The position numbers were made by a program, and so were the translations under genes. A stretch of DNA of 64,000 bases from Arthrobacter sp. V1I9 (lineage in GTDB: Bacteria > Actinomycetota > Actinomycetes > Actinomycetales > Micrococcaceae): positions 3,596,001 to 3,660,000 of the forward strand of contig NZ_JAUSYU010000001.1 in assembly GCF_030817075.1 (NCBI RefSeq), in the 5' to 3' direction. Below the pieces are notes generated by a model, which saw only the letters and a list, made by a program, of their open reading frames with translations, searched no databases and had not been told where the DNA came from. Below are positions 1-64,000 of this stretch, one piece after another; the first letter of the stretch is position 1; each line of letters begins with the position of its first letter.

Positions 1-1196
1 TGCTGGCAGAGCTCGACGAACGCCTTGTCCTGCAGGTTCGTCTGCTTCCAGGTGTAGGTGAGCTTCTCCAGGTCGTAGTCGACACCTTCCACCGCGTCAT
101 CAGCTACCAGCCAAGTGGTGCGCACGAGGCTCTGGTGTTCGTTGATGGGGAAGACGCCGAACGTGATGACATGGTCTCCGAGGAAATGGAACCAGCTGTT
201 GGGCTGCAGGTGCATCGAGCAGCGGCCAAGGCGGAAGTCGGGCAAGTCCCCGAGCAGCTTCTTGGAAAGCCTGCGCCCGTCGGCGGAGAACGATTCGCCC
301 TCTCCATCGAGTGGCTCCCGTGAGATGCGGATTCCCGCGATGCGCGTGTCAAGCTGCTCCACCACCTCGTAGGGAAGACCGTAGCGGCGGCAGCGCTCCT
401 CGAGGGACGATTCGGCCTCCTTGTTCCGGTCCCACACTTCCTCAAGATGAGCCGGGATCAGGCCCTCCGTCAGGCCCCAGGTGGGGAAGAGGGAGCAGGC
501 GAGCTCAGGGTGGCCGTCGCAGTGGTAGCACTCACGGTTGTTCTCCATGACGAGCTTCCAGTTGCTTTCTTCAATGATGTTCTGCTGGTACGCGATCTTG
601 GTTTTCGAAAGATCGTGGGGCGCCAGGTAGGGCTCGAAGATCTTTGCGGTTTCGTCGAAGTCCGTCGGCGGTTCATCCGCAATGCAGACGAAGATCAGTC
701 CGGCGACCTCGCGGCCGTGGGCGCGCTTGAGGCCGAAGCAGCTCTTGTCGAACTTCGTTTCCCCCGGCGCGGAGGCATGGATCAGGTTGCCCTCCGGGGA
801 GTAGGTCCAGGAGTGGTAGCCGCAGACCAGGTTTCCGGTTGACCCGGCAGCTTCGGTGAGAACACGTGCGCCGCGGTGGCGGCATACGTTGTGCAGGACG
901 TTGACGCCGCCGTCGTCGTTGCGCAGCACAATCAGGGAGTAGGGCCCGTAGTCGACGGTTACGTAGTCGCCCGGCTCCGGCAGTTCCGCGGTGCTGGCGG
1001 CATAGATCCAGTGCTGGCCGAAAATGGCCTCCATGTCGATCTTGAAGATCGAGGCATCGGTATAGAAGGGGGCATCGAGGGAGTAGCCGGTGCGCCGGAA
1101 CTCAAACAAGGCGGTAATTTCTGCCAGCTGCTCGCCAGGCAAGGAGGCAGCGATTTTTCCGCGTGTATTGAGGGGCACGTTCACTGGAGCAGTCAT
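1..1196 (-). CDS. gbcA: Glycine betaine monooxygenase, Rieske oxygenase subunit (partial, 3' end outside window)
   Basis: Reading from ATG at 1196, the N-terminal ~400 residues are visible and the C-terminus runs off the left edge. The Rieske [2Fe-2S] ligands are clear: CRHRG at about residue 98 and CGYHSW about 17 residues later. The segment ENNRECYHCDGHPEL carries the mononuclear iron region of the ring-hydroxylating alpha-subunit fold. In this family GbcA, with reductase GbcB, N-demethylates glycine betaine to dimethylglycine. A strong SD (GGGAGGAAA) precedes the ATG. The nearby sarcosine oxidase operon and choline dehydrogenase genes support the substrate; carnitine or another trimethylamine monooxygenase is the main alternative. 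The gene is divergent from the LysR gene. Confidence 0.82.
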   Translation of the reverse strand, partial: MTAPVNVPLNTRGKIAASLPGEQLAEITALFEFRRTGYSLDAPFYTDASIFKIDMEAIFGQHWIYAASTAELPEPGDYVTVDYGPYSLIVLRNDDGGVNVLHNVCRHRGARVLTEAAGSTGNLVCGYHSWTYSPEGNLIHASAPGETKFDKSCFGLKRAHGREVAGLIFVCIADEPPTDFDETAKIFEPYLAPHDLSKTKIAYQQNIIEESNWKLVMENNRECYHCDGHPELACSLFPTWGLTEGLIPAHLEEVWDRNKEAESSLEERCRRYGLPYEVVEQLDTRIAGIRISREPLDGEGESFSADGRRLSKKLLGDLPDFRLGRCSMHLQPNSWFHFLGDHVITFGVFPINEHQSLVRTTWLVADDAVEGVDYDLEKLTYTWKQTNLQDKAFVELCQ

Positions 1197-1337
1197 GGGT
1201 TTCCTCCCGGGAGGCATGGGTAGTGGGTGTAGCGTTGGCCACGGGTGCGCGGATGCTACCGACATGGTCGAAGAACTTGTAGTAATGAGATTAGGGTCAC
1301 AAGAGCTGCAACAAAAGCGCAAGTTTTTGAAGATAAC

Positions 1338-1356
1338 CATGCAGAATTGATGCATG
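1338..1356. promoter_or_regulatory. Palindrome at the LysR start, possible autoregulatory site
   Basis: The arms CATGCA and TGCATG are perfect inverted copies separated by 7 bp, and the right arm includes the LysR ATG at 1354. LysR proteins commonly bind imperfect T-N11-A dyads between themselves and a divergent target, here gbcA. The pairing is directly visible; the function is inferred. Confidence 0.4.
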
Positions 1357-2286
1357 ATCGATCCAAGGCTCATCACACTCCGCGTGTTCGCCCGGTGCGG
1401 CACCATAGGCGCGACCGCGGAGCTGACCGGATATTCCCCTTCTGCCGTCTCCGCGCAGTTGCGGGAGCTCCAGCGCGTGCTTGGAATGCAGCTGCTGACG
1501 AAAGACGGCCGGGGCGTCCGGCTTACCGCCACGGGTCGCTTTCTCGTGGCGGGCTCGGATCCCCTCATTGCCCAGTGGGAGAGCCTGCGGGCCGCAGCCA
1601 TGGAGGCCGGTGACCAGGTGCAGGCCCATTTTGGCCTCGGCGGATTTTCCACTGCAGCCGCCCAGTTGCTCGCGCCGCTGGCCGCCGCACTGCGCTCAAC
1701 ACGCCCGCTGCTGGAGGTACAGGTTCTTGAGGCTGATCCAGCCCGCTGCTTCGATTTGTTGGTCGCGGAACGAATAGACCTTGCGGTCATTGTCGCCACG
1801 CAGTCCGACACTTATGGCGAGGACGATCCCCGCTTCGAGCAGACAGTTCTGCTCGACGATCCACTGGACGTGATCATTCCTGGTGACCATCCGCTGGCGT
1901 CACGGGAAACAGCGACACTTGAAGACCTGGCATCGGAACCCTGGATCACGGAGGCCGCTGGTTCCACCTACCATTCCCTTTTCATCGCGGCCTTCACTGC
2001 AGTCGGGGTGACACCGCGGGTTGCGCATGAAGCCGTTGAATGGGAGACCCAGATCGCCTTCGTGGGTGCCGGGCTGGGCGTCGGCCTGCTGCCCCGGCTG
2101 GCACCTTTGCGTGGTGCCGAGAACGTGGTTCGGCTACGTATCACGGGTAAGGCCAAACCCACGCGCCGCATTGTCGCCGCGGTGCGAAGGGGCAGCATCG
2201 CTTCACCCCTGATTCAGGAGTCGCTGCGCATCCTGCAGGTAAACGCCAATCGGATCCTCACCGCCCGTCTCGAAGAGGATCTCTGA
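1354..2286 (+). CDS. LysR-family transcriptional regulator
   Basis: A 310-residue protein of normal LysR length. The winged HTH occupies about residues 4-62, with the typical GATAELTGYSPSAVSAQLRE helix-turn-helix, followed by a periplasmic-binding-like effector domain (residues ~90-295). It is divergent from gbcA across about 157 bp and is therefore the natural candidate regulator of the betaine monooxygenase, with betaine or a demethylated product as possible effector. No strong SD precedes the ATG. Target assignment rests only on position. Confidence 0.85.
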   Translation: MIDPRLITLRVFARCGTIGATAELTGYSPSAVSAQLRELQRVLGMQLLTKDGRGVRLTATGRFLVAGSDPLIAQWESLRAAAMEAGDQVQAHFGLGGFSTAAAQLLAPLAAALRSTRPLLEVQVLEADPARCFDLLVAERIDLAVIVATQSDTYGEDDPRFEQTVLLDDPLDVIIPGDHPLASRETATLEDLASEPWITEAAGSTYHSLFIAAFTAVGVTPRVAHEAVEWETQIAFVGAGLGVGLLPRLAPLRGAENVVRLRITGKAKPTRRIVAAVRRGSIASPLIQESLRILQVNANRILTARLEEDL

Positions 2287-2323
2287 GCACTGCCGGCACG
2301 GGCCGTCCTGGCGTTCAGCAGCT

Positions 2324-2345
2324 CTTCCTTATCCCCGCAAGGAAG
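2324..2345. terminator. Small hairpin between convergent lysR and iclR
   Basis: CTTCCTT and AAGGAAG form a 7-bp stem with an 8-nt loop in the 71-bp gap between two convergent genes. There is no clear T-tract, so this is a weak terminator candidate. Confidence 0.35.
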
Positions 2346-2357
2346 GACGCGGGCGAA

Positions 2358-3167
2358 TCAATGGCGGGCGTAGCCCAGCCGCGTGCTGATTTTCAGGCCG
2401 GCTTCTTTCAACCCGTCCAGAAGTCCCGGTTCCTCTTCCGGTTCGAAGCGGAAGGCGGGCCCGGAAATGCTGACGGCCCCGACGACGGCCCCCACGTGGT
2501 TGTAGACCGGCACCGAGATCGAGTTGAGCCCGATCTCGAATTCCTCCCGCACCACGCCATAACCCTTCCGGGCGACGTCAAGTAACTGGGTTTCGAGTTC
2601 TTTCCTGTCCGTGATGGTGCGCGGAGTGCGGGCCGGCAGCCCGGTTTCCTTCAGGATCCGTGCCCGCTCGTCCGCTGGCAGCCCCGCAAGCAGGATCTTG
2701 CCGCTGCTGGTCGCGTGCAACGGCGTCAAGCTGCCCACCCAGTCGTAGGTGGCGAGGGTGGAAGGGCCCATGGCCTGGTCCACGTTTACGGCGAAGTTGG
2801 AGCGCAACACCGCCAGGTTGACGGTTTCCTTGAACTCTTCGGCCAGGGCTTCGAGCACGGGGCGCGCTTCCCGCACCAGGCTGAGCCTCCCGGGGATGGA
2901 ACTGGCGAGGCGCAGGATGCCGAAGCCCAGCTGGTACTTGCCGCGTTCACTATTCTGGTGGACCATCTCGCGACTGACCAAGGAACCGAGCAGGCGCGAC
3001 ACCGTTGACTTGTGAATGCCCATTTCTTCGGCGATTTCGCTCACTCCGGCATGGCCGTCCCGGGCCAGGATTTCCAGGACTGCCAGGGCACGGTCCACAG
3101 ACTGAACGCCGCCGGACTGTCCCGCCTCAGCGTCGATGTCGGGTTCACGCTCATTGTTCGAAGCCAT
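2358..3167 (-). CDS. IclR-family transcriptional regulator
   Basis: From ATG at 3167 the protein has about 269 residues, the usual IclR length. An N-terminal winged HTH (VDRALAVLEILARDG, then GIHKSTVSRLLGSL) is followed by an IclR effector domain with the typical HATSSGKILLAGL segment. The open frame continues upstream another 39 codons, but that extension looks non-native and the IclR start pattern matches 3167. It is separated by about 35 bp from the CBS/MFS genes transcribed in the same direction, so it may control that transporter. Effector unknown. Confidence 0.85.
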   Translation of the reverse strand: MASNNEREPDIDAEAGQSGGVQSVDRALAVLEILARDGHAGVSEIAEEMGIHKSTVSRLLGSLVSREMVHQNSERGKYQLGFGILRLASSIPGRLSLVREARPVLEALAEEFKETVNLAVLRSNFAVNVDQAMGPSTLATYDWVGSLTPLHATSSGKILLAGLPADERARILKETGLPARTPRTITDRKELETQLLDVARKGYGVVREEFEIGLNSISVPVYNHVGAVVGAVSISGPAFRFEPEEEPGLLDGLKEAGLKISTRLGYARH

Positions 3168-3202
3168 GGTCCATAATCTCAAGCAGGGCGCGCATGGTGA
3201 AA

Positions 3203-3688
3203 TCAACCACACGCAAAAGGTGCCCCGCTTGGGTGTTGGTACTGCCGTTCTGCTGCCCGGGCAGCAACTCCTGCATCGCTGCAAAAGCCGAGGCCGCTCC
3301 GCTTCAGGCAGAGCAGGCCAAGAAGCGTGCCGTCGTCGTCCACCACCGCAAGCCGGCGCCGGCCAGCTGCCTGCAGCGCGGCGATGCCGGCTTCGACAGG
3401 CACTCCGGGAGCAATAGTCCTGTTACGCGTTACCCCGTAAGCGACGGCCTGGGCAGCAGGTGGTGCGCCCTCCGGGATATCAGACCGCTCCAAAGTGCTG
3501 AGGAGGCGGCCAGCCGGGTCCACGACCAAGGCCATATGGACGTGGTCGTCGCCGAAGAAGCTGCGCACTTGCTCCACGGTGCACTCCTGCAGCAGTGTCT
3601 TCGGGCAGGTGACCATAACGTCTTCCACACGCGCCTGCCGGGGATTCTTCTCAACCATGCGGCTTTTCAACACTCGCCCGTACGTCAT
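3203..3688 (-). CDS. CBS-domain pair protein, translationally coupled to an MFS transporter
   Basis: The start is taken at 3688 because the ATG overlaps the MFS stop in an ATGA junction, giving 161 residues; an internal ATG ten codons later is an alternative. Two CBS motifs are recognisable: VEDVMVTCPKTLL onward (residues ~20-70) and a second ending in RRRLAVVDDDGTLLGLLCLK (~residues 105-140). CBS pairs usually bind adenosyl nucleotides and regulate a partner protein. The last ~25 residues contain several alanines and no domain I recognise. A soluble energy sensor coupled to the transporter is the reasonable inference. Confidence 0.7.
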   Translation of the reverse strand: MTYGRVLKSRMVEKNPRQARVEDVMVTCPKTLLQECTVEQVRSFFGDDHVHMALVVDPAGRLLSTLERSDIPEGAPPAAQAVAYGVTRNRTIAPGVPVEAGIAALQAAGRRRLAVVDDDGTLLGLLCLKRSGLGFCSDAGVAARAAERQYQHPSGAPFACG

Positions 3689-4905
3689 GCCGGACCGCCG
3701 ATGACCCTGTCGCGGCCCGCGAGCGCGCCGGTCAGGGCCAGCACCACCATAATCCCCGCGGTAACGAGGAGCGGGACTGTCCATCCTCCGCTCACATCGC
3801 GAAGGGCCCCGAACATCACCGGCCCCACAGCAGCCATGCCATAGCCAACGGATTGCGCCATGCCGGAAAGGGAGGCTGCCTGCGGGTAGTTGACGGTGCG
3901 GAGGCTGAACAGCGACAAAGCGACGACAATAAGGGTCCCGCATCCGACTGCTCCAAGAAAAACCCACAGCAGGATGAGGTCCGGCGCAAGTGCCAGCCCG
4001 AGGAACGTCACGAACATGACCGCGCCGCTTGTGAAGCAGACAAGCTTTTGGTCCGGACCCCGATGGAGGATTCCCCCTGCCGCAAGGCTGGCGAAGACGC
4101 TGATGAGCAGGAAGACGGAAAGGTGGATGCCGGCGGTAGCGGCGGGGACCCCGCGGCTTTGTTCAATGGTGGGCAGCCATGCCATCAGGACGTAGAAAGC
4201 GATGGACTGCAGTCCCATAAAGAACGTCACTTGCCAGCCCAAAGCTGAGGCCCAGGGCGACCGGTAGGAAACCTCCGGGCTCGTGGAGGTCATGGTGCCG
4301 GACATGTGCCGGCGCAGCCACGGCAGGAGCACCGCCATGGCGATGAGGGCAAGTCCGACCCAGATACCGAGGGCGAGCCGCCATCCCGCCGGTGACGTTT
4401 GTGCCACGGGAACGACGACGGCGGCCCCCATTGCAGCGAAGGCGGCCTGTGTGGCGGTGTAGCTTCCGGTGACCTGGCTGACCCTTTTGGGAAAGTCCCG
4501 CTTCACGAGGGAGGGGACCAGAACATTGAGAAACGCGATGGCCAAGCCAATCATTGCTGTGCCCGCCCAAATGAGGCCAGGCCCCGGTAGGGAGCGGAGC
4601 ACGATGCCCGAGGCCAGGATCAGCAGGGACATCCACAACGCACGGTCGAGACCCAGACGTGAGGCGAAAGCGGGGGCCACGGGTGAGAAGACTGCGAAGG
4701 CAATGAGCGGAAGACCCGTCAGGAACCCTGCTGCGGCACTGGATAGGCCAAGGTCATCGCTGATATTTGCGAGTACGGGCCCCACGCTGACAAAGGACAC
4801 CCGAAGGTTGACTGCGATGAGCAGGACGCCGATGAAAGCGAAGCCGATCCTGGCAGTGCGGTCCGATGCGTTCCTGATGGCAGTGGGCATGGCGCGTTTT
4901 TCCAT
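3685..4905 (-). CDS. MFS transporter, CynX/NimT-like
   Basis: A 12-helix MFS protein of about 406 residues from ATG 4905 (a second ATG at 4890 is equally possible; neither has a well-placed SD). The sequence near VNLRVSFVSVGPVLANI and the helix-1 layout resemble the CynX/NimT cyanate/nitroimidazole transporter branch. Longer upstream reading runs into the GntR gene and is rejected. The substrate cannot be read from sequence. It lies between the GntR gene upstream and the overlapping CBS gene downstream, which suggests a GntR-MFS-CBS transcription unit. Confidence 0.75.
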   Translation of the reverse strand: MEKRAMPTAIRNASDRTARIGFAFIGVLLIAVNLRVSFVSVGPVLANISDDLGLSSAAAGFLTGLPLIAFAVFSPVAPAFASRLGLDRALWMSLLILASGIVLRSLPGPGLIWAGTAMIGLAIAFLNVLVPSLVKRDFPKRVSQVTGSYTATQAAFAAMGAAVVVPVAQTSPAGWRLALGIWVGLALIAMAVLLPWLRRHMSGTMTSTSPEVSYRSPWASALGWQVTFFMGLQSIAFYVLMAWLPTIEQSRGVPAATAGIHLSVFLLISVFASLAAGGILHRGPDQKLVCFTSGAVMFVTFLGLALAPDLILLWVFLGAVGCGTLIVVALSLFSLRTVNYPQAASLSGMAQSVGYGMAAVGPVMFGALRDVSGGWTVPLLVTAGIMVVLALTGALAGRDRVIGGPA

Positions 4906-4963
4906 CCTGTTGTAGATGAGGGGCACTGGGAGTAATGGTTCCGAGCGGCTGACCACCAGGTGG

Positions 4964-5731
4964 TTACAACACCTTGCGTATGGTTTCCTCGAAGCTTGTG
5001 ACGTGGTGCAGGGCCAACTCACTTGCCTTGTCGGCGTCGCCTGCAGCCACCGCCTTGAGCAGGTCCACGTGCTCGGTGATGTGACCGGTTACTGACGGCA
5101 CCTTGTCCAGTACCACGCACCAGATGCGGGTGGCCAGGTTGTCGTACCGTATCAGCGTGTCTTCCAGGTGCGGGTTGGCAGCGGCTTTGTATATGAGCCG
5201 GTGCACCATCAGGTCGTAGCGCATCAGGTCGCGGGACTCCCCTGCCCCCGGATCAATCCCGGCGATGGCATCTGCCACCTGCAGCAGTTCCCGCCGCATG
5301 CTCTCGCTCGCCCGGCCCGCGGCGCGGCGGGCAGCGAGGGGCTCCAGCAGCTCCCTGATCTCCGAGACGTCGGCCAGCTCAGTGAAGTCCACATTGGTGG
5401 CGAAAGTCCCCCGGCGCGGATAGGAAATGACCAGGTGATCCACCTCCAGCCGTTTGATGGCCTCGCGGACGGGCGTACGGCTGAAGCCGAGCTCGGCCGC
5501 CAACAGTCCGTCATTTATCGGCTCGCCCGGGCGGATCTCCAGCATGATCAATTTGTCGCGCAGCTGCCGGTAGGCAGCCTCCGCCTGCGACGGCGCTTCC
5601 TCCTCCGCCGGGGTCAGGGCAAGAAGTGCATTCAAGGGGCTGCTCCATTTCTTCGACACCCGCCGAGCCGGAACCCGTAGTGTTTCAACGCTTTTCGGCC
5701 CAGCTATTGACTCTGCTGTGATCCCAATCAT
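4964..5731 (-). CDS. GntR-family regulator (FCD/FadR subfamily)
   Basis: Up to 255 residues. The wHTH lies at about residues 55-115 ([19 protein letters not shown], then [15 protein letters not shown]), followed by an all-helical FCD ligand domain whose metal-binding residues include the D and H of [12 protein letters not shown]. The ATG at 5731 lacks an SD and the first ~45 residues look unlike the family, so the true start may be a GTG near 5659. It is divergent from glyA across 60 bp that contains a perfect 14-bp palindrome, so it probably regulates the glyA-sox operon, its own unit, or both. Confidence 0.8.
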
Positions 5732-5745
5732 ACCATTGACACCAC

Positions 5746-5759
5746 ACTGATATATCAGT
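5746..5759. promoter_or_regulatory. Perfect 14-bp palindrome in the GntR/glyA divergent promoter
   Basis: ACTGATATATCAGT is its own reverse complement. It sits 30-45 bp upstream of the glyA GTG and just upstream of the GntR reading frame, next to a TTGACA at 5736-5741. Short AT-centred palindromes of this size are typical FCD-GntR operators. It is the best candidate switch for the sarcosine operon. Confidence 0.55.
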
Positions 5760-5791
5760 CAACGAACAAGTGGTATTTCAAAGGAGCATCC

Positions 5792-7132
5792 GTGGTTGAG
5801 CAGTTGAACGAGCGACTTTCCGCAGTCGATCCCGAGGTCCAGCAGGCCATCGCCCAGGAGCTGGTGCGCCAGCAGTCCACGCTGGAAATGATTGCCTCCG
5901 AGAATTTCGCCCCGTCCGCCGTCATGGAGGCCCAGGGCTCCGTCCTGACCAACAAGTACGCCGAGGGCTACCCCGGCAAGCGCTACTATGGCGGCTGCGA
6001 GCACGTGGACGTTGTGGAGCAGCTGGCCATCGACCGGGTCAAGGCCCTGTTCGGCGCAGAATTCGCCAACGTGCAGCCGCACTCCGGGGCACAGGCCAAC
6101 GCCGCCGCGATGTTCGCCCTGCTGAACCCGGGCGACACCATCATGGGCCTGAGCCTGGCACACGGCGGCCACCTGACCCACGGCATGAAGATTAATTTTT
6201 CCGGCAAACTCTACAACGTGGTCCCCTACCACGTCAGCGAATCAGACCTCCGGATCGATATGGCCGAAGTTGAAGCACTGGCGCTCGAGCACCGCCCCAA
6301 GTTGATCGTGGCAGGCTGGTCCGCCTACTCCCGCCAGCTGGACTTTGCCGAGTTCCGCCGCATCGCCGACCTCGTTGGCGCCTACCTCATGGTGGACATG
6401 GCACACTTCGCCGGCCTCGTCGCCGCAGGACTGCACCCCAACCCGGTCCCCTACGCGGACGTGGTCACCACCACCACCCACAAGACCCTTGGCGGCCCGC
6501 GCGGCGGCGTTATCCTCGCCAAGGAGCAGTACGCCAAAAAGATCAACAGCGCAGTATTCCCCGGCCAGCAGGGCGGCCCGCTAGAGCACGTCATCGCCGC
6601 CAAGGCCGTGGCCTTCAAGCTCGCCGCTTCCCCTGAATTCAAGGAACGCCAGGAACGCGTCCTGCAGGGATCCAAGCTTCTGGCCGAACGGCTCCTCCGC
6701 GACGACGTTGCCGCAGCAGGAATCTCCGTGGTCAACGGCGGCACCGACGTCCACCTGGTCCTCGTGGACCTCCGCAATTCCGAACTGGACGGACAGCAGG
6801 CCGAAGACGCGCTGCACCGCATCGGCATCACCGTCAACCGCAACGCGGTTCCCTTCGACCCCCGCCCGCCGATGGTCTCCTCCGGCCTGCGGATCGGCAC
6901 ACCCGCCCTCGCCACCCGCGGCTTCGGCGCCGAGGAATTCACCGAAGTCGCGGACATCATCGCAACGGCGCTCATCGCCTCCGCCGGCAACGGCACCCTG
7001 GGCGACAGCACCGCCGTCGAACTCCGCGCCCGGGTCACTGCCCTGGCGGAGAAGTTCCCCCTCTACCCCCACTTGAACGACGACGCCGCTATCGGCGCTT
7101 TTGAAGCAGACATGATTGGAGCAGCCCAGTGA
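5792..7132 (+). CDS. glyA: Serine hydroxymethyltransferase
   Basis: 446 residues starting at GTG 5792 after a good SD (AAAGGAG). PLP enzyme converting glycine plus 5,10-methylene-THF to serine plus THF. Visible family features are the N-terminal [11 protein letters not shown], the substrate loop [11 protein letters not shown], and the PLP lysine in [13 protein letters not shown]. As first gene of the sarcosine operon it consumes both products of sarcosine oxidase (glycine and methylene-THF). The housekeeping glyA probably lies elsewhere, so this would be a catabolic paralogue. Its stop overlaps the soxB GTG. Confidence 0.97.
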
Positions 7133-8349
7133 GTACCGAACAGCTCCCCGAGCACCCGGACTTCCTCTGGCGCAACCCGGAACCCAAGTCCTCCTACGAC
7201 GCCGTGATTGTGGGCGGCGGCGGACACGGCCTGGCCACCGCGTACTTCCTGGCAAAGAACCACGGCATGACCAACATCGCCGTCCTGGAAAAGGGTTGGC
7301 TGGCCGGCGGCAACATGGCCCGGAACACCACCATCATCCGCTCCAACTACCTCTGGGATGAGAGCGCGGCCATCTATGAGCACGCCCTCAAGCTCTGGGA
7401 AATCCTGCCGGAGGAGCTCGAGTACGACTTCCTCTTCAGCCAGCGCGGCGTAATGAACCTGGCCCACACGCTGGGAGACGTCCGGGAGAGCATGCGGCGG
7501 GTGGGCGCGAACAAGCTCAACGGTGTAGACGCCGAATGGCTTGACCCCCAGCAGGTCAAGGAACTTTGCCCCATCCTGAACATCAGCGACAACATCCGCT
7601 ACCCCGTTATGGGTGCCACCTACCAGCCGCGCGCAGGCATCGCCAAGCACGACCATGTGGCCTGGGCCTTCGCCCGCAAGTGTGACGAGCTGGGCGTGGA
7701 CATCATCCAGAACTGCGAAGTCACCGGCTTCGTCAAGGACGGAAACCGGGTGGTGGGCGTCAAGACCAACCAGGGCACCATCAACACCGAAAAGGTGGGC
7801 CTCTGCGCCGCCGGGCACAGCTCGGTCCTGGCGGAAATGGCCGGCTTCCGGCTCCCCATCCAGTCCCACCCGCTCCAGGCGCTGGTCTCCGAACTGCACG
7901 AGCCTGTCCACCCCACGGTGGTGATGTCCAACCACGTGCACGTCTACGTTTCCCAGGCGCACAAGGGCGAACTGGTGATGGGCGCCGGCGTGGATTCCTA
8001 CAACGGCTACGGCCAGCGCGGATCCTTCCATGTCATTGAGCACCAGATGGCGGCCGCCGTCGAACTCTTCCCGATCTTTGCCCGGGCGCATGTGCTCCGG
8101 ACCTGGGGCGGCATCGTGGACACCACCCTGGACGCGTCCCCCATCGTGGGCAACACCCCCGTGGAGAACATGTTCGTGAACTGCGGCTGGGGCACCGGCG
8201 GCTTCAAGGGCACCCCGGCTGCCGGCCTCACCTTCGCGCACAACATCGCTACGGGCGCCCCGCACAAGCTGAACAAGCCGTTTGCCCTGGAACGCTTCGA
8301 AACCGGCGCCCTGATCGACGAACACGGCGCTGCCGCCGTCGCCCACTAG
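7129..8349 (+). CDS. soxB: Heterotetrameric sarcosine oxidase, beta subunit
   Basis: 406 residues, GTG start overlapping the glyA stop by 4 nt. The FAD-binding [14 protein letters not shown] fingerprint starts near residue 29. A histidine at residue 174 in AKHDH lies where the covalent FMN attachment histidine is found in characterised heterotetrameric enzymes. The C-terminal [16 protein letters not shown] segment is typical. The beta subunit oxidises sarcosine using FAD and passes electrons to FMN and oxygen; the imine is channelled to the alpha-subunit folate site. Cytoplasmic. Confidence 0.96.
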
Positions 8350-8386
8350 CCGCCAGCGACCGACGCACCTTAGAAAGAAGACGCAC

Positions 8387-8812
8387 ATGCTGCTCATCTC
8401 CTGCCCCAACTGCGGCTCGCGCGACGAGACCGAATTCCACTATGGCGGCCAGGCCCACGTTGCCTACCCGGAAAACCCCAGCGCGCTGAACGACCGCGAG
8501 TGGGCCGAGTTCCTGTTCTACCGGGACAACACCAAGGGCGCCTTCGCCGAACGCTGGCTCCACAGCACCGGCTGCCGCCAGTGGTTCAACATGCTCCGGG
8601 ACACCGTCACCTATGACATCCAGGCGGTCTACCCGATGGGTACGCCCCGGCCGGACGCCGCCGGACAGCTCACCGCCGAAACCGGCACTGCCAGCACCGC
8701 CGTTGACAGCACCACCACCGGGACCGCGGCGCCGGACATTTCCGGTACAAGCACCGCTCCAGCGGGCACCTCTTCAACCAGCACCACCGCCCCGGAAGGA
8801 GCAACCAAGTGA
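8387..8812 (+). CDS. soxD: Sarcosine oxidase, delta subunit with low-complexity C-terminal tail
   Basis: 141 residues. The first ~95 residues match the small zinc-binding delta subunit: C6, C9, H59 and C63 occupy the known zinc-ligand pattern (MLLISCPNC and WLHSTGC). The usual family length is around 90-110 residues; here roughly 45 further residues (from ~95) are almost only Thr, Ser, Ala, Gly and Pro. The delta subunit is structural in the SoxBDAG complex. Its stop overlaps the soxA GTG by 4 nt. The tail is in frame and precedes a good SD (GGAAGGAG) for soxA. Confidence 0.93.
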
Positions 8813-11751
8813 CTTCCCAGAACGCCCGCCTCGCCGCCGGCGGACGCATCGACCGCACCATCTCGTGGCGTTTCACCGTGGACGGCGAGGAATTCACTGG
8901 CCACCCCGGCGACACCCTCGCCTCGGCCCTGCTCGCCAACGGCCGCATCGCCGCGGGCAACTCCCTCTACGAGGACCGGCCCCGCGGCATCCTGTCCGCC
9001 GGTGTGGAGGAATCCAACGCCCTGGTCAAGGTGCAGCCGCGCTTCCCCGGCCACGTGGCCGAGTCCATGCTCCCCGCCACCACGGTAACCCTGGTGGACG
9101 GTCTCAAAGCGGAGTACCTGGAGGGCCTGGGCAAGCTGGACCCGGCCGAGGACCGCGCCGAATACGACAAGAAGTACGTCCACACCGACGTCCTGGTGAT
9201 CGGCGGCGGTCCCGCCGGCCTGGCCGCCGCCCGCGAAGCCGTGCGCTCCGGCGCCCGTGTGATGCTGCTGGACGACCAGCCCGAACTGGGCGGCTCGCTC
9301 CTGTCCGGTTCCACCGCGGCTGAACTCGCCGAGACCATTGAGGGCAAGCCCGCCTTGGAGTGGGTCGCGGATGTCGAAGCGGAGCTCGTTTCCGGCTCAG
9401 AGTCCACTGTCCTGAACCGCACCACCGCCTTTGGCGCCTACGACGCGAACTACGTCATCGCTGTCCAGAACCGCACCGACCACCTTTCTTCCCCGGCGGC
9501 ATCCGGTGTATCCCGGCAGCGTATTTGGCACATCCGTGCCAACCAGGTGGTGCTTGCCCCCGGTGCCCACGAACGCCCGCTGGTCTTCGAGAACAATGAC
9601 CGCCCCGGCATCATGCTCGCCTCGGCCGTCCGCAGCTACCTCAACCGCTACGCCGTCGCCGCCGGGCAGCGCGTGGTCATCAGCACCACCAATGACAGTG
9701 CCTACGCCCTGGCAGCGGACCTGCGCGCCGCCGGCGTCAAGGTTGCCGCCGTCGTCGACGCCCGTCCCCAGCTCACCGACGTGGCTGCCGCCGCCGTCGA
9801 AGCCGGTACGCGCGTGTTGATCGGCAGCGCCGTGGCCAATACTTCTGCTGATTCGGATGGCCGCCTGGACGGTGTCACCGTCCGCAGCATCAACGACGAC
9901 GGCGAGCTCACCTCGGGCATCGAACAGATCGCCTGCGACCTGCTGGCTGTCTCCGGCGGCTGGAGCCCATTGGTGCACCTACACTCCCAGCGGCAGGGCA
10001 AGCTGCGCTGGGACGAGGATTTGGCCGCCTTTGTGCCGAGCACAGCGGTCCCAAAGCAGCAGATCGTCGGCTCGGGCCGCGGCAGCTTCGAACTCCAGGA
10101 CTGCCTCGCCGAGGGCATCTCCGCCGGAGCCTCGGCGGCCATCGCCGCGGGCTTCAGCACCGCCACCACGCCCACGCCACTCAGCGGGCCGAAGGCCTCC
10201 GCCCCCACCCGCCAGCTGTGGCTGGTCCCAGGCGAGCAAGGCACCCCGGACGACTGGCACCACCACTTCGTGGACTTCCAGCGCGACCAGTCCGTGGCTG
10301 ACGTGCTGCGCTCCACCGGAGCCGGCATGCGGTCCGTGGAGCACATCAAGCGCTACACCTCCATCAGCACCGCCAACGACCAGGGCAAGACCTCCGGCGT
10401 CAACGCGATCGGCGTCATCGCCGCCGCGCTCCGGACGGCCGGCGAAGCCTCCCGCGGCATCGGTGACATCGGCACCACCACCTACCGCGCCCCGTTCACC
10501 CCTGTGGCGTTCGCGGCACTCGCCGGACGCCAGCGCGGCGAGCTGTTCGACCCGGCCCGCAAGACGTCGATCCACCCGTGGCACGTCGCCAAGGGTGCGC
10601 TGTTCGAGGACGTCGGGCAGTGGAAGCGGCCCTGGTACTACCCGCAGGACGGGGAAGACATGGACAGCGCCGTGCTGCGCGAGTGCGCCGCAGTCCGTGA
10701 ATCAGTGGGCTTTATGGACGCCACCACCCTGGGCAAGATCGAAATCCGGGGCAAGGACGCCGGCGAGTTCCTGAACCGGATCTACACCAACGCCTTCAAG
10801 AAGCTCGCCCCGGGTTCGGCCCGGTACGGCGTGATGTGCATGGCGGACGGCATGATTTTCGACGACGGCGTCACCCTGCGCCTCGACGAGGACACCTACT
10901 TCATGACCACTACCACCGGCGGTGCCGCGAAGGTCCTGGACTGGCTCGAAGAGTGGCTGCAGACCGAATGGCCGGAACTGGATGTGCACTGCACCTCGGT
11001 GACCGAACAGTGGAGCACCATCGCCGTCGTCGGGCCCAAATCCCGCGCGGTCCTGGCGAAGGTGGCACCGGAACTGGCCGCCAACGGCGGGCTGGAAGCG
11101 GAAGCCTTCCCGTTCATGACCTTCCGTGAAACCACCCTCGCTTCGGGCGTCCGCGCCCGGGTCTGCCGGATCTCCTTCTCAGGTGAACTGGCCTACGAGA
11201 TCAACGTGCCTGCCTGGTACGGGCTGAACACCTGGGAAGCCGTGGCCGCGGCCGGTGCCGAATTCAACATCACCCCGTACGGCACCGAGACCATGCACGT
11301 GCTCCGCGCCGAAAAGGGCTACCCCATCGTCGGCCAGGACACCGACGGCACCGTCACCCCGCAGGACGCCGGCATGGAATGGATCGTCTCCAAGGCCAAG
11401 GACTTCATCGGCAAGCGCTCCTACGCCCGCGCCGATGCACAGCGCGAGGACCGCAAGCACCTGGTAAGCGTCCTGCCGGTGGACGGCAGCATCAGGTTGC
11501 CGGAAGGTACCCAGCTCGTGGAAAAGGGCCGCTCCACCAACCCCGCCTACGGACCGGTCCCCATGGAAGGCTTCGTCACCTCCAGCTACCACAGCGCAGC
11601 ACTCGGCAGGTCGTTCGGCCTTGCACTGATCAAGAACGGCCGCAACCGCATCGGTGAAACCCTGGTGGCTGCCGCCGGCGACCAGCTCGTGGACGTCGTC
11701 GTCGCCGAAACCGTACTTTTTGACCCCGAAGGGACCCGCAAAGATGGCTGA
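8809..11751 (+). CDS. soxA: Sarcosine oxidase, alpha subunit
   Basis: 980 residues, GTG start. Order of domains: an N-terminal 2Fe2S-ferredoxin-like fold (residues ~15-105), a NAD-binding Rossmann core beginning [18 protein letters not shown] near residue 127, and a C-terminal aminomethyltransferase/GCV_T folate-binding half from about residue 600 ([20 protein letters not shown] near 850). In this complex the alpha subunit binds NAD and the shared FMN and transfers the methyl-derived one-carbon unit to THF, forming methylene-THF. It overlaps soxG by 8 nt. Length and domain order are normal. Confidence 0.96.
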
Positions 11752-12382
11752 AACAGCAGCACCCGCAACCTCCTCCGAGAAAAACCTCTCCCTGAGGATC
11801 AGCCCCGCTGCCCAGCTAAGGGCAGCGTTCGAAACCGGCTCCGTCCAGGGCGTGGCGGAACTGCGCGAAGTGGCCTTCCTGACCATGGTGGGCCTCCGGG
11901 TCAACCGGGACAGCGAGGCCGGACAGCGCGTCGCCTCCATCACCGGCGGCCTTCCCGCCGGATGCGGCGGCGTCACCGGCACCGGGGACACGTCCGTGCT
12001 GTGGCTCGGACCCGAAGAGTTCCTGGTGGTGGCACCCACGGAAGCGCACGAGTCCCTCGGCGGCGACCTGATCCAGGCACTCCGCGAAGCACTGGCTGAC
12101 GGCGAAGGCCAGGTGGTGGACCTCTCCGCCAACCGCACCACCTTCGATCTCACCGGCCCGCGCTCCCGCGCCGTCCTGGAAAAGGGCTGCTCCCTGGATT
12201 TGCACCCCCGCGTACTCAAAGCCGGCACGGCGCTCTCCACGGAGATCGGCAACATCCCGGTGGTCCTGTGGAAGACCGGCGAGGAGAGCTTCCGGATCTT
12301 CCCCCGTGCATCGTTCGCCGATTTCCTGGGCCGCTGGCTCCTTGACGCCATGCGGGAGTACGCCTCCCCCGAGGTTCCCTGA
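11744..12382 (+). CDS. soxG: Sarcosine oxidase, gamma subunit
   Basis: 212 residues from ATG 11744, which overlaps the soxA 3' end; the open frame extends upstream but the SoxG start pattern fits here. It is a YgfZ/GCV_T-like subunit with the motif [15 protein letters not shown] and the segment [21 protein letters not shown] typical of SoxG. It completes the soxBDAG set and is needed for assembly of the heterotetramer. The stop is followed after one base by sdaA. Confidence 0.93.
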
Positions 12383-12383
12383 C

Positions 12384-13757
12384 ATGGCGCTCAGCGTCCT
12401 GGACCTGTTCTCCGTTGGCATCGGGCCGTCGTCATCACACACGGTGGGCCCGATGCGGGCAGCAAAGCTGTTCGCCGACGGGCTTAAGGGCGACGGACAC
12501 CTGAGCTCCACCAAACGCGTGCAGGCCGAACTCTTCGGTTCGCTGGGCGCCACGGGGCGGGGCCACGGCTCGGACAAGGCAGTGGTCCTGGGCTTCAAGG
12601 GGCTGGACCCCGAGACCGTTGACACCTTCACGGCAGATGACCAGGTCGCGGCAGCCGCCCTTGACGCCGAACTGTGGGTGGGCGGTGACCACCGGGTGGA
12701 CTTCAACTGGGACGAGGACGTGGTGCTGCACCGGCGCAAGGCACTTCCGGCGCACCCCAACGGCATGACGTTCCGGGCGCTGGACCACGCAGGTGCCGTG
12801 CTCAGCGAACGGAGCTTCTATTCGATTGGGGGCGGCTTCGTTGTTGATGGTGACGCCGACGCCGGCGACCGCGTGGTGGCCGATGCCACTGTCCTTCCCT
12901 ATCCCTTCAGTACTGCCGACGAGCTCCTCGAGATCTGCAAGCGCGAAGGCATGTCCATCTCGGACGTTATGCTCGCCAACGAGCTGGTGTGGCGGACCGA
13001 AGCGGAACTCCGGGAAAAACTGCTGGGACTCTGGGCCGTTATGCGCGAATGCGTGGACAACGGCTGCGCCGCGGAAGGCATCCTGCCGGGCGGGCTCAAC
13101 GTTCGGCGGCGGGCGCCGTCGTTATTCCAGACCCTGGCGGCGGATACCGGCGTGACCGATCCGCTCCGGGCGATGGAATGGGTGAACCTGTTCGCGCTGG
13201 CCGTGAACGAGGAAAACGCCGCAGGGGGGCGTATCGTCACGGCGCCCACCAACGGCGCGGCAGGAATTGTCCCGGCGGTGCTGCACTACTACATAAAGTT
13301 CGTCCCCGGCGCCAACGACGACGGCGTGGTCCGCTTCCTGCTGGCCGCGGCCGCCGTCGGAATTCTGTTCAAGATGAACGCCTCAATTTCCGGTGCCGAG
13401 GTGGGCTGCCAGGGTGAAGTGGGCTCCGCCTGCTCCATGGCCGCCGCCGGGCTCTGCGAAGTGCTGGGCGGAACGCCTGCCCAAGTGGAAAACGCCGCCG
13501 AGGTGGGCATTGAACACAACCTTGGCCTAACCTGCGACCCGGTGGGCGGACTGGTGCAGATCCCCTGCATCGAACGCAACGCCATCGCCAGCGTCAAGGC
13601 CATCAACGCCGCCCGCCTTGCCCTGCACGGCGACGGCAGCCACAAGGTATCCCTCGACAAAGCCATCAAAACGATGCGCGAAACAGGAGCCGACATGAAA
13701 ACCAAGTACAAGGAAACCTCCCGCGGAGGCCTTGCCGTCAACGTAATCGAGTGCTGA
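12384..13757 (+). CDS. sdaA: L-serine ammonia-lyase, iron-sulfur type
   Basis: 457 residues from ATG 12384. Single-chain L-serine dehydratase: N-terminal regulatory half beginning [21 protein letters not shown], and a catalytic half with cluster cysteines in [19 protein letters not shown] and PCIERNAIA. It converts serine to pyruvate and ammonia through an oxygen-sensitive [4Fe-4S] cluster. Directly behind soxG, it drains the serine made by GlyA into central metabolism and closes the pathway from sarcosine to pyruvate. The 3-nt gap to purU indicates a shared transcript. Confidence 0.95.
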
Positions 13758-13760
13758 GCC

Positions 13761-14657
13761 ATGACTGCCATCCAAGCTGAAACGTCCCTCCCCCAGCCGC
13801 CCACCACGGTGGAGCATGTCCTGACCTTGGACTGCAGCGAGTCGCCGGGTATTGTCCACGCCGTCTCCGGCTTCCTGCTGGAGCACGGCTGCGACATCAT
13901 CGACAACCAGCAGTTCGGCGAGCGTTCGGAAAAGCACTTTTTTATGCGGGTGCATTTTGCGTCCGACGGCGATGCCTCCACGGCGGACACGCTGCGGGCC
14001 GCTTTCGGTCCCGTTGCCGAGAAGTTTGGGATGCGCTGGCGGCTGGAGCCGCAAGGTTCCAAGCGGCGCGTGTTGATCATGGTGTCCAAGTTCGGGCACT
14101 GCCTTAATGACCTGCTGTTCCGGGCGCGCATCGGCGAACTCCCGGTGGACGTGGTGGCCGTGGTGTCCAACCACACGGACCACCAGGCGCTGGTGGAGTG
14201 GCACGGGATCCTGTTCTTCCACGTGCCGGTCACTTCTGACACGAAGCCGGAGGCCGAGGCGCGGTTGCTGGAACTGGTGGACGAGTTCGATGTGGAACTC
14301 GTGGTGCTGGCCCGGTACATGCAGGTGCTCAGCGATAACCTGACGCGCAAGCTGGACGGGAAGGCCATCAATATCCACCACTCGTTCCTGCCCAGTTTCA
14401 AGGGCGCCAAGCCGTACCACCAGGCCTACGCGCGCGGCGTGAAGACCGTGGGAGCCACGGCCCATTACGTGAACAGCGAACTGGATGAGGGCCCGATCAT
14501 CTCCCAGCAGACCGTTGAGGTGGACCACACGTACGGGCCCGAGGATCTGGTGGCTGCCGGCCGCGACACCGAATGCAAGGCCCTGTCCAACGCCGTCCGC
14601 TGGCACTGCGAGGGCCGGGTCATCCTGCTGGGAAACCGGACCGTGGTGCTGCGGTAG
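13761..14657 (+). CDS. purU: Formyltetrahydrofolate deformylase
   Basis: 298 residues. N-terminal ACT domain (residues ~15-90) and C-terminal formyl transferase/hydrolase domain with INIHHSFLPSFKGAKPYHQA and DEGPIISQ, which carry the catalytic His and Asp. It hydrolyses 10-formyl-THF to formate and THF. In methyl-group catabolism this returns THF to SoxA and GlyA when one-carbon units exceed need, which explains its place as last gene of the operon. Normal length. Confidence 0.95.
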   Translation: MTAIQAETSLPQPPTTVEHVLTLDCSESPGIVHAVSGFLLEHGCDIIDNQQFGERSEKHFFMRVHFASDGDASTADTLRAAFGPVAEKFGMRWRLEPQGSKRRVLIMVSKFGHCLNDLLFRARIGELPVDVVAVVSNHTDHQALVEWHGILFFHVPVTSDTKPEAEARLLELVDEFDVELVVLARYMQVLSDNLTRKLDGKAINIHHSFLPSFKGAKPYHQAYARGVKTVGATAHYVNSELDEGPIISQQTVEVDHTYGPEDLVAAGRDTECKALSNAVRWHCEGRVILLGNRTVVLR

Positions 14658-14662
14658 CGACG

Positions 14663-14758
14663 CGCTCTCACCTGATGCCGGTTTTCAGGCGATCCTCTAT
14701 CCCTTAACGTCGGTTTTCAGGGCATCCTCTAGCCCTTAGTGCAGGTTTTGCTGTGGCG
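14663..14758 (+). repeat. Tandem array of three ~32-bp repeats (left array)
   Basis: Three head-to-tail units at 14663-14694, 14695-14726 and 14727-14758. Each begins CTCT and carries GGTTTT in the middle; the first contains CACCTGATGCCGGTTTTCAG, and units 2 and 3 are diverged. A fourth start is fused to a hairpin (14757-14782). The same unit recurs in opposite orientation at 15856-15932, beyond the DUF559 gene. Unit 1 and its best right-hand partner match at 29 of 30 positions. Confidence 0.85.
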
Positions 14759-14782
14759 CTCTCTCACCTTGGTGAGGGAGCG
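14757..14782. terminator. 12-bp hairpin after the glyA-sox-purU operon
   Basis: An almost perfect stem (one G-T wobble) with a 2-nt loop around CTCTCACC/GGTGAGGG, about 100 bp after the purU stop. No T-tract follows. It merges with the end of the repeat array, so it may be a repeat-derived structure rather than a classic terminator. Confidence 0.45.
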
Positions 14783-14838
14783 TTACGGCGTTGCGAGCCG
14801 CTTCGTCCTGACGACATTACGTTGACGCTTAGCCGCCG

Positions 14839-15789
14839 CTACGCAAACCCCGACGCCTGGGCCGGGTCAAGCCAGCCATTCCGGAGGGCGCGCCTGATGC
14901 GTTGTACCGCTGAGCGGAAGCCGTCTGCATAGTCGTCCTTGTCGAAAACGAGGACCGTCCAGTCTGCTGACTCGAATGCTTTGTCCCGTCTCCTGTCTGA
15001 GTGGATCTGTGCGTCGCCGAGGTGATGTTCGCCGTCGTACTGGATAGCGAGACGGCGGTGGCGGTAGCCGAGGTCGGCCGACGGCGACCGGGCGTCTCCG
15101 GCGCGCAACGGCAACTGGAGCTCGGGCTCGGGCAAGCCGGCGTCACCGATTGCGAGCCGGAGCATTGTTTCGGGCGCCGAGTCGGCACCCACCCGCATCA
15201 GATCCAACGCTTCGCGGGCGCGAACGATGCCTTGGAGATTCGGGTGGCGACGTACCAGGATGCGCAGCTCCGTCAGCGTGGCATGGGGCTCCGTCCGTCC
15301 TTCGAACGCGGCCCGCGGGGCGCGAACCAGCTCGTCCCCCATGCTCACCAAGTCCGGGAGCGGCAGGACGCGGGCCATATCCAACCACGTGCGGGACCGG
15401 GTGCTCAGGTGAATGCCGTCAACGCATTCAGTCTCTTCTTTCAGTGCCAGGACGGTGTGCCCCACCACGCCCTTCCGGCGTACCGGGGGCAGCGAACGCG
15501 GCTTGCTCAGATGGAGCTCCGTGGAATCGCCCAGCCACGGCGGCAACAGTTGGCACCGAAGCCTGGCCGCGGTGACGTGAGAAATCCACGCGCCCGGCGA
15601 CGCAGCAGATAACGCCCTGGCTGCGCCTTCCAGATCGAAGTCCCAGCCTGCCGGACGGTAGAGACCACGGCCCACGTTGATGACATCCTTGCGGCGAAGC
15701 CTGCCCACACTGATGCCGGAGGCCCGGGCTGTGCTGAAGGTAAAAGGAGCGGCCGCCAACGGCGGGGGCAAGACTTGGCGCTTTGGCAT
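14839..15789 (-). CDS. AbiEi-type wHTH plus DUF559 (Vsr-like endonuclease fold) protein
   Basis: 316 residues. The N-terminal ~55 residues read like the AbiEi antitoxin winged helix (TARASGISVGRLRRKDVI, VGRGLYRP). The C-terminal ~95 residues look like DUF559, a Vsr/PD-(D/E)XK-like nuclease fold, with D in SADLGYR and the segment LAIQYDGEHHLGD. Such proteins are common in actinobacteria and usually have no assigned function. No AbiEii-type toxin lies beside it. It sits alone between two inverted arrays of a 32-bp repeat, and a DnaA-box-like 9-mer lies 40 bp upstream. Start at 15789 has no clear SD. Confidence 0.7.
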   Translation of the reverse strand: MPKRQVLPPPLAAAPFTFSTARASGISVGRLRRKDVINVGRGLYRPAGWDFDLEGAARALSAASPGAWISHVTAARLRCQLLPPWLGDSTELHLSKPRSLPPVRRKGVVGHTVLALKEETECVDGIHLSTRSRTWLDMARVLPLPDLVSMGDELVRAPRAAFEGRTEPHATLTELRILVRRHPNLQGIVRAREALDLMRVGADSAPETMLRLAIGDAGLPEPELQLPLRAGDARSPSADLGYRHRRLAIQYDGEHHLGDAQIHSDRRRDKAFESADWTVLVFDKDDYADGFRSAVQRIRRALRNGWLDPAQASGFA

Positions 15790-15828
15790 GCTGGCATTTT
15801 GCCCTGTTCCAGCAGGACGCTGCAGAAG

Positions 15829-15837
15829 TTATCCACA
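15829..15837 (+). other. Single perfect DnaA-box-like 9-mer
   Basis: TTATCCACA matches the DnaA box consensus exactly, upstream of the DUF559 gene and beside the right repeat array. A lone match is expected by chance about once per 130 kb, so it is recorded only as a site. Confidence 0.3.
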
Positions 15838-15855
15838 ACCAGCCGCTGGGCTTCT

Positions 15856-15932
15856 GGAGGTGAGAGAAGGTCGCCTGAAAACCGGCATCAGGTGAGAGAG
15901 GATCACCCGAAAATACGCGTTAAGTGAGAGAG
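15856..15932 (-). repeat. Tandem array of the 32-bp repeat (right array, inverted)
   Basis: On the minus strand, full units at 15932-15901 and 15900-15869 are followed by a partial unit to 15856. Both full units start CTCTCTCAC and the second contains CTGATGCCGGTTTTCAGGCG. The array is inverted relative to 14663-14758, and both arrays are preceded by CGACGC, so the outer boundaries match. The region to 15958 contains only a G-rich stretch after the array. Confidence 0.85.
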
Positions 15933-15958
15933 CGTCGGGTGGGGGTGGGTGGGGCTGA

Positions 15959-17506
15959 CTATTTGGGTTGGAGTGCAGCCAGCCTCACCGCGAGGTGCAA
16001 GGCCGGCAGCCTGCCGGTGCCGCGGGGGTCGCCGCCGCAGAGAGAAAAAATCCGCTGCAGCCGCTGATGCATGGACTGCCGCTCCACATGGAGCTCCCGC
16101 GCGGCCTGCGCGGTGTTGCAGCCGGAGTCCAGCCACACCCGCAGCGTCTCCAGGAGCTTGGACTGGCGCTGGGCGTCATGCTGTAGAACTGCGGCCAGCT
16201 GTTGGTCGATAAAGTCGCGGCGCAGTGCCTCGTCCATCGACTGGACGGCGAACCGCTCCACCGCGAACGCCTGCGCATCAAGAACCTTCCCGGGGCCGCT
16301 TGCCACTGCCTTGGAACGGCCGACGTCGGCAGCAAGTTCCAGCGTGAGCCTCGCCTCGGACAGCGACCACGGCGCGAAGGAAATCCCCGAGGCAACAGGC
16401 CCTACTGCGCTGACAGTTCCCTCTGGCACTTCCAGTGACTGCAGACCGTCCACAATCTTCTGCCGCTCGTCGTGGGCGTTCCCGGAGCGGAGGACAGCCA
16501 GGGCCAGCAGCTCGGCATTGTCCGCGTAACTGGCGCCGTGCTGCCCGCCCGGGTCCAGGAGGTGCTCCACGTTCCGCTGAAGTTGCTTGGAGGCAGAGGA
16601 ACGGACCACCACGGCCACAACCTGCGCTGAAACCGGGATGCCTGCGGCGGGAGCCAGCTCCTGGAGCCGCCAGTGTTGCTTGCCGGAATCGATGGCCCGG
16701 ATCAGGGCAGCGCCGGCCATCTCCTTCAGGCCGGGCGGCATTCGCTGCAGCAGGGCGAGGGCCAGGATGTCCACAGACCGGTTGCCGGCGATCCTCGCCA
16801 GATTCACATCGGCGTCACCCCGGACCTGCAGTGTCAGGCGTGCCGACGGGATGCCGCGCACGGGCACCTCAATGTGGACAGTTCCCTGACGGTCCCCGGC
16901 AGCGTCGCCGGCGACGGGTTCGGATGACTCAGCGTCCTCCGCAGGTTCGGCGCTTGCGAGGGTGATCCCGGCGGTGGACGTGAGCACCACTTCCGCGTCG
17001 GTGGCCGCGGCAAGAACTGCCAGAATCCGGTCCAGGCTGCCGCCGTGGGCGAGCTCCACCGCCATGGCGTGGCTGGCCTGGTCCGCCTGCTGGAGCTGGG
17101 CCGCAGACTGGCTGACCAGCTGTGAGTTGATTGCCTCCATGACCGCGACGAAGGGAACTACGCGGCGCAGCTCGATCAGCGGAAGCCCGGCCTCCTCGGC
17201 AGCGGACACCATTGACGAAGGTATGGAGGGCAGAACGCTGCCGGTCTCGATGGCGAGCGCCGCCACCCCACGCCTGGCCAGGTCCCGAATATAGCCCGTG
17301 CGGCGCTCGTCCGGCGCCAGCGCGAGGGCCTGCCCGCCGGTGAGCAGCAGCTCACCGCCGCCAAGCAACGACGCAATATCCAGAACCTCGCTGGAGTGGA
17401 TCCAGCGGAGCTGCGTCTGCTGAACAACTCCAGCCCCCGCACGAACCACCGGATCGGCGGCAGTGAAGGTGGGATGTTTCAGGACGTCATCCAAACGAAC
17501 CGGCAT
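15959..17506 (-). CDS. PucR-family transcriptional regulator
   Basis: 515 residues from ATG 17506 (SD GGAG). The N-terminal PucR domain (residues ~5-125) begins VRLDDVLKHPTF. A GGDEF-like central region and a C-terminal PucR HTH (residues ~455-510, NTAQAARELHVERQSMHQRL) follow. PucR proteins respond to purine catabolites. It is divergent from an NCS1 nucleobase permease and a PuuE-like enzyme, so it probably controls uptake and breakdown of a purine, allantoin, hydantoin or pyrimidine. Confidence 0.87.
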   Translation of the reverse strand: MPVRLDDVLKHPTFTAADPVVRAGAGVVQQTQLRWIHSSEVLDIASLLGGGELLLTGGQALALAPDERRTGYIRDLARRGVAALAIETGSVLPSIPSSMVSAAEEAGLPLIELRRVVPFVAVMEAINSQLVSQSAAQLQQADQASHAMAVELAHGGSLDRILAVLAAATDAEVVLTSTAGITLASAEPAEDAESSEPVAGDAAGDRQGTVHIEVPVRGIPSARLTLQVRGDADVNLARIAGNRSVDILALALLQRMPPGLKEMAGAALIRAIDSGKQHWRLQELAPAAGIPVSAQVVAVVVRSSASKQLQRNVEHLLDPGGQHGASYADNAELLALAVLRSGNAHDERQKIVDGLQSLEVPEGTVSAVGPVASGISFAPWSLSEARLTLELAADVGRSKAVASGPGKVLDAQAFAVERFAVQSMDEALRRDFIDQQLAAVLQHDAQRQSKLLETLRVWLDSGCNTAQAARELHVERQSMHQRLQRIFSLCGGDPRGTGRLPALHLAVRLAALQPK

Positions 17507-17538
17507 GACACTCCGTCATGTAGAAGGGAAAAGTTCAA

Positions 17539-17575
17539 GACACATTGTAGATGGTGGATGTGGCTCCCGACACAT
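17539..17575. promoter_or_regulatory. GACACAT direct repeats in the PucR/permease intergenic region
   Basis: GACACAT occurs at 17539-17545 and 17569-17575, exactly 30 bp apart (about three helical turns), with an inverted ATGTG between them at 17558-17562. Position in a divergent promoter suits a PucR binding site. Only the repeats are seen; binding is inferred. Confidence 0.4.
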
Positions 17576-17615
17576 AATCTTGAAGAACCCCCATCCCCTC
17601 AACGAAGAGGCCTCG

Positions 17616-19136
17616 ATGCAACAACAACCCACAGCCCCAGGAGTCGATCAGTCCGCCCACGCGGAGGACGTCGAAGCCTGGCTGCAGCCCATTCCCGAGT
17701 CCCAGCGCACACACAAGGTCTCCGGCCAGTTCTGGATCTGGGCCGGTGCCAACTTGGCACCAATCAACTGGGTACTGGGCGCCCTGGGCATCCACCTGGG
17801 CCTGGGCTTCGCTGACACCGTGACCGTCCTGGTGCTGGGCAACCTGATCGGCATGCTGCTCTTCGGCTGCTTCGTCCTCCTCGGCCAGAAGACCGGCGCC
17901 ACCGGCATGGTGCTCGCCCGGGCGGCCTTCGGCCGGCGCGGCAACTACCTCCCTGCAGCCATTCAGGCGCTCCTGGTGATCGGATGGTGTGCCGTCAACA
18001 CCTGGATCATCCTAGACCTGGTCATGGCGCTCTTCGGAACCCTCGGCTGGGTGGATCCAACAGCCAACAACTACGGGTGGAAGATTGCCGTAGCCACCGG
18101 AATCATGGCCGCCCAGGTAGCCATCGCATGGTTCGGGTACAAAGCCATCGCCGCCTTCGAAAAGTGGACTGTCCCGCCCACCATCGTCATCCTGGCCGTG
18201 ATGTCGGCCGTGGCCTGGTTCGGCATGGACATCAACTGGTCCTACGCCGGCCCTGCCGGCAACATCCTGGAAGGGTCCGAGCGGATCGCGGCCATGAGCG
18301 CCGTGATGACGGCCATCGGCATCGGCTGGGGCATCACCTGGTTCACCTACGCCGCCGACTACTCCCGGTTCGTCAGCACCGAAGTGCCCAAAAAGAAGGT
18401 CTACCTGGCGTCCGTCCTCGGCCAGTTCATCCCCGTCGTCTGGCTCGGCGTCCTGGGTGCGAGCCTGGCCACCAACAGCGGAGAAATCGATCCCGGCAAG
18501 CTCATCGTCCAGAACTTCGGCGTCCTCGCACTGCCGGTACTGCTGATGGTGCTCCACGGCCCCATCGCCACCAACATCCTCAACATCTACACCTTCTCAG
18601 TAGCTACGCAGGCGCTGGACATCACCATCAGCCGCCGCAAGCTCAACCTGTTCGTCGGCGTCTTCTCGCTCGCCGCCGTCGTATTCTTCATCTTCCAGGA
18701 GGACTTCGCGGCAGTCCTCGACGCGTGGCTCATCGGCCTGGTGGCCTGGGTCGCTGCCTGGGGCGGCGTGATGCTGGTGCACTACTTCTGGATCGACAAG
18801 CGCTGTCCCGGCAATCCGGAACGGCTGTTCGACGGCGTCGGCACCAGGCGGCTCCCCGTCATCAACTGGGCGGGCGTCACCTCCCTCCTGGTAGGCATCT
18901 TCGCCACCTGGCTGTTTATGTACGGGCTCGTTCCCGCCATGCAGGGCCCCATCGCCGTGGCCCTGGGCGGCTGGGACCTTTCCTGGCTCGCCGGCGGCCT
19001 TGCGAGTGCCACCAGCTACGCCATCCTGGGCCCGAAAATGCACCGCAAATACATTGATGCACCGGCGCCCGTTGCACACCAGCTCCCCAGCGAACTGACT
19101 AGCGCCGCCGCCCCCGGCACGCAGCCCGCACTCTAA
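17616..19136 (+). CDS. NCS1-family nucleobase/allantoin permease
   Basis: 506 residues from ATG 17616, chosen for the SD (GAAGAGG) 5 nt upstream; the open frame begins earlier but that part lacks family character. About 12 membrane helices of the purine-cytosine permease (NCS1) fold, with the family start QFWIWAGANLAPINWVLGAL in helix 1 and WGITWFTYAADYSRF in the middle. NCS1 members import cytosine, purines, allantoin or hydantoins with H+ or Na+. The substrate is not readable; neighbours (PucR, PuuE-like) favour a purine-derived ureide. The gap to the next gene is 37 bp. Confidence 0.87.
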   Translation: MQQQPTAPGVDQSAHAEDVEAWLQPIPESQRTHKVSGQFWIWAGANLAPINWVLGALGIHLGLGFADTVTVLVLGNLIGMLLFGCFVLLGQKTGATGMVLARAAFGRRGNYLPAAIQALLVIGWCAVNTWIILDLVMALFGTLGWVDPTANNYGWKIAVATGIMAAQVAIAWFGYKAIAAFEKWTVPPTIVILAVMSAVAWFGMDINWSYAGPAGNILEGSERIAAMSAVMTAIGIGWGITWFTYAADYSRFVSTEVPKKKVYLASVLGQFIPVVWLGVLGASLATNSGEIDPGKLIVQNFGVLALPVLLMVLHGPIATNILNIYTFSVATQALDITISRRKLNLFVGVFSLAAVVFFIFQEDFAAVLDAWLIGLVAWVAAWGGVMLVHYFWIDKRCPGNPERLFDGVGTRRLPVINWAGVTSLLVGIFATWLFMYGLVPAMQGPIAVALGGWDLSWLAGGLASATSYAILGPKMHRKYIDAPAPVAHQLPSELTSAAAPGTQPAL

Positions 19137-19173
19137 ACCCTCTTCCAACCGCGTCACGACAGGACTTCCCCGC

Positions 19174-20133
19174 ATGACTCTCGAAGCATTCCCCGACTCC
19201 GCCCACCCGATCAGCTGGCCTGACGGCAAGCGCGCAGCAGCGTCCTTCACCTTCGACGTCGACGCCGAGTCCTGCACCATCGCCCACGATCCCAAGAGCA
19301 CCAGCCGAATGTCCCTGATGACCCATCAGTCCTACGGGCCGAAGGTGGCAGTCCCCCGCCTGCTGCAGATCCTCCAGCGCCAGGACATCCGCGCCACGTT
19401 CTTCGTCCCCGGTTTTACGGCCGAGTGCTACCCGGATACCGTCCGCCGGATCGTTGACGCGGGCCACGAGGTGGCCCACCACGGCTACCTGCACGAGCCG
19501 ATGCAGGGAATCGACGCCGAGACAGAGGCCCGCTACATCGACCGTGGACTGGAGGCGCTGGCCAAGGCCGCGGGGGTAGAACCGGTGGGGTACCGCGCAC
19601 CCTGGTGGGAGCTCAACTGGCACTCCCCGGCACTCCTGGCGGACCGGGGCTTCCTCTACGATTCAAGCCTGCTCGACGGCGATGCTCCCTACCGCTTCAG
19701 CGTCGCCCCGGGTGACACCCGGGACATCGTGGAGATCCCCGTCGACTGGACGTTGGACGACTGGGAACAGTACGCCTTCTACCCGGGGGTAACCGGCAGC
19801 GGCGTGATCGAAAGCCCGGCCAAGGTCCTCGAAATGTGGACGCTGGAGGCGGAGGCACACCACGCCCAGGGCAGCTGTTTTGTCCTTACCAACCACCCCT
19901 TCATTTCCGGCCGGCCCTCCAAAGCGGTGGCCCTGGAACGGCTTATCGAGCGGGTCAAGGGGATGGACGGCATGTGGGTGACCACCATGAAAGATATCGC
20001 TGAACACACCCGCAGGACGGTACAGGAAGTCCACACCCATGCCCGGATCGAAGTGCCGGGCTTCCCGGATACGGGGGCGAGGTTCACGGCTGCGGTGGTA
20101 CGGGAGCCCATCCGCACCTCCAGCGCAGGATAG
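19174..20133 (+). CDS. Polysaccharide deacetylase-fold protein, PuuE-like (possible allantoinase)
   Basis: 319 residues with an SD (AGGA) 9 nt upstream. A CE4/NodB-fold protein with TFDVDAES at residue ~27 and HEVAHHGYLHE near residue 95, giving the metal-binding Asp and His residues. There is no signal peptide, so it acts in the cytoplasm. The C-terminal segment LTNHPFISGRPSKAVALERL resembles the PuuE allantoinase branch more than secreted chitin or xylan deacetylases. With PucR and an NCS1 permease next to it, a ureide or cyclic amide hydrolase is the better guess than a sugar deacetylase. Confidence 0.75.
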   Translation: MTLEAFPDSAHPISWPDGKRAAASFTFDVDAESCTIAHDPKSTSRMSLMTHQSYGPKVAVPRLLQILQRQDIRATFFVPGFTAECYPDTVRRIVDAGHEVAHHGYLHEPMQGIDAETEARYIDRGLEALAKAAGVEPVGYRAPWWELNWHSPALLADRGFLYDSSLLDGDAPYRFSVAPGDTRDIVEIPVDWTLDDWEQYAFYPGVTGSGVIESPAKVLEMWTLEAEAHHAQGSCFVLTNHPFISGRPSKAVALERLIERVKGMDGMWVTTMKDIAEHTRRTVQEVHTHARIEVPGFPDTGARFTAAVVREPIRTSSAG

Positions 20134-20139
20134 GAAAAT

Positions 20140-20185
20140 GGAGGGGGACTGCACGTGAAGGTGCAGTCCCCCTCCGTTTCATTTA
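20140..20185. terminator. Bidirectional rho-independent terminator
   Basis: A perfect 15-bp stem (GGAGGGGGACTGCAC and its complement) with a 6-nt loop is followed by GTTTCATTT and preceded by AAAA. It lies between the convergent PuuE-like gene and the APC permease gene. Confidence 0.88.
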
Positions 20186-20238
20186 GGGGATAAGTCAGTT
20201 CCGGACGCAGTGCCTGGTGAGCTCTGCAGGCGTGGGTG

Positions 20239-21897
20239 CTACGGACGTGACTGGCCGGCCTCGGCCAGGTCTGCGGTGGACTGTGCAGTTCCGGCGTGCA
20301 CAGGGGCCTGTGCAAGGCCGGTGGACGCCGAAGCTTCTGTTGGGGTGGAGCGCCGCAGCGGAGGTGCGGGAGTGGAGGCGGCGTGCTCGGCGAGGACACC
20401 GGTGTGGTGCCGGAGCTTCAGGCGGTACATCAGGACGCCGGTAATGATGACGGTGGCAACGAAGATCACTCCGCCCCACTGCAGGTACCACTCGAACGGA
20501 GGGACCGAGTTGTAAATTTCCGGCCTCGGCCAGATCAGGTTCAGTGTCATGGCGCCGCCCCACAGGACCGCGAGGATGTTCACCGGGACGCCCCACTTGC
20601 CGAGGCTGAAGCCGGATTTTCCGTGGCTTTCGTCGGAAAGCGGCCATTTCTTCAAAAAGCGCTGCCGCAGCAGCGGGACGGTGACCAGCAGGTAGGAGAG
20701 GTAGATCAGGACAATGCTGATGCTGGACAGGATGGTGAAGATCGCGGGCTGGGAGACGTTGACTATCAGCGGAATCATGGCGATGAGTCCGATGACGATG
20801 GCCGCCACGGTAGGCGTCTTCCGCTCGGGGTGCACCTTGCTGAGCTGGCGGCTGAAGGGGAGGTTGTTGTCCCGGGCCATGGCGAACATCATGCGGATTG
20901 CGGCGGCGTGAACGGCGAGGGTGCAGACGATCACGGCTACGACGATGCACACCAGGAAGGCCTTGCCGAAGGGGCCTCCCAGCACGGAGAGCACGATGTA
21001 TTGAAGGCCGCCGTCGGCAGCACCCAGCTTGGGGTCATTCAGGTCCGGGGCGGCCAGGAGTCCGCCAAGGAGGATCAGCCCGCCGAGGATAAACGACGCC
21101 GTAATTGCCCGCAGAATGGCCTTCGGGGCGGTGCGTTTCGGGTCCTTGGTTTCCTCCCCCAGCGAGCTGGCGGTGTCGAAGCCGTACATGACGTAGCCGG
21201 AAGCCATGGCCCCAATAAGGAACACACCGAAGAAGCCAAGGTCGTGGTCCATGCCATAGCCGGCTGTGCTGAACAGGACTTCAGGCCCCCGCACCACATG
21301 CCAGGCAAGAGCCAGGATGAGGAGCACGGCCGCAGCGAGTTCCACAAAGACGCCGATACTGTTGATTTTGGTCATCAGCTTCACGCCGAAGGCGTTGATG
21401 AGCGTGGAGATGGAAATCATGATGCTGGCGAGCAAAACGCCGTTAAGGGCGAAATCGTACGTGCCGGTGCCGTCTCCGATGACCTGGAAGCCGGACCAAA
21501 TCTGCGGCAGGGTGAGCTGCAGCGCCAGGGCTACGGCCCCAAGCGCCACGATCGAGGAAATCAGCAGCAGCCAGCCAGCCAGCCAGGCGAACGTCCCTGA
21601 CGAGAGCTGCTTGGCCCAGTTGTAGACAGAACCGGCCACGGGATAGCGGCCGGCCAGTTCGGCGAAGCAGAGTGCCACCATCAGCTGGCCAACAAAGACG
21701 ATGGGCCAGGACCATGCATAGGCTGGCCCGGCCATGGCGAAGCCAAAGTAAAACAGTTGAAAAACGCCGGTGAGGATGGAGATATAGCTGACGCCGGCGG
21801 CGAAGCTGGCGAACTTGCCGATGCTGCGGTCCAGGGTCTGGGCATACCCGAATTCGTCCATGCCGCTTGAATCAGTACTCTTGCTGGGTTCCAACAT
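20239..21897 (-). CDS. APC-superfamily amino acid/amine permease
   Basis: 552 residues from ATG 21897 (SD AGGAG 7 nt upstream); the longer open frame is rejected. Twelve helices of the amino acid-polyamine-organocation fold, with the family segment FYFGFAMAGPAYAWSWPIVF in the first helices. The C-terminal ~45 residues after the last helix are a Thr/Ala/Pro-rich cytoplasmic tail. It follows betB in the same direction, so choline, GABA or a related amine is the likely substrate; the BCCT or OpuA systems usual for choline are absent here. Confidence 0.8.
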   Translation of the reverse strand: MLEPSKSTDSSGMDEFGYAQTLDRSIGKFASFAAGVSYISILTGVFQLFYFGFAMAGPAYAWSWPIVFVGQLMVALCFAELAGRYPVAGSVYNWAKQLSSGTFAWLAGWLLLISSIVALGAVALALQLTLPQIWSGFQVIGDGTGTYDFALNGVLLASIMISISTLINAFGVKLMTKINSIGVFVELAAAVLLILALAWHVVRGPEVLFSTAGYGMDHDLGFFGVFLIGAMASGYVMYGFDTASSLGEETKDPKRTAPKAILRAITASFILGGLILLGGLLAAPDLNDPKLGAADGGLQYIVLSVLGGPFGKAFLVCIVVAVIVCTLAVHAAAIRMMFAMARDNNLPFSRQLSKVHPERKTPTVAAIVIGLIAMIPLIVNVSQPAIFTILSSISIVLIYLSYLLVTVPLLRQRFLKKWPLSDESHGKSGFSLGKWGVPVNILAVLWGGAMTLNLIWPRPEIYNSVPPFEWYLQWGGVIFVATVIITGVLMYRLKLRHHTGVLAEHAASTPAPPLRRSTPTEASASTGLAQAPVHAGTAQSTADLAEAGQSRP

Positions 21898-21968
21898 ACG
21901 AACTCCTAGGTGAGAAAAGCACGATGGTGATGCCCCGCGGCCTCCATTGGACGCGGGTAATATCGGTG

Positions 21969-21996
21969 GCCGGGCGCCGCGCCTGCGGCGCCCGGC
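21969..21996. terminator. GC-rich 12-bp hairpin between betB and the permease gene
   Basis: GCCGGGCGCCGC pairs perfectly with GCGGCGCCCGGC across a GCCT loop. In the direction of transcription (minus) there is no T-tract, so partial attenuation or mRNA end protection between betB and the permease gene is more likely than full termination. Confidence 0.55.
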
Positions 21997-22017
21997 TGTT
22001 TCCCCCAAATGCTGTTG

Positions 22018-23571
22018 CTAGCCGGCGGCCCCCATGCCAGCATCCCCGACAGGTGAGCCGAACCAGCCGCTGGGTGCGGGCTGGATGTTCTGCCAGATGT
22101 GCTTCGCCTCGCGGTACTCGTTGAGTCCCGCGCTGCCAAGCTCCCGGCCGATGCCGGACTTCCCGAAGCCGCCCCATTCCGCCTGCGGGACGTACGGGTG
22201 GTAGTCGTTGATCCATACTGTTCCGTGCCGGAGGCCGCCCGCAACACGTTGCGCTTTCGACGCATCCGATGTCCATACCGCGCCGGCAAGCCCGTATTCG
22301 GTGTCGTTGGCGATCGCCACGGCCTCAGCCTCGGTCCGGAACGTCTCGACAGTAAGCACCGGGCCGAATGATTCCTCCTGCAGCACGCTCATGCCCGAGC
22401 GGCAGTTGTTGAGCACGGTGGGCGGGTAGAAGAAACCCTCCGCGAGGGGCCCCTCGTGCGGTATGTAGCCGCCGCACAACAGCTCGGCGCCCTCAGCAAT
22501 CCCGGCCTGGACGTAGGCGTGGACCTGATCACGGTGCTTGGCGGAAATCAGCGGGCCCGTCTCGGCATCCGGATCGAAGGGTCCGCCCATCCGGATCTTT
22601 TTCGCCCTTTCCACCACCTCGGCCACGAAACGCTCGGCGATGGTCTCCTCGACGACGAGCCGCGCCCCTGCGGAGCAGACCTGGCCGGAGTGCAGGAACA
22701 CCGCGGTCAGGGCGTTGTCGACGGCGGCGTCCCAGTCCGCGTCCGCGAAGACGACGTTGGGGTTCTTTCCGCCGAGTTCGAAGGCGACGCGCTTCACGGT
22801 TTCCGCAGCGGCGGCCATGATCGTCTGGCCGGTGGCGAGGCTTCCGGTCAGGGAGACGAGGTCGACGCGCGGGTCGGAGCTGAGCGGGCCGCCCACCTTC
22901 GATCCCTTTCCGGTCACGAGGTTTGCAACGCCGGGGGGAATGCCGGCTTCGGCGAGGGTTTCCATGAGCAGGATTGACGTGGACGGGGTGAGTTCGCTGG
23001 GCTTGAGCACGAACGAGTTTCCCGCGACGAGCGCCGGGGCCACCTTCCAGGCGGCCTGGAGGAGCGGGTAGTTCCACGGGGCGATGAGGGCACAGACGCC
23101 CAGCGGCTCGTACACCACGCGGCTGATGGTGTTAGGGCGGCCGGTGTCGATTACGCGGCCGGCATCCAGGCCGGCGATTTTGCCGTAGTACCGGAAGCAC
23201 GCGGCAATGTCGTCGATGTCGTACTCAGCCTCGATAAGCCGTTTGCCGGTGTCAAGTGCCTCGGCCCGGGCATAGACGGCTTTGTCCCGCTCGAGCAGCT
23301 CCGCGACGCGGAGCATAACGGCGCCCCGTTCGATGTCGGTAAGCCTCCGCCAGGGGCCGTCGTCGAACGCGGCCCGGGCACTGGTGATCGCCCGCTCTGC
23401 GTCCTCCGCCGTTGACGAGGTGACAATTGCCACCTCGCGTCCGTCCGCCGGGCAGCGCACCACCGTGGTGCCGCCGTCGGGCGCCTGCTGCCAGGCGCCG
23501 TCGATATACAGCCCCTTGACTGCGTCCTGGGCTTTCCCGGCCTGGTGGACTGCTTCAACGGTGGCGGTCAT
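22018..23571 (-). CDS. betB: Betaine aldehyde dehydrogenase (aldehyde dehydrogenase family)
   Basis: 517 residues, NAD(P)-dependent ALDH fold. The catalytic Glu is in FELGGKNPN and the catalytic Cys in SGQVCSAGARL. The ordinary ALDH glycine motif is seen near SLTGSLATGQTI. It oxidises betaine aldehyde to glycine betaine. Placed 28 bp downstream of a choline dehydrogenase gene on the same strand, the BetB assignment is strong, though paralogues such as aminobutyraldehyde dehydrogenase share these motifs. Confidence 0.87.
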   Translation of the reverse strand: MTATVEAVHQAGKAQDAVKGLYIDGAWQQAPDGGTTVVRCPADGREVAIVTSSTAEDAERAITSARAAFDDGPWRRLTDIERGAVMLRVAELLERDKAVYARAEALDTGKRLIEAEYDIDDIAACFRYYGKIAGLDAGRVIDTGRPNTISRVVYEPLGVCALIAPWNYPLLQAAWKVAPALVAGNSFVLKPSELTPSTSILLMETLAEAGIPPGVANLVTGKGSKVGGPLSSDPRVDLVSLTGSLATGQTIMAAAAETVKRVAFELGGKNPNVVFADADWDAAVDNALTAVFLHSGQVCSAGARLVVEETIAERFVAEVVERAKKIRMGGPFDPDAETGPLISAKHRDQVHAYVQAGIAEGAELLCGGYIPHEGPLAEGFFYPPTVLNNCRSGMSVLQEESFGPVLTVETFRTEAEAVAIANDTEYGLAGAVWTSDASKAQRVAGGLRHGTVWINDYHPYVPQAEWGGFGKSGIGRELGSAGLNEYREAKHIWQNIQPAPSGWFGSPVGDAGMGAAG

Positions 23572-23599
23572 CGTGTCTCCTTCTTTACATCCATCATGC

Positions 23600-25312
23600 C
23601 TAGACCTTTGCCGCCGCTGCCGCAGTGAGCGGGGCGCCGTTACGCTCCAGCGGGCTGAGGCCGTGCCGGTAGAAATCTGCGTGCTGCGGAGCCAGGGGCT
23701 TTTTGCCGGTGATCAAATCAGCGGCCTTTTCGGCAAGCATCATGACAGGCGCGTAGATATTGCCGTTGGTGACATAGGGCATTGCGGATGCATCCACCAC
23801 GCGCAGGCCGCTGGTGCCGTGCACAGTCATGTCCAGGGGGTTCACTACGGCCATGGGGTCGGTGTCCGGCCCCATCTTCGCGGTGCAGGACGGGTGCAGG
23901 GCGGTTTCCGCGTCACGGGCCACCCAGTCAAGGATCTCCGCGTCAGTCTGGACGGCCCGGCCGGGCGAAAGCTCACCGCCGTTGAAGGGCTGCATGGCGG
24001 ACTGGCCGAGGATGTCGCGGGCCACATGGATGGCCTCGACCCATTCGCGGCGGTCCTGGTCCGTGGAAAGGTAGTTGAACACCATGGACGGGTGCACCGT
24101 GGGATCTGTGGACTTGATCTTGAGCGTGCCGCGGGCGTCGGAGTACATGGGGCCGATGTGCACTTGATAGCCATGCTTCGCATCCGCCTTCTGGCCGTCG
24201 TAACGGACGGCGACCGGGAGGAAGTGGAACATCAGGTTCGGGTACGCTACATCCTCGTTGGAGCGGACGAATCCCCCGCCCTCGAAGTGGTTGGTGGCTG
24301 CCGGTCCCTTCCGTCCCAGCATCCATTGCATACCGATCCACGGCATACGCCAGACGTCCAGGGCCGGTTGCATGGAGACCGGCTGGGTGCAGGCGTGCTG
24401 GATGTAGACCTCGAGGTGGTCCTGGAGGTTTTCCCCGACACCGGGCAGGTTGGCCACGGAGTTGATGCCCAGGGAGTTCAGGTGTGCGGCGTCGCCGATG
24501 CCGCTGAGCTGCAGCAACTGCGGTGTGTTGATCGCGCCGCCAGCCAGGATCACTTCGCCGGCGTTGACCTGGTGGGTCTTGCCGTTGCGGCGGTAGGTGA
24601 CGCCGGTTGCTACATTGCCTTTGAAGTTGACCTTGGTGACCAAGGCCCGGGTCAGGACGGTCAGGTTGGTCCGGCCGAAGTTGGGACGCAGGTAGGCGCG
24701 GGAGGCGGAGAGCCGTTGGCCCTTGTGGACGTTGCGGTCGAAGGCAGCGAAACCCTCCTGGCGGTACCCGTTGACGTCGTCCGTCCGGGGGTAGCCAGCC
24801 TCCTGGGCGGCGGTGAAGAACGCTTGGAACAGCGGGTTGGTGGCCGGGCCGCGTTCCAGGACGAGGGGGCCGTCATGGCCGCGCAGCTCATCGTCCGGGT
24901 CTGCGGCGAGGGCGTTTTCCATCCGGTTGAAGTAGGGCAGGCAGTGGGCAAAGTCCCAGGTTTCCATGCCGGCGTCAGCGCCCCACCGCTCGTAGTCGAG
25001 GGGGTTTCCGCGCTGGAAGATCATGCCGTTGATCGAGCTCGAGCCACCGAGGACTTTGCCGCGGGCGTGGGCAACCCGCCGGCCGCCCATGTGGGGCTCC
25101 GGGTCCGATTCGTAGCGCCAGTCATAAAGCGGGTTGCCGCTGGGGAAGGTCAGCGCGGCGGGCATCTGGATGAAAAGATCCCAGGGGTAGTCGCTCCGTC
25201 CGGCTTCGAGAACCAGGACGCTGCTGTTGCCTCCGTCGCTCAGCCGGTCGGCCAGCACGGAACCCGCGCTGCCGCCACCGACGATGACGTAGTCGTAGCT
25301 GTCTTTTGTCAT
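23600..25312 (-). CDS. betA: Choline dehydrogenase, GMC oxidoreductase
   Basis: 570 residues from ATG 25312 (SD AAGGAGAG), eight codons inside the open frame. The FAD fingerprint [16 protein letters not shown] is at residue ~8. The GMC signature [18 protein letters not shown] is at ~80 and the second signature with [16 protein letters not shown] at ~265. The C-terminal [15 protein letters not shown] carries an active-site His-containing loop ([10 protein letters not shown]). It oxidises choline to betaine aldehyde and, with BetB, supplies betaine for the gbcA/sox pathway. An alcohol dehydrogenase of the same family cannot be excluded by sequence alone. Confidence 0.87.
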
Positions 25313-25459
25313 GCTGCAAACTCTCCTTTTACCCAATGCCAGTTACTGGCCCGGATCGGGTCGTCGTTCTTCCGGATGCGAAAGGGTGACCGTGTTAGCC
25401 GGAGAATCCGCGGTATTCCCTGGTGTGGCGTAGGTCATATCCAAGGAGAGTAGTGCACG

Positions 25460-25499
25460 TTGAACAAGTGTTCAATAGGAAAACTGGACAAGTGTTCAA
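25460..25499. promoter_or_regulatory. Tandem BetI/TetR-type operators upstream of betA
   Basis: TTGAACAAGTGTTCAA at 25460-25475 has perfect 7-bp arms around AG. A second copy at 25484-25499 has the right arm intact and two changes in the left. Centres are 24 bp apart. They lie in the 359-bp gap 25313-25671 between betI and betA, about 150 bp upstream of the betA start. Otherwise I see no gene or RNA in that gap. Confidence 0.7.
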
Positions 25500-25671
25500 C
25501 AATTTACGGGCGCGAAACATCACTTCCCCAAACGGCGCGGGAATGAGCGCTTGCGCTTCCTATGTGTCGCACTCCTGCCGGTATATGACGTGGAGCGGAT
25601 AGCGTCCTCACGGCAGGCCAAGGATGTGGGCTACCCGCTGCGTCCGTTAGGAGAAGTGCTGCGGCCCGGCG

Positions 25672-26256
25672 TCAGGCGGCGAAGGCGATCTCTTCGGTGC
25701 GGGTGATGCTCCGTCGAATGGACTCCTTGTCCACCCCGAGGAGCGCGGTCAGCCACATGCCGTTTTGCAGGACAACGATATCGGCGGCCCGCTCCTTGCA
25801 TTCCGTGGCGGACAGCTCGGGCTTGGCGTTCCCTATCAGGGCGGCAAGCCCGTCCAAATACCGGTCGAACGCCGCCGCGTTGATCAGGGCGAAATCTTCG
25901 TCCGCCCTCGCCAGCGCCCAAAGATGAAGGCGCAGGGACAGGTACCGCGTGGTCAGGAGTTCCGGGCCCGCAACCCGGCGGAGGGCATTCTGGAGCTGTT
26001 CGTCAGGGGGCAATGCCGGGTCCGGCGCAACCAGCGCAAGGTCGTGTTTATCCACACTGTGCAGCAGCGCACGGATCAGGCTCGACTTGTCTTCGTAGTA
26101 GTAATTCACCAGTCCGAGGGCGACACCCGCCTCGCGGGCCACCGCACGCATGTTCACTCCCGAGATCCCGCGGTGCGACAGCAGGTCCAGGGCTGCATCA
26201 AGAATGCGCTGCTGCCGGTCAACCTGTTCACGGGAGTTCACGGTGCCTGTATCCAC
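25672..26256 (-). CDS. betI: TetR-family repressor, BetI-like
   Basis: 194 residues from GTG 26256. The N-terminal HTH reads GISGVNMRAVAREAGVALGL then NYYYEDKSSLI, a layout found in BetI. A helical C-terminal ligand domain follows. Start choice is supported by a TATTCT box at 26268-26263, exactly 6 nt before the GTG, consistent with a leaderless transcript. It lies upstream of betA in the same direction, and two TetR-type palindromes occupy the gap, so choline or betaine aldehyde-responsive repression of betAB is the likely role. Confidence 0.8.
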   Translation of the reverse strand: MDTGTVNSREQVDRQQRILDAALDLLSHRGISGVNMRAVAREAGVALGLVNYYYEDKSSLIRALLHSVDKHDLALVAPDPALPPDEQLQNALRRVAGPELLTTRYLSLRLHLWALARADEDFALINAAAFDRYLDGLAALIGNAKPELSATECKERAADIVVLQNGMWLTALLGVDKESIRRSITRTEEIAFAA

Positions 26257-26313
26257 TTGGCCAGAATATGGGGAAACCTGTGACGGCGCATACCAACGAC
26301 TGTTGATGGTGCT

Positions 26314-26643
26314 CTAATGGACCTGACGCGCACCTATTTCAACAATGAGCACTCCCGCGGAAATGAGCAGGATCCCGAATGCCATTTGCGGCGTAAGTGG
26401 TTCCTTGAACAGGATGCGGCTGGCTACGGCCGTCAGCGCGACACCGCAGGCCACCCAGATGCCGTACCCCACGCCCAGGGGCATCCCGCCGGCAAGCGCC
26501 AAGCCAAGAAAACCGAACGCGCTCACGTAGCCCAGGACGATGGGGACGAGCCACAGCTTCTTCTTCAGCCCCTCAGAAGCGCGAAGGGACATTGTTGCTG
26601 CAACTTCCAAAAGAATGGCCAGGCTTAAGAAAACCCAGGTCAT
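26314..26643 (-). CDS. SMR-family efflux subunit (downstream partner)
   Basis: 109 residues, four membrane helices, with the family features LLEVAATMSLRASEGL (conserved Glu in helix 1) and GIWVACGVALTAVAS. The ATG overlaps the stop of the next SMR gene by 4 nt. Small multidrug resistance proteins exchange protons for cationic drugs or metabolites such as guanidinium. Overlapping pairs usually form a heterodimer with opposite membrane orientation. Confidence 0.88.
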   Translation of the reverse strand: MTWVFLSLAILLEVAATMSLRASEGLKKKLWLVPIVLGYVSAFGFLGLALAGGMPLGVGYGIWVACGVALTAVASRILFKEPLTPQMAFGILLISAGVLIVEIGARQVH

Positions 26644-26993
26644 GTCTCTTCATTCCCCTGTTTGGCACTGTGAGCGTTCTGCGATCCGGCTTCAACAGTA
26701 ATCACGCCGGCTAGGATGAGTGCGATGCCGAAGCCCATCAGCCATGTGAGCGGCTCGTTGAAAATGCTTGCCGACAGCAACGCGGTGGCGCATACACCAC
26801 CGGCGCCCCATGCGCCGTAGGCGACACTGATGGTCATGCCCAGTCGCAGGCAGACGGACAAAAGCGAAAAGGCGGTGACGTACCCCGCAATGACAAGGGC
26901 GTACCAGCCCGGGGCATCCAGGGCCGCCTTCAGTGCCAGGGTTGCCGAAACTTCCGTGATGATTGCTCCGCCGAGGCACAACCACGGCTTCAC
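26640..26993 (-). CDS. SMR-family efflux subunit (upstream partner)
   Basis: 117 residues from GTG 26993, which overlaps the TetR stop (GTGA). Four helices; helix 1 holds the conserved Glu in GGAIITEVSATLALKAA and helix 3 YGAWGAGGVCATALLSA. The open frame extends 33 codons upstream into the TetR gene but that part is non-native. It forms a likely heterodimer with the next SMR gene and is controlled by the TetR gene with which it is translationally coupled. Confidence 0.85.
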   Translation of the reverse strand: MKPWLCLGGAIITEVSATLALKAALDAPGWYALVIAGYVTAFSLLSVCLRLGMTISVAYGAWGAGGVCATALLSASIFNEPLTWLMGFGIALILAGVITVEAGSQNAHSAKQGNEET

Positions 26994-27532
26994 TCCGCAC
27001 CGCCTTCGCCGATCAGGGCAAGGATGTGGGTGATAATTTCCGACCGGTCCGGTTCGCCGGGGGCGGCCACACCACTGGCCTGCGCAGCCCACAGTCCATC
27101 AGCTGCCAGGCGGGCAGTCATGAGCCGGGTGCGTTGGCCGCGCGGTGTTCCCTCCGGAATTAGGAGCCAAGGGTCCAGATGACGGGCCCAGGCTTCCTGG
27201 AGCTCGGCCCTATACGCAGAGTGGAACCACAGCGCCCACTCCGCCCGCATCATTTGCCCGTCAGCTGCCGCCAGAACATATGAGCGGTACCGCTCAATGA
27301 CGCTGGCCTCCCGCGCCCCGAGGAGCTCAGTCATCCTCTGTCCCATCTGGCATGCTGCGTACTCAACCAGGGCGGTCATGAGCGCATCCCGGTTGGGAAA
27401 GTGGTACATCAGACCCGGCTTGGTAACCCCTGCCTCGGATGCGACCGCGTCGAGGGTGATAGCGGCACCTTGAGTGCCTGCCGCCACGCGTAATCCAGCC
27501 TCCAGTATCTGCGGGCGCTGGCTCTCTCTCAC
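26990..27532 (-). CDS. TetR-family repressor of the SMR pair
   Basis: 180 residues from GTG 27532. HTH region ITLDAVASEAGVTKPGLMYH then FPNRDALMTAL, followed by a short helical ligand domain. The GTG is preferred over the TTG two codons upstream because TAAAGT lies exactly 6 nt before it (27544-27539). An inverted repeat CTTTACC/GGTAAAG covers that box, as expected for autorepression. Three-gene unit tetR-smr-smr with 4-nt overlaps. Confidence 0.85.
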   Translation of the reverse strand: MRESQRPQILEAGLRVAAGTQGAAITLDAVASEAGVTKPGLMYHFPNRDALMTALVEYAACQMGQRMTELLGAREASVIERYRSYVLAAADGQMMRAEWALWFHSAYRAELQEAWARHLDPWLLIPEGTPRGQRTRLMTARLAADGLWAAQASGVAAPGEPDRSEIITHILALIGEGGAE

Positions 27533-27539
27533 ACCCAAA

Positions 27540-27561
27540 CTTTACCATCCAGAAGGTAAAG
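27540..27561. promoter_or_regulatory. TetR operator-like dyad over the tetR -10 box
   Basis: CTTTACC (27540-27546) and GGTAAAG (27555-27561) are perfect inverted arms with an 8-bp spacer. The left arm overlaps the TAAAGT box inferred for tetR. Confidence 0.6.
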
Positions 27562-27745
27562 CTTGAACGGTCCTCTATTGATTCCGCACCCACACAACAC
27601 GACGTGCCGTGACGTTCCTTGACGCACCACTACGCAACATTGAGCCTTCGCGACGCCCCGTGAACCCTTGCTACAGAAACGATTGTGGGGTCGCCGGGCG
27701 CTCCGTACTCTCAACTCAGCATCAGACCCCAGCAAAGGAATTCTC

Positions 27746-28921
27746 ATGTCAGAACCTACAAACAAGAGCCCCCGGAACACGGAAACCTCCACGCGCATCG
27801 TCGCTGGCCAGGCAGCTGCCAAGCGCCCCCTGGGCCTGAAGATCGGCATCGCTGCCGGCATTCTTGCCCTGGTGGGCGGTGGCGCCGCCGTTGCCACCAC
27901 TTTCAACAGCGGCACCCCGGCCACAGTCCAGGAGACCGCGGCTGCCGGCGACCCCGCCGCCGAACTGAGACTCGGCTATTTCGGCAACGTCACCCACGCC
28001 CCCGCCCTGGTGGGTGTCAGCCAGGGCCACATCGCCGGTGAACTGGGCGACACCAAGCTGACCACCCAGGTGTTCAACGCCGGACCCGCCGCTATCGAGG
28101 CGCTGAATGCCGGCGCCATCGATGCCACGTACATCGGCCCCAATCCCGCCATCAACTCGTTCGTGAAGAGCGGCGGCGAATCGGTCAACATCATCGCGGG
28201 TGCTGCGGCCGGCGGCGCCCAACTGGTGGTCAAGCCGGAGATCAACTCCGCCGCAGACCTCAAGGGCAAGACCCTCGCCTCCCCGCAGCTCGGCGGTACG
28301 CAGGACGTCGCCCTTCGCGCCTGGCTCACGGCGCAGGGGTACAAGACCAACGTTGACGGCAGCGGCGACGTCGCCATCAACCCCACCGAGAACGCCCAGA
28401 CCCTGAAGCTGTTCCAGGACGGAAAGCTCGACGGCGCGTGGCTGCCTGAGCCCTGGGCCTCACGCCTGGTGCTGACCGCCGGGGCGAAGGTGCTGGTGGA
28501 TGAGAAGGACCTGTGGGACGGCTCGCTGTCCGGCAAGCCGGGCGAGTTCCCCACCACTATCCTGATCGTGAACCGGAAGTTCGCTGCGGACCACCCGGAC
28601 ACCGTGAAGGCGCTGCTGAAGGGCCACGTGAAGTCGGTGGAGTGGCTGAACAGCGCGGCCAGCGGCGAGAAGGCCAGCGTCATCAACGCCGCTTTGAAGG
28701 AAGCTGCCGGCGCAGAGCTCAAGGCTGATGTGATCGACCGGTCCCTGAAGAACATCGTGTTCACCGTGGACCCGCTCGCCGGCACCTACCAGAAGCTGCT
28801 GGCCGACGGCGTGACCGCCGGAACCACCAAGCAGGCCGACATCAACGGCATCTTCGACCTGACGGCGCTGAACAGTGTGGCCGGCGAGAAGACCTCGGCC
28901 GCAGGGCTCGGCAAGGAGTAG
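27746..28921 (+). CDS. ABC substrate-binding protein, sulfonate/nitrate/taurine (SsuA-like), orphan
   Basis: 391 residues from ATG 27746 (SD AAAGGAA). The N-terminus is basic for ~35 residues and is followed by one hydrophobic segment (LKIGIAAGILALVGGGAAVA). No lipobox Cys is present, so it is probably membrane-anchored or cleaved. The NMT1/SsuA-like fold is visible from LRLGYFGNVTHAPALVGV, with LDGAWLPEPWASRL in the hinge region. Members bind sulfonates, taurine, nitrate or thiamine precursors. No permease or ATPase gene adjoins it: the next gene is convergent, so its transport partners must be elsewhere. Confidence 0.8.
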   Translation: MSEPTNKSPRNTETSTRIVAGQAAAKRPLGLKIGIAAGILALVGGGAAVATTFNSGTPATVQETAAAGDPAAELRLGYFGNVTHAPALVGVSQGHIAGELGDTKLTTQVFNAGPAAIEALNAGAIDATYIGPNPAINSFVKSGGESVNIIAGAAAGGAQLVVKPEINSAADLKGKTLASPQLGGTQDVALRAWLTAQGYKTNVDGSGDVAINPTENAQTLKLFQDGKLDGAWLPEPWASRLVLTAGAKVLVDEKDLWDGSLSGKPGEFPTTILIVNRKFAADHPDTVKALLKGHVKSVEWLNSAASGEKASVINAALKEAAGAELKADVIDRSLKNIVFTVDPLAGTYQKLLADGVTAGTTKQADINGIFDLTALNSVAGEKTSAAGLGKE

Positions 28922-28932
28922 GCCCGCACTTG

Positions 28933-28992
28933 ATCGATTGCTCCGCGGGCGCCCTTTTGACTCCTCTAAACGGCATCTGCGGAGCAATCGAT
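28933..28992. repeat. 60-bp palindromic element, copy 1
   Basis: Perfect 14-bp arms (ATCGATTGCTCCGC and its complement) bracket 32 nt containing GCCCTTTT and AAACGGCA. It lies in the 88-bp gap between convergent genes, 18 bp from the kinase stop. A related copy is at 31387-31448, differing by paired changes in the arms. Could act as a bidirectional terminator or repetitive extragenic element. Confidence 0.75.
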
Positions 28993-29009
28993 GTGCCAGA
29001 CGATTCTGC

Positions 29010-29957
29010 TTACCCCTCTTCGGAAGCCCCGTTCAGCTCAGCCCGCGTGGGCGGGTTGGCGCCGGGACGTGACACGGTAACTGCCGCCGCCTTGGCCGCG
29101 TGGGCCAGGAGTTCCGCCAGCCCCTCGGCCGGCAGCTCGCGCAGGTCCTTGCGGTTCTGAGCGCCGTCCAGTCCACGGTCCACCAGCCCGGACAGCAGCG
29201 CAGCCATGAACGAATCGCCGGCGCCCACAGTGTCCGCCACCTCCACCAGGGGTGCCGGCACCTGCGCCTCGCCCGCACGGGTCACTCCCCACGGCCCGTC
29301 CGCTCCACGGGTCACCACCACCATGGCCGGCCCTTCGTTCCCGCCCAGCTCCAGCCAGCGCCGCGCGGCGTCCAGCACGTCGAGCTCCGGATACAGCCAT
29401 TCCAGGTCCTCGTCTGAGGCCTTCACCACGTCGGCCAAGGACACAAACTTCTCCGTGTGCCGGCGCGCGTAGTCCACATCTGTAATGATGCTCGGCCGGC
29501 AGTTGGGATCGAAGCTGATGGTGGCGCGGGGGTGGGCATATTCGACGGCGGCGAGGACGTCCGTAGCGCCCGGCGCCAGCATCGTAGCGATGGAGCCGGT
29601 GTGCAGCAGGGTGGTGCCCTGCAGCATAAAGGCGAGCCGGTCGGCGATGCCGGGAAGCTGCCAGGTGAGATCGAACGTGTAGGTGGCGGCGCCGTCGTCG
29701 TCAATCATCGCGGTGGCCACGCTGGTGGGCAGATCATCAGGACCCAGCGGCATCATCACCGAACTGGCGCGCAGGTGGGCGGCGACGGAATCGCCGTAGG
29801 CGTCCCGGCCGAACCGCCCAATGAACTGCACGGGGTGGTCCAGCCGTGCCAGTCCAACGGCTACGTTCAGCGGGCTGCCGCCTACGTGGGCTTCGATTCC
29901 GGAAGCGCGCTGGACAACGTCGACGAGGCCTTCGCCAATAACAGTGAGCATGGTCAT
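29010..29957 (-). CDS. PfkB-family carbohydrate kinase, fructokinase-like
   Basis: 315 residues. N-terminal signature HVGGSPLNVAVGLARLDH and C-terminal DTVGAGDSFMAALLSG with the catalytic Asp. The spacing and VIGEGLVDVV start are typical of fructokinases and related ketose kinases. Start could also be the ATG at 29951. It is not linked to a sugar transporter here. The neighbouring hydrolase gene is 36 bp upstream on the same strand. Confidence 0.82.
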   Translation of the reverse strand: MTMLTVIGEGLVDVVQRASGIEAHVGGSPLNVAVGLARLDHPVQFIGRFGRDAYGDSVAAHLRASSVMMPLGPDDLPTSVATAMIDDDGAATYTFDLTWQLPGIADRLAFMLQGTTLLHTGSIATMLAPGATDVLAAVEYAHPRATISFDPNCRPSIITDVDYARRHTEKFVSLADVVKASDEDLEWLYPELDVLDAARRWLELGGNEGPAMVVVTRGADGPWGVTRAGEAQVPAPLVEVADTVGAGDSFMAALLSGLVDRGLDGAQNRKDLRELPAEGLAELLAHAAKAAAVTVSRPGANPPTRAELNGASEEG

Positions 29958-29992
29958 ACTCTGCCAGAGAAGTGGGACGGGCAGCAGTTCAT

Positions 29993-30790
29993 TCAGTCAA
30001 GCAGCGCCTGTACCAGCTCCCGGCACTTTCGGTACGCCTCAGCTGCGGGGTCGATCAGCGCGAAGTGGTCGCCGGGCACTGTGAGCAGGCGCGCCGGAGT
30101 GGTTCCGGCCAGGCTCGCCTCAACGTAGGAGGTGGACATGGCCAGCGGCACGTCCTCATCATCCGTGGCGTGGACGGCGTAAACGGGCACGTCCAGAGGC
30201 AGCGCGGCCATTGGGTCCGCGTACCGGTGCCTGTCCGGGAATTCCGCCGACGGTCCGCCCAGCAGGTTGGCCACCGCACCGTTGCTGAGATGGAGCCTTT
30301 CGGCCTCAGCGAGGTTCAGGACGCCTGACTGGCTCACGACTCCGGTGAGGCGGACGCCGTCATTGTTCATGCCGACGGCGCTGCGCTCAGCCTCCAACCC
30401 CAGCGGCAGCCGGTCCCGGCCGGCCGCCCATACTGCAAGGTGCCCGCCGGCGGAATGCCCTAGGGCCACCACCTTGGTCAGGTCCAAAATGTGCGGCTCG
30501 GCGAGCTCCTGCAGCTTGTCAATGCCGGCCAAAATGTCCTGGCAGGTACAGGGCCAACCGCCGCCGTTTCCAGCACGGCGGTACTCCATGTTCCAGGCCG
30601 CCAGCCCGTGCTCGGCCAGGTCCCGCGCCAGCGGCTCACCCAGGTCAGCCCCGTATTTCGATCGCCAGAAGCCCCCGTGGATCACCACCACCACGCCGCG
30701 ATGCATCGCGCCGTCGGGCAGCTCCGGGAGGAACAACTCACCCCACTGGCTGGGGTCATCTCCGTAGTAATGCCTATGCCGCTGCACCAT
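29993..30790 (-). CDS. Alpha/beta hydrolase, kynurenine formamidase-like
   Basis: 265 residues from ATG 30790. Oxyanion region VVIHGGFWRSKYG near residue 35, nucleophile elbow GHSAGGHLAVWAAG near residue 115, and a late His in PGDHFALI; together a Ser-His catalytic set. The HGGFWR/GHSAGGH combination is common in kynurenine formamidase-type esterases. The start is set by TACGCT at 30802-30797, exactly 6 nt before the ATG. The actual ester or amide substrate is unknown. Confidence 0.75.
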   Translation of the reverse strand: MVQRHRHYYGDDPSQWGELFLPELPDGAMHRGVVVVIHGGFWRSKYGADLGEPLARDLAEHGLAAWNMEYRRAGNGGGWPCTCQDILAGIDKLQELAEPHILDLTKVVALGHSAGGHLAVWAAGRDRLPLGLEAERSAVGMNNDGVRLTGVVSQSGVLNLAEAERLHLSNGAVANLLGGPSAEFPDRHRYADPMAALPLDVPVYAVHATDDEDVPLAMSTSYVEASLAGTTPARLLTVPGDHFALIDPAAEAYRKCRELVQALLD

Positions 30791-30895
30791 GTGCCGAGCG
30801 TACCGCGCAGCACCAAAGTGACCGTTGCCGTCCATGCCGCCCACTGCCATTCTGGGTGAATCCGCACCTCCGGCACCCACCGAAGGGATAAGAAG

Positions 30896-31222
30896 ATGCC
30901 GCTCTATCTGTCAAGGTTCAGCTACACGCCGGAGACCTGGGGGCGGCTGATCACCAACCCCGAAGACCGGCGGAAGGCGGCGCAAACCTACATCGAGTCG
31001 GTGGGCGGCAAGCTCCACGGATTCTGGTACGCCTTCGGCAGCCACGACGGCTACAACCTCTGGGAAGCCCCGGACGACGTCTCGATGGCCGCGGTGGCAC
31101 TGGCCATCAGTGGAGGCGGTGCGCTTAGCTCCTTCGAAACTACGGTGCTGATGAGCGTCGAGGACACGTTGGATGCCCTGCGGAAAGCCGGAGAGATCAA
31201 GTACAAGCCCCCGGGCACCTGA
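30896..31222 (+). CDS. GYD-domain protein
   Basis: 108 residues, good SD (AAGGGATAAGAAG). Small ferredoxin-like alpha/beta barrel proteins of the GYD family, with the sequence LHGFWYAFGSHDGYNLWEAP giving the name motif near residue 45. Function of the family is not established; members often appear near stress or catabolic genes. Convergent with the ribokinase operon. Confidence 0.8.
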   Translation: MPLYLSRFSYTPETWGRLITNPEDRRKAAQTYIESVGGKLHGFWYAFGSHDGYNLWEAPDDVSMAAVALAISGGGALSSFETTVLMSVEDTLDALRKAGEIKYKPPGT

Positions 31223-31386
31223 AGGCCGTGGCCGCGGGCCTTTAAAAGACAGGCCCCGCCTGGCTAGGCTCAGGACTCAAATTTCCACGTCGAGAACACC
31301 CTCGCGAAGGGTGCCCGGCTCGTCACGGGCGGACATCAAGGACGGGTACTCGGCGGGTTGGGCCTCCCAGGGCGGAACCCGGGATC

Positions 31387-31448
31387 AATCGAGTGCTCCG
31401 TACATGCCCTTTTCGTGGGTGAGAACGGCAGTTACGGAGCACTCGATT
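31387..31448. repeat. 62-bp palindromic element, copy 2
   Basis: Perfect 16-bp arms (AATCGAGTGCTCCGTA and its complement) bracket 30 nt containing GCCCTTTT and GAACGGCA. It ends 3 bp before the ribokinase stop, in the 229-bp gap 31223-31451 between convergent genes; nothing else notable is seen in that gap. Relative to copy 1, arm differences are matched on both sides so pairing is kept. Confidence 0.75.
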
Positions 31449-31451
31449 CGG

Positions 31452-32486
31452 CTAGGCCCGCAGAAGACGGGCGACGTCGGCCGCCTCCAGGTACGCCGCC
31501 TGCGTCCCCTTGCGGGTGGTGGCCAAGGCGGCAGCCACGGAGGCAAAGGCAGCAGCATCGGCGAGCGCATCGCCCGCGGCCAGCCGCACCGCAACGGCAC
31601 CGGTGAAGGCGTCGCCGGCCCCGGTGGTGTCAACAGCGCGGATCGTGGTGGGAGCAACCCGGGTCACCTGCCGGCCCTCCGAAGCCAGTGAGTCGAGCAC
31701 CACCGAACCCTGCGAACCGAGCGTCACCAGGACCTGCTGGATCCCCCGCTCAGCGAACCGCAGCCGCACCTTGTCCCATTCAGCAGTGCCCCATTCAGCA
31801 CTGCCCTCATCGGCCCTTTCCCCTTCAGCACTGTCCGAACCAGTCCCGCCCGCGCCGGGCACAGCGGCGCCGGATCCCAGGAACAGAGCGGCCTCGTGGG
31901 CGTTGACCAGCAGGACGTCGGCCAGCCCGGCCAGGGCTGCGGGGATCTCCGCGTAGGGCGAGAGGTTCAGCAGGACTGTTGCGCCGGCGTCGTGCCCTGC
32001 CTGGGCTGCTGCCACAACCGTCTCCGTGGCAACCTCAAGGCAAAGGCACACCACTGCGGCATCGCCAAGTACATCCGATGCGTCCGCCACGTCTGCCGGC
32101 GACAGCGTGCCGTTGGCGCCGGCCGAGATGATGATGTTGTTCTCGCCGCTGGCGTCCACCGCGATCACGGCAACCCCCGTAGGCTCCGGCGACGTCCGGA
32201 CGTGCCCCACGTCCACCCCGGCACCCGCGGCGGAGGTGAGCAGCATGTCGCCGTTGGGGTCCTCCCCCACCGCGCCCACCAGGCTGACGTGCCCGCCCAG
32301 CCGGCTTGCGGCAACGGCCTGGTTGGCACTCTTGCCGCCCGGGTTCACGGCGAACCCGTTGCCGTGCACCGTCTCGCCGGGAAGCGGCAGGCGTTCGCAG
32401 TAGATGGTCAGGTCGGCATTCAGGGAGCCGACGACGGCGATCCGGCCCGGGCTTGCAGAGTCACCATGCCCAGGTGCGGCATTCAT
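31452..32486 (-). CDS. rbsK: Ribokinase with an internal repeat-coded insert
   Basis: 344 residues, longer than the usual ~300. N-terminal VVGSLNADLTIYCERLPLPG and NPGGKSANQAVAASRLGG are the ribokinase substrate motifs; the catalytic loop is VDTTGAGDAFTGAVAV. Residues ~205-239 are an acidic Gly/Ala/Glu-rich insertion encoded by 15-bp repeats around CATTCAGCA(G/C)TG (31773-31833). It phosphorylates ribose released by the nucleoside hydrolase. The ATG overlaps the MFS stop (ATGA). Confidence 0.87.
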   Translation of the reverse strand: MNAAPGHGDSASPGRIAVVGSLNADLTIYCERLPLPGETVHGNGFAVNPGGKSANQAVAASRLGGHVSLVGAVGEDPNGDMLLTSAAGAGVDVGHVRTSPEPTGVAVIAVDASGENNIIISAGANGTLSPADVADASDVLGDAAVVCLCLEVATETVVAAAQAGHDAGATVLLNLSPYAEIPAALAGLADVLLVNAHEAALFLGSGAAVPGAGGTGSDSAEGERADEGSAEWGTAEWDKVRLRFAERGIQQVLVTLGSQGSVVLDSLASEGRQVTRVAPTTIRAVDTTGAGDAFTGAVAVRLAAGDALADAAAFASVAAALATTRKGTQAAYLEAADVARLLRA

Positions 32487-33910
32487 TCGGCCACCTCAGC
32501 CTCAACGGGCTTGGGGATCAGCAGCGAGGCGGCGAAGGCTGCCACGGTGAGCGCGAGGCCAACCACCACGACGGTCAGGTAGGACGTCTTCGCATCGCCC
32601 AGGGCCGACGTCGCCACCAGCACGGCGGGCAGGATCAGGAAGCTGAGGCCTGCGCCGAGGTTGAACGCACCCGCGTTCATGCCGGGCAGGAAGCCGGGGT
32701 TACCCGCTGGCGAGAGGACAACGCCGAGTCCGTTGAGCATGATGTTGACCGTACCGGCGTACATGATGCCCAGCAAGACCGTGCCGGCGATCATCAGGGG
32801 CAGGCTGTTCAAGCCCAGGAACGCAATGATGGCCAGCGCCGCGATGCTTCCCAGGAGGCCGATCCGCAAAACCCTGGTGTAGCCCAGCACGGGGGCGAGC
32901 TTGCCGCTTAGGGGTCCCACCACCCAGCCAAGGAGGGCGTACGGGGTGAGGATGATGAGCGACATTTCCGTGGGCCCAAGGCCGAAGCCGGGGCCCGCCG
33001 CCTGGACATAGGCAGGGACGATGCCGTTGATGACGGCGAAGATGCCGGTCATGGTCAGGGTGGTGGTCAGCAGCGGCGCCCAGGTGGAGCGCTGGCGGAG
33101 GTGCTGCGTTTCCACCATGGGCTGGTTGGCCCGCTTCTCGGTCCGCCAGAACAGGTAAAATGCGACGGCGGACAACAGCACCAGCGCCAGGCTCAGCATC
33201 AGGGTGCCCGACGAGAAGGCTCCCACCAGCTTGGAGCCCTCATTCAGGGCGGTGAGCAGCGCGCCCACGGCGACCACGATAAAGAACACGCCCATCCAGT
33301 CCATCCGGGTGCCGGCGGCCGGCTTGCTTTCGCCCGCAAGGAAGGTGATCAGTGCGGTGGCAACCAGCGCCAGCACCACCATCAGCCAGAAGATGCTGCG
33401 GAAACCGTAATGTTCGGCGAAGTAGCCGCCCACAAAGGAGTCGACGCCGGCCACGCCGCCATTGACCGCCGTAATGAGGCCCATCAGCACGCCGTACTTG
33501 CGGGGGTTGCTGACTGCGGAGCGCAGCATGATCAAGCAGAGCGGCACGGTGGGGCCGCTGACGCCTTGGATAATGCGTCCCACGAAGAGCCAGGTGACGT
33601 CCGGGGCCAGCGCCGCGATGACGGAACCGACGGCCATCAGCAGCATCATGCCCACCAGGACCTTCTTCCGGCCCACGATGTCGCTCAGGCGGGGCAGGAA
33701 CAGGGAGAACAGGGCTGCGGCAGTGAAGAACCAGGTCTGGGACAGGCCGATCACGGCCTGGTCGGTGTTGAGCTCCTCGCCCATGGTCACCAGGGCAGGG
33801 CTGAGCATGGAGGCGTTGAGCTGGAAAGCCACGCAGGCTGCCAGCAGGGCGACCATCAGGGCGGTGACGTTGCCGCGGCTGGTCTTGGCTTGGGAAATGG
33901 TGGCAGTCAC
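32483..33910 (-). CDS. MFS transporter, DHA-type (nucleoside/ribose locus)
   Basis: 475 residues with about 14 hydrophobic segments. MFS loop 2-3 motif is visible in LSDIVGRKKVLVG. GTG start immediately after the nucleoside hydrolase stop and overlap with rbsK make it the middle gene of a three-gene unit. Substrate is inferred to be a nucleoside or ribose, or an exported base; sequence alone resembles drug:H+ antiporters. Confidence 0.8.
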   Translation of the reverse strand: MTATISQAKTSRGNVTALMVALLAACVAFQLNASMLSPALVTMGEELNTDQAVIGLSQTWFFTAAALFSLFLPRLSDIVGRKKVLVGMMLLMAVGSVIAALAPDVTWLFVGRIIQGVSGPTVPLCLIMLRSAVSNPRKYGVLMGLITAVNGGVAGVDSFVGGYFAEHYGFRSIFWLMVVLALVATALITFLAGESKPAAGTRMDWMGVFFIVVAVGALLTALNEGSKLVGAFSSGTLMLSLALVLLSAVAFYLFWRTEKRANQPMVETQHLRQRSTWAPLLTTTLTMTGIFAVINGIVPAYVQAAGPGFGLGPTEMSLIILTPYALLGWVVGPLSGKLAPVLGYTRVLRIGLLGSIAALAIIAFLGLNSLPLMIAGTVLLGIMYAGTVNIMLNGLGVVLSPAGNPGFLPGMNAGAFNLGAGLSFLILPAVLVATSALGDAKTSYLTVVVVGLALTVAAFAASLLIPKPVEAEVAE

Positions 33911-35053
33911 TTACTTGACCCCTCCCGCGGTGACGTGGGCACGTTCCAGACGGACGACGTCGGCCGCGTCACCGGCGTCGCGGACCTCGCCTTCGCTGCT
34001 ACCGTCGTCGTGCGGCTCGCCGATGCGGACCAGTGCGTCGGTGACGAGGTTCCAGAACTTTTTGTGGTCCAGGTCCACTGCCACGCTCGTGTGGCAGTCC
34101 GCCGGAGCGGGGGCACGGAAATCGGCCACCGTCATGCCGAGCGTCAGGGTGCCCTGAAGCTCAATGTTCACCGGGACCTTTCGGGTGCTGACGATGCTGG
34201 GGTCGATAACGTAGGCGACAGCACAGGGGTCATGGACGGGGGGATGGTCGAAGCCCTGGGCGTCCTTGTAGGTGTGGGCGAAGAAGTCCATCAGCTCGGT
34301 GACGAATTTCGCCGGCCCGGTGCCGATGGCCGCGATCTTTTCCACCACGTCCGGGGTGGCGAGCGCCTGGTGCGTCAGATCAAGGCCCACCATGACCACC
34401 GGCCACTTCTCGTTGAAGACGATGTGGGCGGCCTCGGGGTCGATGATGATGTTGAACTCCGCCACGGCGCTCCAGTTGCCCACGTGGTAGCCGCCGCCCA
34501 TCAGGACAACCTCCTTCACGCGTTCCACGATTTGCGGTTCCTTGCGCGCTGCCATGGCGATGTTGGTCAGGCCGGCGGTGGGAACCAGGGTGACGGTGCC
34601 GGGTTCGTGGGCCATGACTGTGTCGATAATGAGGTCCACCGCGTGCCGCGGGTCCAGTTCGATATTCGACGGCGGCAGTTCCGGGCCGTCCATGCCGCTC
34701 TCGCCGTGGATGTCCGGGGCGGTTTCAATGTTGCGCACCAGCGGGCGGCCGCAGCCTGCGGCGAAGGGAACGCCGGTGATGCCGGCGATGGTGCCCACAG
34801 CCAGGGCGTTGCGGGTGACCTTTTCCAGGGTCTGGTTTCCCACCACCGTGGTGACGGCCAGCAGCTCGATGTCCGGGTTGCCGTGCGCGAGCAGCAACGC
34901 CACGGCGTCGTCATGCCCGGGGTCGCAGTCAAGAATGATCTTCTTGCGGCCAGGTGACTGCCGTTCAGGGGATGGGGCAATGGGTTCCACGATGATCTCC
35001 ACGTCATTGGGGCCCGCACGGGGCGGGGAGCTAAAGCGTTCAGGAGAGATCAT
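33911..35053 (-). CDS. Nucleoside hydrolase (inosine-uridine preferring type)
   Basis: 380 residues. The calcium-binding IIILDCDPGHDDA-type motif (residues ~39-50) defines the family; EFNIIIDPEAAHIVF and the later HDPCAVAYV follow as expected. It cleaves ribonucleosides to base and ribose, which RbsK phosphorylates. The N-terminal ~35 residues and the C-terminal Asp/Val-rich ~30 residues extend beyond the usual ~315-residue length; an internal GTG start is possible. Two LacI-type palindromes lie 20-57 bp upstream. Confidence 0.87.
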   Translation of the reverse strand: MISPERFSSPPRAGPNDVEIIVEPIAPSPERQSPGRKKIILDCDPGHDDAVALLLAHGNPDIELLAVTTVVGNQTLEKVTRNALAVGTIAGITGVPFAAGCGRPLVRNIETAPDIHGESGMDGPELPPSNIELDPRHAVDLIIDTVMAHEPGTVTLVPTAGLTNIAMAARKEPQIVERVKEVVLMGGGYHVGNWSAVAEFNIIIDPEAAHIVFNEKWPVVMVGLDLTHQALATPDVVEKIAAIGTGPAKFVTELMDFFAHTYKDAQGFDHPPVHDPCAVAYVIDPSIVSTRKVPVNIELQGTLTLGMTVADFRAPAPADCHTSVAVDLDHKKFWNLVTDALVRIGEPHDDGSSEGEVRDAGDAADVVRLERAHVTAGGVK

Positions 35054-35072
35054 GGCACCGTTAGCAACGTCA

Positions 35073-35110
35073 CGTCAAACGCTTGACGTTGACGCGGGTC
35101 AAGCGCTTGA
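35073..35110. promoter_or_regulatory. Two LacI-type operators upstream of the nucleoside hydrolase operon
   Basis: CGTCAAACGCTTGACG at 35073-35088 is a palindrome with one mismatch and TCAAGCGCTTGA at 35099-35110 is perfect. Both have the CG centre characteristic of LacI operators and their centres are 24 bp apart. The LacI gene at 37091 is the nearest candidate regulator. Confidence 0.65.
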
Positions 35111-35169
35111 TGCCAGCAGCGCCAATGACTGCCGGCTGTCGGTGCAAGTTCAGTTGTGGCGCCCGGGCG

Positions 35170-35376
35170 TTACGACGCCGGGGCTCCGGCCCCCGCTTCG
35201 TCCTCGATGCCCTGGTGTTCGCTCTTGTGGCGGGCTTCCTGAAGGTGGTGTTCCAGCTTCTCCTCCGCGTCCCGCCGGCGCTGCCCGACGGTCCTCATCT
35301 GCTGGGTGCTGGGTGCTGCGTGCGCATGCTGGTGCGGGCCGAGGTCGCGGGCGGCGCCTCCGCTGATATCACTCAT
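35170..35376 (-). CDS. Small charged hypothetical protein
   Basis: 68 residues, rich in His, Glu, Arg and Gln, no membrane segment or signal peptide (for example RRRDAEEKLEHHLQEARHKS, likely helical). GC-rich third positions agree with coding sequence. It lies in the gap between the nucleoside hydrolase operon and the XRE gene. No function recognised; it could be a lineage-specific small protein. SD is weak. Confidence 0.55.
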   Translation of the reverse strand: MSDISGGAARDLGPHQHAHAAPSTQQMRTVGQRRRDAEEKLEHHLQEARHKSEHQGIEDEAGAGAPAS

Positions 35377-35457
35377 ATGTGCATCGTCCCACCAGTTGGA
35401 CTCTTCAGGAAGAGGTTCTGCGCTTCCCTTTTGAGTACAGGCCTAAGTAGTCCTGAA

Positions 35458-35475
35458 GTGCACCTGCGGGTGCAC
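35458..35475. promoter_or_regulatory. Inverted repeat next to the XRE gene -10
   Basis: GTGCACC and GGTGCAC are perfect 7-bp arms around TGCG, and a third ATGCACC follows at 35480-35486. The dyad abuts the TATGAT box inferred for the XRE gene, so autorepression is plausible. Confidence 0.5.
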
Positions 35476-35487
35476 TATGATGCACCT

Positions 35488-36117
35488 ATGGATAAAAGTA
35501 CCTCTGCCCTTGCCACGGCTATCGGCGGCCGCGTACGGCAGGAGCGGCAGGCGCGGGGCTGGACCCTCTATCAACTCGCGGAGGCTGCAGGAGTAAGCCG
35601 CCGCATGGTGCTCATCGTCGAGCAGGGCGCCGCGAATCCCAGCGTGGGTACTCTTCTTCGGATCAGCGACGCGCTGGGCATTGGCCTGCCGGCGTTGGTG
35701 GACTCTCCGCGTCCCAAGCCCGTAACAGTCACCCGGAGCGGCGACGGCGCGGCCCTGTGGAGTTCGGCCTCCGGCGGCAGGGGTGTCCTGGTTGCGGGTA
35801 CCGGATCGCCGGACGTCGTGGAGCTCTGGGACTGGACGTTTGGGGCCGGCGACCGGCATGAGAGTGAGGCCCACGCAGCCGGCACCAAGGAGCTGCTCCA
35901 AGTCCGCGAAGGGTCCGTGACGGTAGTGGTTGCCGATGAGTCCTTTGTCCTGGAAGCCGGTGACGCCGTCTCATTCCCGGGCGATGTTGAGCATTCGTAC
36001 GCCAACCCCGGCAGTGAACCAGCGGCGTTCTCGCTGGCGGTCTTCGAGCCGGGCGTGGGCGCGGGGCATCGTCCGGAAGCAAACTCCGAGGCCGCAAAAT
36101 ACAGGGAAGGAATCTGA
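35488..36117 (+). CDS. XRE-family regulator with C-terminal cupin
   Basis: 209 residues from ATG 35488. HTH_3 domain at residues ~12-65 (YQLAEAAGVSRRMVLIVEQG) and a cupin_2 sensor at ~115-190 (AAGTKELLQVREGSVTVVVA, GDAVSFPGDVEHSYAN). The start is supported by TATGAT at 35476-35481, exactly 6 nt upstream, with no SD. HTH-cupin repressors typically control a neighbouring transporter; here the EamA gene follows after 1 bp. Confidence 0.87.
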   Translation: MDKSTSALATAIGGRVRQERQARGWTLYQLAEAAGVSRRMVLIVEQGAANPSVGTLLRISDALGIGLPALVDSPRPKPVTVTRSGDGAALWSSASGGRGVLVAGTGSPDVVELWDWTFGAGDRHESEAHAAGTKELLQVREGSVTVVVADESFVLEAGDAVSFPGDVEHSYANPGSEPAAFSLAVFEPGVGAGHRPEANSEAAKYREGI

Positions 36118-36118
36118 G

Positions 36119-37009
36119 ATGCCCAAGCGAAATCTCCCGGTCCCGCCGTGGGGGCTGGCCGTTACGGCGATCCTGTCGGTCCAGCTGGGCTCGGCCCTGT
36201 CCGTGAACCTGATTGAAACTGTGGGTCCGGCCGGGACGGCGTGGCTTCGCCTCAGCATGGGGGCGGTCATTCTCCTGGCCATTGGCCGCCCGCCGCTGCG
36301 CTCAATCCGCCGTCCTGATGTGTTGCCGCTCCTTGGACTGGGGATCACCACGGGAGTGATGACAGTGGGGTTCCTTGCCGCAGTTGAGCACATACCGCTC
36401 GGCACCGCCGTCGCGATCGAGTTCCTCGGCCCGCTGACCGTGGCCGCCATCCGCAGCCACAACCGGACGGCCCTTGCCTGGCCTGCACTGGCGCTGGCCG
36501 GCGTCGTCCTGCTTACCCAACCCTGGCAGGGCGGCTTCAACCCCACCGGCGTAGCGTGGGCCGCGCTGGCGGCCATCGGCTGGGGCTTTTACATTCTCCT
36601 CACGCAACGGATCGGTGACCGCTTCAGCGGCATCGGTGCGCTCACCCTCACGGTGCCCATCGCCGCGGTGGCGGCAGCCGTCGTCGGGATTCCGCAGGCC
36701 GCCGGCCACCTCACCCTCGAGATCCTGGTAGCCGCAGCCGGGCTGGCCGTCCTGCTGCCGGTGCTGCCGTTCGCGCTGGAAATGCTGGCCCTGCGCCGGA
36801 TGACGCCCACCGCGTTCGGAACACTGATGGCACTCGAACCCGCTGTCGGCGTCCTGCTTGGGCTGCTCATCCTGCACCAGCAGCCCACGGCCATCCAGGT
36901 AGTCGGCATCCTGCTGGTGGTCCTGGCGGGAGCCGCGGCGCAACGCGGTGGCCGCCGGCCAGGCAAAGGGCAGCCTGCCAGCCCCGCGGATCTCGACTTC
37001 GTGGGCTGA
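36119..37009 (+). CDS. EamA/DMT-family permease, RhtA-like exporter
   Basis: 296 residues, ten membrane helices in two EamA repeats. PWGLAVTAILSVQLGSALSV begins helix 1 and ALEPAVGVLLGLLILHQQPT lies in the second half, a pattern seen in RhtA-type threonine/homoserine exporters. Start ATG overlaps the end of the XRE gene region (TGA then one base then ATG), so both share a transcript. Amino acid or metabolite export is the likely role. Confidence 0.85.
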   Translation: MPKRNLPVPPWGLAVTAILSVQLGSALSVNLIETVGPAGTAWLRLSMGAVILLAIGRPPLRSIRRPDVLPLLGLGITTGVMTVGFLAAVEHIPLGTAVAIEFLGPLTVAAIRSHNRTALAWPALALAGVVLLTQPWQGGFNPTGVAWAALAAIGWGFYILLTQRIGDRFSGIGALTLTVPIAAVAAAVVGIPQAAGHLTLEILVAAAGLAVLLPVLPFALEMLALRRMTPTAFGTLMALEPAVGVLLGLLILHQQPTAIQVVGILLVVLAGAAAQRGGRRPGKGQPASPADLDFVG

Positions 37010-37090
37010 AACAGCGCCGCGGTAGTGCAGGCGTAACAGGTGCCGCGTGGAACGGTCCGGCGCGGGCCCTCCGCCTACTACGATCGAGGT

Positions 37091-38137
37091 ATGGAACCCG
37101 CGGAACAGCTGCAGCACTCCGCGCGTCCGCGGCGCATCACGGCGGCCATGGTCGCTGCCCGGGCGGGAGTCTCCACGGCCACCGTTTCGCTGGTGGCCAA
37201 CGGCAAGACCGCCGGCCGGGTCTCCGAGGACAACATTTCCAGGGTCCAGGAGGCCATTGCCGAGCTGGGCTACGTGGTGGACGGCATCGGCAGTTCCCTG
37301 GCCAAGGGTGTCAGCTCGATCGTGATCCTGGTGGCGCCGGACATCTCCAACCCGTTCTTTGCCAAGGTGATCGCCGGGGTGCGGGAGTCCCTCGGCTCGC
37401 AGTACCAGTTGCTGCTGTCCGTCACCGAGGCGGGCCAGTTTCCCGAGGCCGACGACGTCCGGCGGCTGATGTCCCTCCGCCCGGCAGGGCTCCTGGTGGA
37501 CGCGCCCAACGCCGGCTTCCTCGAAGACCTTGCGTCGCCGTCGCCACTCGTTCTCCTGGACGCCCCCGGACTGGAGGCGTATGCACCGTCGGTGAACCTG
37601 GACGTGGCCAGCGGGGCGCGGGAACTGGCGGCACACCTCGCGGATGCGGGCCACCGGGAAGTGGCCTACGTGGACAGCGTCACCGGCACCGAAACCTTCG
37701 CCCTGCGCCGAAAGGCCTTCCTGGACGAGGCCGCTTCCCATGGCATCACCGTGGGTACGGACCGCATCATCAGCACCACCATCGACGTCGGCACGGCGGC
37801 TTCGGCGTTCGCCTCCGCCTGGCCGGAGTGGCAGCGCGAGGGGGTCACCGCCGTCGTCTGCGGTACTGATACGCACGCCTACGGCGTGCTGCAGGAGGCC
37901 CGGGTGGCCGGGGTGCGGATCCCGGCGGAGCTCGCGGTGGCCGGCTTTGATGATCTGCCCTATTCGGCCACGAGCAACCCCGGCCTCACGAGTGTCCATC
38001 TGCCCGCCACTCCCCTGGGCCTGAAGGCCGGGGAGCAGCTGCGCCGCCTGATGGAGGGCCAGGCGCTGGAGCAGAGCGGGGTCACGCTGGAGAGCTCCCT
38101 CGTGGTGCGTGGCTCCACTGTTGCCGCTGAACGCTGA
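37091..38137 (+). CDS. LacI-family transcriptional regulator
   Basis: 348 residues from ATG 37091. HTH VAARAGVSTATVSLVANGKT at residues ~20-40, followed by a periplasmic-binding-like effector domain (AVAGFDDLPYSATSNPGLTS near the C-terminus). TACGAT at 37079-37084 lies exactly 6 nt upstream, supporting a leaderless start. The nearest LacI-type operators are 2 kb away at the nucleoside hydrolase operon, which makes it the candidate nucleoside/ribose regulator. Confidence 0.87.
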   Translation: MEPAEQLQHSARPRRITAAMVAARAGVSTATVSLVANGKTAGRVSEDNISRVQEAIAELGYVVDGIGSSLAKGVSSIVILVAPDISNPFFAKVIAGVRESLGSQYQLLLSVTEAGQFPEADDVRRLMSLRPAGLLVDAPNAGFLEDLASPSPLVLLDAPGLEAYAPSVNLDVASGARELAAHLADAGHREVAYVDSVTGTETFALRRKAFLDEAASHGITVGTDRIISTTIDVGTAASAFASAWPEWQREGVTAVVCGTDTHAYGVLQEARVAGVRIPAELAVAGFDDLPYSATSNPGLTSVHLPATPLGLKAGEQLRRLMEGQALEQSGVTLESSLVVRGSTVAAER

Positions 38138-38171
38138 AGGTTCCAGCCGCCGTCGCTATTAAGGCAACCTT

Positions 38172-39662
38172 TTACGGCATCGCGGGCCGGTTAGGCTCCC
38201 GCAGCCAATCGTTGAAGAATGCGTCCAGCGGCTGGCCGGAGGCTTCCTCCATCACCACTTCGAAGTCTTCCGTTGTGGCTGACGAATCGTCATACCGGCC
38301 CAGCCATTCCCTCGCGCCTTCAAAGAATGCGGCGTCGCCCACTTCGGCGCGCAGGGCATGGATGGCAGCCCCGCCCCGCCGGTAGATCTGTTCCACGAAC
38401 AGGTTGTCCCGTCCGGGGTCGGCGATGTTCAGCGCCCAGAGGTTTTTCCGATCCAGTTCCGCCACGGCGTCCGTAAATTGCTTCGTTACCGTAGCTTTTC
38501 CCTGGTGCTCGGCCCACAGCCACTCGATGTATGTCGCCCAGCCCTCGTTAAGCCAGATGTCCTGCCAGTCGGCCGGGCTGACGGCGTTGCCGAACCACTG
38601 ATGTCCGAGTTCGTGCGCAATGGTGTATTCGCTCGCGAGGTGCGAGTAGACCGGCCGGGTCTGGGTCTCCAGGGCGTAGCCAACGGAATCGTCGTCGACG
38701 ATCGCGCCGAAGGCCTCGAACGGGTAGCGCCCGAACAGGTCCGCCAGGAATGACATCATCCGTGGCTGCAGGGCGAGGGCCGCGTTCGTGTCCGTTAACG
38801 GCTGGCCCGTGACGCCCGCGTCGATGGCGTTGATGATCGGCAACCCTCCGGGCCCCTCGTCGTAGGAGAGGACATAGTCACCGACGCTCGCTGTGGACAG
38901 GTAGCTGGCCATGGGATCGGATGCTTCCCATGCCCACGTCGTCCACCCTCCCGTGGTTACAGGCCGGCCGTCGGGCAGGCCGTTGGCGACGGCGGTCTTC
39001 CCTTCCGGCACGGTGATGCGGAACGTGTACGTGGCCTTGTCTTCAGGATCGTCATTGACTGGATACCAGGTGGCAGCGCCGTCGGGCTCGTTGACCACCA
39101 TCGCACCGTCGGCGGTGGTGACCCAGCCGTAAAGTGCCCCGGTGGTGTCCACCGGCCGCCCGGTGTTGCCGCTGTACTCAATCTCGATGGTTGTGCGCTG
39201 GCCTGCCTTCAGCTTGGGCCGGAGTTGTATGGCCAGTTCCCACACGCGGCTCGCGTCGTCCCGCATTTGGGACCATTCCGCAGGAACACGTTCGGCCGGG
39301 GACTTCCCGTGCTTTGCGCCCGACCCGTAGACCCAAACGGCGAAGACCTCATGTCCGCGCAGATCGAAGTTGAGGGAGCTTAGATCCTCGGTGGCGAGCA
39401 GGGTGATGGTTGCCTCGGCGGTGAGGTGTCCCACGAGCACAGCAGGATCCGACGGCGGGGTGTACCGGAGGTCGAGGTCGTAGTGCAGGACGTCGTACCC
39501 GCCGTTGCCGGAGTTGGGGAAATAGGGGTCACCGCTTCCCGGTGCGCCCGTTGCTGCGATCTGGTTCGTGGCCTGCGCCGGAGAGCTGATACCGGCAAGG
39601 CTGGCGGTCACCAGCATCAGGGCAACCGCTGCGCGGCGATACGTCCTCATCGAGGTGGTCAT
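38172..39662 (-). CDS. Secreted M1-family zinc aminopeptidase
   Basis: 496 residues from ATG 39662 (SD AGGA 8 nt upstream). Signal peptide: basic start, hydrophobic AAVALMLVTASLAG, then SSPAQA cleavage site. Zinc site HELGH at residues 350-354 with the third ligand Glu at 373 (LNEGWATY). The exopeptidase motif GxMEN is replaced by GYALET, as seen in a branch of bacterial M1 proteins. The protein is about half the length of PepN-type enzymes, lacking the large C-terminal domain. Extracellular peptide hydrolysis is the likely role. Confidence 0.85.
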   Translation of the reverse strand: MTTSMRTYRRAAVALMLVTASLAGISSPAQATNQIAATGAPGSGDPYFPNSGNGGYDVLHYDLDLRYTPPSDPAVLVGHLTAEATITLLATEDLSSLNFDLRGHEVFAVWVYGSGAKHGKSPAERVPAEWSQMRDDASRVWELAIQLRPKLKAGQRTTIEIEYSGNTGRPVDTTGALYGWVTTADGAMVVNEPDGAATWYPVNDDPEDKATYTFRITVPEGKTAVANGLPDGRPVTTGGWTTWAWEASDPMASYLSTASVGDYVLSYDEGPGGLPIINAIDAGVTGQPLTDTNAALALQPRMMSFLADLFGRYPFEAFGAIVDDDSVGYALETQTRPVYSHLASEYTIAHELGHQWFGNAVSPADWQDIWLNEGWATYIEWLWAEHQGKATVTKQFTDAVAELDRKNLWALNIADPGRDNLFVEQIYRRGGAAIHALRAEVGDAAFFEGAREWLGRYDDSSATTEDFEVVMEEASGQPLDAFFNDWLREPNRPAMP

Positions 39663-39924
39663 GGTGGTGGTCCTGAAGCGGGCAGAAGCCGTGCGGTGTC
39701 CCGCTCGGCTCTGCATGGACAAGCAGATGAGTGCCTTTGCGGCGACAAGACCAGTACCGGCGGCTACATGTGCCGCTCCCCCGCAGATGGGAAGAAATGT
39801 AGGCTTCCTCATTGTCCATGTCAACGCCTTCGCGTGAAACTCCCGGGCCGCGTGACGGACCGGGCGCTGAACACTGGCTCCGTGCCGCCGTCGTTCTGTC
39901 GGGGCCCCGCCGTAAGCTGGGATT

Positions 39925-41031
39925 ATGCCGAGCAACTGGGACAGCCTTGACGTCGCCCTCCGCGATTCCGTACAGCAGAACGTGGAGATCTACGCGCGTG
40001 TCCGGCCGGCCCTGAAACTGGTCACGCGGGATGTCCTGCTGCTGATGCGGGACATGCTGAAGGACAGCGAGGTCACCCCGCTGTTCGTCACCGGGCGGAC
40101 CAAAACCGTGGAATCCTTCCGTGAGAAAATTTCCCGGATCGAGGAGCCGTTGGAGCCGGGCGGCCCGCCGGTCCTGAAGTTCCCGGACCCATTCCGCACT
40201 TTGAACGACATGGTGGGCATCCGCGTCATCACCAAACTGCCGGCCGAGAACGCCGCGGTGGCGAACATCATCAAACGCCAGCGGCAGCTGTTCGACTGCC
40301 GCGGGGACCGGGAGAAGGACATCGGCTCCATCGAGTCCGGGACTTACGGGTATTCCAGCCGGCACCTGATCCTGCGGACCATCCAGAACGAGGCCGTCAA
40401 GGAGTACCAGCAGGTCTTCAACCCGGATGCCCAGCCCAACGGCAGCTATTTTTTCGAATGCCAGATCCGCACCATTTTCGCGCATGCCTGGAGCGAAATC
40501 GAGCACGACATCCGGTTCAAGGCGGAGGACCCGCGCGCCTGGACTCCGCATTTCGACCGGCAGTTCACGGCCACCGCCGCGATGCTGGAAACGGTGGAAA
40601 CGGCTTTCGCCGACCTGCACGAACGCTATGAGGAAGTCCGCAGTTTCTGGGATACCGAGGGTGAAGGCGCGGCACCCCTGACGCCCAACCGTATCCGGGA
40701 CGTGTGGCGCACCCTGCTGCCCCACGTGGACCGCAAGGTGGACGATGACTGGGGCTGGGCGGCAGAACTCCTTGCCGCCCACGGCCTCAACCAGACCATG
40801 CAGCTGGCCGGGCTGCTCAGCGCCAACCGCATTACCGAGGTCCGCAAGGCCCTGGACCACCGCTACTCCCCCGGGCCCGACCGGCTGCTCGATGACCTGC
40901 TCCTCTGGCAGTACGGCACCAAACACATCGACCTCACGGCAGAGGCGGCCGACGCCGTCCCGCACCCCCGGCGCGACAGCCTCCTGCGGAGGCTCAAAGA
41001 AATCGAGCGGTATCGGCTGACGAAGAAGTAG
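39925..41031 (+). CDS. RelA/SpoT-domain alarmone synthetase-like protein
   Basis: 368 residues. Synthetase domain at about residues 50-190: TGRTKTVESFREKI (ATP/GTP region), NDMVGIRVITKL (conserved catalytic Asp region), GYSSRHLIL, and FECQIRTIFAHAWSEIEHDI (the ExQ-RT motif). No hydrolase HD domain and no TGS/ACT, so it is a stand-alone synthetase. The C-terminal ~150 residues are helical and unassigned, longer than minimal SAS proteins. TAAGCT at 39913-39918 lies exactly 6 nt upstream of the ATG. It could be a housekeeping small synthetase or a toxSAS/CapRel-type toxin-antitoxin fusion. Confidence 0.82.
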   Translation: MPSNWDSLDVALRDSVQQNVEIYARVRPALKLVTRDVLLLMRDMLKDSEVTPLFVTGRTKTVESFREKISRIEEPLEPGGPPVLKFPDPFRTLNDMVGIRVITKLPAENAAVANIIKRQRQLFDCRGDREKDIGSIESGTYGYSSRHLILRTIQNEAVKEYQQVFNPDAQPNGSYFFECQIRTIFAHAWSEIEHDIRFKAEDPRAWTPHFDRQFTATAAMLETVETAFADLHERYEEVRSFWDTEGEGAAPLTPNRIRDVWRTLLPHVDRKVDDDWGWAAELLAAHGLNQTMQLAGLLSANRITEVRKALDHRYSPGPDRLLDDLLLWQYGTKHIDLTAEAADAVPHPRRDSLLRRLKEIERYRLTKK

Positions 41032-41040
41032 GGGGTGGAT

Positions 41041-42240
41041 CTACTCCCCGGGCATGAAGTGGACGTGAAGGGCGGCGATCACTGTAGCGGCGTCCTGGGG
41101 AATGGCGGGATCGAAGCCGGTGAGCTGGCCGAACCGTGCGAGCCGGTTCAGGACCGTGTTCCGGTGACAGTACAGCTCGCCGGCGGCCTCAGACACCGAC
41201 CCGGAGCGAAGGTACGCCTGCACCGTCTCGATTAGCCGGTCCCGCTCATGCCCGGAAATCGTTGCAAGCGGCCCCAGCACGGTGTCCGCCAAAACGGTTC
41301 CATACTCTCCCAGCCGGGTTGCAGCGACGGACCCCCACGCATCACGCACCGTTTGCCGGCCTGGCCTTCCCGGCGTCACCGCCGGCAATGACTCCAGGGC
41401 AATCCGCAGCATCCGGGGCACATCGGCCAGCGACTGGGCGGGAGGTGCCACAAAGCAGTCCAGCGTGGCCAGCCAGGGGCGTGTCCTCTCCGGCCCGCGT
41501 CCGGCACGGGCGGGAACATCTTCCAAAATGAGGATGAGCGCCCCGTCGCGCTCGTGCAGGAACTGTTCGACGCCGGCGCGCAGCACCCCGGCCCGGAATG
41601 TCTCCTGCGCATGTCCGGCGGCGACGGCGACGATAAAGGTGCTTTCCGGCTTCACGCCGAGCGCACGTGCGGCCTGGCCCAGCAACTGCGGATCCTTTCC
41701 GTCCGAGTTGAGGAGCCTCGACAGAAGGAAGGCACGCCGCGTCTCCTTTTCCTGGGCCATGGTGGCGAGCTCGTTGAGGTAGCCCGCGTGGACACGGATG
41801 GTATGGAATTCGACCGCTTCCCAGACGCGTACGGCGTCCTTGGTGAAACTGGGCAGGAACTCGGCGGGAACCTTCTCCAGCATTGCGGTCCAGAGGACCC
41901 GGAAGTCCATGCGCACCGCGCGCAGGAGGGACTCCAGCGGGAGGCCCTGCTGGGCGCGGCGGTGGCCGAGCGCTTCGGAAATCCCGGCCAGCCGGTCCGG
42001 TATCGGCAGGTCACCCACCAGCCGCAGCAACAGTTCCATTGAGGCGACGGCTGTCTCTTCCAGGTCCTTATCGACTACCAGCGAGCCCGCGTAACCGTCG
42101 ATCTCCTGCACCTCGCGCAGGTACTCGTGTGCGATCCGGTCGATGTCGGCCAGGCAGTCGGCCACAACGTCCGACACCACCGATCGGGCGATCGGCCCGC
42201 GGGACGCTTGAACGGCGTCGGCGGACGCTTCGGTGGGCAT
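41041..42240 (-). CDS. PucR/CdaR-type helix-turn-helix regulator
   Basis: 399 residues. The C-terminal PucR HTH (residues ~335-390, SGSVSEAAGELYCHRNTVLN) follows a GGDEF-like central region; the N-terminal ~150 residues are a helical sensor. The ATG at 42240 is preceded by TAGAAT at 42252-42247, exactly 6 nt away, with no SD. It is divergent from the amidohydrolase-MHS-M20 operon and is its likely activator. Confidence 0.85.
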   Translation of the reverse strand: MPTEASADAVQASRGPIARSVVSDVVADCLADIDRIAHEYLREVQEIDGYAGSLVVDKDLEETAVASMELLLRLVGDLPIPDRLAGISEALGHRRAQQGLPLESLLRAVRMDFRVLWTAMLEKVPAEFLPSFTKDAVRVWEAVEFHTIRVHAGYLNELATMAQEKETRRAFLLSRLLNSDGKDPQLLGQAARALGVKPESTFIVAVAAGHAQETFRAGVLRAGVEQFLHERDGALILILEDVPARAGRGPERTRPWLATLDCFVAPPAQSLADVPRMLRIALESLPAVTPGRPGRQTVRDAWGSVAATRLGEYGTVLADTVLGPLATISGHERDRLIETVQAYLRSGSVSEAAGELYCHRNTVLNRLARFGQLTGFDPAIPQDAATVIAALHVHFMPGE

Positions 42241-42364
42241 ATGCCCATTCTAGAACCGGAGGGCACTGTGATCATCCATTGTTTAACCCTGTGATTGGGA
42301 CCACCATTGAAGGAGCCGGCTCTGTGCGGCTGCGCCCTCTAGTACGGAAAGACGTCCCGAGTCC

Positions 42365-44062
42365 ATGCTTGATCTGAAACTTGTTAACGCCAGTATTTTC
42401 ACGATGGCTGAGGCCGCGCCCACAGCGAGCGCGATGGGAGTGCTGAACGGGCGGATTGTCGGGTTGGACGCCGACGTCCTTCAACTCCCCGCGCAGCGCA
42501 CCCTCGACTGCGGCAGCGCCGTTGTCGTGCCCGGCTTTGGCGATTCGCACAATCACATGGCGTGGTTCGGGCAGTCCCTGGCCGAACTCGACTTATCCCG
42601 TTGCCGGACCCTGAATGATATGTACGACGCCGTTTCCCGGTTTGCGTCCGAACTGCCCGATGGCGCGTGGGTAGTGGGCTCCGGCTACGACGACACCGTG
42701 ATGGGCGGCCATCCGCACCGCAATAATCTCGACCGGTCCGCACCCGGCCGCCCGGTGTGGCTCAAGCACCGGTCCGGACACATGTGCACCGTCAACACCG
42801 AGGTGCTGGAACGCGCGGGCATCCTGGACGGTTCGGTGGACATCCCGGAGGGTGGCACCGTTGTCCGGGATACCAAGGGGCCCACCGGATTGCTTGAGGA
42901 ACAGGCGCAGAAGCTCGTCACCGCGCTGGTGGTCCCCTATCCCGTGACGGATCTGGCGGACGCCATCGGTGCGGCCAGCGAGGTCTATGCCTCCGAAGGC
43001 CTGACGCACGTGGTGGAAGCCGGCATCGGTTCCGGCTGGATTGGCCGCAGCCCGGTGGAGCTCGCCGCCTACCTCGAAGCCCGGCGCCGCGGCCTCCTGA
43101 AAACCCGGGTCCAGCTGATGGCTGCCAGCGATGCCCTGCATCCGCTGCAGTCACATGCCACCGACGCGATCACCTTCGGACTGGACCTCGGCATCGCCTC
43201 CGGGTTCGGTGACGACCAGGTGCGGCTCGGTGCCATGAAAATCTTCATCGACGGCTCCCTAATCGGCCGTACTGCCGCTGTGACCGAACCGTTCTGCGAT
43301 CATGGCCACGGCACCGGCAGCTTCCAGCTCTCCCTCGAGGAGCTGACCCGGCGGATCGTGGACGCCCACTGCTCGGGCTGGAACGTCGCCGCGCACGCCA
43401 TTGGGGACTCCGCAGTCGACGTTGCTTTGGACGCCTTCGCTGCCGCCCAGCAAAAGCTGCCACGGCCCGAAGCGCGGCACCGCATCGAGCACGCAGGCAT
43501 GGTGCGGCCGGACCAGCTTTCCCGGTTCGCATCCCTCGGAATCACGCCGGTTCCGCAGCCGCACTTCCTGTTTGAGGTGGGCGATACCATGGCCGCGGCC
43601 GTCGGTCCCGAGCGGGTGCCTTGGCTGTACCGCCACAAGTCCTTTCTCGACCTCGGCGTACGCGTCCCCGGCAGCTCCGACCGCCCGGTGGCATCCGGCG
43701 CGCCCTTGCTCGGCATGCAGTCGATGGTGACCCGCCGGTCCTCGGGCGGAACCACCTTGAGCCCCCAGGAACGCGTCGACGCCGGGACCGCATTGCGGGC
43801 GTACACAGTGGACGCCGCCTGGACGGCGGGCGAGGAGGACCGGCGGGGCACGCTGGAATCCGGCAAACTTGCCGACTTTGTTTTCCTCTCCGCCCACCCG
43901 GCGGACGTCGCCGTCGACGAAATCGGTCAAATCACCGTGCTGGCAACAGTGCTTGGCGGCACCTGCGTCTTCGGCCAGGACTACCTTGATGACCTGCCGA
44001 CGGCCCACCCCACCAACGTCCAGTCCCCGTTCCACCTCGAGAAGCAGGAAAACCAAGCATGA
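42365..44062 (+). CDS. Amidohydrolase_3-family metal-dependent hydrolase (YtcJ-like)
   Basis: 565 residues. The N-terminal metal site is in VVPGFGDSHNHMAWFG (HxH), with further ligands in HIRIEHAG-like RHRIEHAGM (residue ~378) and the late Asp in GSSDRPVASGAP. The insertion domain around residues 75-200 is typical of YtcJ proteins. These enzymes hydrolyse amides or lactams of largely unknown identity. No signal peptide. The stop overlaps the MHS transporter ATG, so product or substrate transport is coupled. Confidence 0.82.
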   Translation: MLDLKLVNASIFTMAEAAPTASAMGVLNGRIVGLDADVLQLPAQRTLDCGSAVVVPGFGDSHNHMAWFGQSLAELDLSRCRTLNDMYDAVSRFASELPDGAWVVGSGYDDTVMGGHPHRNNLDRSAPGRPVWLKHRSGHMCTVNTEVLERAGILDGSVDIPEGGTVVRDTKGPTGLLEEQAQKLVTALVVPYPVTDLADAIGAASEVYASEGLTHVVEAGIGSGWIGRSPVELAAYLEARRRGLLKTRVQLMAASDALHPLQSHATDAITFGLDLGIASGFGDDQVRLGAMKIFIDGSLIGRTAAVTEPFCDHGHGTGSFQLSLEELTRRIVDAHCSGWNVAAHAIGDSAVDVALDAFAAAQQKLPRPEARHRIEHAGMVRPDQLSRFASLGITPVPQPHFLFEVGDTMAAAVGPERVPWLYRHKSFLDLGVRVPGSSDRPVASGAPLLGMQSMVTRRSSGGTTLSPQERVDAGTALRAYTVDAAWTAGEEDRRGTLESGKLADFVFLSAHPADVAVDEIGQITVLATVLGGTCVFGQDYLDDLPTAHPTNVQSPFHLEKQENQA

Positions 44063-45384
44063 AACCAGATGAGACACAACAGGGAGAGGACGTCACCGTA
44101 CCCGCTGTCAGCGGAGCCGATGCGGGCATGATTGCCCGTGCAGCCTTCGTCGGCACTGCACTCGAATGGTACGACTACTTCCTCTTCGGTACCGCGGCCG
44201 CCATTGTGTTCAACCGGCTGTTCTTCACGTCGCTGGACCCGACGGCCGCGACCCTGGCAGCGTTCGCGACGTTCGGCGTCGGCTTCGCTGCCCGGCCGCT
44301 GGGCGCAGTCCTATTCGGCTACATCGGTGACCGGGTGGGCCGCCGGCCCGCGCTGCTGATCACCATCGTGATGATCGGATTGGCCACCGGCCTCATCGGC
44401 GTCCTGCCCGATTTCGGCACCATTGGCCTCGCTGCACCCATCATGCTTGCCATCCTGCGCCTGATGCAGGGCCTGGCGGTGGGCGGCGAGTGGGGCGGTG
44501 CGATGACCATCGCGGTGGAACACGCGCCCATCGAAAAGCGCGGCCGGTACGCCGCGCTGGTGCAGGTGGGTTCCCCGGTGGGCACGCTCATGTCCTCCGG
44601 CGCTTTCGCCCTGGTGCTGCTGATGCCACCGGAAGTCTTTGACTCCTGGGGCTGGCGCCTGCCGTTCCTGGCAGCGTTCCCGCTGCTGCTGATCGCGCTG
44701 TACATCCGGTTGAAGGTTGAGGAATCCCCCATCTTCAACGAGTTGGTCAAGCTGGAGGAACGCGCCAAGATTCCCGCGATTGATGTGTTCCGCCAGGCCT
44801 GGGGCCGGCTGATTGTGGCCATCGCTGCCGCCTTCCTGGGGGTTGGCGGGTTCTACGTGATGACCACCTTCGTCATCAGTTACGGCACCACCACCCTCGG
44901 CCTGGACCGCGGACTGATGGTCAACGCCACGTTGATTGCCGCAGTCGTACAGATCGGCGTCATCCTGGTTATCGGCCGGATCAGCGAGAAGGTGGGACCC
45001 GGCAAAATGACGTTCCTTGGTGGCCTGGTAACCGCCGCCGCAGCGTTCCCGCTCTTCTGGTTGATCGACACCCGCAACCCTGCCGCTATCATCCTCGCCG
45101 TCACTGCCGGCATCGCCCTGCTGTCCGTGGCCTACTCGGTGACCGGGGCCCTGCTGACCGAGCTGTTCCCGCCGAACCTGCGCTACAGCGGCGTTTCCCT
45201 GGGCTACAACCTGGCCGGTGCCCTGAGCGGATTCCTGCCCCTGATCGCCGTCGCCCTGCTTGGCGTCTCCGGCGGAGCGTCCTGGACCGCTTCCCTGCTG
45301 CTGATCGTGGTATCGCTGATTACCGCCGCGGGCGGATTCTTCGGCGAGCGCCTCCGCGTCAAGGACAAAGCGATCGTGCGGTAA
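44059..45384 (+). CDS. MHS-family MFS metabolite:H+ symporter
   Basis: 441 residues, twelve helices. The MHS signature GTALEWYDYFLFGTAAAIVF is at residue ~32 and GDRVGRRPALL is the loop 2-3 motif. Family members import proline/betaine, alpha-ketoglutarate, shikimate or dicarboxylates. ATG overlaps the amidohydrolase stop and the M20 gene follows after 8 bp, so it probably imports the substrate of the two hydrolases. Confidence 0.87.
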   Translation: MKPDETQQGEDVTVPAVSGADAGMIARAAFVGTALEWYDYFLFGTAAAIVFNRLFFTSLDPTAATLAAFATFGVGFAARPLGAVLFGYIGDRVGRRPALLITIVMIGLATGLIGVLPDFGTIGLAAPIMLAILRLMQGLAVGGEWGGAMTIAVEHAPIEKRGRYAALVQVGSPVGTLMSSGAFALVLLMPPEVFDSWGWRLPFLAAFPLLLIALYIRLKVEESPIFNELVKLEERAKIPAIDVFRQAWGRLIVAIAAAFLGVGGFYVMTTFVISYGTTTLGLDRGLMVNATLIAAVVQIGVILVIGRISEKVGPGKMTFLGGLVTAAAAFPLFWLIDTRNPAAIILAVTAGIALLSVAYSVTGALLTELFPPNLRYSGVSLGYNLAGALSGFLPLIAVALLGVSGGASWTASLLLIVVSLITAAGGFFGERLRVKDKAIVR

Positions 45385-45392
45385 GGAGCAGA

Positions 45393-46664
45393 ATGCTGAA
45401 CCCGGAAACTGCGCGGCGCATTACCGACGCCGTGGATGCCGCCTTTGACCGCCAGCTTGAGTTCACCGCGGAGCTGATCCGGCATCCCTCGCTGAGGGCC
45501 GCCGAGGCCAGCGCGCAGGACCTGATGTTCGCCGAGCTGGAGTCCCGCGGCTTTGCCATGGACCGCTGGGCGCTCGACGGCGAAGCCCTGGCAACGCACG
45601 TGGGCTACGGGCCCAGCACGGTGGCCTTCGAGGATCTCACCAACGTGGTGGGCACCTATACTCCCCCGGAAGAAAAAGGCCGGTCGCTGATCCTCAACGG
45701 GCACATTGACGTGGTCCCCACCGGCCCCGAGGAGACATGGGAACGCAGCCCCTGGGACGCCGCCGTGAAGGACGGCTGGATGTACGGACGCGGCGCCGGT
45801 GACATGAAGGCCGGGCTCGCCGCCAACCTCTTCGCGTTCGACGCCATCCGCGCTGCCGGGCTGGCGCCGGCGTCCACCATCCATGTCCAGTCCGTGGTGG
45901 AGGAGGAGTGCACCGGCAACGGTTCCCTGGCCGCGCTGCAGCGCGGGTACGCGGCGGATGCCGTCATCATTCCCGAGCCGGAAGAGAACATGCTGGTGCG
46001 GGCCAATGTGGGGGTGATCTGGTTCCGGGTGCGGGTTTCCGGCAAGCCCACCCATGTCCGGGAAATGGCGTCCGGCTTCAACGCCATCGACGCCGCCTAC
46101 TCATTGATGGGCGCACTGCGGGAGCTGGAGGCCAAATGGAACGCCGACAAGGACAGCCACCGGTACTTTGAGGACGTTGACCATCCCATTAACGTCAACA
46201 TCGGCATGATCTCCGGCGGCGACTGGCCCTCGAGCGTGCCGTCCTGGTGCGAGTTCGATGTCCGTGCGGCCCTGTATCCGGGGGTCCCGGCCGCTGACGT
46301 GTGGGACGAGATCCAGGAGTGCCTCCGGGCTGCCGGGGCCGGGGAGTCGGTAGCGGTGTCCGCGGAGCGGACGGGCTTCTTCTCGGAGGGCTACGTCCTG
46401 GAGGAGGGCTCGGATGCGGAGGCGGCGCTGGCCGCTGCACACCAGGAGGTGTTCGGTTCTGTGTTGCAGAGCTTTACGACGCCGGGCTACCTGGATGGCA
46501 GGGTCTTCACCCTGTACGCGGGCATCCCCGCGCTGGTCTACGGGCCGGTATCCGAGGCGATTCACGGCTTCGATGAGCGGGTAAGCATCGAGTCGGTGCG
46601 ACAAGTGACCAAAACCATCGCACTGTTTATCGCCGACTGGTGCGGGGTAACCGAGGCAGCTTAG
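45393..46664 (+). CDS. M20-family deacylase (ArgE/DapE-like)
   Basis: 423 residues, SD AAGGAG. Metal ligands and catalytic residues are in LNGHIDVVPTGPEE, YGRGAGDMKAGLAANLFA and VVEEECTGNG; a dimerisation/lid domain occupies residues ~195-315. It cleaves an N-acyl or peptide bond from an amino acid. As third gene after amidohydrolase and MHS transporter, it may finish hydrolysis of the same acylated or cyclic amide substrate. A terminator follows. Confidence 0.85.
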   Translation: MLNPETARRITDAVDAAFDRQLEFTAELIRHPSLRAAEASAQDLMFAELESRGFAMDRWALDGEALATHVGYGPSTVAFEDLTNVVGTYTPPEEKGRSLILNGHIDVVPTGPEETWERSPWDAAVKDGWMYGRGAGDMKAGLAANLFAFDAIRAAGLAPASTIHVQSVVEEECTGNGSLAALQRGYAADAVIIPEPEENMLVRANVGVIWFRVRVSGKPTHVREMASGFNAIDAAYSLMGALRELEAKWNADKDSHRYFEDVDHPINVNIGMISGGDWPSSVPSWCEFDVRAALYPGVPAADVWDEIQECLRAAGAGESVAVSAERTGFFSEGYVLEEGSDAEAALAAAHQEVFGSVLQSFTTPGYLDGRVFTLYAGIPALVYGPVSEAIHGFDERVSIESVRQVTKTIALFIADWCGVTEAA

Positions 46665-46684
46665 TCTTTTTCGCGAACGCGAAA

Positions 46685-46714
46685 GGCGCCCGGCCACTGG
46701 CCGGGCGCCTTTTT
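46685..46714 (+). terminator. Rho-independent terminator
   Basis: Perfect 11-bp stem GGCGCCCGGCC/GGCCGGGCGCC with a 3-nt loop followed by TTTTT. Located 20 bp after the M20 stop, between convergent genes; an AAAG on the other side may let it work in both directions. Confidence 0.92.
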
Positions 46715-46724
46715 CGTGCGGTGT

Positions 46725-48008
46725 CTAGCGGGGGTCAAGCTCTCCCAGGCACAGGCTGCGGACGACGTCGGTGAGCACGAGCAGCCCGCTGACGATGTCC
46801 TGGTCCGTGGTGTACTCGTGCTCGTTGTGGGAAATGCCCTCAACCGACGGAACGAACAGCATCACCGTGGGCACAATGTCCTTCAGGTTCGTGGAGTCAT
46901 GCCCGGCCAGTGTCTTCACCCGCGTATAGGTGAATCCACGGTTCGCCGCTGTTTTCTCGGCAAGCGCCACACCTTCGGGCTGGTAGGGGGTGACGGGCCA
47001 GCAGTGGGACCCGGTCTTCCTGATCTCCACCCGCGCTGCCTGCTGGATGTGGTCGATGCGGTCGTGGAGAATTCGGTCGGCCTCGGCGAGGAGTTCCTCG
47101 TCAGCGGACCTGAGGTCAAGGAGCAAGGTCACCAGCGAAGGCACGACGACGGGCGAGTTGGGATGGACCTCAAGCTGCCCCACAGAGGTGTGGACGGCGC
47201 CGTCGGGAAAATGATCTGCGATTTCCCTCGCGGCCACCACCAGCATCGACGCGCCAAGGAGGGCGTCGTGCCGGTCGGCGATCACGGTTGAGCCGGTGTG
47301 CGCCTGCTCGCCGCGGACCTCGAATTCATACTTGTTGGCGGCCCAGTTGGAGTCGACGACGCCGATGGTGATCCCGTCGCGTTCCATGCTGCGGCCCTGC
47401 TGGATGTGGATTTCGGCAGCGTAAGCGGCCTTGGGCCCGCCACCCTGGCCGAGTGCGGCGGTGGCTTCCAGGGCCTCCCGCACGGTAACGCCTGCATGGT
47501 CCTTGATTTCCAGGACGTCCTCGGGCGCCATATTTCCGGTGTAGGCGGAGCTGCCCATCATCGACGGTTTGAACCGGCTGCCTTCCTCGTTGAACCAGTT
47601 GACCACGGCCAGGTTGTACCGGGGCATTGTCCCGCCGGCACGCCACTCCTCCCCGAGCCGGAAGGCGGCGTGGGCAGCGGCGAGGACGCCATAGGCACCG
47701 TCGTAGCGCCCGGCTGTTGGCTGGGAATCCAGGTGGGAGCCAACCAGCACGTACGGCGCACCGGGATTCAGTTCCAGCAGGCCGAACTGGTTGCCCACCT
47801 GGTCGAAGGAAACGTCCAAACCCTTGTCCCTCAGGAGGCCGGCCAGCCAGGCGCGCTGTTCCCCGTCGGAGGATGACCCCGCCTGCCGCTCCACTCCCCC
47901 ACCGGCCGTGGCACCGAAAGTGCATAGGGTGGCGAAGTCCTGCAGGAACACAGAGTCCGCTCCCGTGAACTTGGTGGGATCGGGTTCCGGCACAGCACCG
48001 TTGCTCAT
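46725..48008 (-). CDS. N-carbamoyl-L-amino-acid hydrolase (M20/AmaB type)
   Basis: 427 residues from ATG 48008 (SD AAAGGA). Zinc ligands lie in VLVGSHLDSQPTAGRYDGAYG, NEEGSRF, EIHIQQG and EYTTDQD near the C-terminus. The pattern is that of hydantoinase-associated carbamoylases and ureidoglycolate/beta-ureidopropionate-type amidases. It would release an amino acid from its N-carbamoyl derivative, matching a ureide or hydantoin theme in this region. The upstream 48009-48240 gap holds only a weak hairpin. Confidence 0.82.
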   Translation of the reverse strand: MSNGAVPEPDPTKFTGADSVFLQDFATLCTFGATAGGGVERQAGSSSDGEQRAWLAGLLRDKGLDVSFDQVGNQFGLLELNPGAPYVLVGSHLDSQPTAGRYDGAYGVLAAAHAAFRLGEEWRAGGTMPRYNLAVVNWFNEEGSRFKPSMMGSSAYTGNMAPEDVLEIKDHAGVTVREALEATAALGQGGGPKAAYAAEIHIQQGRSMERDGITIGVVDSNWAANKYEFEVRGEQAHTGSTVIADRHDALLGASMLVVAAREIADHFPDGAVHTSVGQLEVHPNSPVVVPSLVTLLLDLRSADEELLAEADRILHDRIDHIQQAARVEIRKTGSHCWPVTPYQPEGVALAEKTAANRGFTYTRVKTLAGHDSTNLKDIVPTVMLFVPSVEGISHNEHEYTTDQDIVSGLLVLTDVVRSLCLGELDPR

Positions 48009-48190
48009 GATTGCTTGTCCTTTGGGCTTGATCAATGGATTACACCATCGTGTCAGGGCCGTGCGCAGAAGGCACTGGGTCCGGACAACCAATCCGGCCG
48101 GCGGCATTGTGGGTGTGCACATTCCGTTGGGACGTCATCGGGGGCAGGGCCTTACTCGCATCTAGGACACCACGGCAGGTCAACGACCGC

Positions 48191-48216
48191 GGCTGGCCCC
48201 CTCCCAGGGGTCAGCC
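48191..48216. terminator. Weak hairpin after manD
   Basis: GGCTGGCCCC pairs with GGGGTCAGCC (one wobble) around a 6-nt loop, about 25 bp downstream of the manD stop on the minus strand. No T-tract, so only a possible terminator. Confidence 0.35.
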
Positions 48217-48240
48217 TGGGCTGAGTAACCTGCCGGCGGC

Positions 48241-49470
48241 TCACCAGTCGTGCACCGTGCCGTCGACCAGGCGGTTGTAGGGCAGGTAGGCCTGCTGGTA
48301 GGGGAAGGCCGCGGCGGCTTCTTCGTTGAATTCGACGCCGATGCCCGGCTCGTTGCCCGGGTGGAGGTAGCCGTCCACGAAGGTCATGGACTGCTGGAAG
48401 ACCTCGTTGGTTTTGTCCGAGTGCTGCATGTATTCCTGGATGCCGTAGTTGTGGATGGCTAGGCCCACGTGCAGCTGCGCGGCGAAGCCCACCGGGGAAA
48501 TGTCGGTGGGGCCGTGGAAGCCGGACTTGATCTGGTACTGCGCGGCGAAGTCCATGACCTTCTTCAACGGGCTGATCCCGCCGAAGTGCGTGGACGCGGC
48601 CCGGACGTAGTCGATCAGCTGTTCCTTGATGATGGTCTGGTAGTCGTACACGGTGTTGAAGATTTCGCCGATGGCCAGCGGGGTGGTGGTGTGCTGGCGG
48701 ACCAGGCGCAGGGCTTCCTGGTTCTCGGCCGGGGTGCAGTCCTCGAGCCAGAACAGGTCGTACGGTTCCAGCGCCTTGCCCAGCTTGGCCGCCTGGATCG
48801 GCGTCATCCGGTGGTGCCCGTCGTGCAGCAGCGGAATCTCCGGGCCGAACTCGTTCCGGACCGCCTCGAACACGCCGGGCAGGTGCCGCAGGTACGCGCG
48901 GGTGTCCCAGTCCTCCTCCAGGGGGAACGCACCCCGACCGGCGGGTTCGTAGTCATAGCGCTCACCGGAGGCCTGCGCCTGGGCGGCAACACCATAGACG
49001 GCCTTGATGCCCGGCACGGCCGTCTGGATCCGGATGGACTTGTACCCCAGTTCCAGGTGCTCCCGGACCGAATCGAACAGGGACGGAAGATCAGCACCGG
49101 AAGCGTGGCCGTAGGCGCGCAGCCCGTTCCGGGACGCCCCGCCCAACAGCTGGTACACCGGCATGCCGGCGAGCTTGCCCTTGATGTCCCACAGTGCCAT
49201 GTCCACCGCGGCGATCGCTGCCATCGTGACCGGGCCGCGGCGCCAGTACGAGGAGCGGTAGAGGAACTGCCAGGTGTCCTCGATCCGGTGCGGGTCCTTG
49301 CCGATCAGCAGCTGCGCAACGTGCTCCTTCAGGTACGCGGCAACCGCGAGCTCGCGGCCGTTGAGAGTGGCGTCACCGATACCGGTGACACCGTCCTCGG
49401 TGGTGATCCGGAGCGTCACGAAGTTGCGGGAGGGACTGGTCACAAAGACGTCGGCGGCAACGATTTTCAC
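48241..49470 (-). CDS. manD: D-mannonate dehydratase, enolase superfamily (RspA/ManD type)
   Basis: 409 residues, GTG start. Enolase-fold N-terminal cap begins [20 protein letters not shown]. Metal ligands are in [20 protein letters not shown] and LAIGEIFN, and the catalytic His in [11 protein letters not shown]. These match D-mannonate/D-gluconate dehydratases of the ManD group. It produces 2-keto-3-deoxygluconate for the kinase upstream. It is the last gene of the hexonate unit, 60 bp after kdgK. Confidence 0.85.
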
Positions 49471-49530
49471 TGTGGATGCGGCTTTCTTGGTAGGGGAAAA
49501 GTGGGACAGGCCGAAGGCCTGCCTGCAAAA

Positions 49531-50520
49531 CTAACGCTGCGTAGTTCCGCCGGGGGTGGTTCCAAGCAGTGCAAGCTCCGCACGCGAGGGCAGGCCTTCC
49601 CAGTCCCCCGCAGTGCTGACGGCGAAGGCGCCGGTGAGGGCACCGCGGTGCAGGCGCCCGGGGACGTCGGCGCCGTCGAGCAGGGCGGACAGGTAGCCGG
49701 CGGTGAAGGCGTCGCCGGCTCCCACCGTGTCGATGCTGGTAACGGACACCGGCGGGGCATCCCACCGGCCGTCGGCGGTGTGGACGCTGGCACCGGCGGC
49801 ACCGCGCTTAACTACAACTTCCTGCACTCCAAGCCCAAGGAGCTCGGCCACCATCGCCGCTTCGCTGGAGGCCTGGTCATGCGTGCCGGTTGGCGCCGTG
49901 GCCACCAGGCCCAGTTCGTCGTCGGAAGCGATCAGGATGCCGGCGTGCCGCACCAGCGGTGTGAGCACCTCCCGCGCCTCCTCCCGGGACCAGAGCTTGC
50001 TGCGGTAGTTCACATCAAGGGACACCACCACGCCGTCAGCAGCGGCACGTTCGGCGGCGTGCTCCACGGCCTTCCGGGATTCGGGACTGAGGGCCGCCGT
50101 GATGCCGGTCAAATGGAGAATGCGGGGCCCTGCCTGGAGGGCGCTGTCGATATCCTCCGGGCACAGCGTTGACCCTGCCGAACCGGAACGGTAATAGAAG
50201 GCGCGGGTGACATCGGCGGTGCGCTGTTCGAGGAACATCACTCCGGTCCGGCGGGTCGCATCCTCCCGGTGCTGCAATCCAACCCCCTCGGCGCGGAGTT
50301 GGCGGAGGATGAATTCGCCGTGCGGATCGGCACCCACCACTCCGGCCCAGCTGACGCTGTGGCCTAGCCGCGCGACACCGACGGCAACGTTCGATTCGGC
50401 GCCGGCAACGTGCATGGACAGGGCGCCGCCGGCGGACAGCGGCCCCGCGGAGCGCAGCGAAACCATGGACTCGCCGAAGGTGAGGAGGTCAACGGAGGCA
50501 CGCCCGACGTCGGCAGTCAC
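49531..50520 (-). CDS. kdgK: 2-keto-3-deoxygluconate kinase (PfkB family)
   Basis: 329 residues. GTG start overlaps the aldolase stop (GTGA). PfkB features: GAESNVAVGVARLGHS near residue 40 and DTVGAGDAFTAGYLSALL with the catalytic Asp at ~265. Start FGESMVSLRSAGPLSAGG matches KdgK proteins. It phosphorylates the KDG produced by the two dehydratases, giving KDPG for the aldolase. Confidence 0.88.
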   Translation of the reverse strand: MTADVGRASVDLLTFGESMVSLRSAGPLSAGGALSMHVAGAESNVAVGVARLGHSVSWAGVVGADPHGEFILRQLRAEGVGLQHREDATRRTGVMFLEQRTADVTRAFYYRSGSAGSTLCPEDIDSALQAGPRILHLTGITAALSPESRKAVEHAAERAAADGVVVSLDVNYRSKLWSREEAREVLTPLVRHAGILIASDDELGLVATAPTGTHDQASSEAAMVAELLGLGVQEVVVKRGAAGASVHTADGRWDAPPVSVTSIDTVGAGDAFTAGYLSALLDGADVPGRLHRGALTGAFAVSTAGDWEGLPSRAELALLGTTPGGTTQR

Positions 50521-51191
50521 CGCAGGCTCTCCGCCGCGGCCCGGCCGTCATACTGGGTGGCGAGTGCAACGAAGCGGCGTGCCCGCTCGCGCATGGGAGC
50601 AAGGTCGCCGCCGGATCCGGCGTCGCCGAAAAGGGGGCCTCCCAGCCCCACCGCGATGGCACCGGCTCCCCAGTACCCCGCCGCTTCATCCAATCCCACG
50701 CCACCCACAGCGATGAACGGGATGTCCGGGAACGGGTCGCGCAGCGCCTTGAGGTAACCCGGCCCGCCGATGGAGGCGGGGAAAAGCTTGACCGCGGCGG
50801 CGCCGCGGTTCATGGCCTCGTACGCCTCGCTCGGGGTGAGGGCTCCAGCCAGGACGGGGATGCCCCGGCCGGCCGCCTCCTCGATGGACGGTGCCAGGGA
50901 CGGCGTGACGATGAACTGGCCGCCGGCCGCAGCAACGTTGTCCACGTCCTGCTTTGTCAGCACCGTCCCGGCACCCACGAAGCAGCCAACGGGAGCGGAT
51001 GCCCGCACCTCGCTGATCGCGTCCAATGCTCCCGGCGTGGTGAGGGCGATTTCAACGTACTGGAAGCCCTCCTCCATCGCGGCAAGCGCCGCCCGTCCGG
51101 CGGCCGGTCCGTCGTTGCCGCGGACGATCGCCACCAGTCTGGTCCGGCGCACGCCGGCCAGCAGGGCGTCGGGGGTCAGGGGGTTCTCCAT
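50517..51191 (-). CDS. eda: KDPG/KDPGal aldolase
   Basis: 224 residues from ATG 51191 (SD AAGGAG, 12 nt spacing); an ATG at 51224 gives an 11-residue extension. TIM-barrel aldolase: VAIVRGND, VEIALTTPGALDAI (catalytic Glu), FVGAGTVLT, IVTPSL, and the Schiff-base lysine in AVKLFPASIGGPGYLKAL. It cleaves 2-keto-3-deoxy-6-phosphogluconate or -galactonate to pyruvate and glyceraldehyde-3-phosphate. Confidence 0.92.
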   Translation of the reverse strand: MENPLTPDALLAGVRRTRLVAIVRGNDGPAAGRAALAAMEEGFQYVEIALTTPGALDAISEVRASAPVGCFVGAGTVLTKQDVDNVAAAGGQFIVTPSLAPSIEEAAGRGIPVLAGALTPSEAYEAMNRGAAAVKLFPASIGGPGYLKALRDPFPDIPFIAVGGVGLDEAAGYWGAGAIAVGLGGPLFGDAGSGGDLAPMRERARRFVALATQYDGRAAAESLR

Positions 51192-51247
51192 ACTCGGCTG
51201 CTTCTCCTTGAAAGGGGTGTTCATGTCCGTGTCCACGGTTCGGGCCG

Positions 51248-52396
51248 TCACCATTCGGCGAAAGCGCCGTCCGGCTGGCGCCACACCGGGCCGCGCCAGG
51301 CGTGCCCGCGTTTGTCTGCGGCACGGACCACAGCTTCGTCGATTTCGATGCCGAGGCCGGGGCCGGTAAGACGTTCGATGTGTCCGTCCACAAACTTCAG
51401 CGGCGTTTTGTCCACCACATAGTCCAGGACCTCTGCGCCCTGGTTGTAGTGAATGCCGATGCTCTGTTCCTGGATGAGGAAGTTGGGGGTCGCGAAGCCC
51501 ACCTGAAGGCACGCGGCGAGTGCCAGCGGACCCAGCGGGCAGTGCGGCGCCAGCTGCACCTCGTAGATCTCGGCCAGCGAGGCGATTTTGCGGACCTCGG
51601 TGATGCCGCCCGCGTGGGAGAGATCCGGCTGGGCCACGGCGATGCCGGCCTGCAGTGCCGGCAGGAATTCCTGCCGGCTGTAGAGCCGCTCACCGGTGGA
51701 GACCGGCGTGGTGGTGGACGAGGTGAACTCGCGCAGGAGGTGCGTGTTTTCCGGGACCACGGGTTCTTCGAGGAAGAAGGGCCGGTAGGTTTCCAGCAGC
51801 GGCGCCACGCGGCGGGCATTGGCCAGGCTGAAGCGGCCGTGGAAGTCCACCGCGACGTCGCGGTGTTCGCCGAGGACTTCGCGGGCGGCAGCGACCCGGC
51901 GGACGACGCCGTCGATCTCGGCCACGGAGGCGATCGGGCTCATCCGGCCGCTGGCGTTCATCTTCACCGCGGTGAGGCCAACCTCCAGCTGCGCGCTGAT
52001 CTGGTCGGCCACCTCGTTGGGTTCGTCGCCGCCTACCCAGCCGTACATCCGGATCCGGTCCCGGACGTGGCCGCCGAGGAGCTGGTGCACGGGCGCGTTG
52101 AAGTACTTGCCGGCGATGTCCCAGAGGGCCTGGTCAAGGCCGGATACGGCGCTGGCGAGGATGGGTCCGCCGCGGTAGAAGGACCCCTTGGTCATCACCT
52201 GCCAGTGGTCTTCGATCCGGAGCGCGTCGTTGCCGATCAGGAATTCGGCGAGCTGCTCGACGGCGGTGCGCACCGTTTCGCTGCGGCCTTCGCACGTCGC
52301 TTCGCCCCAGCCGACGATGCCGCTGTCGGTTTCGATCCGGACGAAGAGCCAGCGCGGGGCGACGAGGAAGGTTTCAATCCTGCTGATGAGGGTCAT
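51248..52396 (-). CDS. dgoD: D-galactonate dehydratase-type enolase-superfamily enzyme
   Basis: 382 residues from ATG 52396. N-terminal LISRIETFLVAPRWLFVRIE and GWGEATCEGRSETVRTAVEQ are DgoD-like. Metal ligands: Asp in VAVDFHGRFSL, Glu in PFFLEEPVV, Glu in VSTGERLYSR; the His in LAPHCPLGPLALA is catalytic. It converts galactonate (or a related aldonate) to 2-keto-3-deoxygalactonate. The position between the ABC permease genes and eda supports a sugar-acid dehydratase; galactonate specificity is from family similarity. Confidence 0.87.
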   Translation of the reverse strand: MTLISRIETFLVAPRWLFVRIETDSGIVGWGEATCEGRSETVRTAVEQLAEFLIGNDALRIEDHWQVMTKGSFYRGGPILASAVSGLDQALWDIAGKYFNAPVHQLLGGHVRDRIRMYGWVGGDEPNEVADQISAQLEVGLTAVKMNASGRMSPIASVAEIDGVVRRVAAAREVLGEHRDVAVDFHGRFSLANARRVAPLLETYRPFFLEEPVVPENTHLLREFTSSTTTPVSTGERLYSRQEFLPALQAGIAVAQPDLSHAGGITEVRKIASLAEIYEVQLAPHCPLGPLALAACLQVGFATPNFLIQEQSIGIHYNQGAEVLDYVVDKTPLKFVDGHIERLTGPGLGIEIDEAVVRAADKRGHAWRGPVWRQPDGAFAEW

Positions 52397-52403
52397 CTGG
52401 TGC

Positions 52404-53285
52404 CTAGCCCTTGGTCGCACCGGCCGTGAGGCCGGAGACGATGTACTTCTGCGTGAAAAGCGCAATGATCATGATCGGAATGGTGACCACCGTGGCCGCC
52501 GCCATCAGCCCGCCCCAGTCGATACTGGCGTAGGACACAAAGTCGAAGATGGCGACCGGCAGTGTCTTGGTACTGGCGCCGGAGAGCACCAGGGCAAACA
52601 TGAAGTTGTTCCAGGAAAAGATGAAGGAAAGGATCCCGGCGGTGGCAATTCCGGCGACGGAAAGCGGCAGCGTGATGCGGCGGAAGGCGCCGATCGGCGT
52701 GAGGCCGTCCACCTGTGCGGACTCCTCCAGTTCCAGCGGCAGGGAATCAAAGTAGCTCATCATGATGTAGACAATCAGCGGCAGCGCAACGAACATGTGG
52801 CTGAGGATCAGCACCTCGAAACGGCCCACCATCCGAAGGTTGGAGAACACGTAGTACCAGGGCACCAGCAGCGAAACGCCGGGGATCACGCGGGCCATCA
52901 GGACCACGAGGGCCGAGCGGTGCATGGTGAAGCGGCTCATCGCGTAGGCCGCGGGAACTCCAAGCACGATCGACAGCGCCGTGGAAACGAAGGCCACCCA
53001 GAAGCTGTTAAAGATGAAGACAAAGTAGTTGTTCCGCTGGAGTACGTTGGCGTAGTTCTCACCCGTGGGTGTGAAGAACAGGGCTTTGCCGGTGTCGTAG
53101 ATGTCCACGTTGGTTTTGAGTGAGGCAAGGAACATCCAGAACAACGGGGCGATGAGGAACAGCACCACGGCAATGAGGGCCGCGACCCGGAAGACCTTGT
53201 AGAGCCTTGTGGACAAGGGCTTCCGACGGCGGCGAAGCACCTGGGGCTCTCCGGCGGACGTTTGGCTTGGGGTCAGGACGGTCAT
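52404..53285 (-). CDS. ABC sugar permease, MalG/UgpE type
   Basis: 293 residues from ATG 53285, which overlaps the stop of the other permease gene (ATGA). Six membrane helices; the ABC-permease EAA-type loop is at YFDSLPLELEESAQVDGLTP. It forms the membrane channel with the next subunit and takes substrate from the lipoprotein. N-terminal ~30 residues are basic and cytoplasmic. Confidence 0.9.
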   Translation of the reverse strand: MTVLTPSQTSAGEPQVLRRRRKPLSTRLYKVFRVAALIAVVLFLIAPLFWMFLASLKTNVDIYDTGKALFFTPTGENYANVLQRNNYFVFIFNSFWVAFVSTALSIVLGVPAAYAMSRFTMHRSALVVLMARVIPGVSLLVPWYYVFSNLRMVGRFEVLILSHMFVALPLIVYIMMSYFDSLPLELEESAQVDGLTPIGAFRRITLPLSVAGIATAGILSFIFSWNNFMFALVLSGASTKTLPVAIFDFVSYASIDWGGLMAAATVVTIPIMIIALFTQKYIVSGLTAGATKG

Positions 53286-54235
53286 TTGCTTACCGCTTTC
53301 TTGCGCATGGTCAGCAACCACATCGAGCCGATGATGATCATGAAGAACAGGATCAGGACGGCAGAGGACAGCCCGTACTGGTTGTAGTCGAAGCTCAGGC
53401 CGTAGGCGTAAACGTTCAGGGTTTCCACCTCATTGAAGGATCCGCCGCCTTTGCCCTTGGTGGCGTACAGGATGTCGAAGGTCTTCAGGGCATCGATGCC
53501 GCGGAGCAGGATGGCGACAATCACGGTGGGCATCATGAGGGGAAGCGTGATGTAGAAGAAGCGCTGGAAGGCGTTGGCGCCGTCCACCCGGGCGGCCTCG
53601 TCCGGCTCATCGGAGAGTGATGTCAGGCCGGCGAGAAGGATCAGCACCACCATGGGGGTCCACTGCCAGACGTCCATAAAGATGGTGGTCCCGAGTGCGG
53701 TGTCCTGGCCGGAAAGCCACGGCTGCGGCGGGATGCCCACCATGCCCAGCAGCTGGTTGGCGAAGCCGATGTTCGGGTCGAAAATCAGGCGCCACATCAT
53801 GCCGACGGCAACTGGGGTGGCCACCAGGGGAAGCAGGATTGCCACCCGGACCCACTTTTCACCGCGGAAAGGACGCCAGAGGAGCAGTGCGATGCCCATG
53901 CCGAGCACCACCTCGCAGACCAGGGCAACACCGGTGAAGGTCAGCGTCCGGCCCACCGCCGGCCAGAACCGCTCGGTGTCAGTAAGGACAGCGAGGTAGT
54001 TCTGGAAGCCAATGAACTCTGTGGCGGCGCGGACGGAGCCCTGTGAGTCGGTAAGGCTCAGGTACAGGGTCCACACCAGCGGGAAGACGATCAGGATCCC
54101 GACGAAAATCATCGCGGGGGCCGCAAAAAGCCATTTGCGGTGCCGGTTGGACCAGGCGGAGACGTTCCCCGCGAAGCTGGGAGGGCGGCCGGCGCTGCGG
54201 GCGGGAGCGCTGCGGGGAGCGTTCGTTACGGACAT
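53282..54235 (-). CDS. ABC sugar permease, MalF/UgpA type
   Basis: 317 residues. Six helices; the EAA-type loop is near SLSDEPDEAARVDGANAFQR. First permease of the hexonate importer, followed by the MalG-like partner. No ABC ATPase gene adjoins them, so an MsmK/UgpC-type shared ATPase encoded elsewhere is needed, a common arrangement in actinobacteria. Confidence 0.9.
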   Translation of the reverse strand: MSVTNAPRSAPARSAGRPPSFAGNVSAWSNRHRKWLFAAPAMIFVGILIVFPLVWTLYLSLTDSQGSVRAATEFIGFQNYLAVLTDTERFWPAVGRTLTFTGVALVCEVVLGMGIALLLWRPFRGEKWVRVAILLPLVATPVAVGMMWRLIFDPNIGFANQLLGMVGIPPQPWLSGQDTALGTTIFMDVWQWTPMVVLILLAGLTSLSDEPDEAARVDGANAFQRFFYITLPLMMPTVIVAILLRGIDALKTFDILYATKGKGGGSFNEVETLNVYAYGLSFDYNQYGLSSAVLILFFMIIIGSMWLLTMRKKAVSK

Positions 54236-54342
54236 GGTTCACCTAAGGAGTTTGGGGGGAGCGGTGCGCGGCGGGACGGCAACGGGGCTGCCGTCCCGCC
54301 GGGCTGTGGTGCAGGCTGCAGGCGCGCAGGGCGCCTGTGGCA

Positions 54343-55635
54343 TTACTGCTTTTCGCTGTCCAGGAACTTCTGGAAGGCGTCGTGGGCCGAGTCGGCTGCC
54401 GCGGAGGCATCGGCACCTGTGATGCTGGCTACGATCGGCTCACCCACGATTTCCCTGGCCTTGCCCACGGTGACAACCTCGGGGCGGTCATGGCCCACAC
54501 CGTTTTCCGCGCTGACGGCGATGGCGTCAGCAAGGTCCTTGGGGTAGGTGGAGGTCCCCTCGGGGTTGGACCATACGGAGGCGCGGGGTCCGGGAACACC
54601 GGCCTTCTGTGCAGCCAGGGTACGTTCCTTGCTCGTTGCCCACTGGATGAACTTCCAGGCGTTGTCCTGGTTGCTGGAAGCCTCGTTCACGGCCAGGCCC
54701 CAGGAGGGGATGTTGTACGGCTTGGAACCGGCAGGACCTGCGGGCAGCGGTGCAAACCCTACCGAGTCCGCCACTTTCGACTTGGCGGGGTCGGTGGCGT
54801 TCTTGTAAAGCGAGTCAGCCTCGGTGTAGAAAGCGGCCTTGCCCTGGGTGAAGATTGCCATCGCCTCCGGCCAGCTCATATCGGTGCTGACGTTGGCGGG
54901 GCCGTAGTTCTTGATCAGGCCGCCGTAGTAGGCGTAAGCCTTCTTCGCAGCGTCCGAGTTGACGGCGGACTTGCCGCTGGAGTCTGTGAAGTCGCCGCCG
55001 AAGCTGTACAGGAAGCTGGAGAACTGGGTGACGGCAGTGGACTTGCCGGTGCGGGCCACGAAACCAGCGGTATCCGGGGTGGATTCCTTGATGGCCTTGG
55101 CAGCCGCTTCGAGCTCCTCCATGGTCTTGGGGACCTCCAGGCCTGCGGCCTTGAGGAGGTCCTTGCGGTAGTAGAGGACCTCGCGCTCGGTGATGATCGG
55201 GACGCCGACGACCTTGCCGTCGGCGGTGGTGGCCTTCACCGGGCCCTCCTGGTAGTCCTTCCAGTCCCAGCCGGAATCAGAGGACACCTTTTCGGTCAGG
55301 TCGGCAAGGTAGCCGTTCTTGGCGAAGGCCTTGCCTTCCTGGAGCGGGCGGTACATCATCACGTCGATCTCATCGCTGCCGGCGTTGAGCTTGACGTTGT
55401 ACTGGTCGGAGAGCTGGTCTTCGCCGAGCTGGGTCAGCTCCACTTTCAGGCCGCTGGACTGCTCAAACTCGGGGATGGCGGACTTGATGCCTTCAGTCCA
55501 TACATGGTTGGCGAGCGTCACCCGGACCACACCTGATTCCTTGGCATCGTCACTGCCGCTCCCGCTGCAGGCCGTGAGCCCGAACGAAAGTGCAGCGGCG
55601 ACTGCCGCGTACTTCATTACTGCACGTCGCTTCAT
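54343..55635 (-). CDS. Extracellular sugar-binding lipoprotein (hexonate ABC importer)
   Basis: 430 residues from ATG 55635 (SD AAGGAG, spacing 5). Lipoprotein signal: MKRRAVMKYAAVAAALSFGL then the lipobox LTAC. Solute-binding protein family 1 fold with the typical VGVPIITEREVLYYRKDLL strand-hinge region. Highest expression is expected as first gene of the unit. The ligand is inferred as a hexonate or oligosaccharide yielding one, from the downstream enzymes. Confidence 0.9.
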   Translation of the reverse strand: MKRRAVMKYAAVAAALSFGLTACSGSGSDDAKESGVVRVTLANHVWTEGIKSAIPEFEQSSGLKVELTQLGEDQLSDQYNVKLNAGSDEIDVMMYRPLQEGKAFAKNGYLADLTEKVSSDSGWDWKDYQEGPVKATTADGKVVGVPIITEREVLYYRKDLLKAAGLEVPKTMEELEAAAKAIKESTPDTAGFVARTGKSTAVTQFSSFLYSFGGDFTDSSGKSAVNSDAAKKAYAYYGGLIKNYGPANVSTDMSWPEAMAIFTQGKAAFYTEADSLYKNATDPAKSKVADSVGFAPLPAGPAGSKPYNIPSWGLAVNEASSNQDNAWKFIQWATSKERTLAAQKAGVPGPRASVWSNPEGTSTYPKDLADAIAVSAENGVGHDRPEVVTVGKAREIVGEPIVASITGADASAAADSAHDAFQKFLDSEKQ

Positions 55636-55722
55636 TACGACTCCTTTTTCTTTGGCTGGCGTCACTGCCCAGCCGGTCGCTGACGCTTCTTTACGTCTGC
55701 TCTGGATGCGAGCATAAGCGGA

Positions 55723-55735
55723 TAAGTCAGACTTA
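55723..55735. promoter_or_regulatory. FadR-type GntR operator candidate
   Basis: TAAGTCAGACTTA is a perfect palindrome around one base, containing the GT-N3-AC core typical of FadR-subfamily operators. It is in the divergent promoter between the GntR gene and the binding-protein gene. Confidence 0.65.
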
Positions 55736-55770
55736 GACAACCCCTTTTTGCCGACCAGTATGATTTAGGC

Positions 55771-56541
55771 ATGAGACTTCCAAGGGTGGCGTCCCCTACG
55801 GACCGGCACGCGGCGTTGGTGCAGAGCCTCGGTCTGTCAATCGCGGACGGGCGGCTCGCGCCACTTTCCATCCTGCGGCTGGATGAGTTGGAGGAGCAGC
55901 ACAAGGTATCCCGTTCGGTGGTCCGGGAGGCAGCTCGGGTGCTCTCGTCGAAAGGAATGCTGGAATCCCGCCGGCGCTTCGGCACAGTGGTGCAGCCTGA
56001 GGAATCCTGGAACCTCTACGACCCCGAGGTGATCCGCTGGCGGCTGGCGTCCTCCCGCCGGCTGGAGCAACTGCAGTCGCTTAATGAACTGCGGGGAGCG
56101 GTGGAACCGCAGGCCGCCCGTCTTGCCGCCGAACGCGGGTCCTGGGACGCGGGCAGCGAACTTGTCTCCCTTGCAGCACGGTTATGGGCCGCCGGCCAGC
56201 GCGGCGAGCAGGAGGAGTTCCTCCGCCTGGACGTGGAGTTCCACGCGGCTGTGCTTAAAGCCTCCGGCAATGCCATGTTTTCCCAGCTTCAGGAGCTGGT
56301 GGCTGAGGTCCTCACCGGCCGCTCGGAGCACGGCCTGATGCCCCACCTTCCGCACCACGAAGCACTGCAGCTGCACGTGGACGTGGCGAGTGCCATTCAA
56401 CGCAGGGAGGCCGGCGCAGCCCACGCAGCCATGAGCAGGATCGTGGAACAGTCCTCCGAAGAGATGAGCCAGATCTGGTCGAGCACTCACGATGCAGGCG
56501 GCGCATCCCTTGCCACCCAGGCGGACAAAGCCGTGAAGTAG
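55771..56541 (+). CDS. FadR-type GntR regulator of the hexonate operon
   Basis: 256 residues. wHTH (residues ~25-80: LDELEEQHKVSRSVVREAAR) and C-terminal FCD ligand domain with metal-binding His residues in VEFHAAVLKASGN and LPHHEALQLHVDV. ATG at 55771 is preceded by TATGAT at 55759-55764, exactly 6 nt upstream, without SD. Divergence from the ABC/dehydratase operon and a perfect dyad between them make it the likely repressor, relieved by a sugar acid or KDG-type ligand. Confidence 0.88.
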   Translation: MRLPRVASPTDRHAALVQSLGLSIADGRLAPLSILRLDELEEQHKVSRSVVREAARVLSSKGMLESRRRFGTVVQPEESWNLYDPEVIRWRLASSRRLEQLQSLNELRGAVEPQAARLAAERGSWDAGSELVSLAARLWAAGQRGEQEEFLRLDVEFHAAVLKASGNAMFSQLQELVAEVLTGRSEHGLMPHLPHHEALQLHVDVASAIQRREAGAAHAAMSRIVEQSSEEMSQIWSSTHDAGGASLATQADKAVK

Positions 56542-56728
56542 TCCGGGTTTGCGGCCCTTACGGCCGCCCGAAGGACCTCACACACCGCCGCCCCCGACGG
56601 TCATCAGGGCACCCCAGCCGGCGCTTTCGCACAACAGTTCCATGATGTCCTTTCAAGGGGTGATGCCGGGAGAGCCAGCGGCGGCATAAACATGCTCTGC
56701 GCCGCAGCGGTGCAATCCCCTGCAAACA

Positions 56729-56775
56729 AAACGGGAATCCGGGGCGACCACGGCGGTCGCCCCGGATTCCCGTTT
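56729..56775. terminator. Long bidirectional terminator hairpin
   Basis: A perfect 21-bp stem with a 5-nt loop, beginning AAACGGGAATCC and ending in GTTT. It separates the convergent GntR and xylA genes. The rest of the 272-bp gap 56542-56813 shows no gene or other structure. Confidence 0.88.
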
Positions 56776-56813
56776 ATGGGCCGGTACCTTCAGCCAGCAG
56801 CGGAGGGTGCCGG

Positions 56814-58001
56814 TTAGCGGGCGTTGAGGAGGTGTTCGAGGGCGAGCTGGTTGAGGCGGATGAACGCGAAGGAGCGTTCGGCGGCTTTGTTGGCGTCGAA
56901 AGCTTCGAAGGCGGTGGTGTCGGCCAGCAGGTCGGTGGCGGTTTCGCCGGCGGCGAGGGTGGTTTCGCCGAGTTCGTAGACGCCGGAGGCGGCGAGGGCT
57001 TCCTGGACCTGGGGGTCGGCGCGGAAGGCGGTGGCGCGTTCCTTCAGCAGCAGGTACATGGCCATGTTGGCTTTGGCTGATTCCCAGACGCCGTCGTAGC
57101 CGTCGGTGCGGGAGGGCTTGTAGTCGAAGTGGCGCGGGCCCTCGTAGCGGGGTCCGCCGTTGGGGAACCCGTTTTCGAGCAGGTCAACGGTGAAGAAGGC
57201 GCTGGTGAGGTCGCCGTGGCCGAAGACGAGGTCCTGGTCGTACTTGATGCCGCGCTGGCCGTTGAGGTCGATGTGGAAGAGCTTCCCGGCCCAGAGTGCC
57301 TGGGCGATGCCGTGGGTGAAGTTCAGCCCGGCCATCTGCTCGTGCCCGGTTTCGGGGTTCAGGCCCACGATGTCGCCGTGTTCGAGCTGGGCGATGAACG
57401 CCAGGGCGTGGCCGACGGTGGGGAGGAAGATGTCGCCGCGGGGTTCGTTGGGCTTGGGTTCGAGGGCGATGCGGAGGTTGTAGCCCTTGTCCTTGATGTA
57501 GGCGGCGGCGGTGTCCACGCCCTCGCGCATCCGGTCCAGGGCCGCGGCGAGGTCCTTGGAGCCGTCGTATTCGCTGCCTTCGCGTCCGCCCCACATCACA
57601 AAGGTTTCGGCGCCGAACTCGGCGGCCGAATCGATGTTGCGCAGGACCTTGGACAAGGCGAAGCGGCGGATGGACCGGTCGTTGGAGGTAAAACCGCCGT
57701 CCTTGAATACCGGGTGGCTGAACAGGTTCGTGGTGACCATCGGGACCTTCAGGCCGGTCTCGGCCAGGGCTGCCTTGAAGTTCTTCAGGATCAGGTCCCG
57801 CTCCGAGGCCGTGGCGTCAAACGGAATCAGGTCGTTGTCGTGGAACGTGATGCCGTACGCGCCGAGCCCGGCCAGCCGGTGCACCGCCTCCACCGGGTCC
57901 AGCTCCGCGCGGGTGGCAACACCGAACGGGTCAGCGCCGGTCCACCCAACAGTCCAAAGACCGAATGTGAACTTATCAGCAGGCGTGGGGGAAAGAGTCA
58001 T
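56814..58001 (-). CDS. xylA: Xylose isomerase (actinobacterial class)
   Basis: 395 residues from ATG 58001 (SD AAGGA); an ATG five codons upstream is less well placed. TIM-barrel isomerase: catalytic His in [12 protein letters not shown] (residue ~54), metal ligands in [11 protein letters not shown] and [21 protein letters not shown]. It interconverts xylose and xylulose. No xylulose kinase gene is visible in the window. The upstream region contains a short dyad. Confidence 0.95.
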
Positions 58002-58045
58002 GATGCGTCCTTGCACTGGAATTGATTGGGGGCCGAAAGGCCAAT

Positions 58046-58064
58046 TAGTTTATACACTGAACTA
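58046..58064. promoter_or_regulatory. Dyad upstream of xylA
   Basis: TAGTT and AACTA are inverted 5-bp arms in TAGTTTATACACTGAACTA, 45 bp upstream of the xylA ATG. The TTAGTTTA start resembles sites bound by ROK-type XylR repressors; no such gene is present in the window. Confidence 0.4.
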
Positions 58065-58126
58065 TATGAGGAACGGTGCGCCGGGGTCAAGGGCGCACCG
58101 CCCCTGTAGTTCGACCGGGCAGGAAG

Positions 58127-58858
58127 TCAGCCCCGGCGGGCAGGCCTGTCAAAGCGCCATCCCTCGGACTTCAGTTCCGGGATGATCTGGTCCACCGCTT
58201 CCACCGTCTGGGTCCTGTCTCCGCCGCCGTCGTGCAGGAGCACCACTCCCCCCGGCCTGATGCCCTCCTTGAGGCGGCGTACCAGCTCTGCCGTTCCCGG
58301 CGGATCCCAGTCGCCCACCACCGTCGCCCACCCGAGGGGCTGCATGCCCAACCCGGCGGCTACCTGCGGAGTCCCGCCCCAGCTTCCGTAGGGCGCACGG
58401 AAGTAGTTGATCTTCGCCTCCGGAACGGCCTGGCGGATAACGGCGCTGGTTTCTTCAAGATCGGCCCTGATGGCGTCAGCGCTCCACGACTCCATGTTGT
58501 CGTGGTGCATGGTGTGGTTGCAGAGCAGGTGGCCTGCGTCAGCAATTTGGCGGACGATTTCGGGGTGCTGTTTTACGTGGTCCCCCCATAGGCAGAACGT
58601 GGCTTTCACGTGGTGCTTCTCAAGCGCTGCCAGCAACCTGGGGGTGTTGACAGGGTCGGGGCCGTCGTCGAAGGTGAGGCTCAAGTACTTGCCCTCATGC
58701 CGGGTGGAATCAACAACCACTGGAGTGGCCTGGTCCGCTTGGGCAGGAGTTGCACCGGCGAGGACTGCGGGGATGGCCGCGCCGAATGCCAACGCAGTGG
58801 CAGCCAGGGGCAACGCCGCCTTGCGCAGAAGTATGGAGCGGTGAAAGGGGAAATTCAT
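58127..58858 (-). CDS. Secreted CE4 polysaccharide deacetylase
   Basis: 243 residues from ATG 58858 (SD AGAGG, spacing 5), preferred over a GTG two codons upstream. Signal peptide: basic start then AALPLAATALAFGAAIPAVL, with a Sec cleavage site near ATPAQA. NodB domain: TFDDGPD (catalytic Asp and metal Asp), NHTMHHD (metal His) and RAPYGSWGG. CE4 enzymes deacetylate xylan, chitin or peptidoglycan. A TTCCGGTA/TTCCGGAA operator shared with the xylanase promoter favours acetylxylan esterase activity. Confidence 0.85.
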   Translation of the reverse strand: MNFPFHRSILLRKAALPLAATALAFGAAIPAVLAGATPAQADQATPVVVDSTRHEGKYLSLTFDDGPDPVNTPRLLAALEKHHVKATFCLWGDHVKQHPEIVRQIADAGHLLCNHTMHHDNMESWSADAIRADLEETSAVIRQAVPEAKINYFRAPYGSWGGTPQVAAGLGMQPLGWATVVGDWDPPGTAELVRRLKEGIRPGGVVLLHDGGGDRTQTVEAVDQIIPELKSEGWRFDRPARRG

Positions 58859-58885
58859 GGCCACCTCTTTGGAGTCGCAAGAAAC

Positions 58886-58903
58886 TTCCGGTAATTTCCG
58901 GAA
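58886..58903. promoter_or_regulatory. LacI-type operator at the deacetylase promoter
   Basis: Two TTCCGG half-modules 10 bp apart form an 18-bp dyad of the form TTCCGGAANNTTCCGGAA with one mismatch. The perfect copy lies at 60112-60129 in the LacI/xylanase promoter. Confidence 0.65.
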
Positions 58904-58977
58904 CGCGCTTAGCGTAGGCGCGCCTCCAGGATCACGTCAAGGGTGGGTCAAAGGAACCGTGGAGCGAAGGATCAGCC

Positions 58978-59997
58978 TTAGCGGGGCGCCGTGCTATCCC
59001 TGATGACGAGCCTGGTTGACAGTTCCACGCGGGGGCTTTCGACCACTTCGCCCTGCAGCATCCGAAGCACGGTGCGGGCGGCAAGCTTGCCCATCTCCGC
59101 CAGCGGCTGCCGGACGGTGGTCAGAGGAGGAGAAGCCCAGCGGGCTTCCGGAAGGTCGTCGAAGCCGATGACGCTGATGTCCTCCGGTACCCGCAGTCCC
59201 TTCTTGCGCACTGCTTCATACACTCCCAGGGCCATCTGGTCACTCGCGGCAAAAACAGCCGACGGCGGCTCACCCAGCTCAAGCAGCCTGCAACCGGCAC
59301 GGAACCCGGACTGGTAGTCGAAGTCGCCTTCAACCACCAGGTCGGGGTCGAAAGGGATGCCGGCCGCGTCAAGGCCGGCGCGGTAGCCGTCCAGCCTGGC
59401 CCTGCTGCACCACAACCCGGGCGTGCCGGCCACGAACCCGATCCGGCGGTGGCCGGTTCCGGTGAGGTGCTCGGTGGCGCCTACAGCACCGGTCCAGTTC
59501 GTTGCACCAATCGTCGGGACGTCCAGGTCCGGCACGCCGGCAGGGTCGATCACCACTGCGGGAACGTGCAGGCGCTCCAGTTCGGCCCGCAGGAACGAAT
59601 CGAGATCAGTGGTAACGAGGATGGCACCGTCGCTCGCCCTGGCGCTGACGTTGTCGAGCCACTGCCGCGTGGAGGTTGGGCTTGCCTTGCGGTGGATAGC
59701 CGACACCACTGTGGAAGCCCCCGCCTCGTTGGCGGCCTCCTCCACACCCCGGATGATTTCCACGGCCCAGGGGCTGTCAAGGTCATTGAAAACGAGGTCG
59801 ATGAGGCCGGACCGGACGTCCGGGCGATTCCCCCGCCGTTGGTAGCCATGGTCCCGCAACAAGGTTTCCACCCGCTCGCGGGTCCGTGCGGAAACATCGC
59901 CGCGCCCGTTCAGTACGCGCGAGACAGTGGGCACCGAAACGCCCGCTTCGGCCGCAATAGCCGAAATTGTGACAGCCGGGCGCTTGGTCTCGGGCAC
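58978..59997 (-). CDS. LacI-family regulator of the xylan genes
   Basis: 339 residues from GTG 59997, selected for a perfect SD (AGGAGG) 7 nt upstream rather than the earlier open frame. HTH AAEAGVSVPTVSRVLNGRGD at residues ~15-35. Effector domain ends with VIGFDDLPEARWASPPLTTV. It is divergent from the GH10 xylanase gene with a perfect dyad between them and has a second copy of that dyad upstream of the deacetylase, so it probably represses both until xylo-oligosaccharides appear. Confidence 0.9.
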   Translation of the reverse strand: MPETKRPAVTISAIAAEAGVSVPTVSRVLNGRGDVSARTRERVETLLRDHGYQRRGNRPDVRSGLIDLVFNDLDSPWAVEIIRGVEEAANEAGASTVVSAIHRKASPTSTRQWLDNVSARASDGAILVTTDLDSFLRAELERLHVPAVVIDPAGVPDLDVPTIGATNWTGAVGATEHLTGTGHRRIGFVAGTPGLWCSRARLDGYRAGLDAAGIPFDPDLVVEGDFDYQSGFRAGCRLLELGEPPSAVFAASDQMALGVYEAVRKKGLRVPEDISVIGFDDLPEARWASPPLTTVRQPLAEMGKLAARTVLRMLQGEVVESPRVELSTRLVIRDSTAPR

Positions 59998-60111
59998 GCA
60001 ATCCTCCTGGTTTCGCTGCAAGTATAGGCCTTCCCGCCACACTGCCAGCCACGACTTTTCGGCAAACCCTTGACGCGCTCTCTGAAACACTCCTAATCTA
60101 CAACGACCACA

Positions 60112-60129
60112 TTCCGGAAGTTTCCGGAA
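60112..60129. promoter_or_regulatory. Perfect LacI-type operator in the lacI/xylanase promoter
   Basis: TTCCGGAAGTTTCCGGAA: two TTCCGGAA modules exactly 10 bp apart, together an 18-bp perfect dyad around GT. It is 54 bp upstream of the xylanase ATG and 115 bp from the lacI start. A one-mismatch copy precedes the CE4 gene. Confidence 0.72.
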
Positions 60130-60182
60130 AAGCTCCGATCGGATTCACGTGCCGATCGAGCGTACTCAAAGGAGAGCTTTAA

Positions 60183-61376
60183 ATGAAGGTTGCAAAACTC
60201 GTCGCTGCAGCTGTTATGGCGTCAGCGTTTGTCCTCCCCACGGCACTGCCTGCAGTCGCCGCCGGGAATGACAAGCCGCAGCCCCCCGGCCTCGCCAAGC
60301 AGGACACCCTGCGCTGGGCCGCACCGAAGAACGTCCGGATCGGCACTGCAGTTGCCGGCGGAGGCCACCACGAGACGATGCCGTATGCCAACCCGTTTAC
60401 TTCGGACCAGCAGTACCGCGAGGTTCTGGCTGCGGAGTTCAGCTCCGTGTCGCCGGAAAACCAGGCGAAGTGGGAATTCATCCACCCTCAGCGTGACCAG
60501 TACCGCTTTGCCGAGATGGACGCAATCGTCGAGTTCGCGCAGCAGAACGGCCAAGTGGTCCGCGGCCACACGCTGTTCTGGCACAGCCAGAACCCGGCTT
60601 GGCTGGAGCAGGGCAACTTCAGCAAGGATGAACTCCGTTCCATCCTGAAGGATCACATCACCACGGTTGTCGGACGGTACGCAGGCAAGATCCAGCAGTG
60701 GGATGTCGCCAACGAAATCTTCAACGACAATGGCACCCTCCGCACCACGGACAACATCTGGATCCGGGAACTCGGTCCGGAGATCATCGCTGACGCCTTC
60801 CGCTGGGCCCACGAAGCCGATCCGAAGGCCAAGCTCTTCTTCAACGACTACGGTGTTGAAAGCATCAACGCCAAGAGCACGGCCTACGTCAAACTCATTC
60901 CCAAGCTCCAGGCCCAGGGCGTCAAGGTGGACGGCTTCGCCGTGCAGGGCCACCTCAGCACGCAGTACGGCTTCCCCGGCGACATGCAGGCGAACCTTCA
61001 ACGCTTCGATGACCTTGGCCTGGAGACCGCAGTCACCGAGATCGATGTCCGCATGAACATTGCCGCCGGCACCAAGCCGACAGCCGAGCAACTGGCAAAG
61101 CAGTCCAGCTACTACCAGCGCGCACTCGAAGCCTGCCTGAATGTTGAGGACTGCAAGTCCTTCACCATCTGGGGCTTCAATGACAAGTACTCCTGGGTGC
61201 CGGTCTTCTTCAGCGGCCAGGGTGAGGCTACGGTGATGTGGGAGGACTACACCCGGAAGCCTTCCTATTACGCACTGCAGTCCACGCTCCTGAAGGCGAA
61301 CCCGGGCGGAGACCAGGCGTTTGGACCACCACCCCGCCTACCAGCAGTAACACCGGCGGTAGCCAGTAAGTCCTGA
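60183..61376 (+). CDS. GH10 endo-1,4-beta-xylanase
   Basis: 397 residues, SD AAAGGAG. Sec signal peptide (KLVAAAVMASAFVLPTALPA, cleaved near AVAAG). GH10 catalytic barrel: acid/base E178 in WDVANEIF and nucleophile E286 in VTEIDVR. It cleaves xylan backbone outside the cell. No carbohydrate-binding module follows: the last ~20 residues in this frame look random, while a +2 frame at 61322 reads a Thr/Pro/Ser linker ending in a stop at 61367. A terminator follows. Confidence 0.93.
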   Translation: MKVAKLVAAAVMASAFVLPTALPAVAAGNDKPQPPGLAKQDTLRWAAPKNVRIGTAVAGGGHHETMPYANPFTSDQQYREVLAAEFSSVSPENQAKWEFIHPQRDQYRFAEMDAIVEFAQQNGQVVRGHTLFWHSQNPAWLEQGNFSKDELRSILKDHITTVVGRYAGKIQQWDVANEIFNDNGTLRTTDNIWIRELGPEIIADAFRWAHEADPKAKLFFNDYGVESINAKSTAYVKLIPKLQAQGVKVDGFAVQGHLSTQYGFPGDMQANLQRFDDLGLETAVTEIDVRMNIAAGTKPTAEQLAKQSSYYQRALEACLNVEDCKSFTIWGFNDKYSWVPVFFSGQGEATVMWEDYTRKPSYYALQSTLLKANPGGDQAFGPPPRLPAVTPAVASKS

Positions 61377-61381
61377 CAGAG

Positions 61382-61414
61382 CGGCCCGGAACCACACGGT
61401 TCCGGGCCGTTTTT
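61382..61414 (+). terminator. Rho-independent terminator
   Basis: Perfect 12-bp stem CGGCCCGGAACC/GGTTCCGGGCCG with a 4-nt loop followed by TTTTT, right after the xylanase stop and before the convergent epimerase gene. Confidence 0.92.
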
Positions 61415-61425
61415 ACTTACTGCCG

Positions 61426-62338
61426 CTAACCCTCCACCGCGTGGACCCGGAACGTGAGGGAATGTGTCTGTCCGGCTTCAAGAACAACAAGGTCGTGGCC
61501 CGAGTTGAAGGCATCGGGCGGGCAGGTCATGGGTTCAACAGCCAGCCCCTTCCGGCCGCGCAGCTCTCCGGAGTAGAGCTGCAACCAGGGAGCGTCAGTT
61601 CCACTGGCTTCCACCACTGCCGAAAGCTGCAGGTCGGGGTTGCGCAGCGTCACATCCCACTTCCCCTCCGGGAGGTTGGTGAAGGCATGATCCAGCGACT
61701 GGGAGGCCAGCATCCGAAGATCCGAGAAATCGAAGTCCGTGCCGTGAGTGTCCAGGAGCTCGGTTGGCTGGAGCTTTTCATCCGTCAGGAGCACCTTGCC
61801 CGCGCGGAAGCTCAATTCACAGTTGGAAACGTCCTCGCCACCCACAGTGATGTAAGGGTGCGAGCCAGTGCCGTAAGGTGCCGCTGCCGTGCCGCAGTTC
61901 GTGGCAGCAAGCTCGACATGCAGCCCGGTCTCTGCGTCCAATGTGTAACGCGCCGACAGCGCGAGCTGGAACGGGTAACCGGGTTCTCCATGCAGCAGGT
62001 GCGTAAACACCACGTCAGCCTGCGAGCGCTGCTCCACCTGCCACGCGTTCCACAGTGCCAGCCCGTGCAGGGCACTGCCGGTAGCCGCCTCGTTCACCGG
62101 CAGCTCATACCGCTGCCCGCGGAAGCTGTAGGCGCCCCCTGCCACCCGGTTGGGCCATGGCATGAGCACTTTTCCCGCATAGGCAGGCGGCAGATCGTCC
62201 GCGGGGAAGGGCAACACGATGTCCTTCCCCCGGAAGGACAGGTTCACGAGCCCGGCTCCCACGGTTGCTGCTGTTGCCTTGTAGTCACCCGCCTCTAGGA
62301 TTATCAGCTTCCCGTTAGGGCGTGGCGTTCGGTGACAT
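61426..62338 (-). CDS. galM: Aldose 1-epimerase (mutarotase), start disrupted by an extra base
   Basis: About 300 residues. GalM fold: MPWPNRVAGGAYSFRGQRYE near the N-terminal third, then HGLALWNAWQVEQ, GSHPYITVGG and WLQLYSGELRGRKGLAVEPM, including the catalytic His and Glu regions. The only well-placed ATG (62338, SD AGGA) reads seven codons then a stop at 62317-62315; removing one C from the CCC run (62318-62320) joins it in frame to GKLIILEAGDY. As read, translation must start at the distant in-frame ATG 62427, inside the LacI gene, or the base is a sequencing error. It interconverts aldose anomers for xylose or other sugar use. Confidence 0.78.
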
Positions 62339-62371
62339 GGTGTTCCTTTCAGGAAGGTGCTGCCCCAGGTT

Positions 62372-63395
62372 TCAGCCGGAACAAACGGCAGTGCTTTGCC
62401 GGACAACAAGGGATGTTGCAAGATCAAGACGCAGGTTGTTGGGCCGCTCGCCTTCCCGGAGGCGCAGGACCATCCGGGCTGCCTCTTCAGCCATTTCTAT
62501 CAGTGGCTGGTGCACTGTAGTCAGCGCCGGGCTGGACCAGCGTGCCACCTGAAGGTCGTCATATCCCACAATGGACAGCTGGGCCGGGACGGAAATCCCC
62601 AGCTGGCGGGCTGCGTCCAGCACGCCGAGGGCCTGCAGGTCGCTGCCGGCGAAGATGGCGGTGGGCCGCTGCTCCATCTCCAGCAGCTCACGGGCATGGT
62701 GCCGGCCCCCGTCCACGTGGAAGTCGCCATATCGGATGAGGGTACGGTCAATGGGAATGCCTGCGGTGTTCAGGGCGGAGTTGTAGCCATCGATCCGCGC
62801 CAGGGAGCACATCATGTCCTCGGGGCCGGAGATGGCGGCAATCCGCGTATGACCGAGCTCGATGAGGTGCCGGGTGGCCATCATGCCCCCGGCCCAGTTT
62901 GCCGACCCAACGGAAGGAACGTCCGGGGCAGGGTCACCAGCCGGGTCGATGATCACGAACGGAATGGAGCGGGCATCCAGTTGCTGCCGGTACTCCTGCG
63001 GCAGATCCGAAAAGACGAGGACAACCCCGGCGGGCCGGCGGGCCAGCACGCCTTCGATCCAGTCCGCTCCAGGCGCATGCCTGGTGCCGCTCTCAGTGAG
63101 GATGACGCTCATCCCGTTCGCCTTCGCGACGTTCTCGACGCCGCGGATGATTTCCAGCGCCCAGGCACTTTCAAGCTCATGGAAAACGAGCTCCAGGAGT
63201 GCCGACCTGGATGCGGTGGCCTTCCGCCGCTTGTAGCCGTGCTCCTCCAGCAGTTCCTCAACTTTCGAACGGGTTTTTCGAGAAACGTCGGAGCGGCCGT
63301 TCAAAACCTTCGAAATTAGTCGACAGCGATACGCCCGCCTCCTCCGCCAATTGAGCGAGGGTGACGCGCGTGTCGGACGATACGGGGCTGGACAT
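62372..63395 (-). pseudogene. LacI-family regulator, frameshifted in the recognition helix
   Basis: Read from ATG 63395 (TATGCT 7 nt upstream), the first frame gives SSDTRVTLAQLAEEAGVSLS, a normal LacI HTH. At 63317-63318 one extra A shifts the frame; the following frame reads ISKVLNGRSDVSRKTRSKVE and a complete effector domain through AQLSIVGYDDLQVARWSSPA. Removal of one A restores LSTISKVLNGR. The ~300-residue effector half is intact. Either the gene is inactivated or the sequence has an indel error. It probably regulates the divergent sugar-binding protein. Confidence 0.82.
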
Positions 63396-63491
63396 GAGGT
63401 CCAGCATAGCGGGAGTTCCGCGAGTTGCCACCAAAAATGCCGCCACCTTGCGTCCACAATGTAACGCAACTTACACTTGCTGGCATCACAT

Positions 63492-63521
63492 AACTTTCGG
63501 TCAAAATATCGAAACTTTCGA
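63492..63521. promoter_or_regulatory. Operator-like repeats at the sugar-binding-protein promoter
   Basis: TCGAAACTTTCGA (63509-63521) has perfect arms around one base, and AACTTTCG occurs at 63492-63499 and 63513-63520, 21 bp apart. This lies in the divergent promoter between the LacI-family gene and the binding-protein gene and is the likely LacI site. Confidence 0.55.
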
Positions 63522-63534
63522 GAGGCGTTCGAAG

Positions 63535-64000
63535 ATGAACCTAAATGGATGGGTGGCCCGCAGCATAGCTGGCGGCGCCGCTCTTGCCCTGGGCCTGACG
63601 ATGGCCGGCTGCTCCGGCGAGTCCGGTGCGTCAAGCCGGCCCGAAAATGAGCTTCATGTGGCGATGTACGGCGATGCAGGCAACACGGTGGAGCAGAAAC
63701 TGATCGACACCTTCAACGCAACCTCCGACGTGAAGATCGTCCTCGACAAGATCCCTGGCGCCGAGTACCAGTCCAAGCTGCAGACCATCATTGACACCCC
63801 CTCCGCGCCTGACATCTTTTTCAACTGGGGCGGCGGCAGCATTAAGAACTTCGTCGAAGCCGACCTGCTGCTTCCCCTTGACGACTTCATCAAGGAAGAC
63901 CCGCAGCTGAAGGATGCATTCCTCCCCTCCGTGTTCGAGACCGCCGTCGTTGATGGCAAGGCATACGGAATTCCCATGCGCGGAACCCAGCCGGTAATGC
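63535..64000 (+). CDS. Sugar ABC transporter binding lipoprotein (partial, runs off the right edge)
   Basis: The first 155 residues are visible. Signal peptide with lipobox: AGGAALALGLTMAGC, then ELHVAMYGDAGNTVEQKLID, the start of a family-1 solute-binding domain. SD GAGAGG lies 10 nt upstream. It probably binds xylo-oligosaccharides or another sugar, with permease genes expected beyond the window. It is divergent from the LacI-family gene. Confidence 0.85.
   Translation, partial: MNLNGWVARSIAGGAALALGLTMAGCSGESGASSRPENELHVAMYGDAGNTVEQKLIDTFNATSDVKIVLDKIPGAEYQSKLQTIIDTPSAPDIFFNWGGGSIKNFVEADLLLPLDDFIKEDPQLKDAFLPSVFETAVVDGKAYGIPMRGTQPVM

Follow-up and report, generated by a model that had tools for sequence, protein, structure and literature searches.

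The window analysed here is a stretch of 64,000 nucleotides (G000:C1:3596001-3660000) within the 4.05-Mb single-contig genome of Arthrobacter sp. V1I9. In it, a gene for an AbiEi-Vsr protein is bracketed by two arrays of a 32-nt repeat. The features are listed below with their positions in the window; matches of the unit sequence model are given as contig (C1) coordinates.

13761..14657, + strand: purU, formyltetrahydrofolate deformylase; neighbour that marks the site of the element and lies outside it
14659-14690, 14691-14722 and 14723-14754, + strand: left array, three diverged 32-nt units reading toward the 3' end of the gene; heads, in unit order, GACGCGCTCTCAC, GATCCTCTATCCC and CATCCTCTAGCCC; model matches at C1:3610659, 3610691 and 3610724
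14757..14782, no strand assigned: centre palindrome CGCTCTCTCACC-TTGGTGAGGGAGCG, 1 mismatch in 12 pairs
14839..15789, - strand: AbiEi-Vsr gene, 316 aa, the sole gene between purU and pucR
15829..15837, - strand: DnaA-box-like site TGTGGATAA (TTATCCACA on the + strand; also TGTGGATAAC), 40 nt before the start codon
15841..15936, - strand: right array, units 15905-15936 and 15873-15904 plus the half unit 15841-15872; model matches at C1:3611874 and 3611906
15959..17506, - strand: pucR, PucR-family regulator; neighbour that marks the site of the element and lies outside it

Each unit is composed of a conserved head (consensus GACGCTCTCTCAC) and a less conserved tail. The 32-nt unit consensus is GACGCTCTCTCACTTAATGCnGGTTTTCGGGC; the GTAG tag is absent from it and a single unit is not palindromic. 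The heads of the right array face the gene from the opposite side, in an orientation inverted relative to the left array. The local inverted match between the two 350-bp flanks of the gene scored 29.5, the maxima of the controls being 16 (1000 shuffles) and 14 (149 pairs of equally spaced stretches of the window), which confirms the preliminary description of a DUF559/AbiEi gene between inverted 32-bp arrays of three units on the left and two and a half on the right. The 29/30 agreement of unit 1 with its right-hand partner and the CGACGC at each outer end, also recorded there, are readable in the sequence. Complementarity between the arms 14658-14730 and 15865-15937 is 74% over 73 nt; for the core, 14665-14701 and 15862-15898, it is 92% over 37 nt. 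Missing from that description was the centre palindrome, which is placed between the left array and the 3' end of the gene; with the sequence CGCTCTCTCACCTTGGTGAGGGAGCG it consists of two facing heads and resembles the apex of the gene-free elements described below.

Residues 3-199 of the protein are AbiEi-like and residues 204-307 form a nuclease of the Vsr/DUF559/MTES_1575 type. A Pfam scan at E<=1 returned MTES_1575 and DUF559 only, both under the Pfam cut-offs; a DUF559 match at E<=0.001 was obtained for 29 of the 52 proteins scanned. The fold is AbiEi plus Vsr type, with the AbiEi antitoxin fold in one half and the Vsr-type fold with acidic active-site residues in the other, and the nuclease residues are kept; D239 and E207 are among the active-site positions. 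The nuclease fold and the conserved acidic residues are common to this protein, the Vsr, DUF559 and MTES_1575 nucleases and the EDxHD homing endonucleases. The nearest solved nuclease fold is that of the homing endonuclease I-Bth0305I, 3hrl being nearer by sequence. Vsr repairs mismatches and homing enzymes serve introns; we know of no cognate dispersed repeat family for Vsr or homing endonucleases, and a literature search also found none. A Y1 transposase (IS200/IS605, PF01797) was rejected, as the Pfam scan did not contain it and the fold is AbiEi plus Vsr instead. The closest named relatives of the protein are from Arthrobacter and Pseudarthrobacter, and the V1I9 genome has a second such gene, L002, with arrays headed CGCGCTCAC.

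According to the available text of PMC7319586, the promoter of AbiEi contains two 23-bp inverted repeats to which the protein itself binds, and two pairs are bound by Rv2827c. An AbiE type IV toxin-antitoxin pair was rejected, the flanking genes being purU and the PucR-family regulator with no adjoining AbiEii nucleotidyltransferase toxin gene; the present locus further differs from AbiE in its fused nuclease domain and in repeats that lie on both sides and genome-wide. Given the AbiEi-type DNA-binding fold, recognition of the repeats by the nuclease, as suggested earlier, is plausible.

A protein search yielded 80 named loci, 75 of them at >=61% identity (Arthrobacter group). Arrays of 32-bp period were located within 500 bp on both sides in 54/75 loci, on one side in 18/75 and on neither in 3/75, and in the 54 two-sided loci the heads point inward; 19 of 302 distal windows scored as such arrays. 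Scanned by period, 126/150 flanks were positive at 32 bp, and no other period between 20 and 59 gave more than 20/150. The head is clade-specific (CTCTCTCAC, CTCCCTCAC, CGCTCGCTCAC, CGCCCGCTCAC, CGCCCCATCAC and others): out of 10 positions, the two sides of one locus differ by a mean of 0.72 versus 1.55 across loci (n=56). Protein and head distances are modestly correlated (Mantel r 0.29, reached in 7 of 2000 permutations; 56 loci). The search of related genomes proposed in the preliminary description found the repeat flanking orthologs, and also standing gene-free at the purU|pucR site. The association of gene and repeat is strong, recurrent and well supported; binding, cutting and mobility are proposed on that basis.

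The DnaA-box-like site is present with 9/9 letters in 72 of the 75 loci at >=61% and with 8/9 in the other 3, while 0/368 control windows had 9/9 letters. It also occurs in paralogs, and 8 or 9 of the 9 letters were found in 46 of 89 loci across the order. This hints at a tie between the system and replication; the site could also be a promoter feature.

Paralogs in the same genus (51-60%, about 38% identity) have repeats on both sides, though the period scan scored them as bare. The paralog repeat sequence is GGGGTCACTTAYGGCC, and the repeats displayed are hairpins of about 60 nt, AACTAGGTAGCGCTAAGTGTCGTT..AACGACACTTAGCGCTACCTAGTT (L208) and CAACGCGGGGTCACTTAYGGCCC.. (L201-L203). Among the 26 paralogs scored (L034, with a short flank, was left out), by hand count 16 exceeded the maximum inverted control and 22 exceeded the control in one or the other orientation. 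Relatives at E<=1e-15 were found in 107/149 genomes of the order, from 49/64 genera. Flanks were surveyed order-wide at 29 returned loci and 60 hand-chosen places, mostly high-scoring. A number of these loci have matched arrays of very different sequence, with periods of 16, 18, 31, 33, 51 and 73-74 bp and others, and often with a GTGATCATG-like head. After removal of duplicates and of loci with short flanks, the test set from other genera comprised 65 loci from 22 genera. The inverted match between upstream and downstream flanks was above the maximum of 975 between-genus swaps in 24/65 loci, from 16 genera, and above the 99th percentile of swaps in 44/65, with 21/65 failing; in either orientation 42/65 were above their own maximum. 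At L182 and L186, both of genus g29, inverted repeats of about 140 nt bracket the relatives; these are not self-palindromic and are like classical terminal inverted repeats.

A DUF559 consensus search of a plasmid collection returned 45 records, 20 of which were fetched (L370-L381, L391-L398). In the first set, 10/12 DUF559 loci have a hairpin bearing a TCTCCC or CCTCCC arm at most 360 bp away; in nine control stretches 37/1854 windows contained such hairpins. In the second set, with the rule fixed beforehand, the hairpin was found at 6/8 loci (total 16/20). The hosts of these hairpin-bearing loci are Alphaproteobacteria, Neisseria and Deinococcus, an example of the hairpin being CCCTCTCCC..GGGAGAGGG; in the second set, three records from Deinococcus have hairpins on both sides of the gene. 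Among the 20 fetched, the CTCCC-type hairpin is absent at both E. coli loci and at two A. brasilense loci. The DUF559 gene of Sinorhizobium (L374) lies between the arms of an inverted repeat of 114 nt that has 4 mismatches.

The repeats are also dispersed. Two sequence models were used, R1 for the clade-1 units and R2 for the CGCCCGCTCAC clade. In the V1I9 genome R1 has 50 matches at E<=1, distributed chromosome-wide. At least 5 R1 matches were found in 10/11 genomes with a gene >=73% identical versus 7/50 others (61 genus genomes, counted with no phylogenetic correction), and those 10 genomes contain from 26 to at least 115 matches each. The eleventh clade-1 genome, G050, has only 4 R1 matches, and its arrays bear another head. 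The 7 other R1-rich genomes are G004, G039, G041, G042, G044, G051 and G056, of which G044 and G056 have CTCTCTCAC-headed arrays at a 69-70% identical gene. At least 3 R2 matches were found in 16 genomes, and 13/16 have a gene >=61% identical (the exceptions being G006, G043 and G057). Only the V1I9 genome combines R1 >=5 with R2 >=3; its 6 R2 matches may be the L002 arrays. The hairpin of the paralog (51-56%) has at least 5 matches in 15/18 genomes with the gene versus 0/43 without it (maximum 4), kinship being ignored in these counts; the reversed hairpin pattern had no match in the 61 genus genomes. In another family of the order, the G030 array pattern has 22 matches in G030, of which at least 7 belong to the gene locus itself, 42 in G202 and between 0 and 6 in each of the remaining 11 genomes, with 0 for the control and relatedness uncorrected. 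In G004, G006, G039 and G042 there are 12 to 31 R1 or R2 matches, and G039 and G042 contain stop-bearing relatives of the gene.

Co-occurrence of this kind might also arise if an unrelated host or mobile function spread the repeats, the gene having been inserted or captured and shared genome history doing the rest. Repeats for which no intact cognate gene was found (R1 in G004, G039, G041 and G042; R2 in G006, G043 and G057) fit such an origin, as does the relatedness of the genomes, which makes the counts not independent. It does not account for a bracket that recurs with different repeats in 16 of the 22 other genera tested, and that is also present in same-genus paralogs and beside DUF559 genes of other phyla; we regard it as highly improbable.

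A typical gene-free element has one or more units, a centre palindrome and one or more units in the facing orientation, and spans about 60-200 bp; folding of two of them gave long hairpins in both cases. In the V1I9 genome, the centres of the gene-free elements L051/L059 (C1:3558768-3558923) and L062 (C1:3110302 onward) hold another palindrome, TGAACTGGTCCCCGG..AGTTGGACTGAGAAATTCAGT or a sequence close to it, which looks as though their apex were the target of a second element. At G072:C1:2961801-2963213 two inverted arrays surround, by eye, MerR-like and membrane-protein-like ORFs, not a nuclease, possibly a composite element.

The elements are mostly intergenic: the midpoint ORF span is <150 aa in 14 of 23 elements versus 73 of 800 random points. 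Such a distribution would suit an AbiEi-like regulator with the arrays as its own operator and terminator, the dispersed elements as targets or terminators, the nuclease secondary and nothing mobilised. The right array is upstream of the gene and the centre palindrome downstream, and AbiEi and Rv2827c, in the available text of PMC7319586, bind inverted repeats in promoters. The inward-facing arrays on both sides in 54/75 loci, however, extend beyond a promoter; repeat sequence and period shift radically among clades while the bracket persists; copy number ranges from few to more than 100; and the nuclease residues are kept. A purely regulatory role is therefore considered unlikely.

In a 400-kb comparison of G072 with G015, whose mapped flanks are 72-93% identical, 12 and 11 elements were found, and none in shuffled sequence. 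By hand count, G015 has an equivalent at the corresponding position for 9 of the 12 elements of G072, 1 is absent and 2 are unplaceable, which suggests that the elements move slowly. Unit number varies at several matched elements, and one single element is doubled in the partner. In the presence/absence case (G072 3296536-3296686) the partner has unrelated sequence, not a clean empty site. Of the features of a classical insertion sequence/MITE pair, the elements have inverted ends; no target-site duplication was seen in this one aligned polymorphic case.

The purU|pucR site was examined in five genomes without the gene there. A gene-free element was present in three (G020, G042 and G050), and in G022 and G068 other sequence was found and no element of this kind. 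The G050 element has the head CTCCCTCAC, the same as the arrays of G050's own gene (L105), and its centre closely matches the centre palindrome of the window (14757-14782); the G020 and G042 elements have the head CTCTCTCAC. In this one contrast the motif at a fixed site appears, from sequence, to follow the resident enzyme. The window locus has, in order, the centre palindrome of a gene-free element, the gene and the right array, so that the forms with and without the gene look like states of a single element. In G022 (L298) and G068 (L299) a different palindromic repeat, TTTGAACGGCCCACC..GGTGGGCCGTTCA, directly follows purU at the same 3' site, which may for this reason be a hot spot for such elements.

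Two states of one site, with the gene positioned inside the element, are also what homing would leave, the nuclease cutting a gene-free element and the gene being copied in by double-strand break repair with the arrays as homology arms, while the repeats spread otherwise; the nearest solved fold, I-Bth0305I (3hrl nearer by sequence), points the same way. Homing leaves unexplained why gene-free repeats abound mainly alongside the cognate gene, and no genome has more than 2 such genes (61 genomes, E<=1e-60) despite dozens of possible targets. We judge it quite unlikely.

The 80 named loci fall largely into three neighbourhoods, fhs | ino1 (33, as L232), purU and/or pucR (16) and a third (11), together 60/80; orthologs tend to remain in place while the arrays change. 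Faster evolution than the neighbouring genes is a REP/RAYT trait; here, at the purU/pucR loci, the identity of the gene is 76-82% (16 loci) and of purU 89-96% (12), but of pucR 72-89% (13). The preliminary description suggested that gene and arrays move or evolve as one cassette. That they evolve as a unit is upheld, in that most orthologs share a clade-specific bracket, the motif is dispersed mainly with the cognate gene and in other genomes a gene-free element with outer ends of the same type occupies the same site. Moving together stands only as a rare event, since 60 of the 80 loci fall in three neighbourhoods. Gene-free copies abound, and orthologous loci keep the repeats.

Among known systems the present one functions most like REP/RAYT with an unrelated enzyme. 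In the available texts of PMC2817692 and PMC3116915, the RAYT gene lies between two inverted repeat copies, the repeat is dispersed intergenically as paired palindromes, its abundance tracks the cognate gene, and orthologs stay put while flanking repeats differ. Inverted repeats flank the gene here too, as in REPtrons and REPINs (two-sided in 54/75 close relatives); cognate repeats are abundant where the gene is present, with exceptions and phylogeny uncorrected; and orthologs are mostly stationary while arrays change, as the available part of PMC2817692 describes for RAYTs. A RAYT system itself was rejected by its defining features, there being no Y1 transposase and no GTAG tag. In place of a Y1/HuH transposase there is an AbiEi-Vsr nuclease; the arrays are strict 32-bp tandems, a single unit in the array clade forming no hairpin, and neither GTAG tag nor single-unit palindrome was found in the unit consensus. 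The CGTC-tagged REPs are palindromic, intergenic and in head-to-head pairs, with no dedicated transposase reported in the available text of PMC3733652. Many Arthrobacter elements likewise start with GACG and finish with CGTC, whereas unit length and stem misfit the four families as described in that part of PMC3733652, where actinobacteria are unmentioned. Of the 16 DUF559 loci from other phyla that have a hairpin, only 3 (L374, L377 and L396) show the CGTC tag by eye. A relation between CGTC REPs and these elements is a lead, not an identity.

The reading we favour, at an even chance, is a REP-like selfish or semi-domesticated system in which an AbiEi-Vsr nuclease takes the place of the Y1 transposase as partner enzyme. 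In such a system the AbiEi half would bind the conserved repeat head (GACGCTCTCTCAC in this clade), the 32-bp spacing, about three helical turns, placing adjacent copies on one DNA face. The Vsr-type half would nick or cut at the repeats, probably where two heads that face each other fold into a hairpin or cruciform. Units would then be gained, lost and homogenised through repair or copying, which would occasionally seed a new intergenic palindromic element. The gene-bearing locus would be such an element, with the gene held between centre palindrome and right array, and the gene-free elements a non-autonomous form served in trans. Binding, cutting, the strand involved, the copy mechanism and any replication link through the DnaA-box-like site are what we infer; the binding of paired inverted repeats by AbiEi (available text of PMC7319586) and the homing-enzyme relative make the mechanism reasonable. 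More tentatively, Vsr/DUF559-type nucleases across several phyla may be dedicated partners of REP-like palindromic repeats, with their own motif per lineage, which the DNA-binding half would read, and may drive copying and concerted evolution of the repeats. If true, they would represent a second answer, non-homologous to REP/RAYT, to the same arrangement, and would supply a candidate enzyme for REP families said to have no transposase.

Bacterial chromosomes commonly contain dispersed palindromic repeats, many families of which have no known spreading enzyme. For these soil bacteria related to Arthrobacter, the analysis suggests an undescribed kind of partnership in which a nuclease is associated with a family of DNA repeats that are small and possibly mobile. 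If this holds, the spread of REPs that have no transposase could be tested using single enzymes on short DNA substrates. DUF559, a common protein family of unknown function, would gain a role, and a class of repeat families would become predictable from one gene plus its flanks. The matching of motif and enzyme lineage would provide a natural series of recognition pairs.
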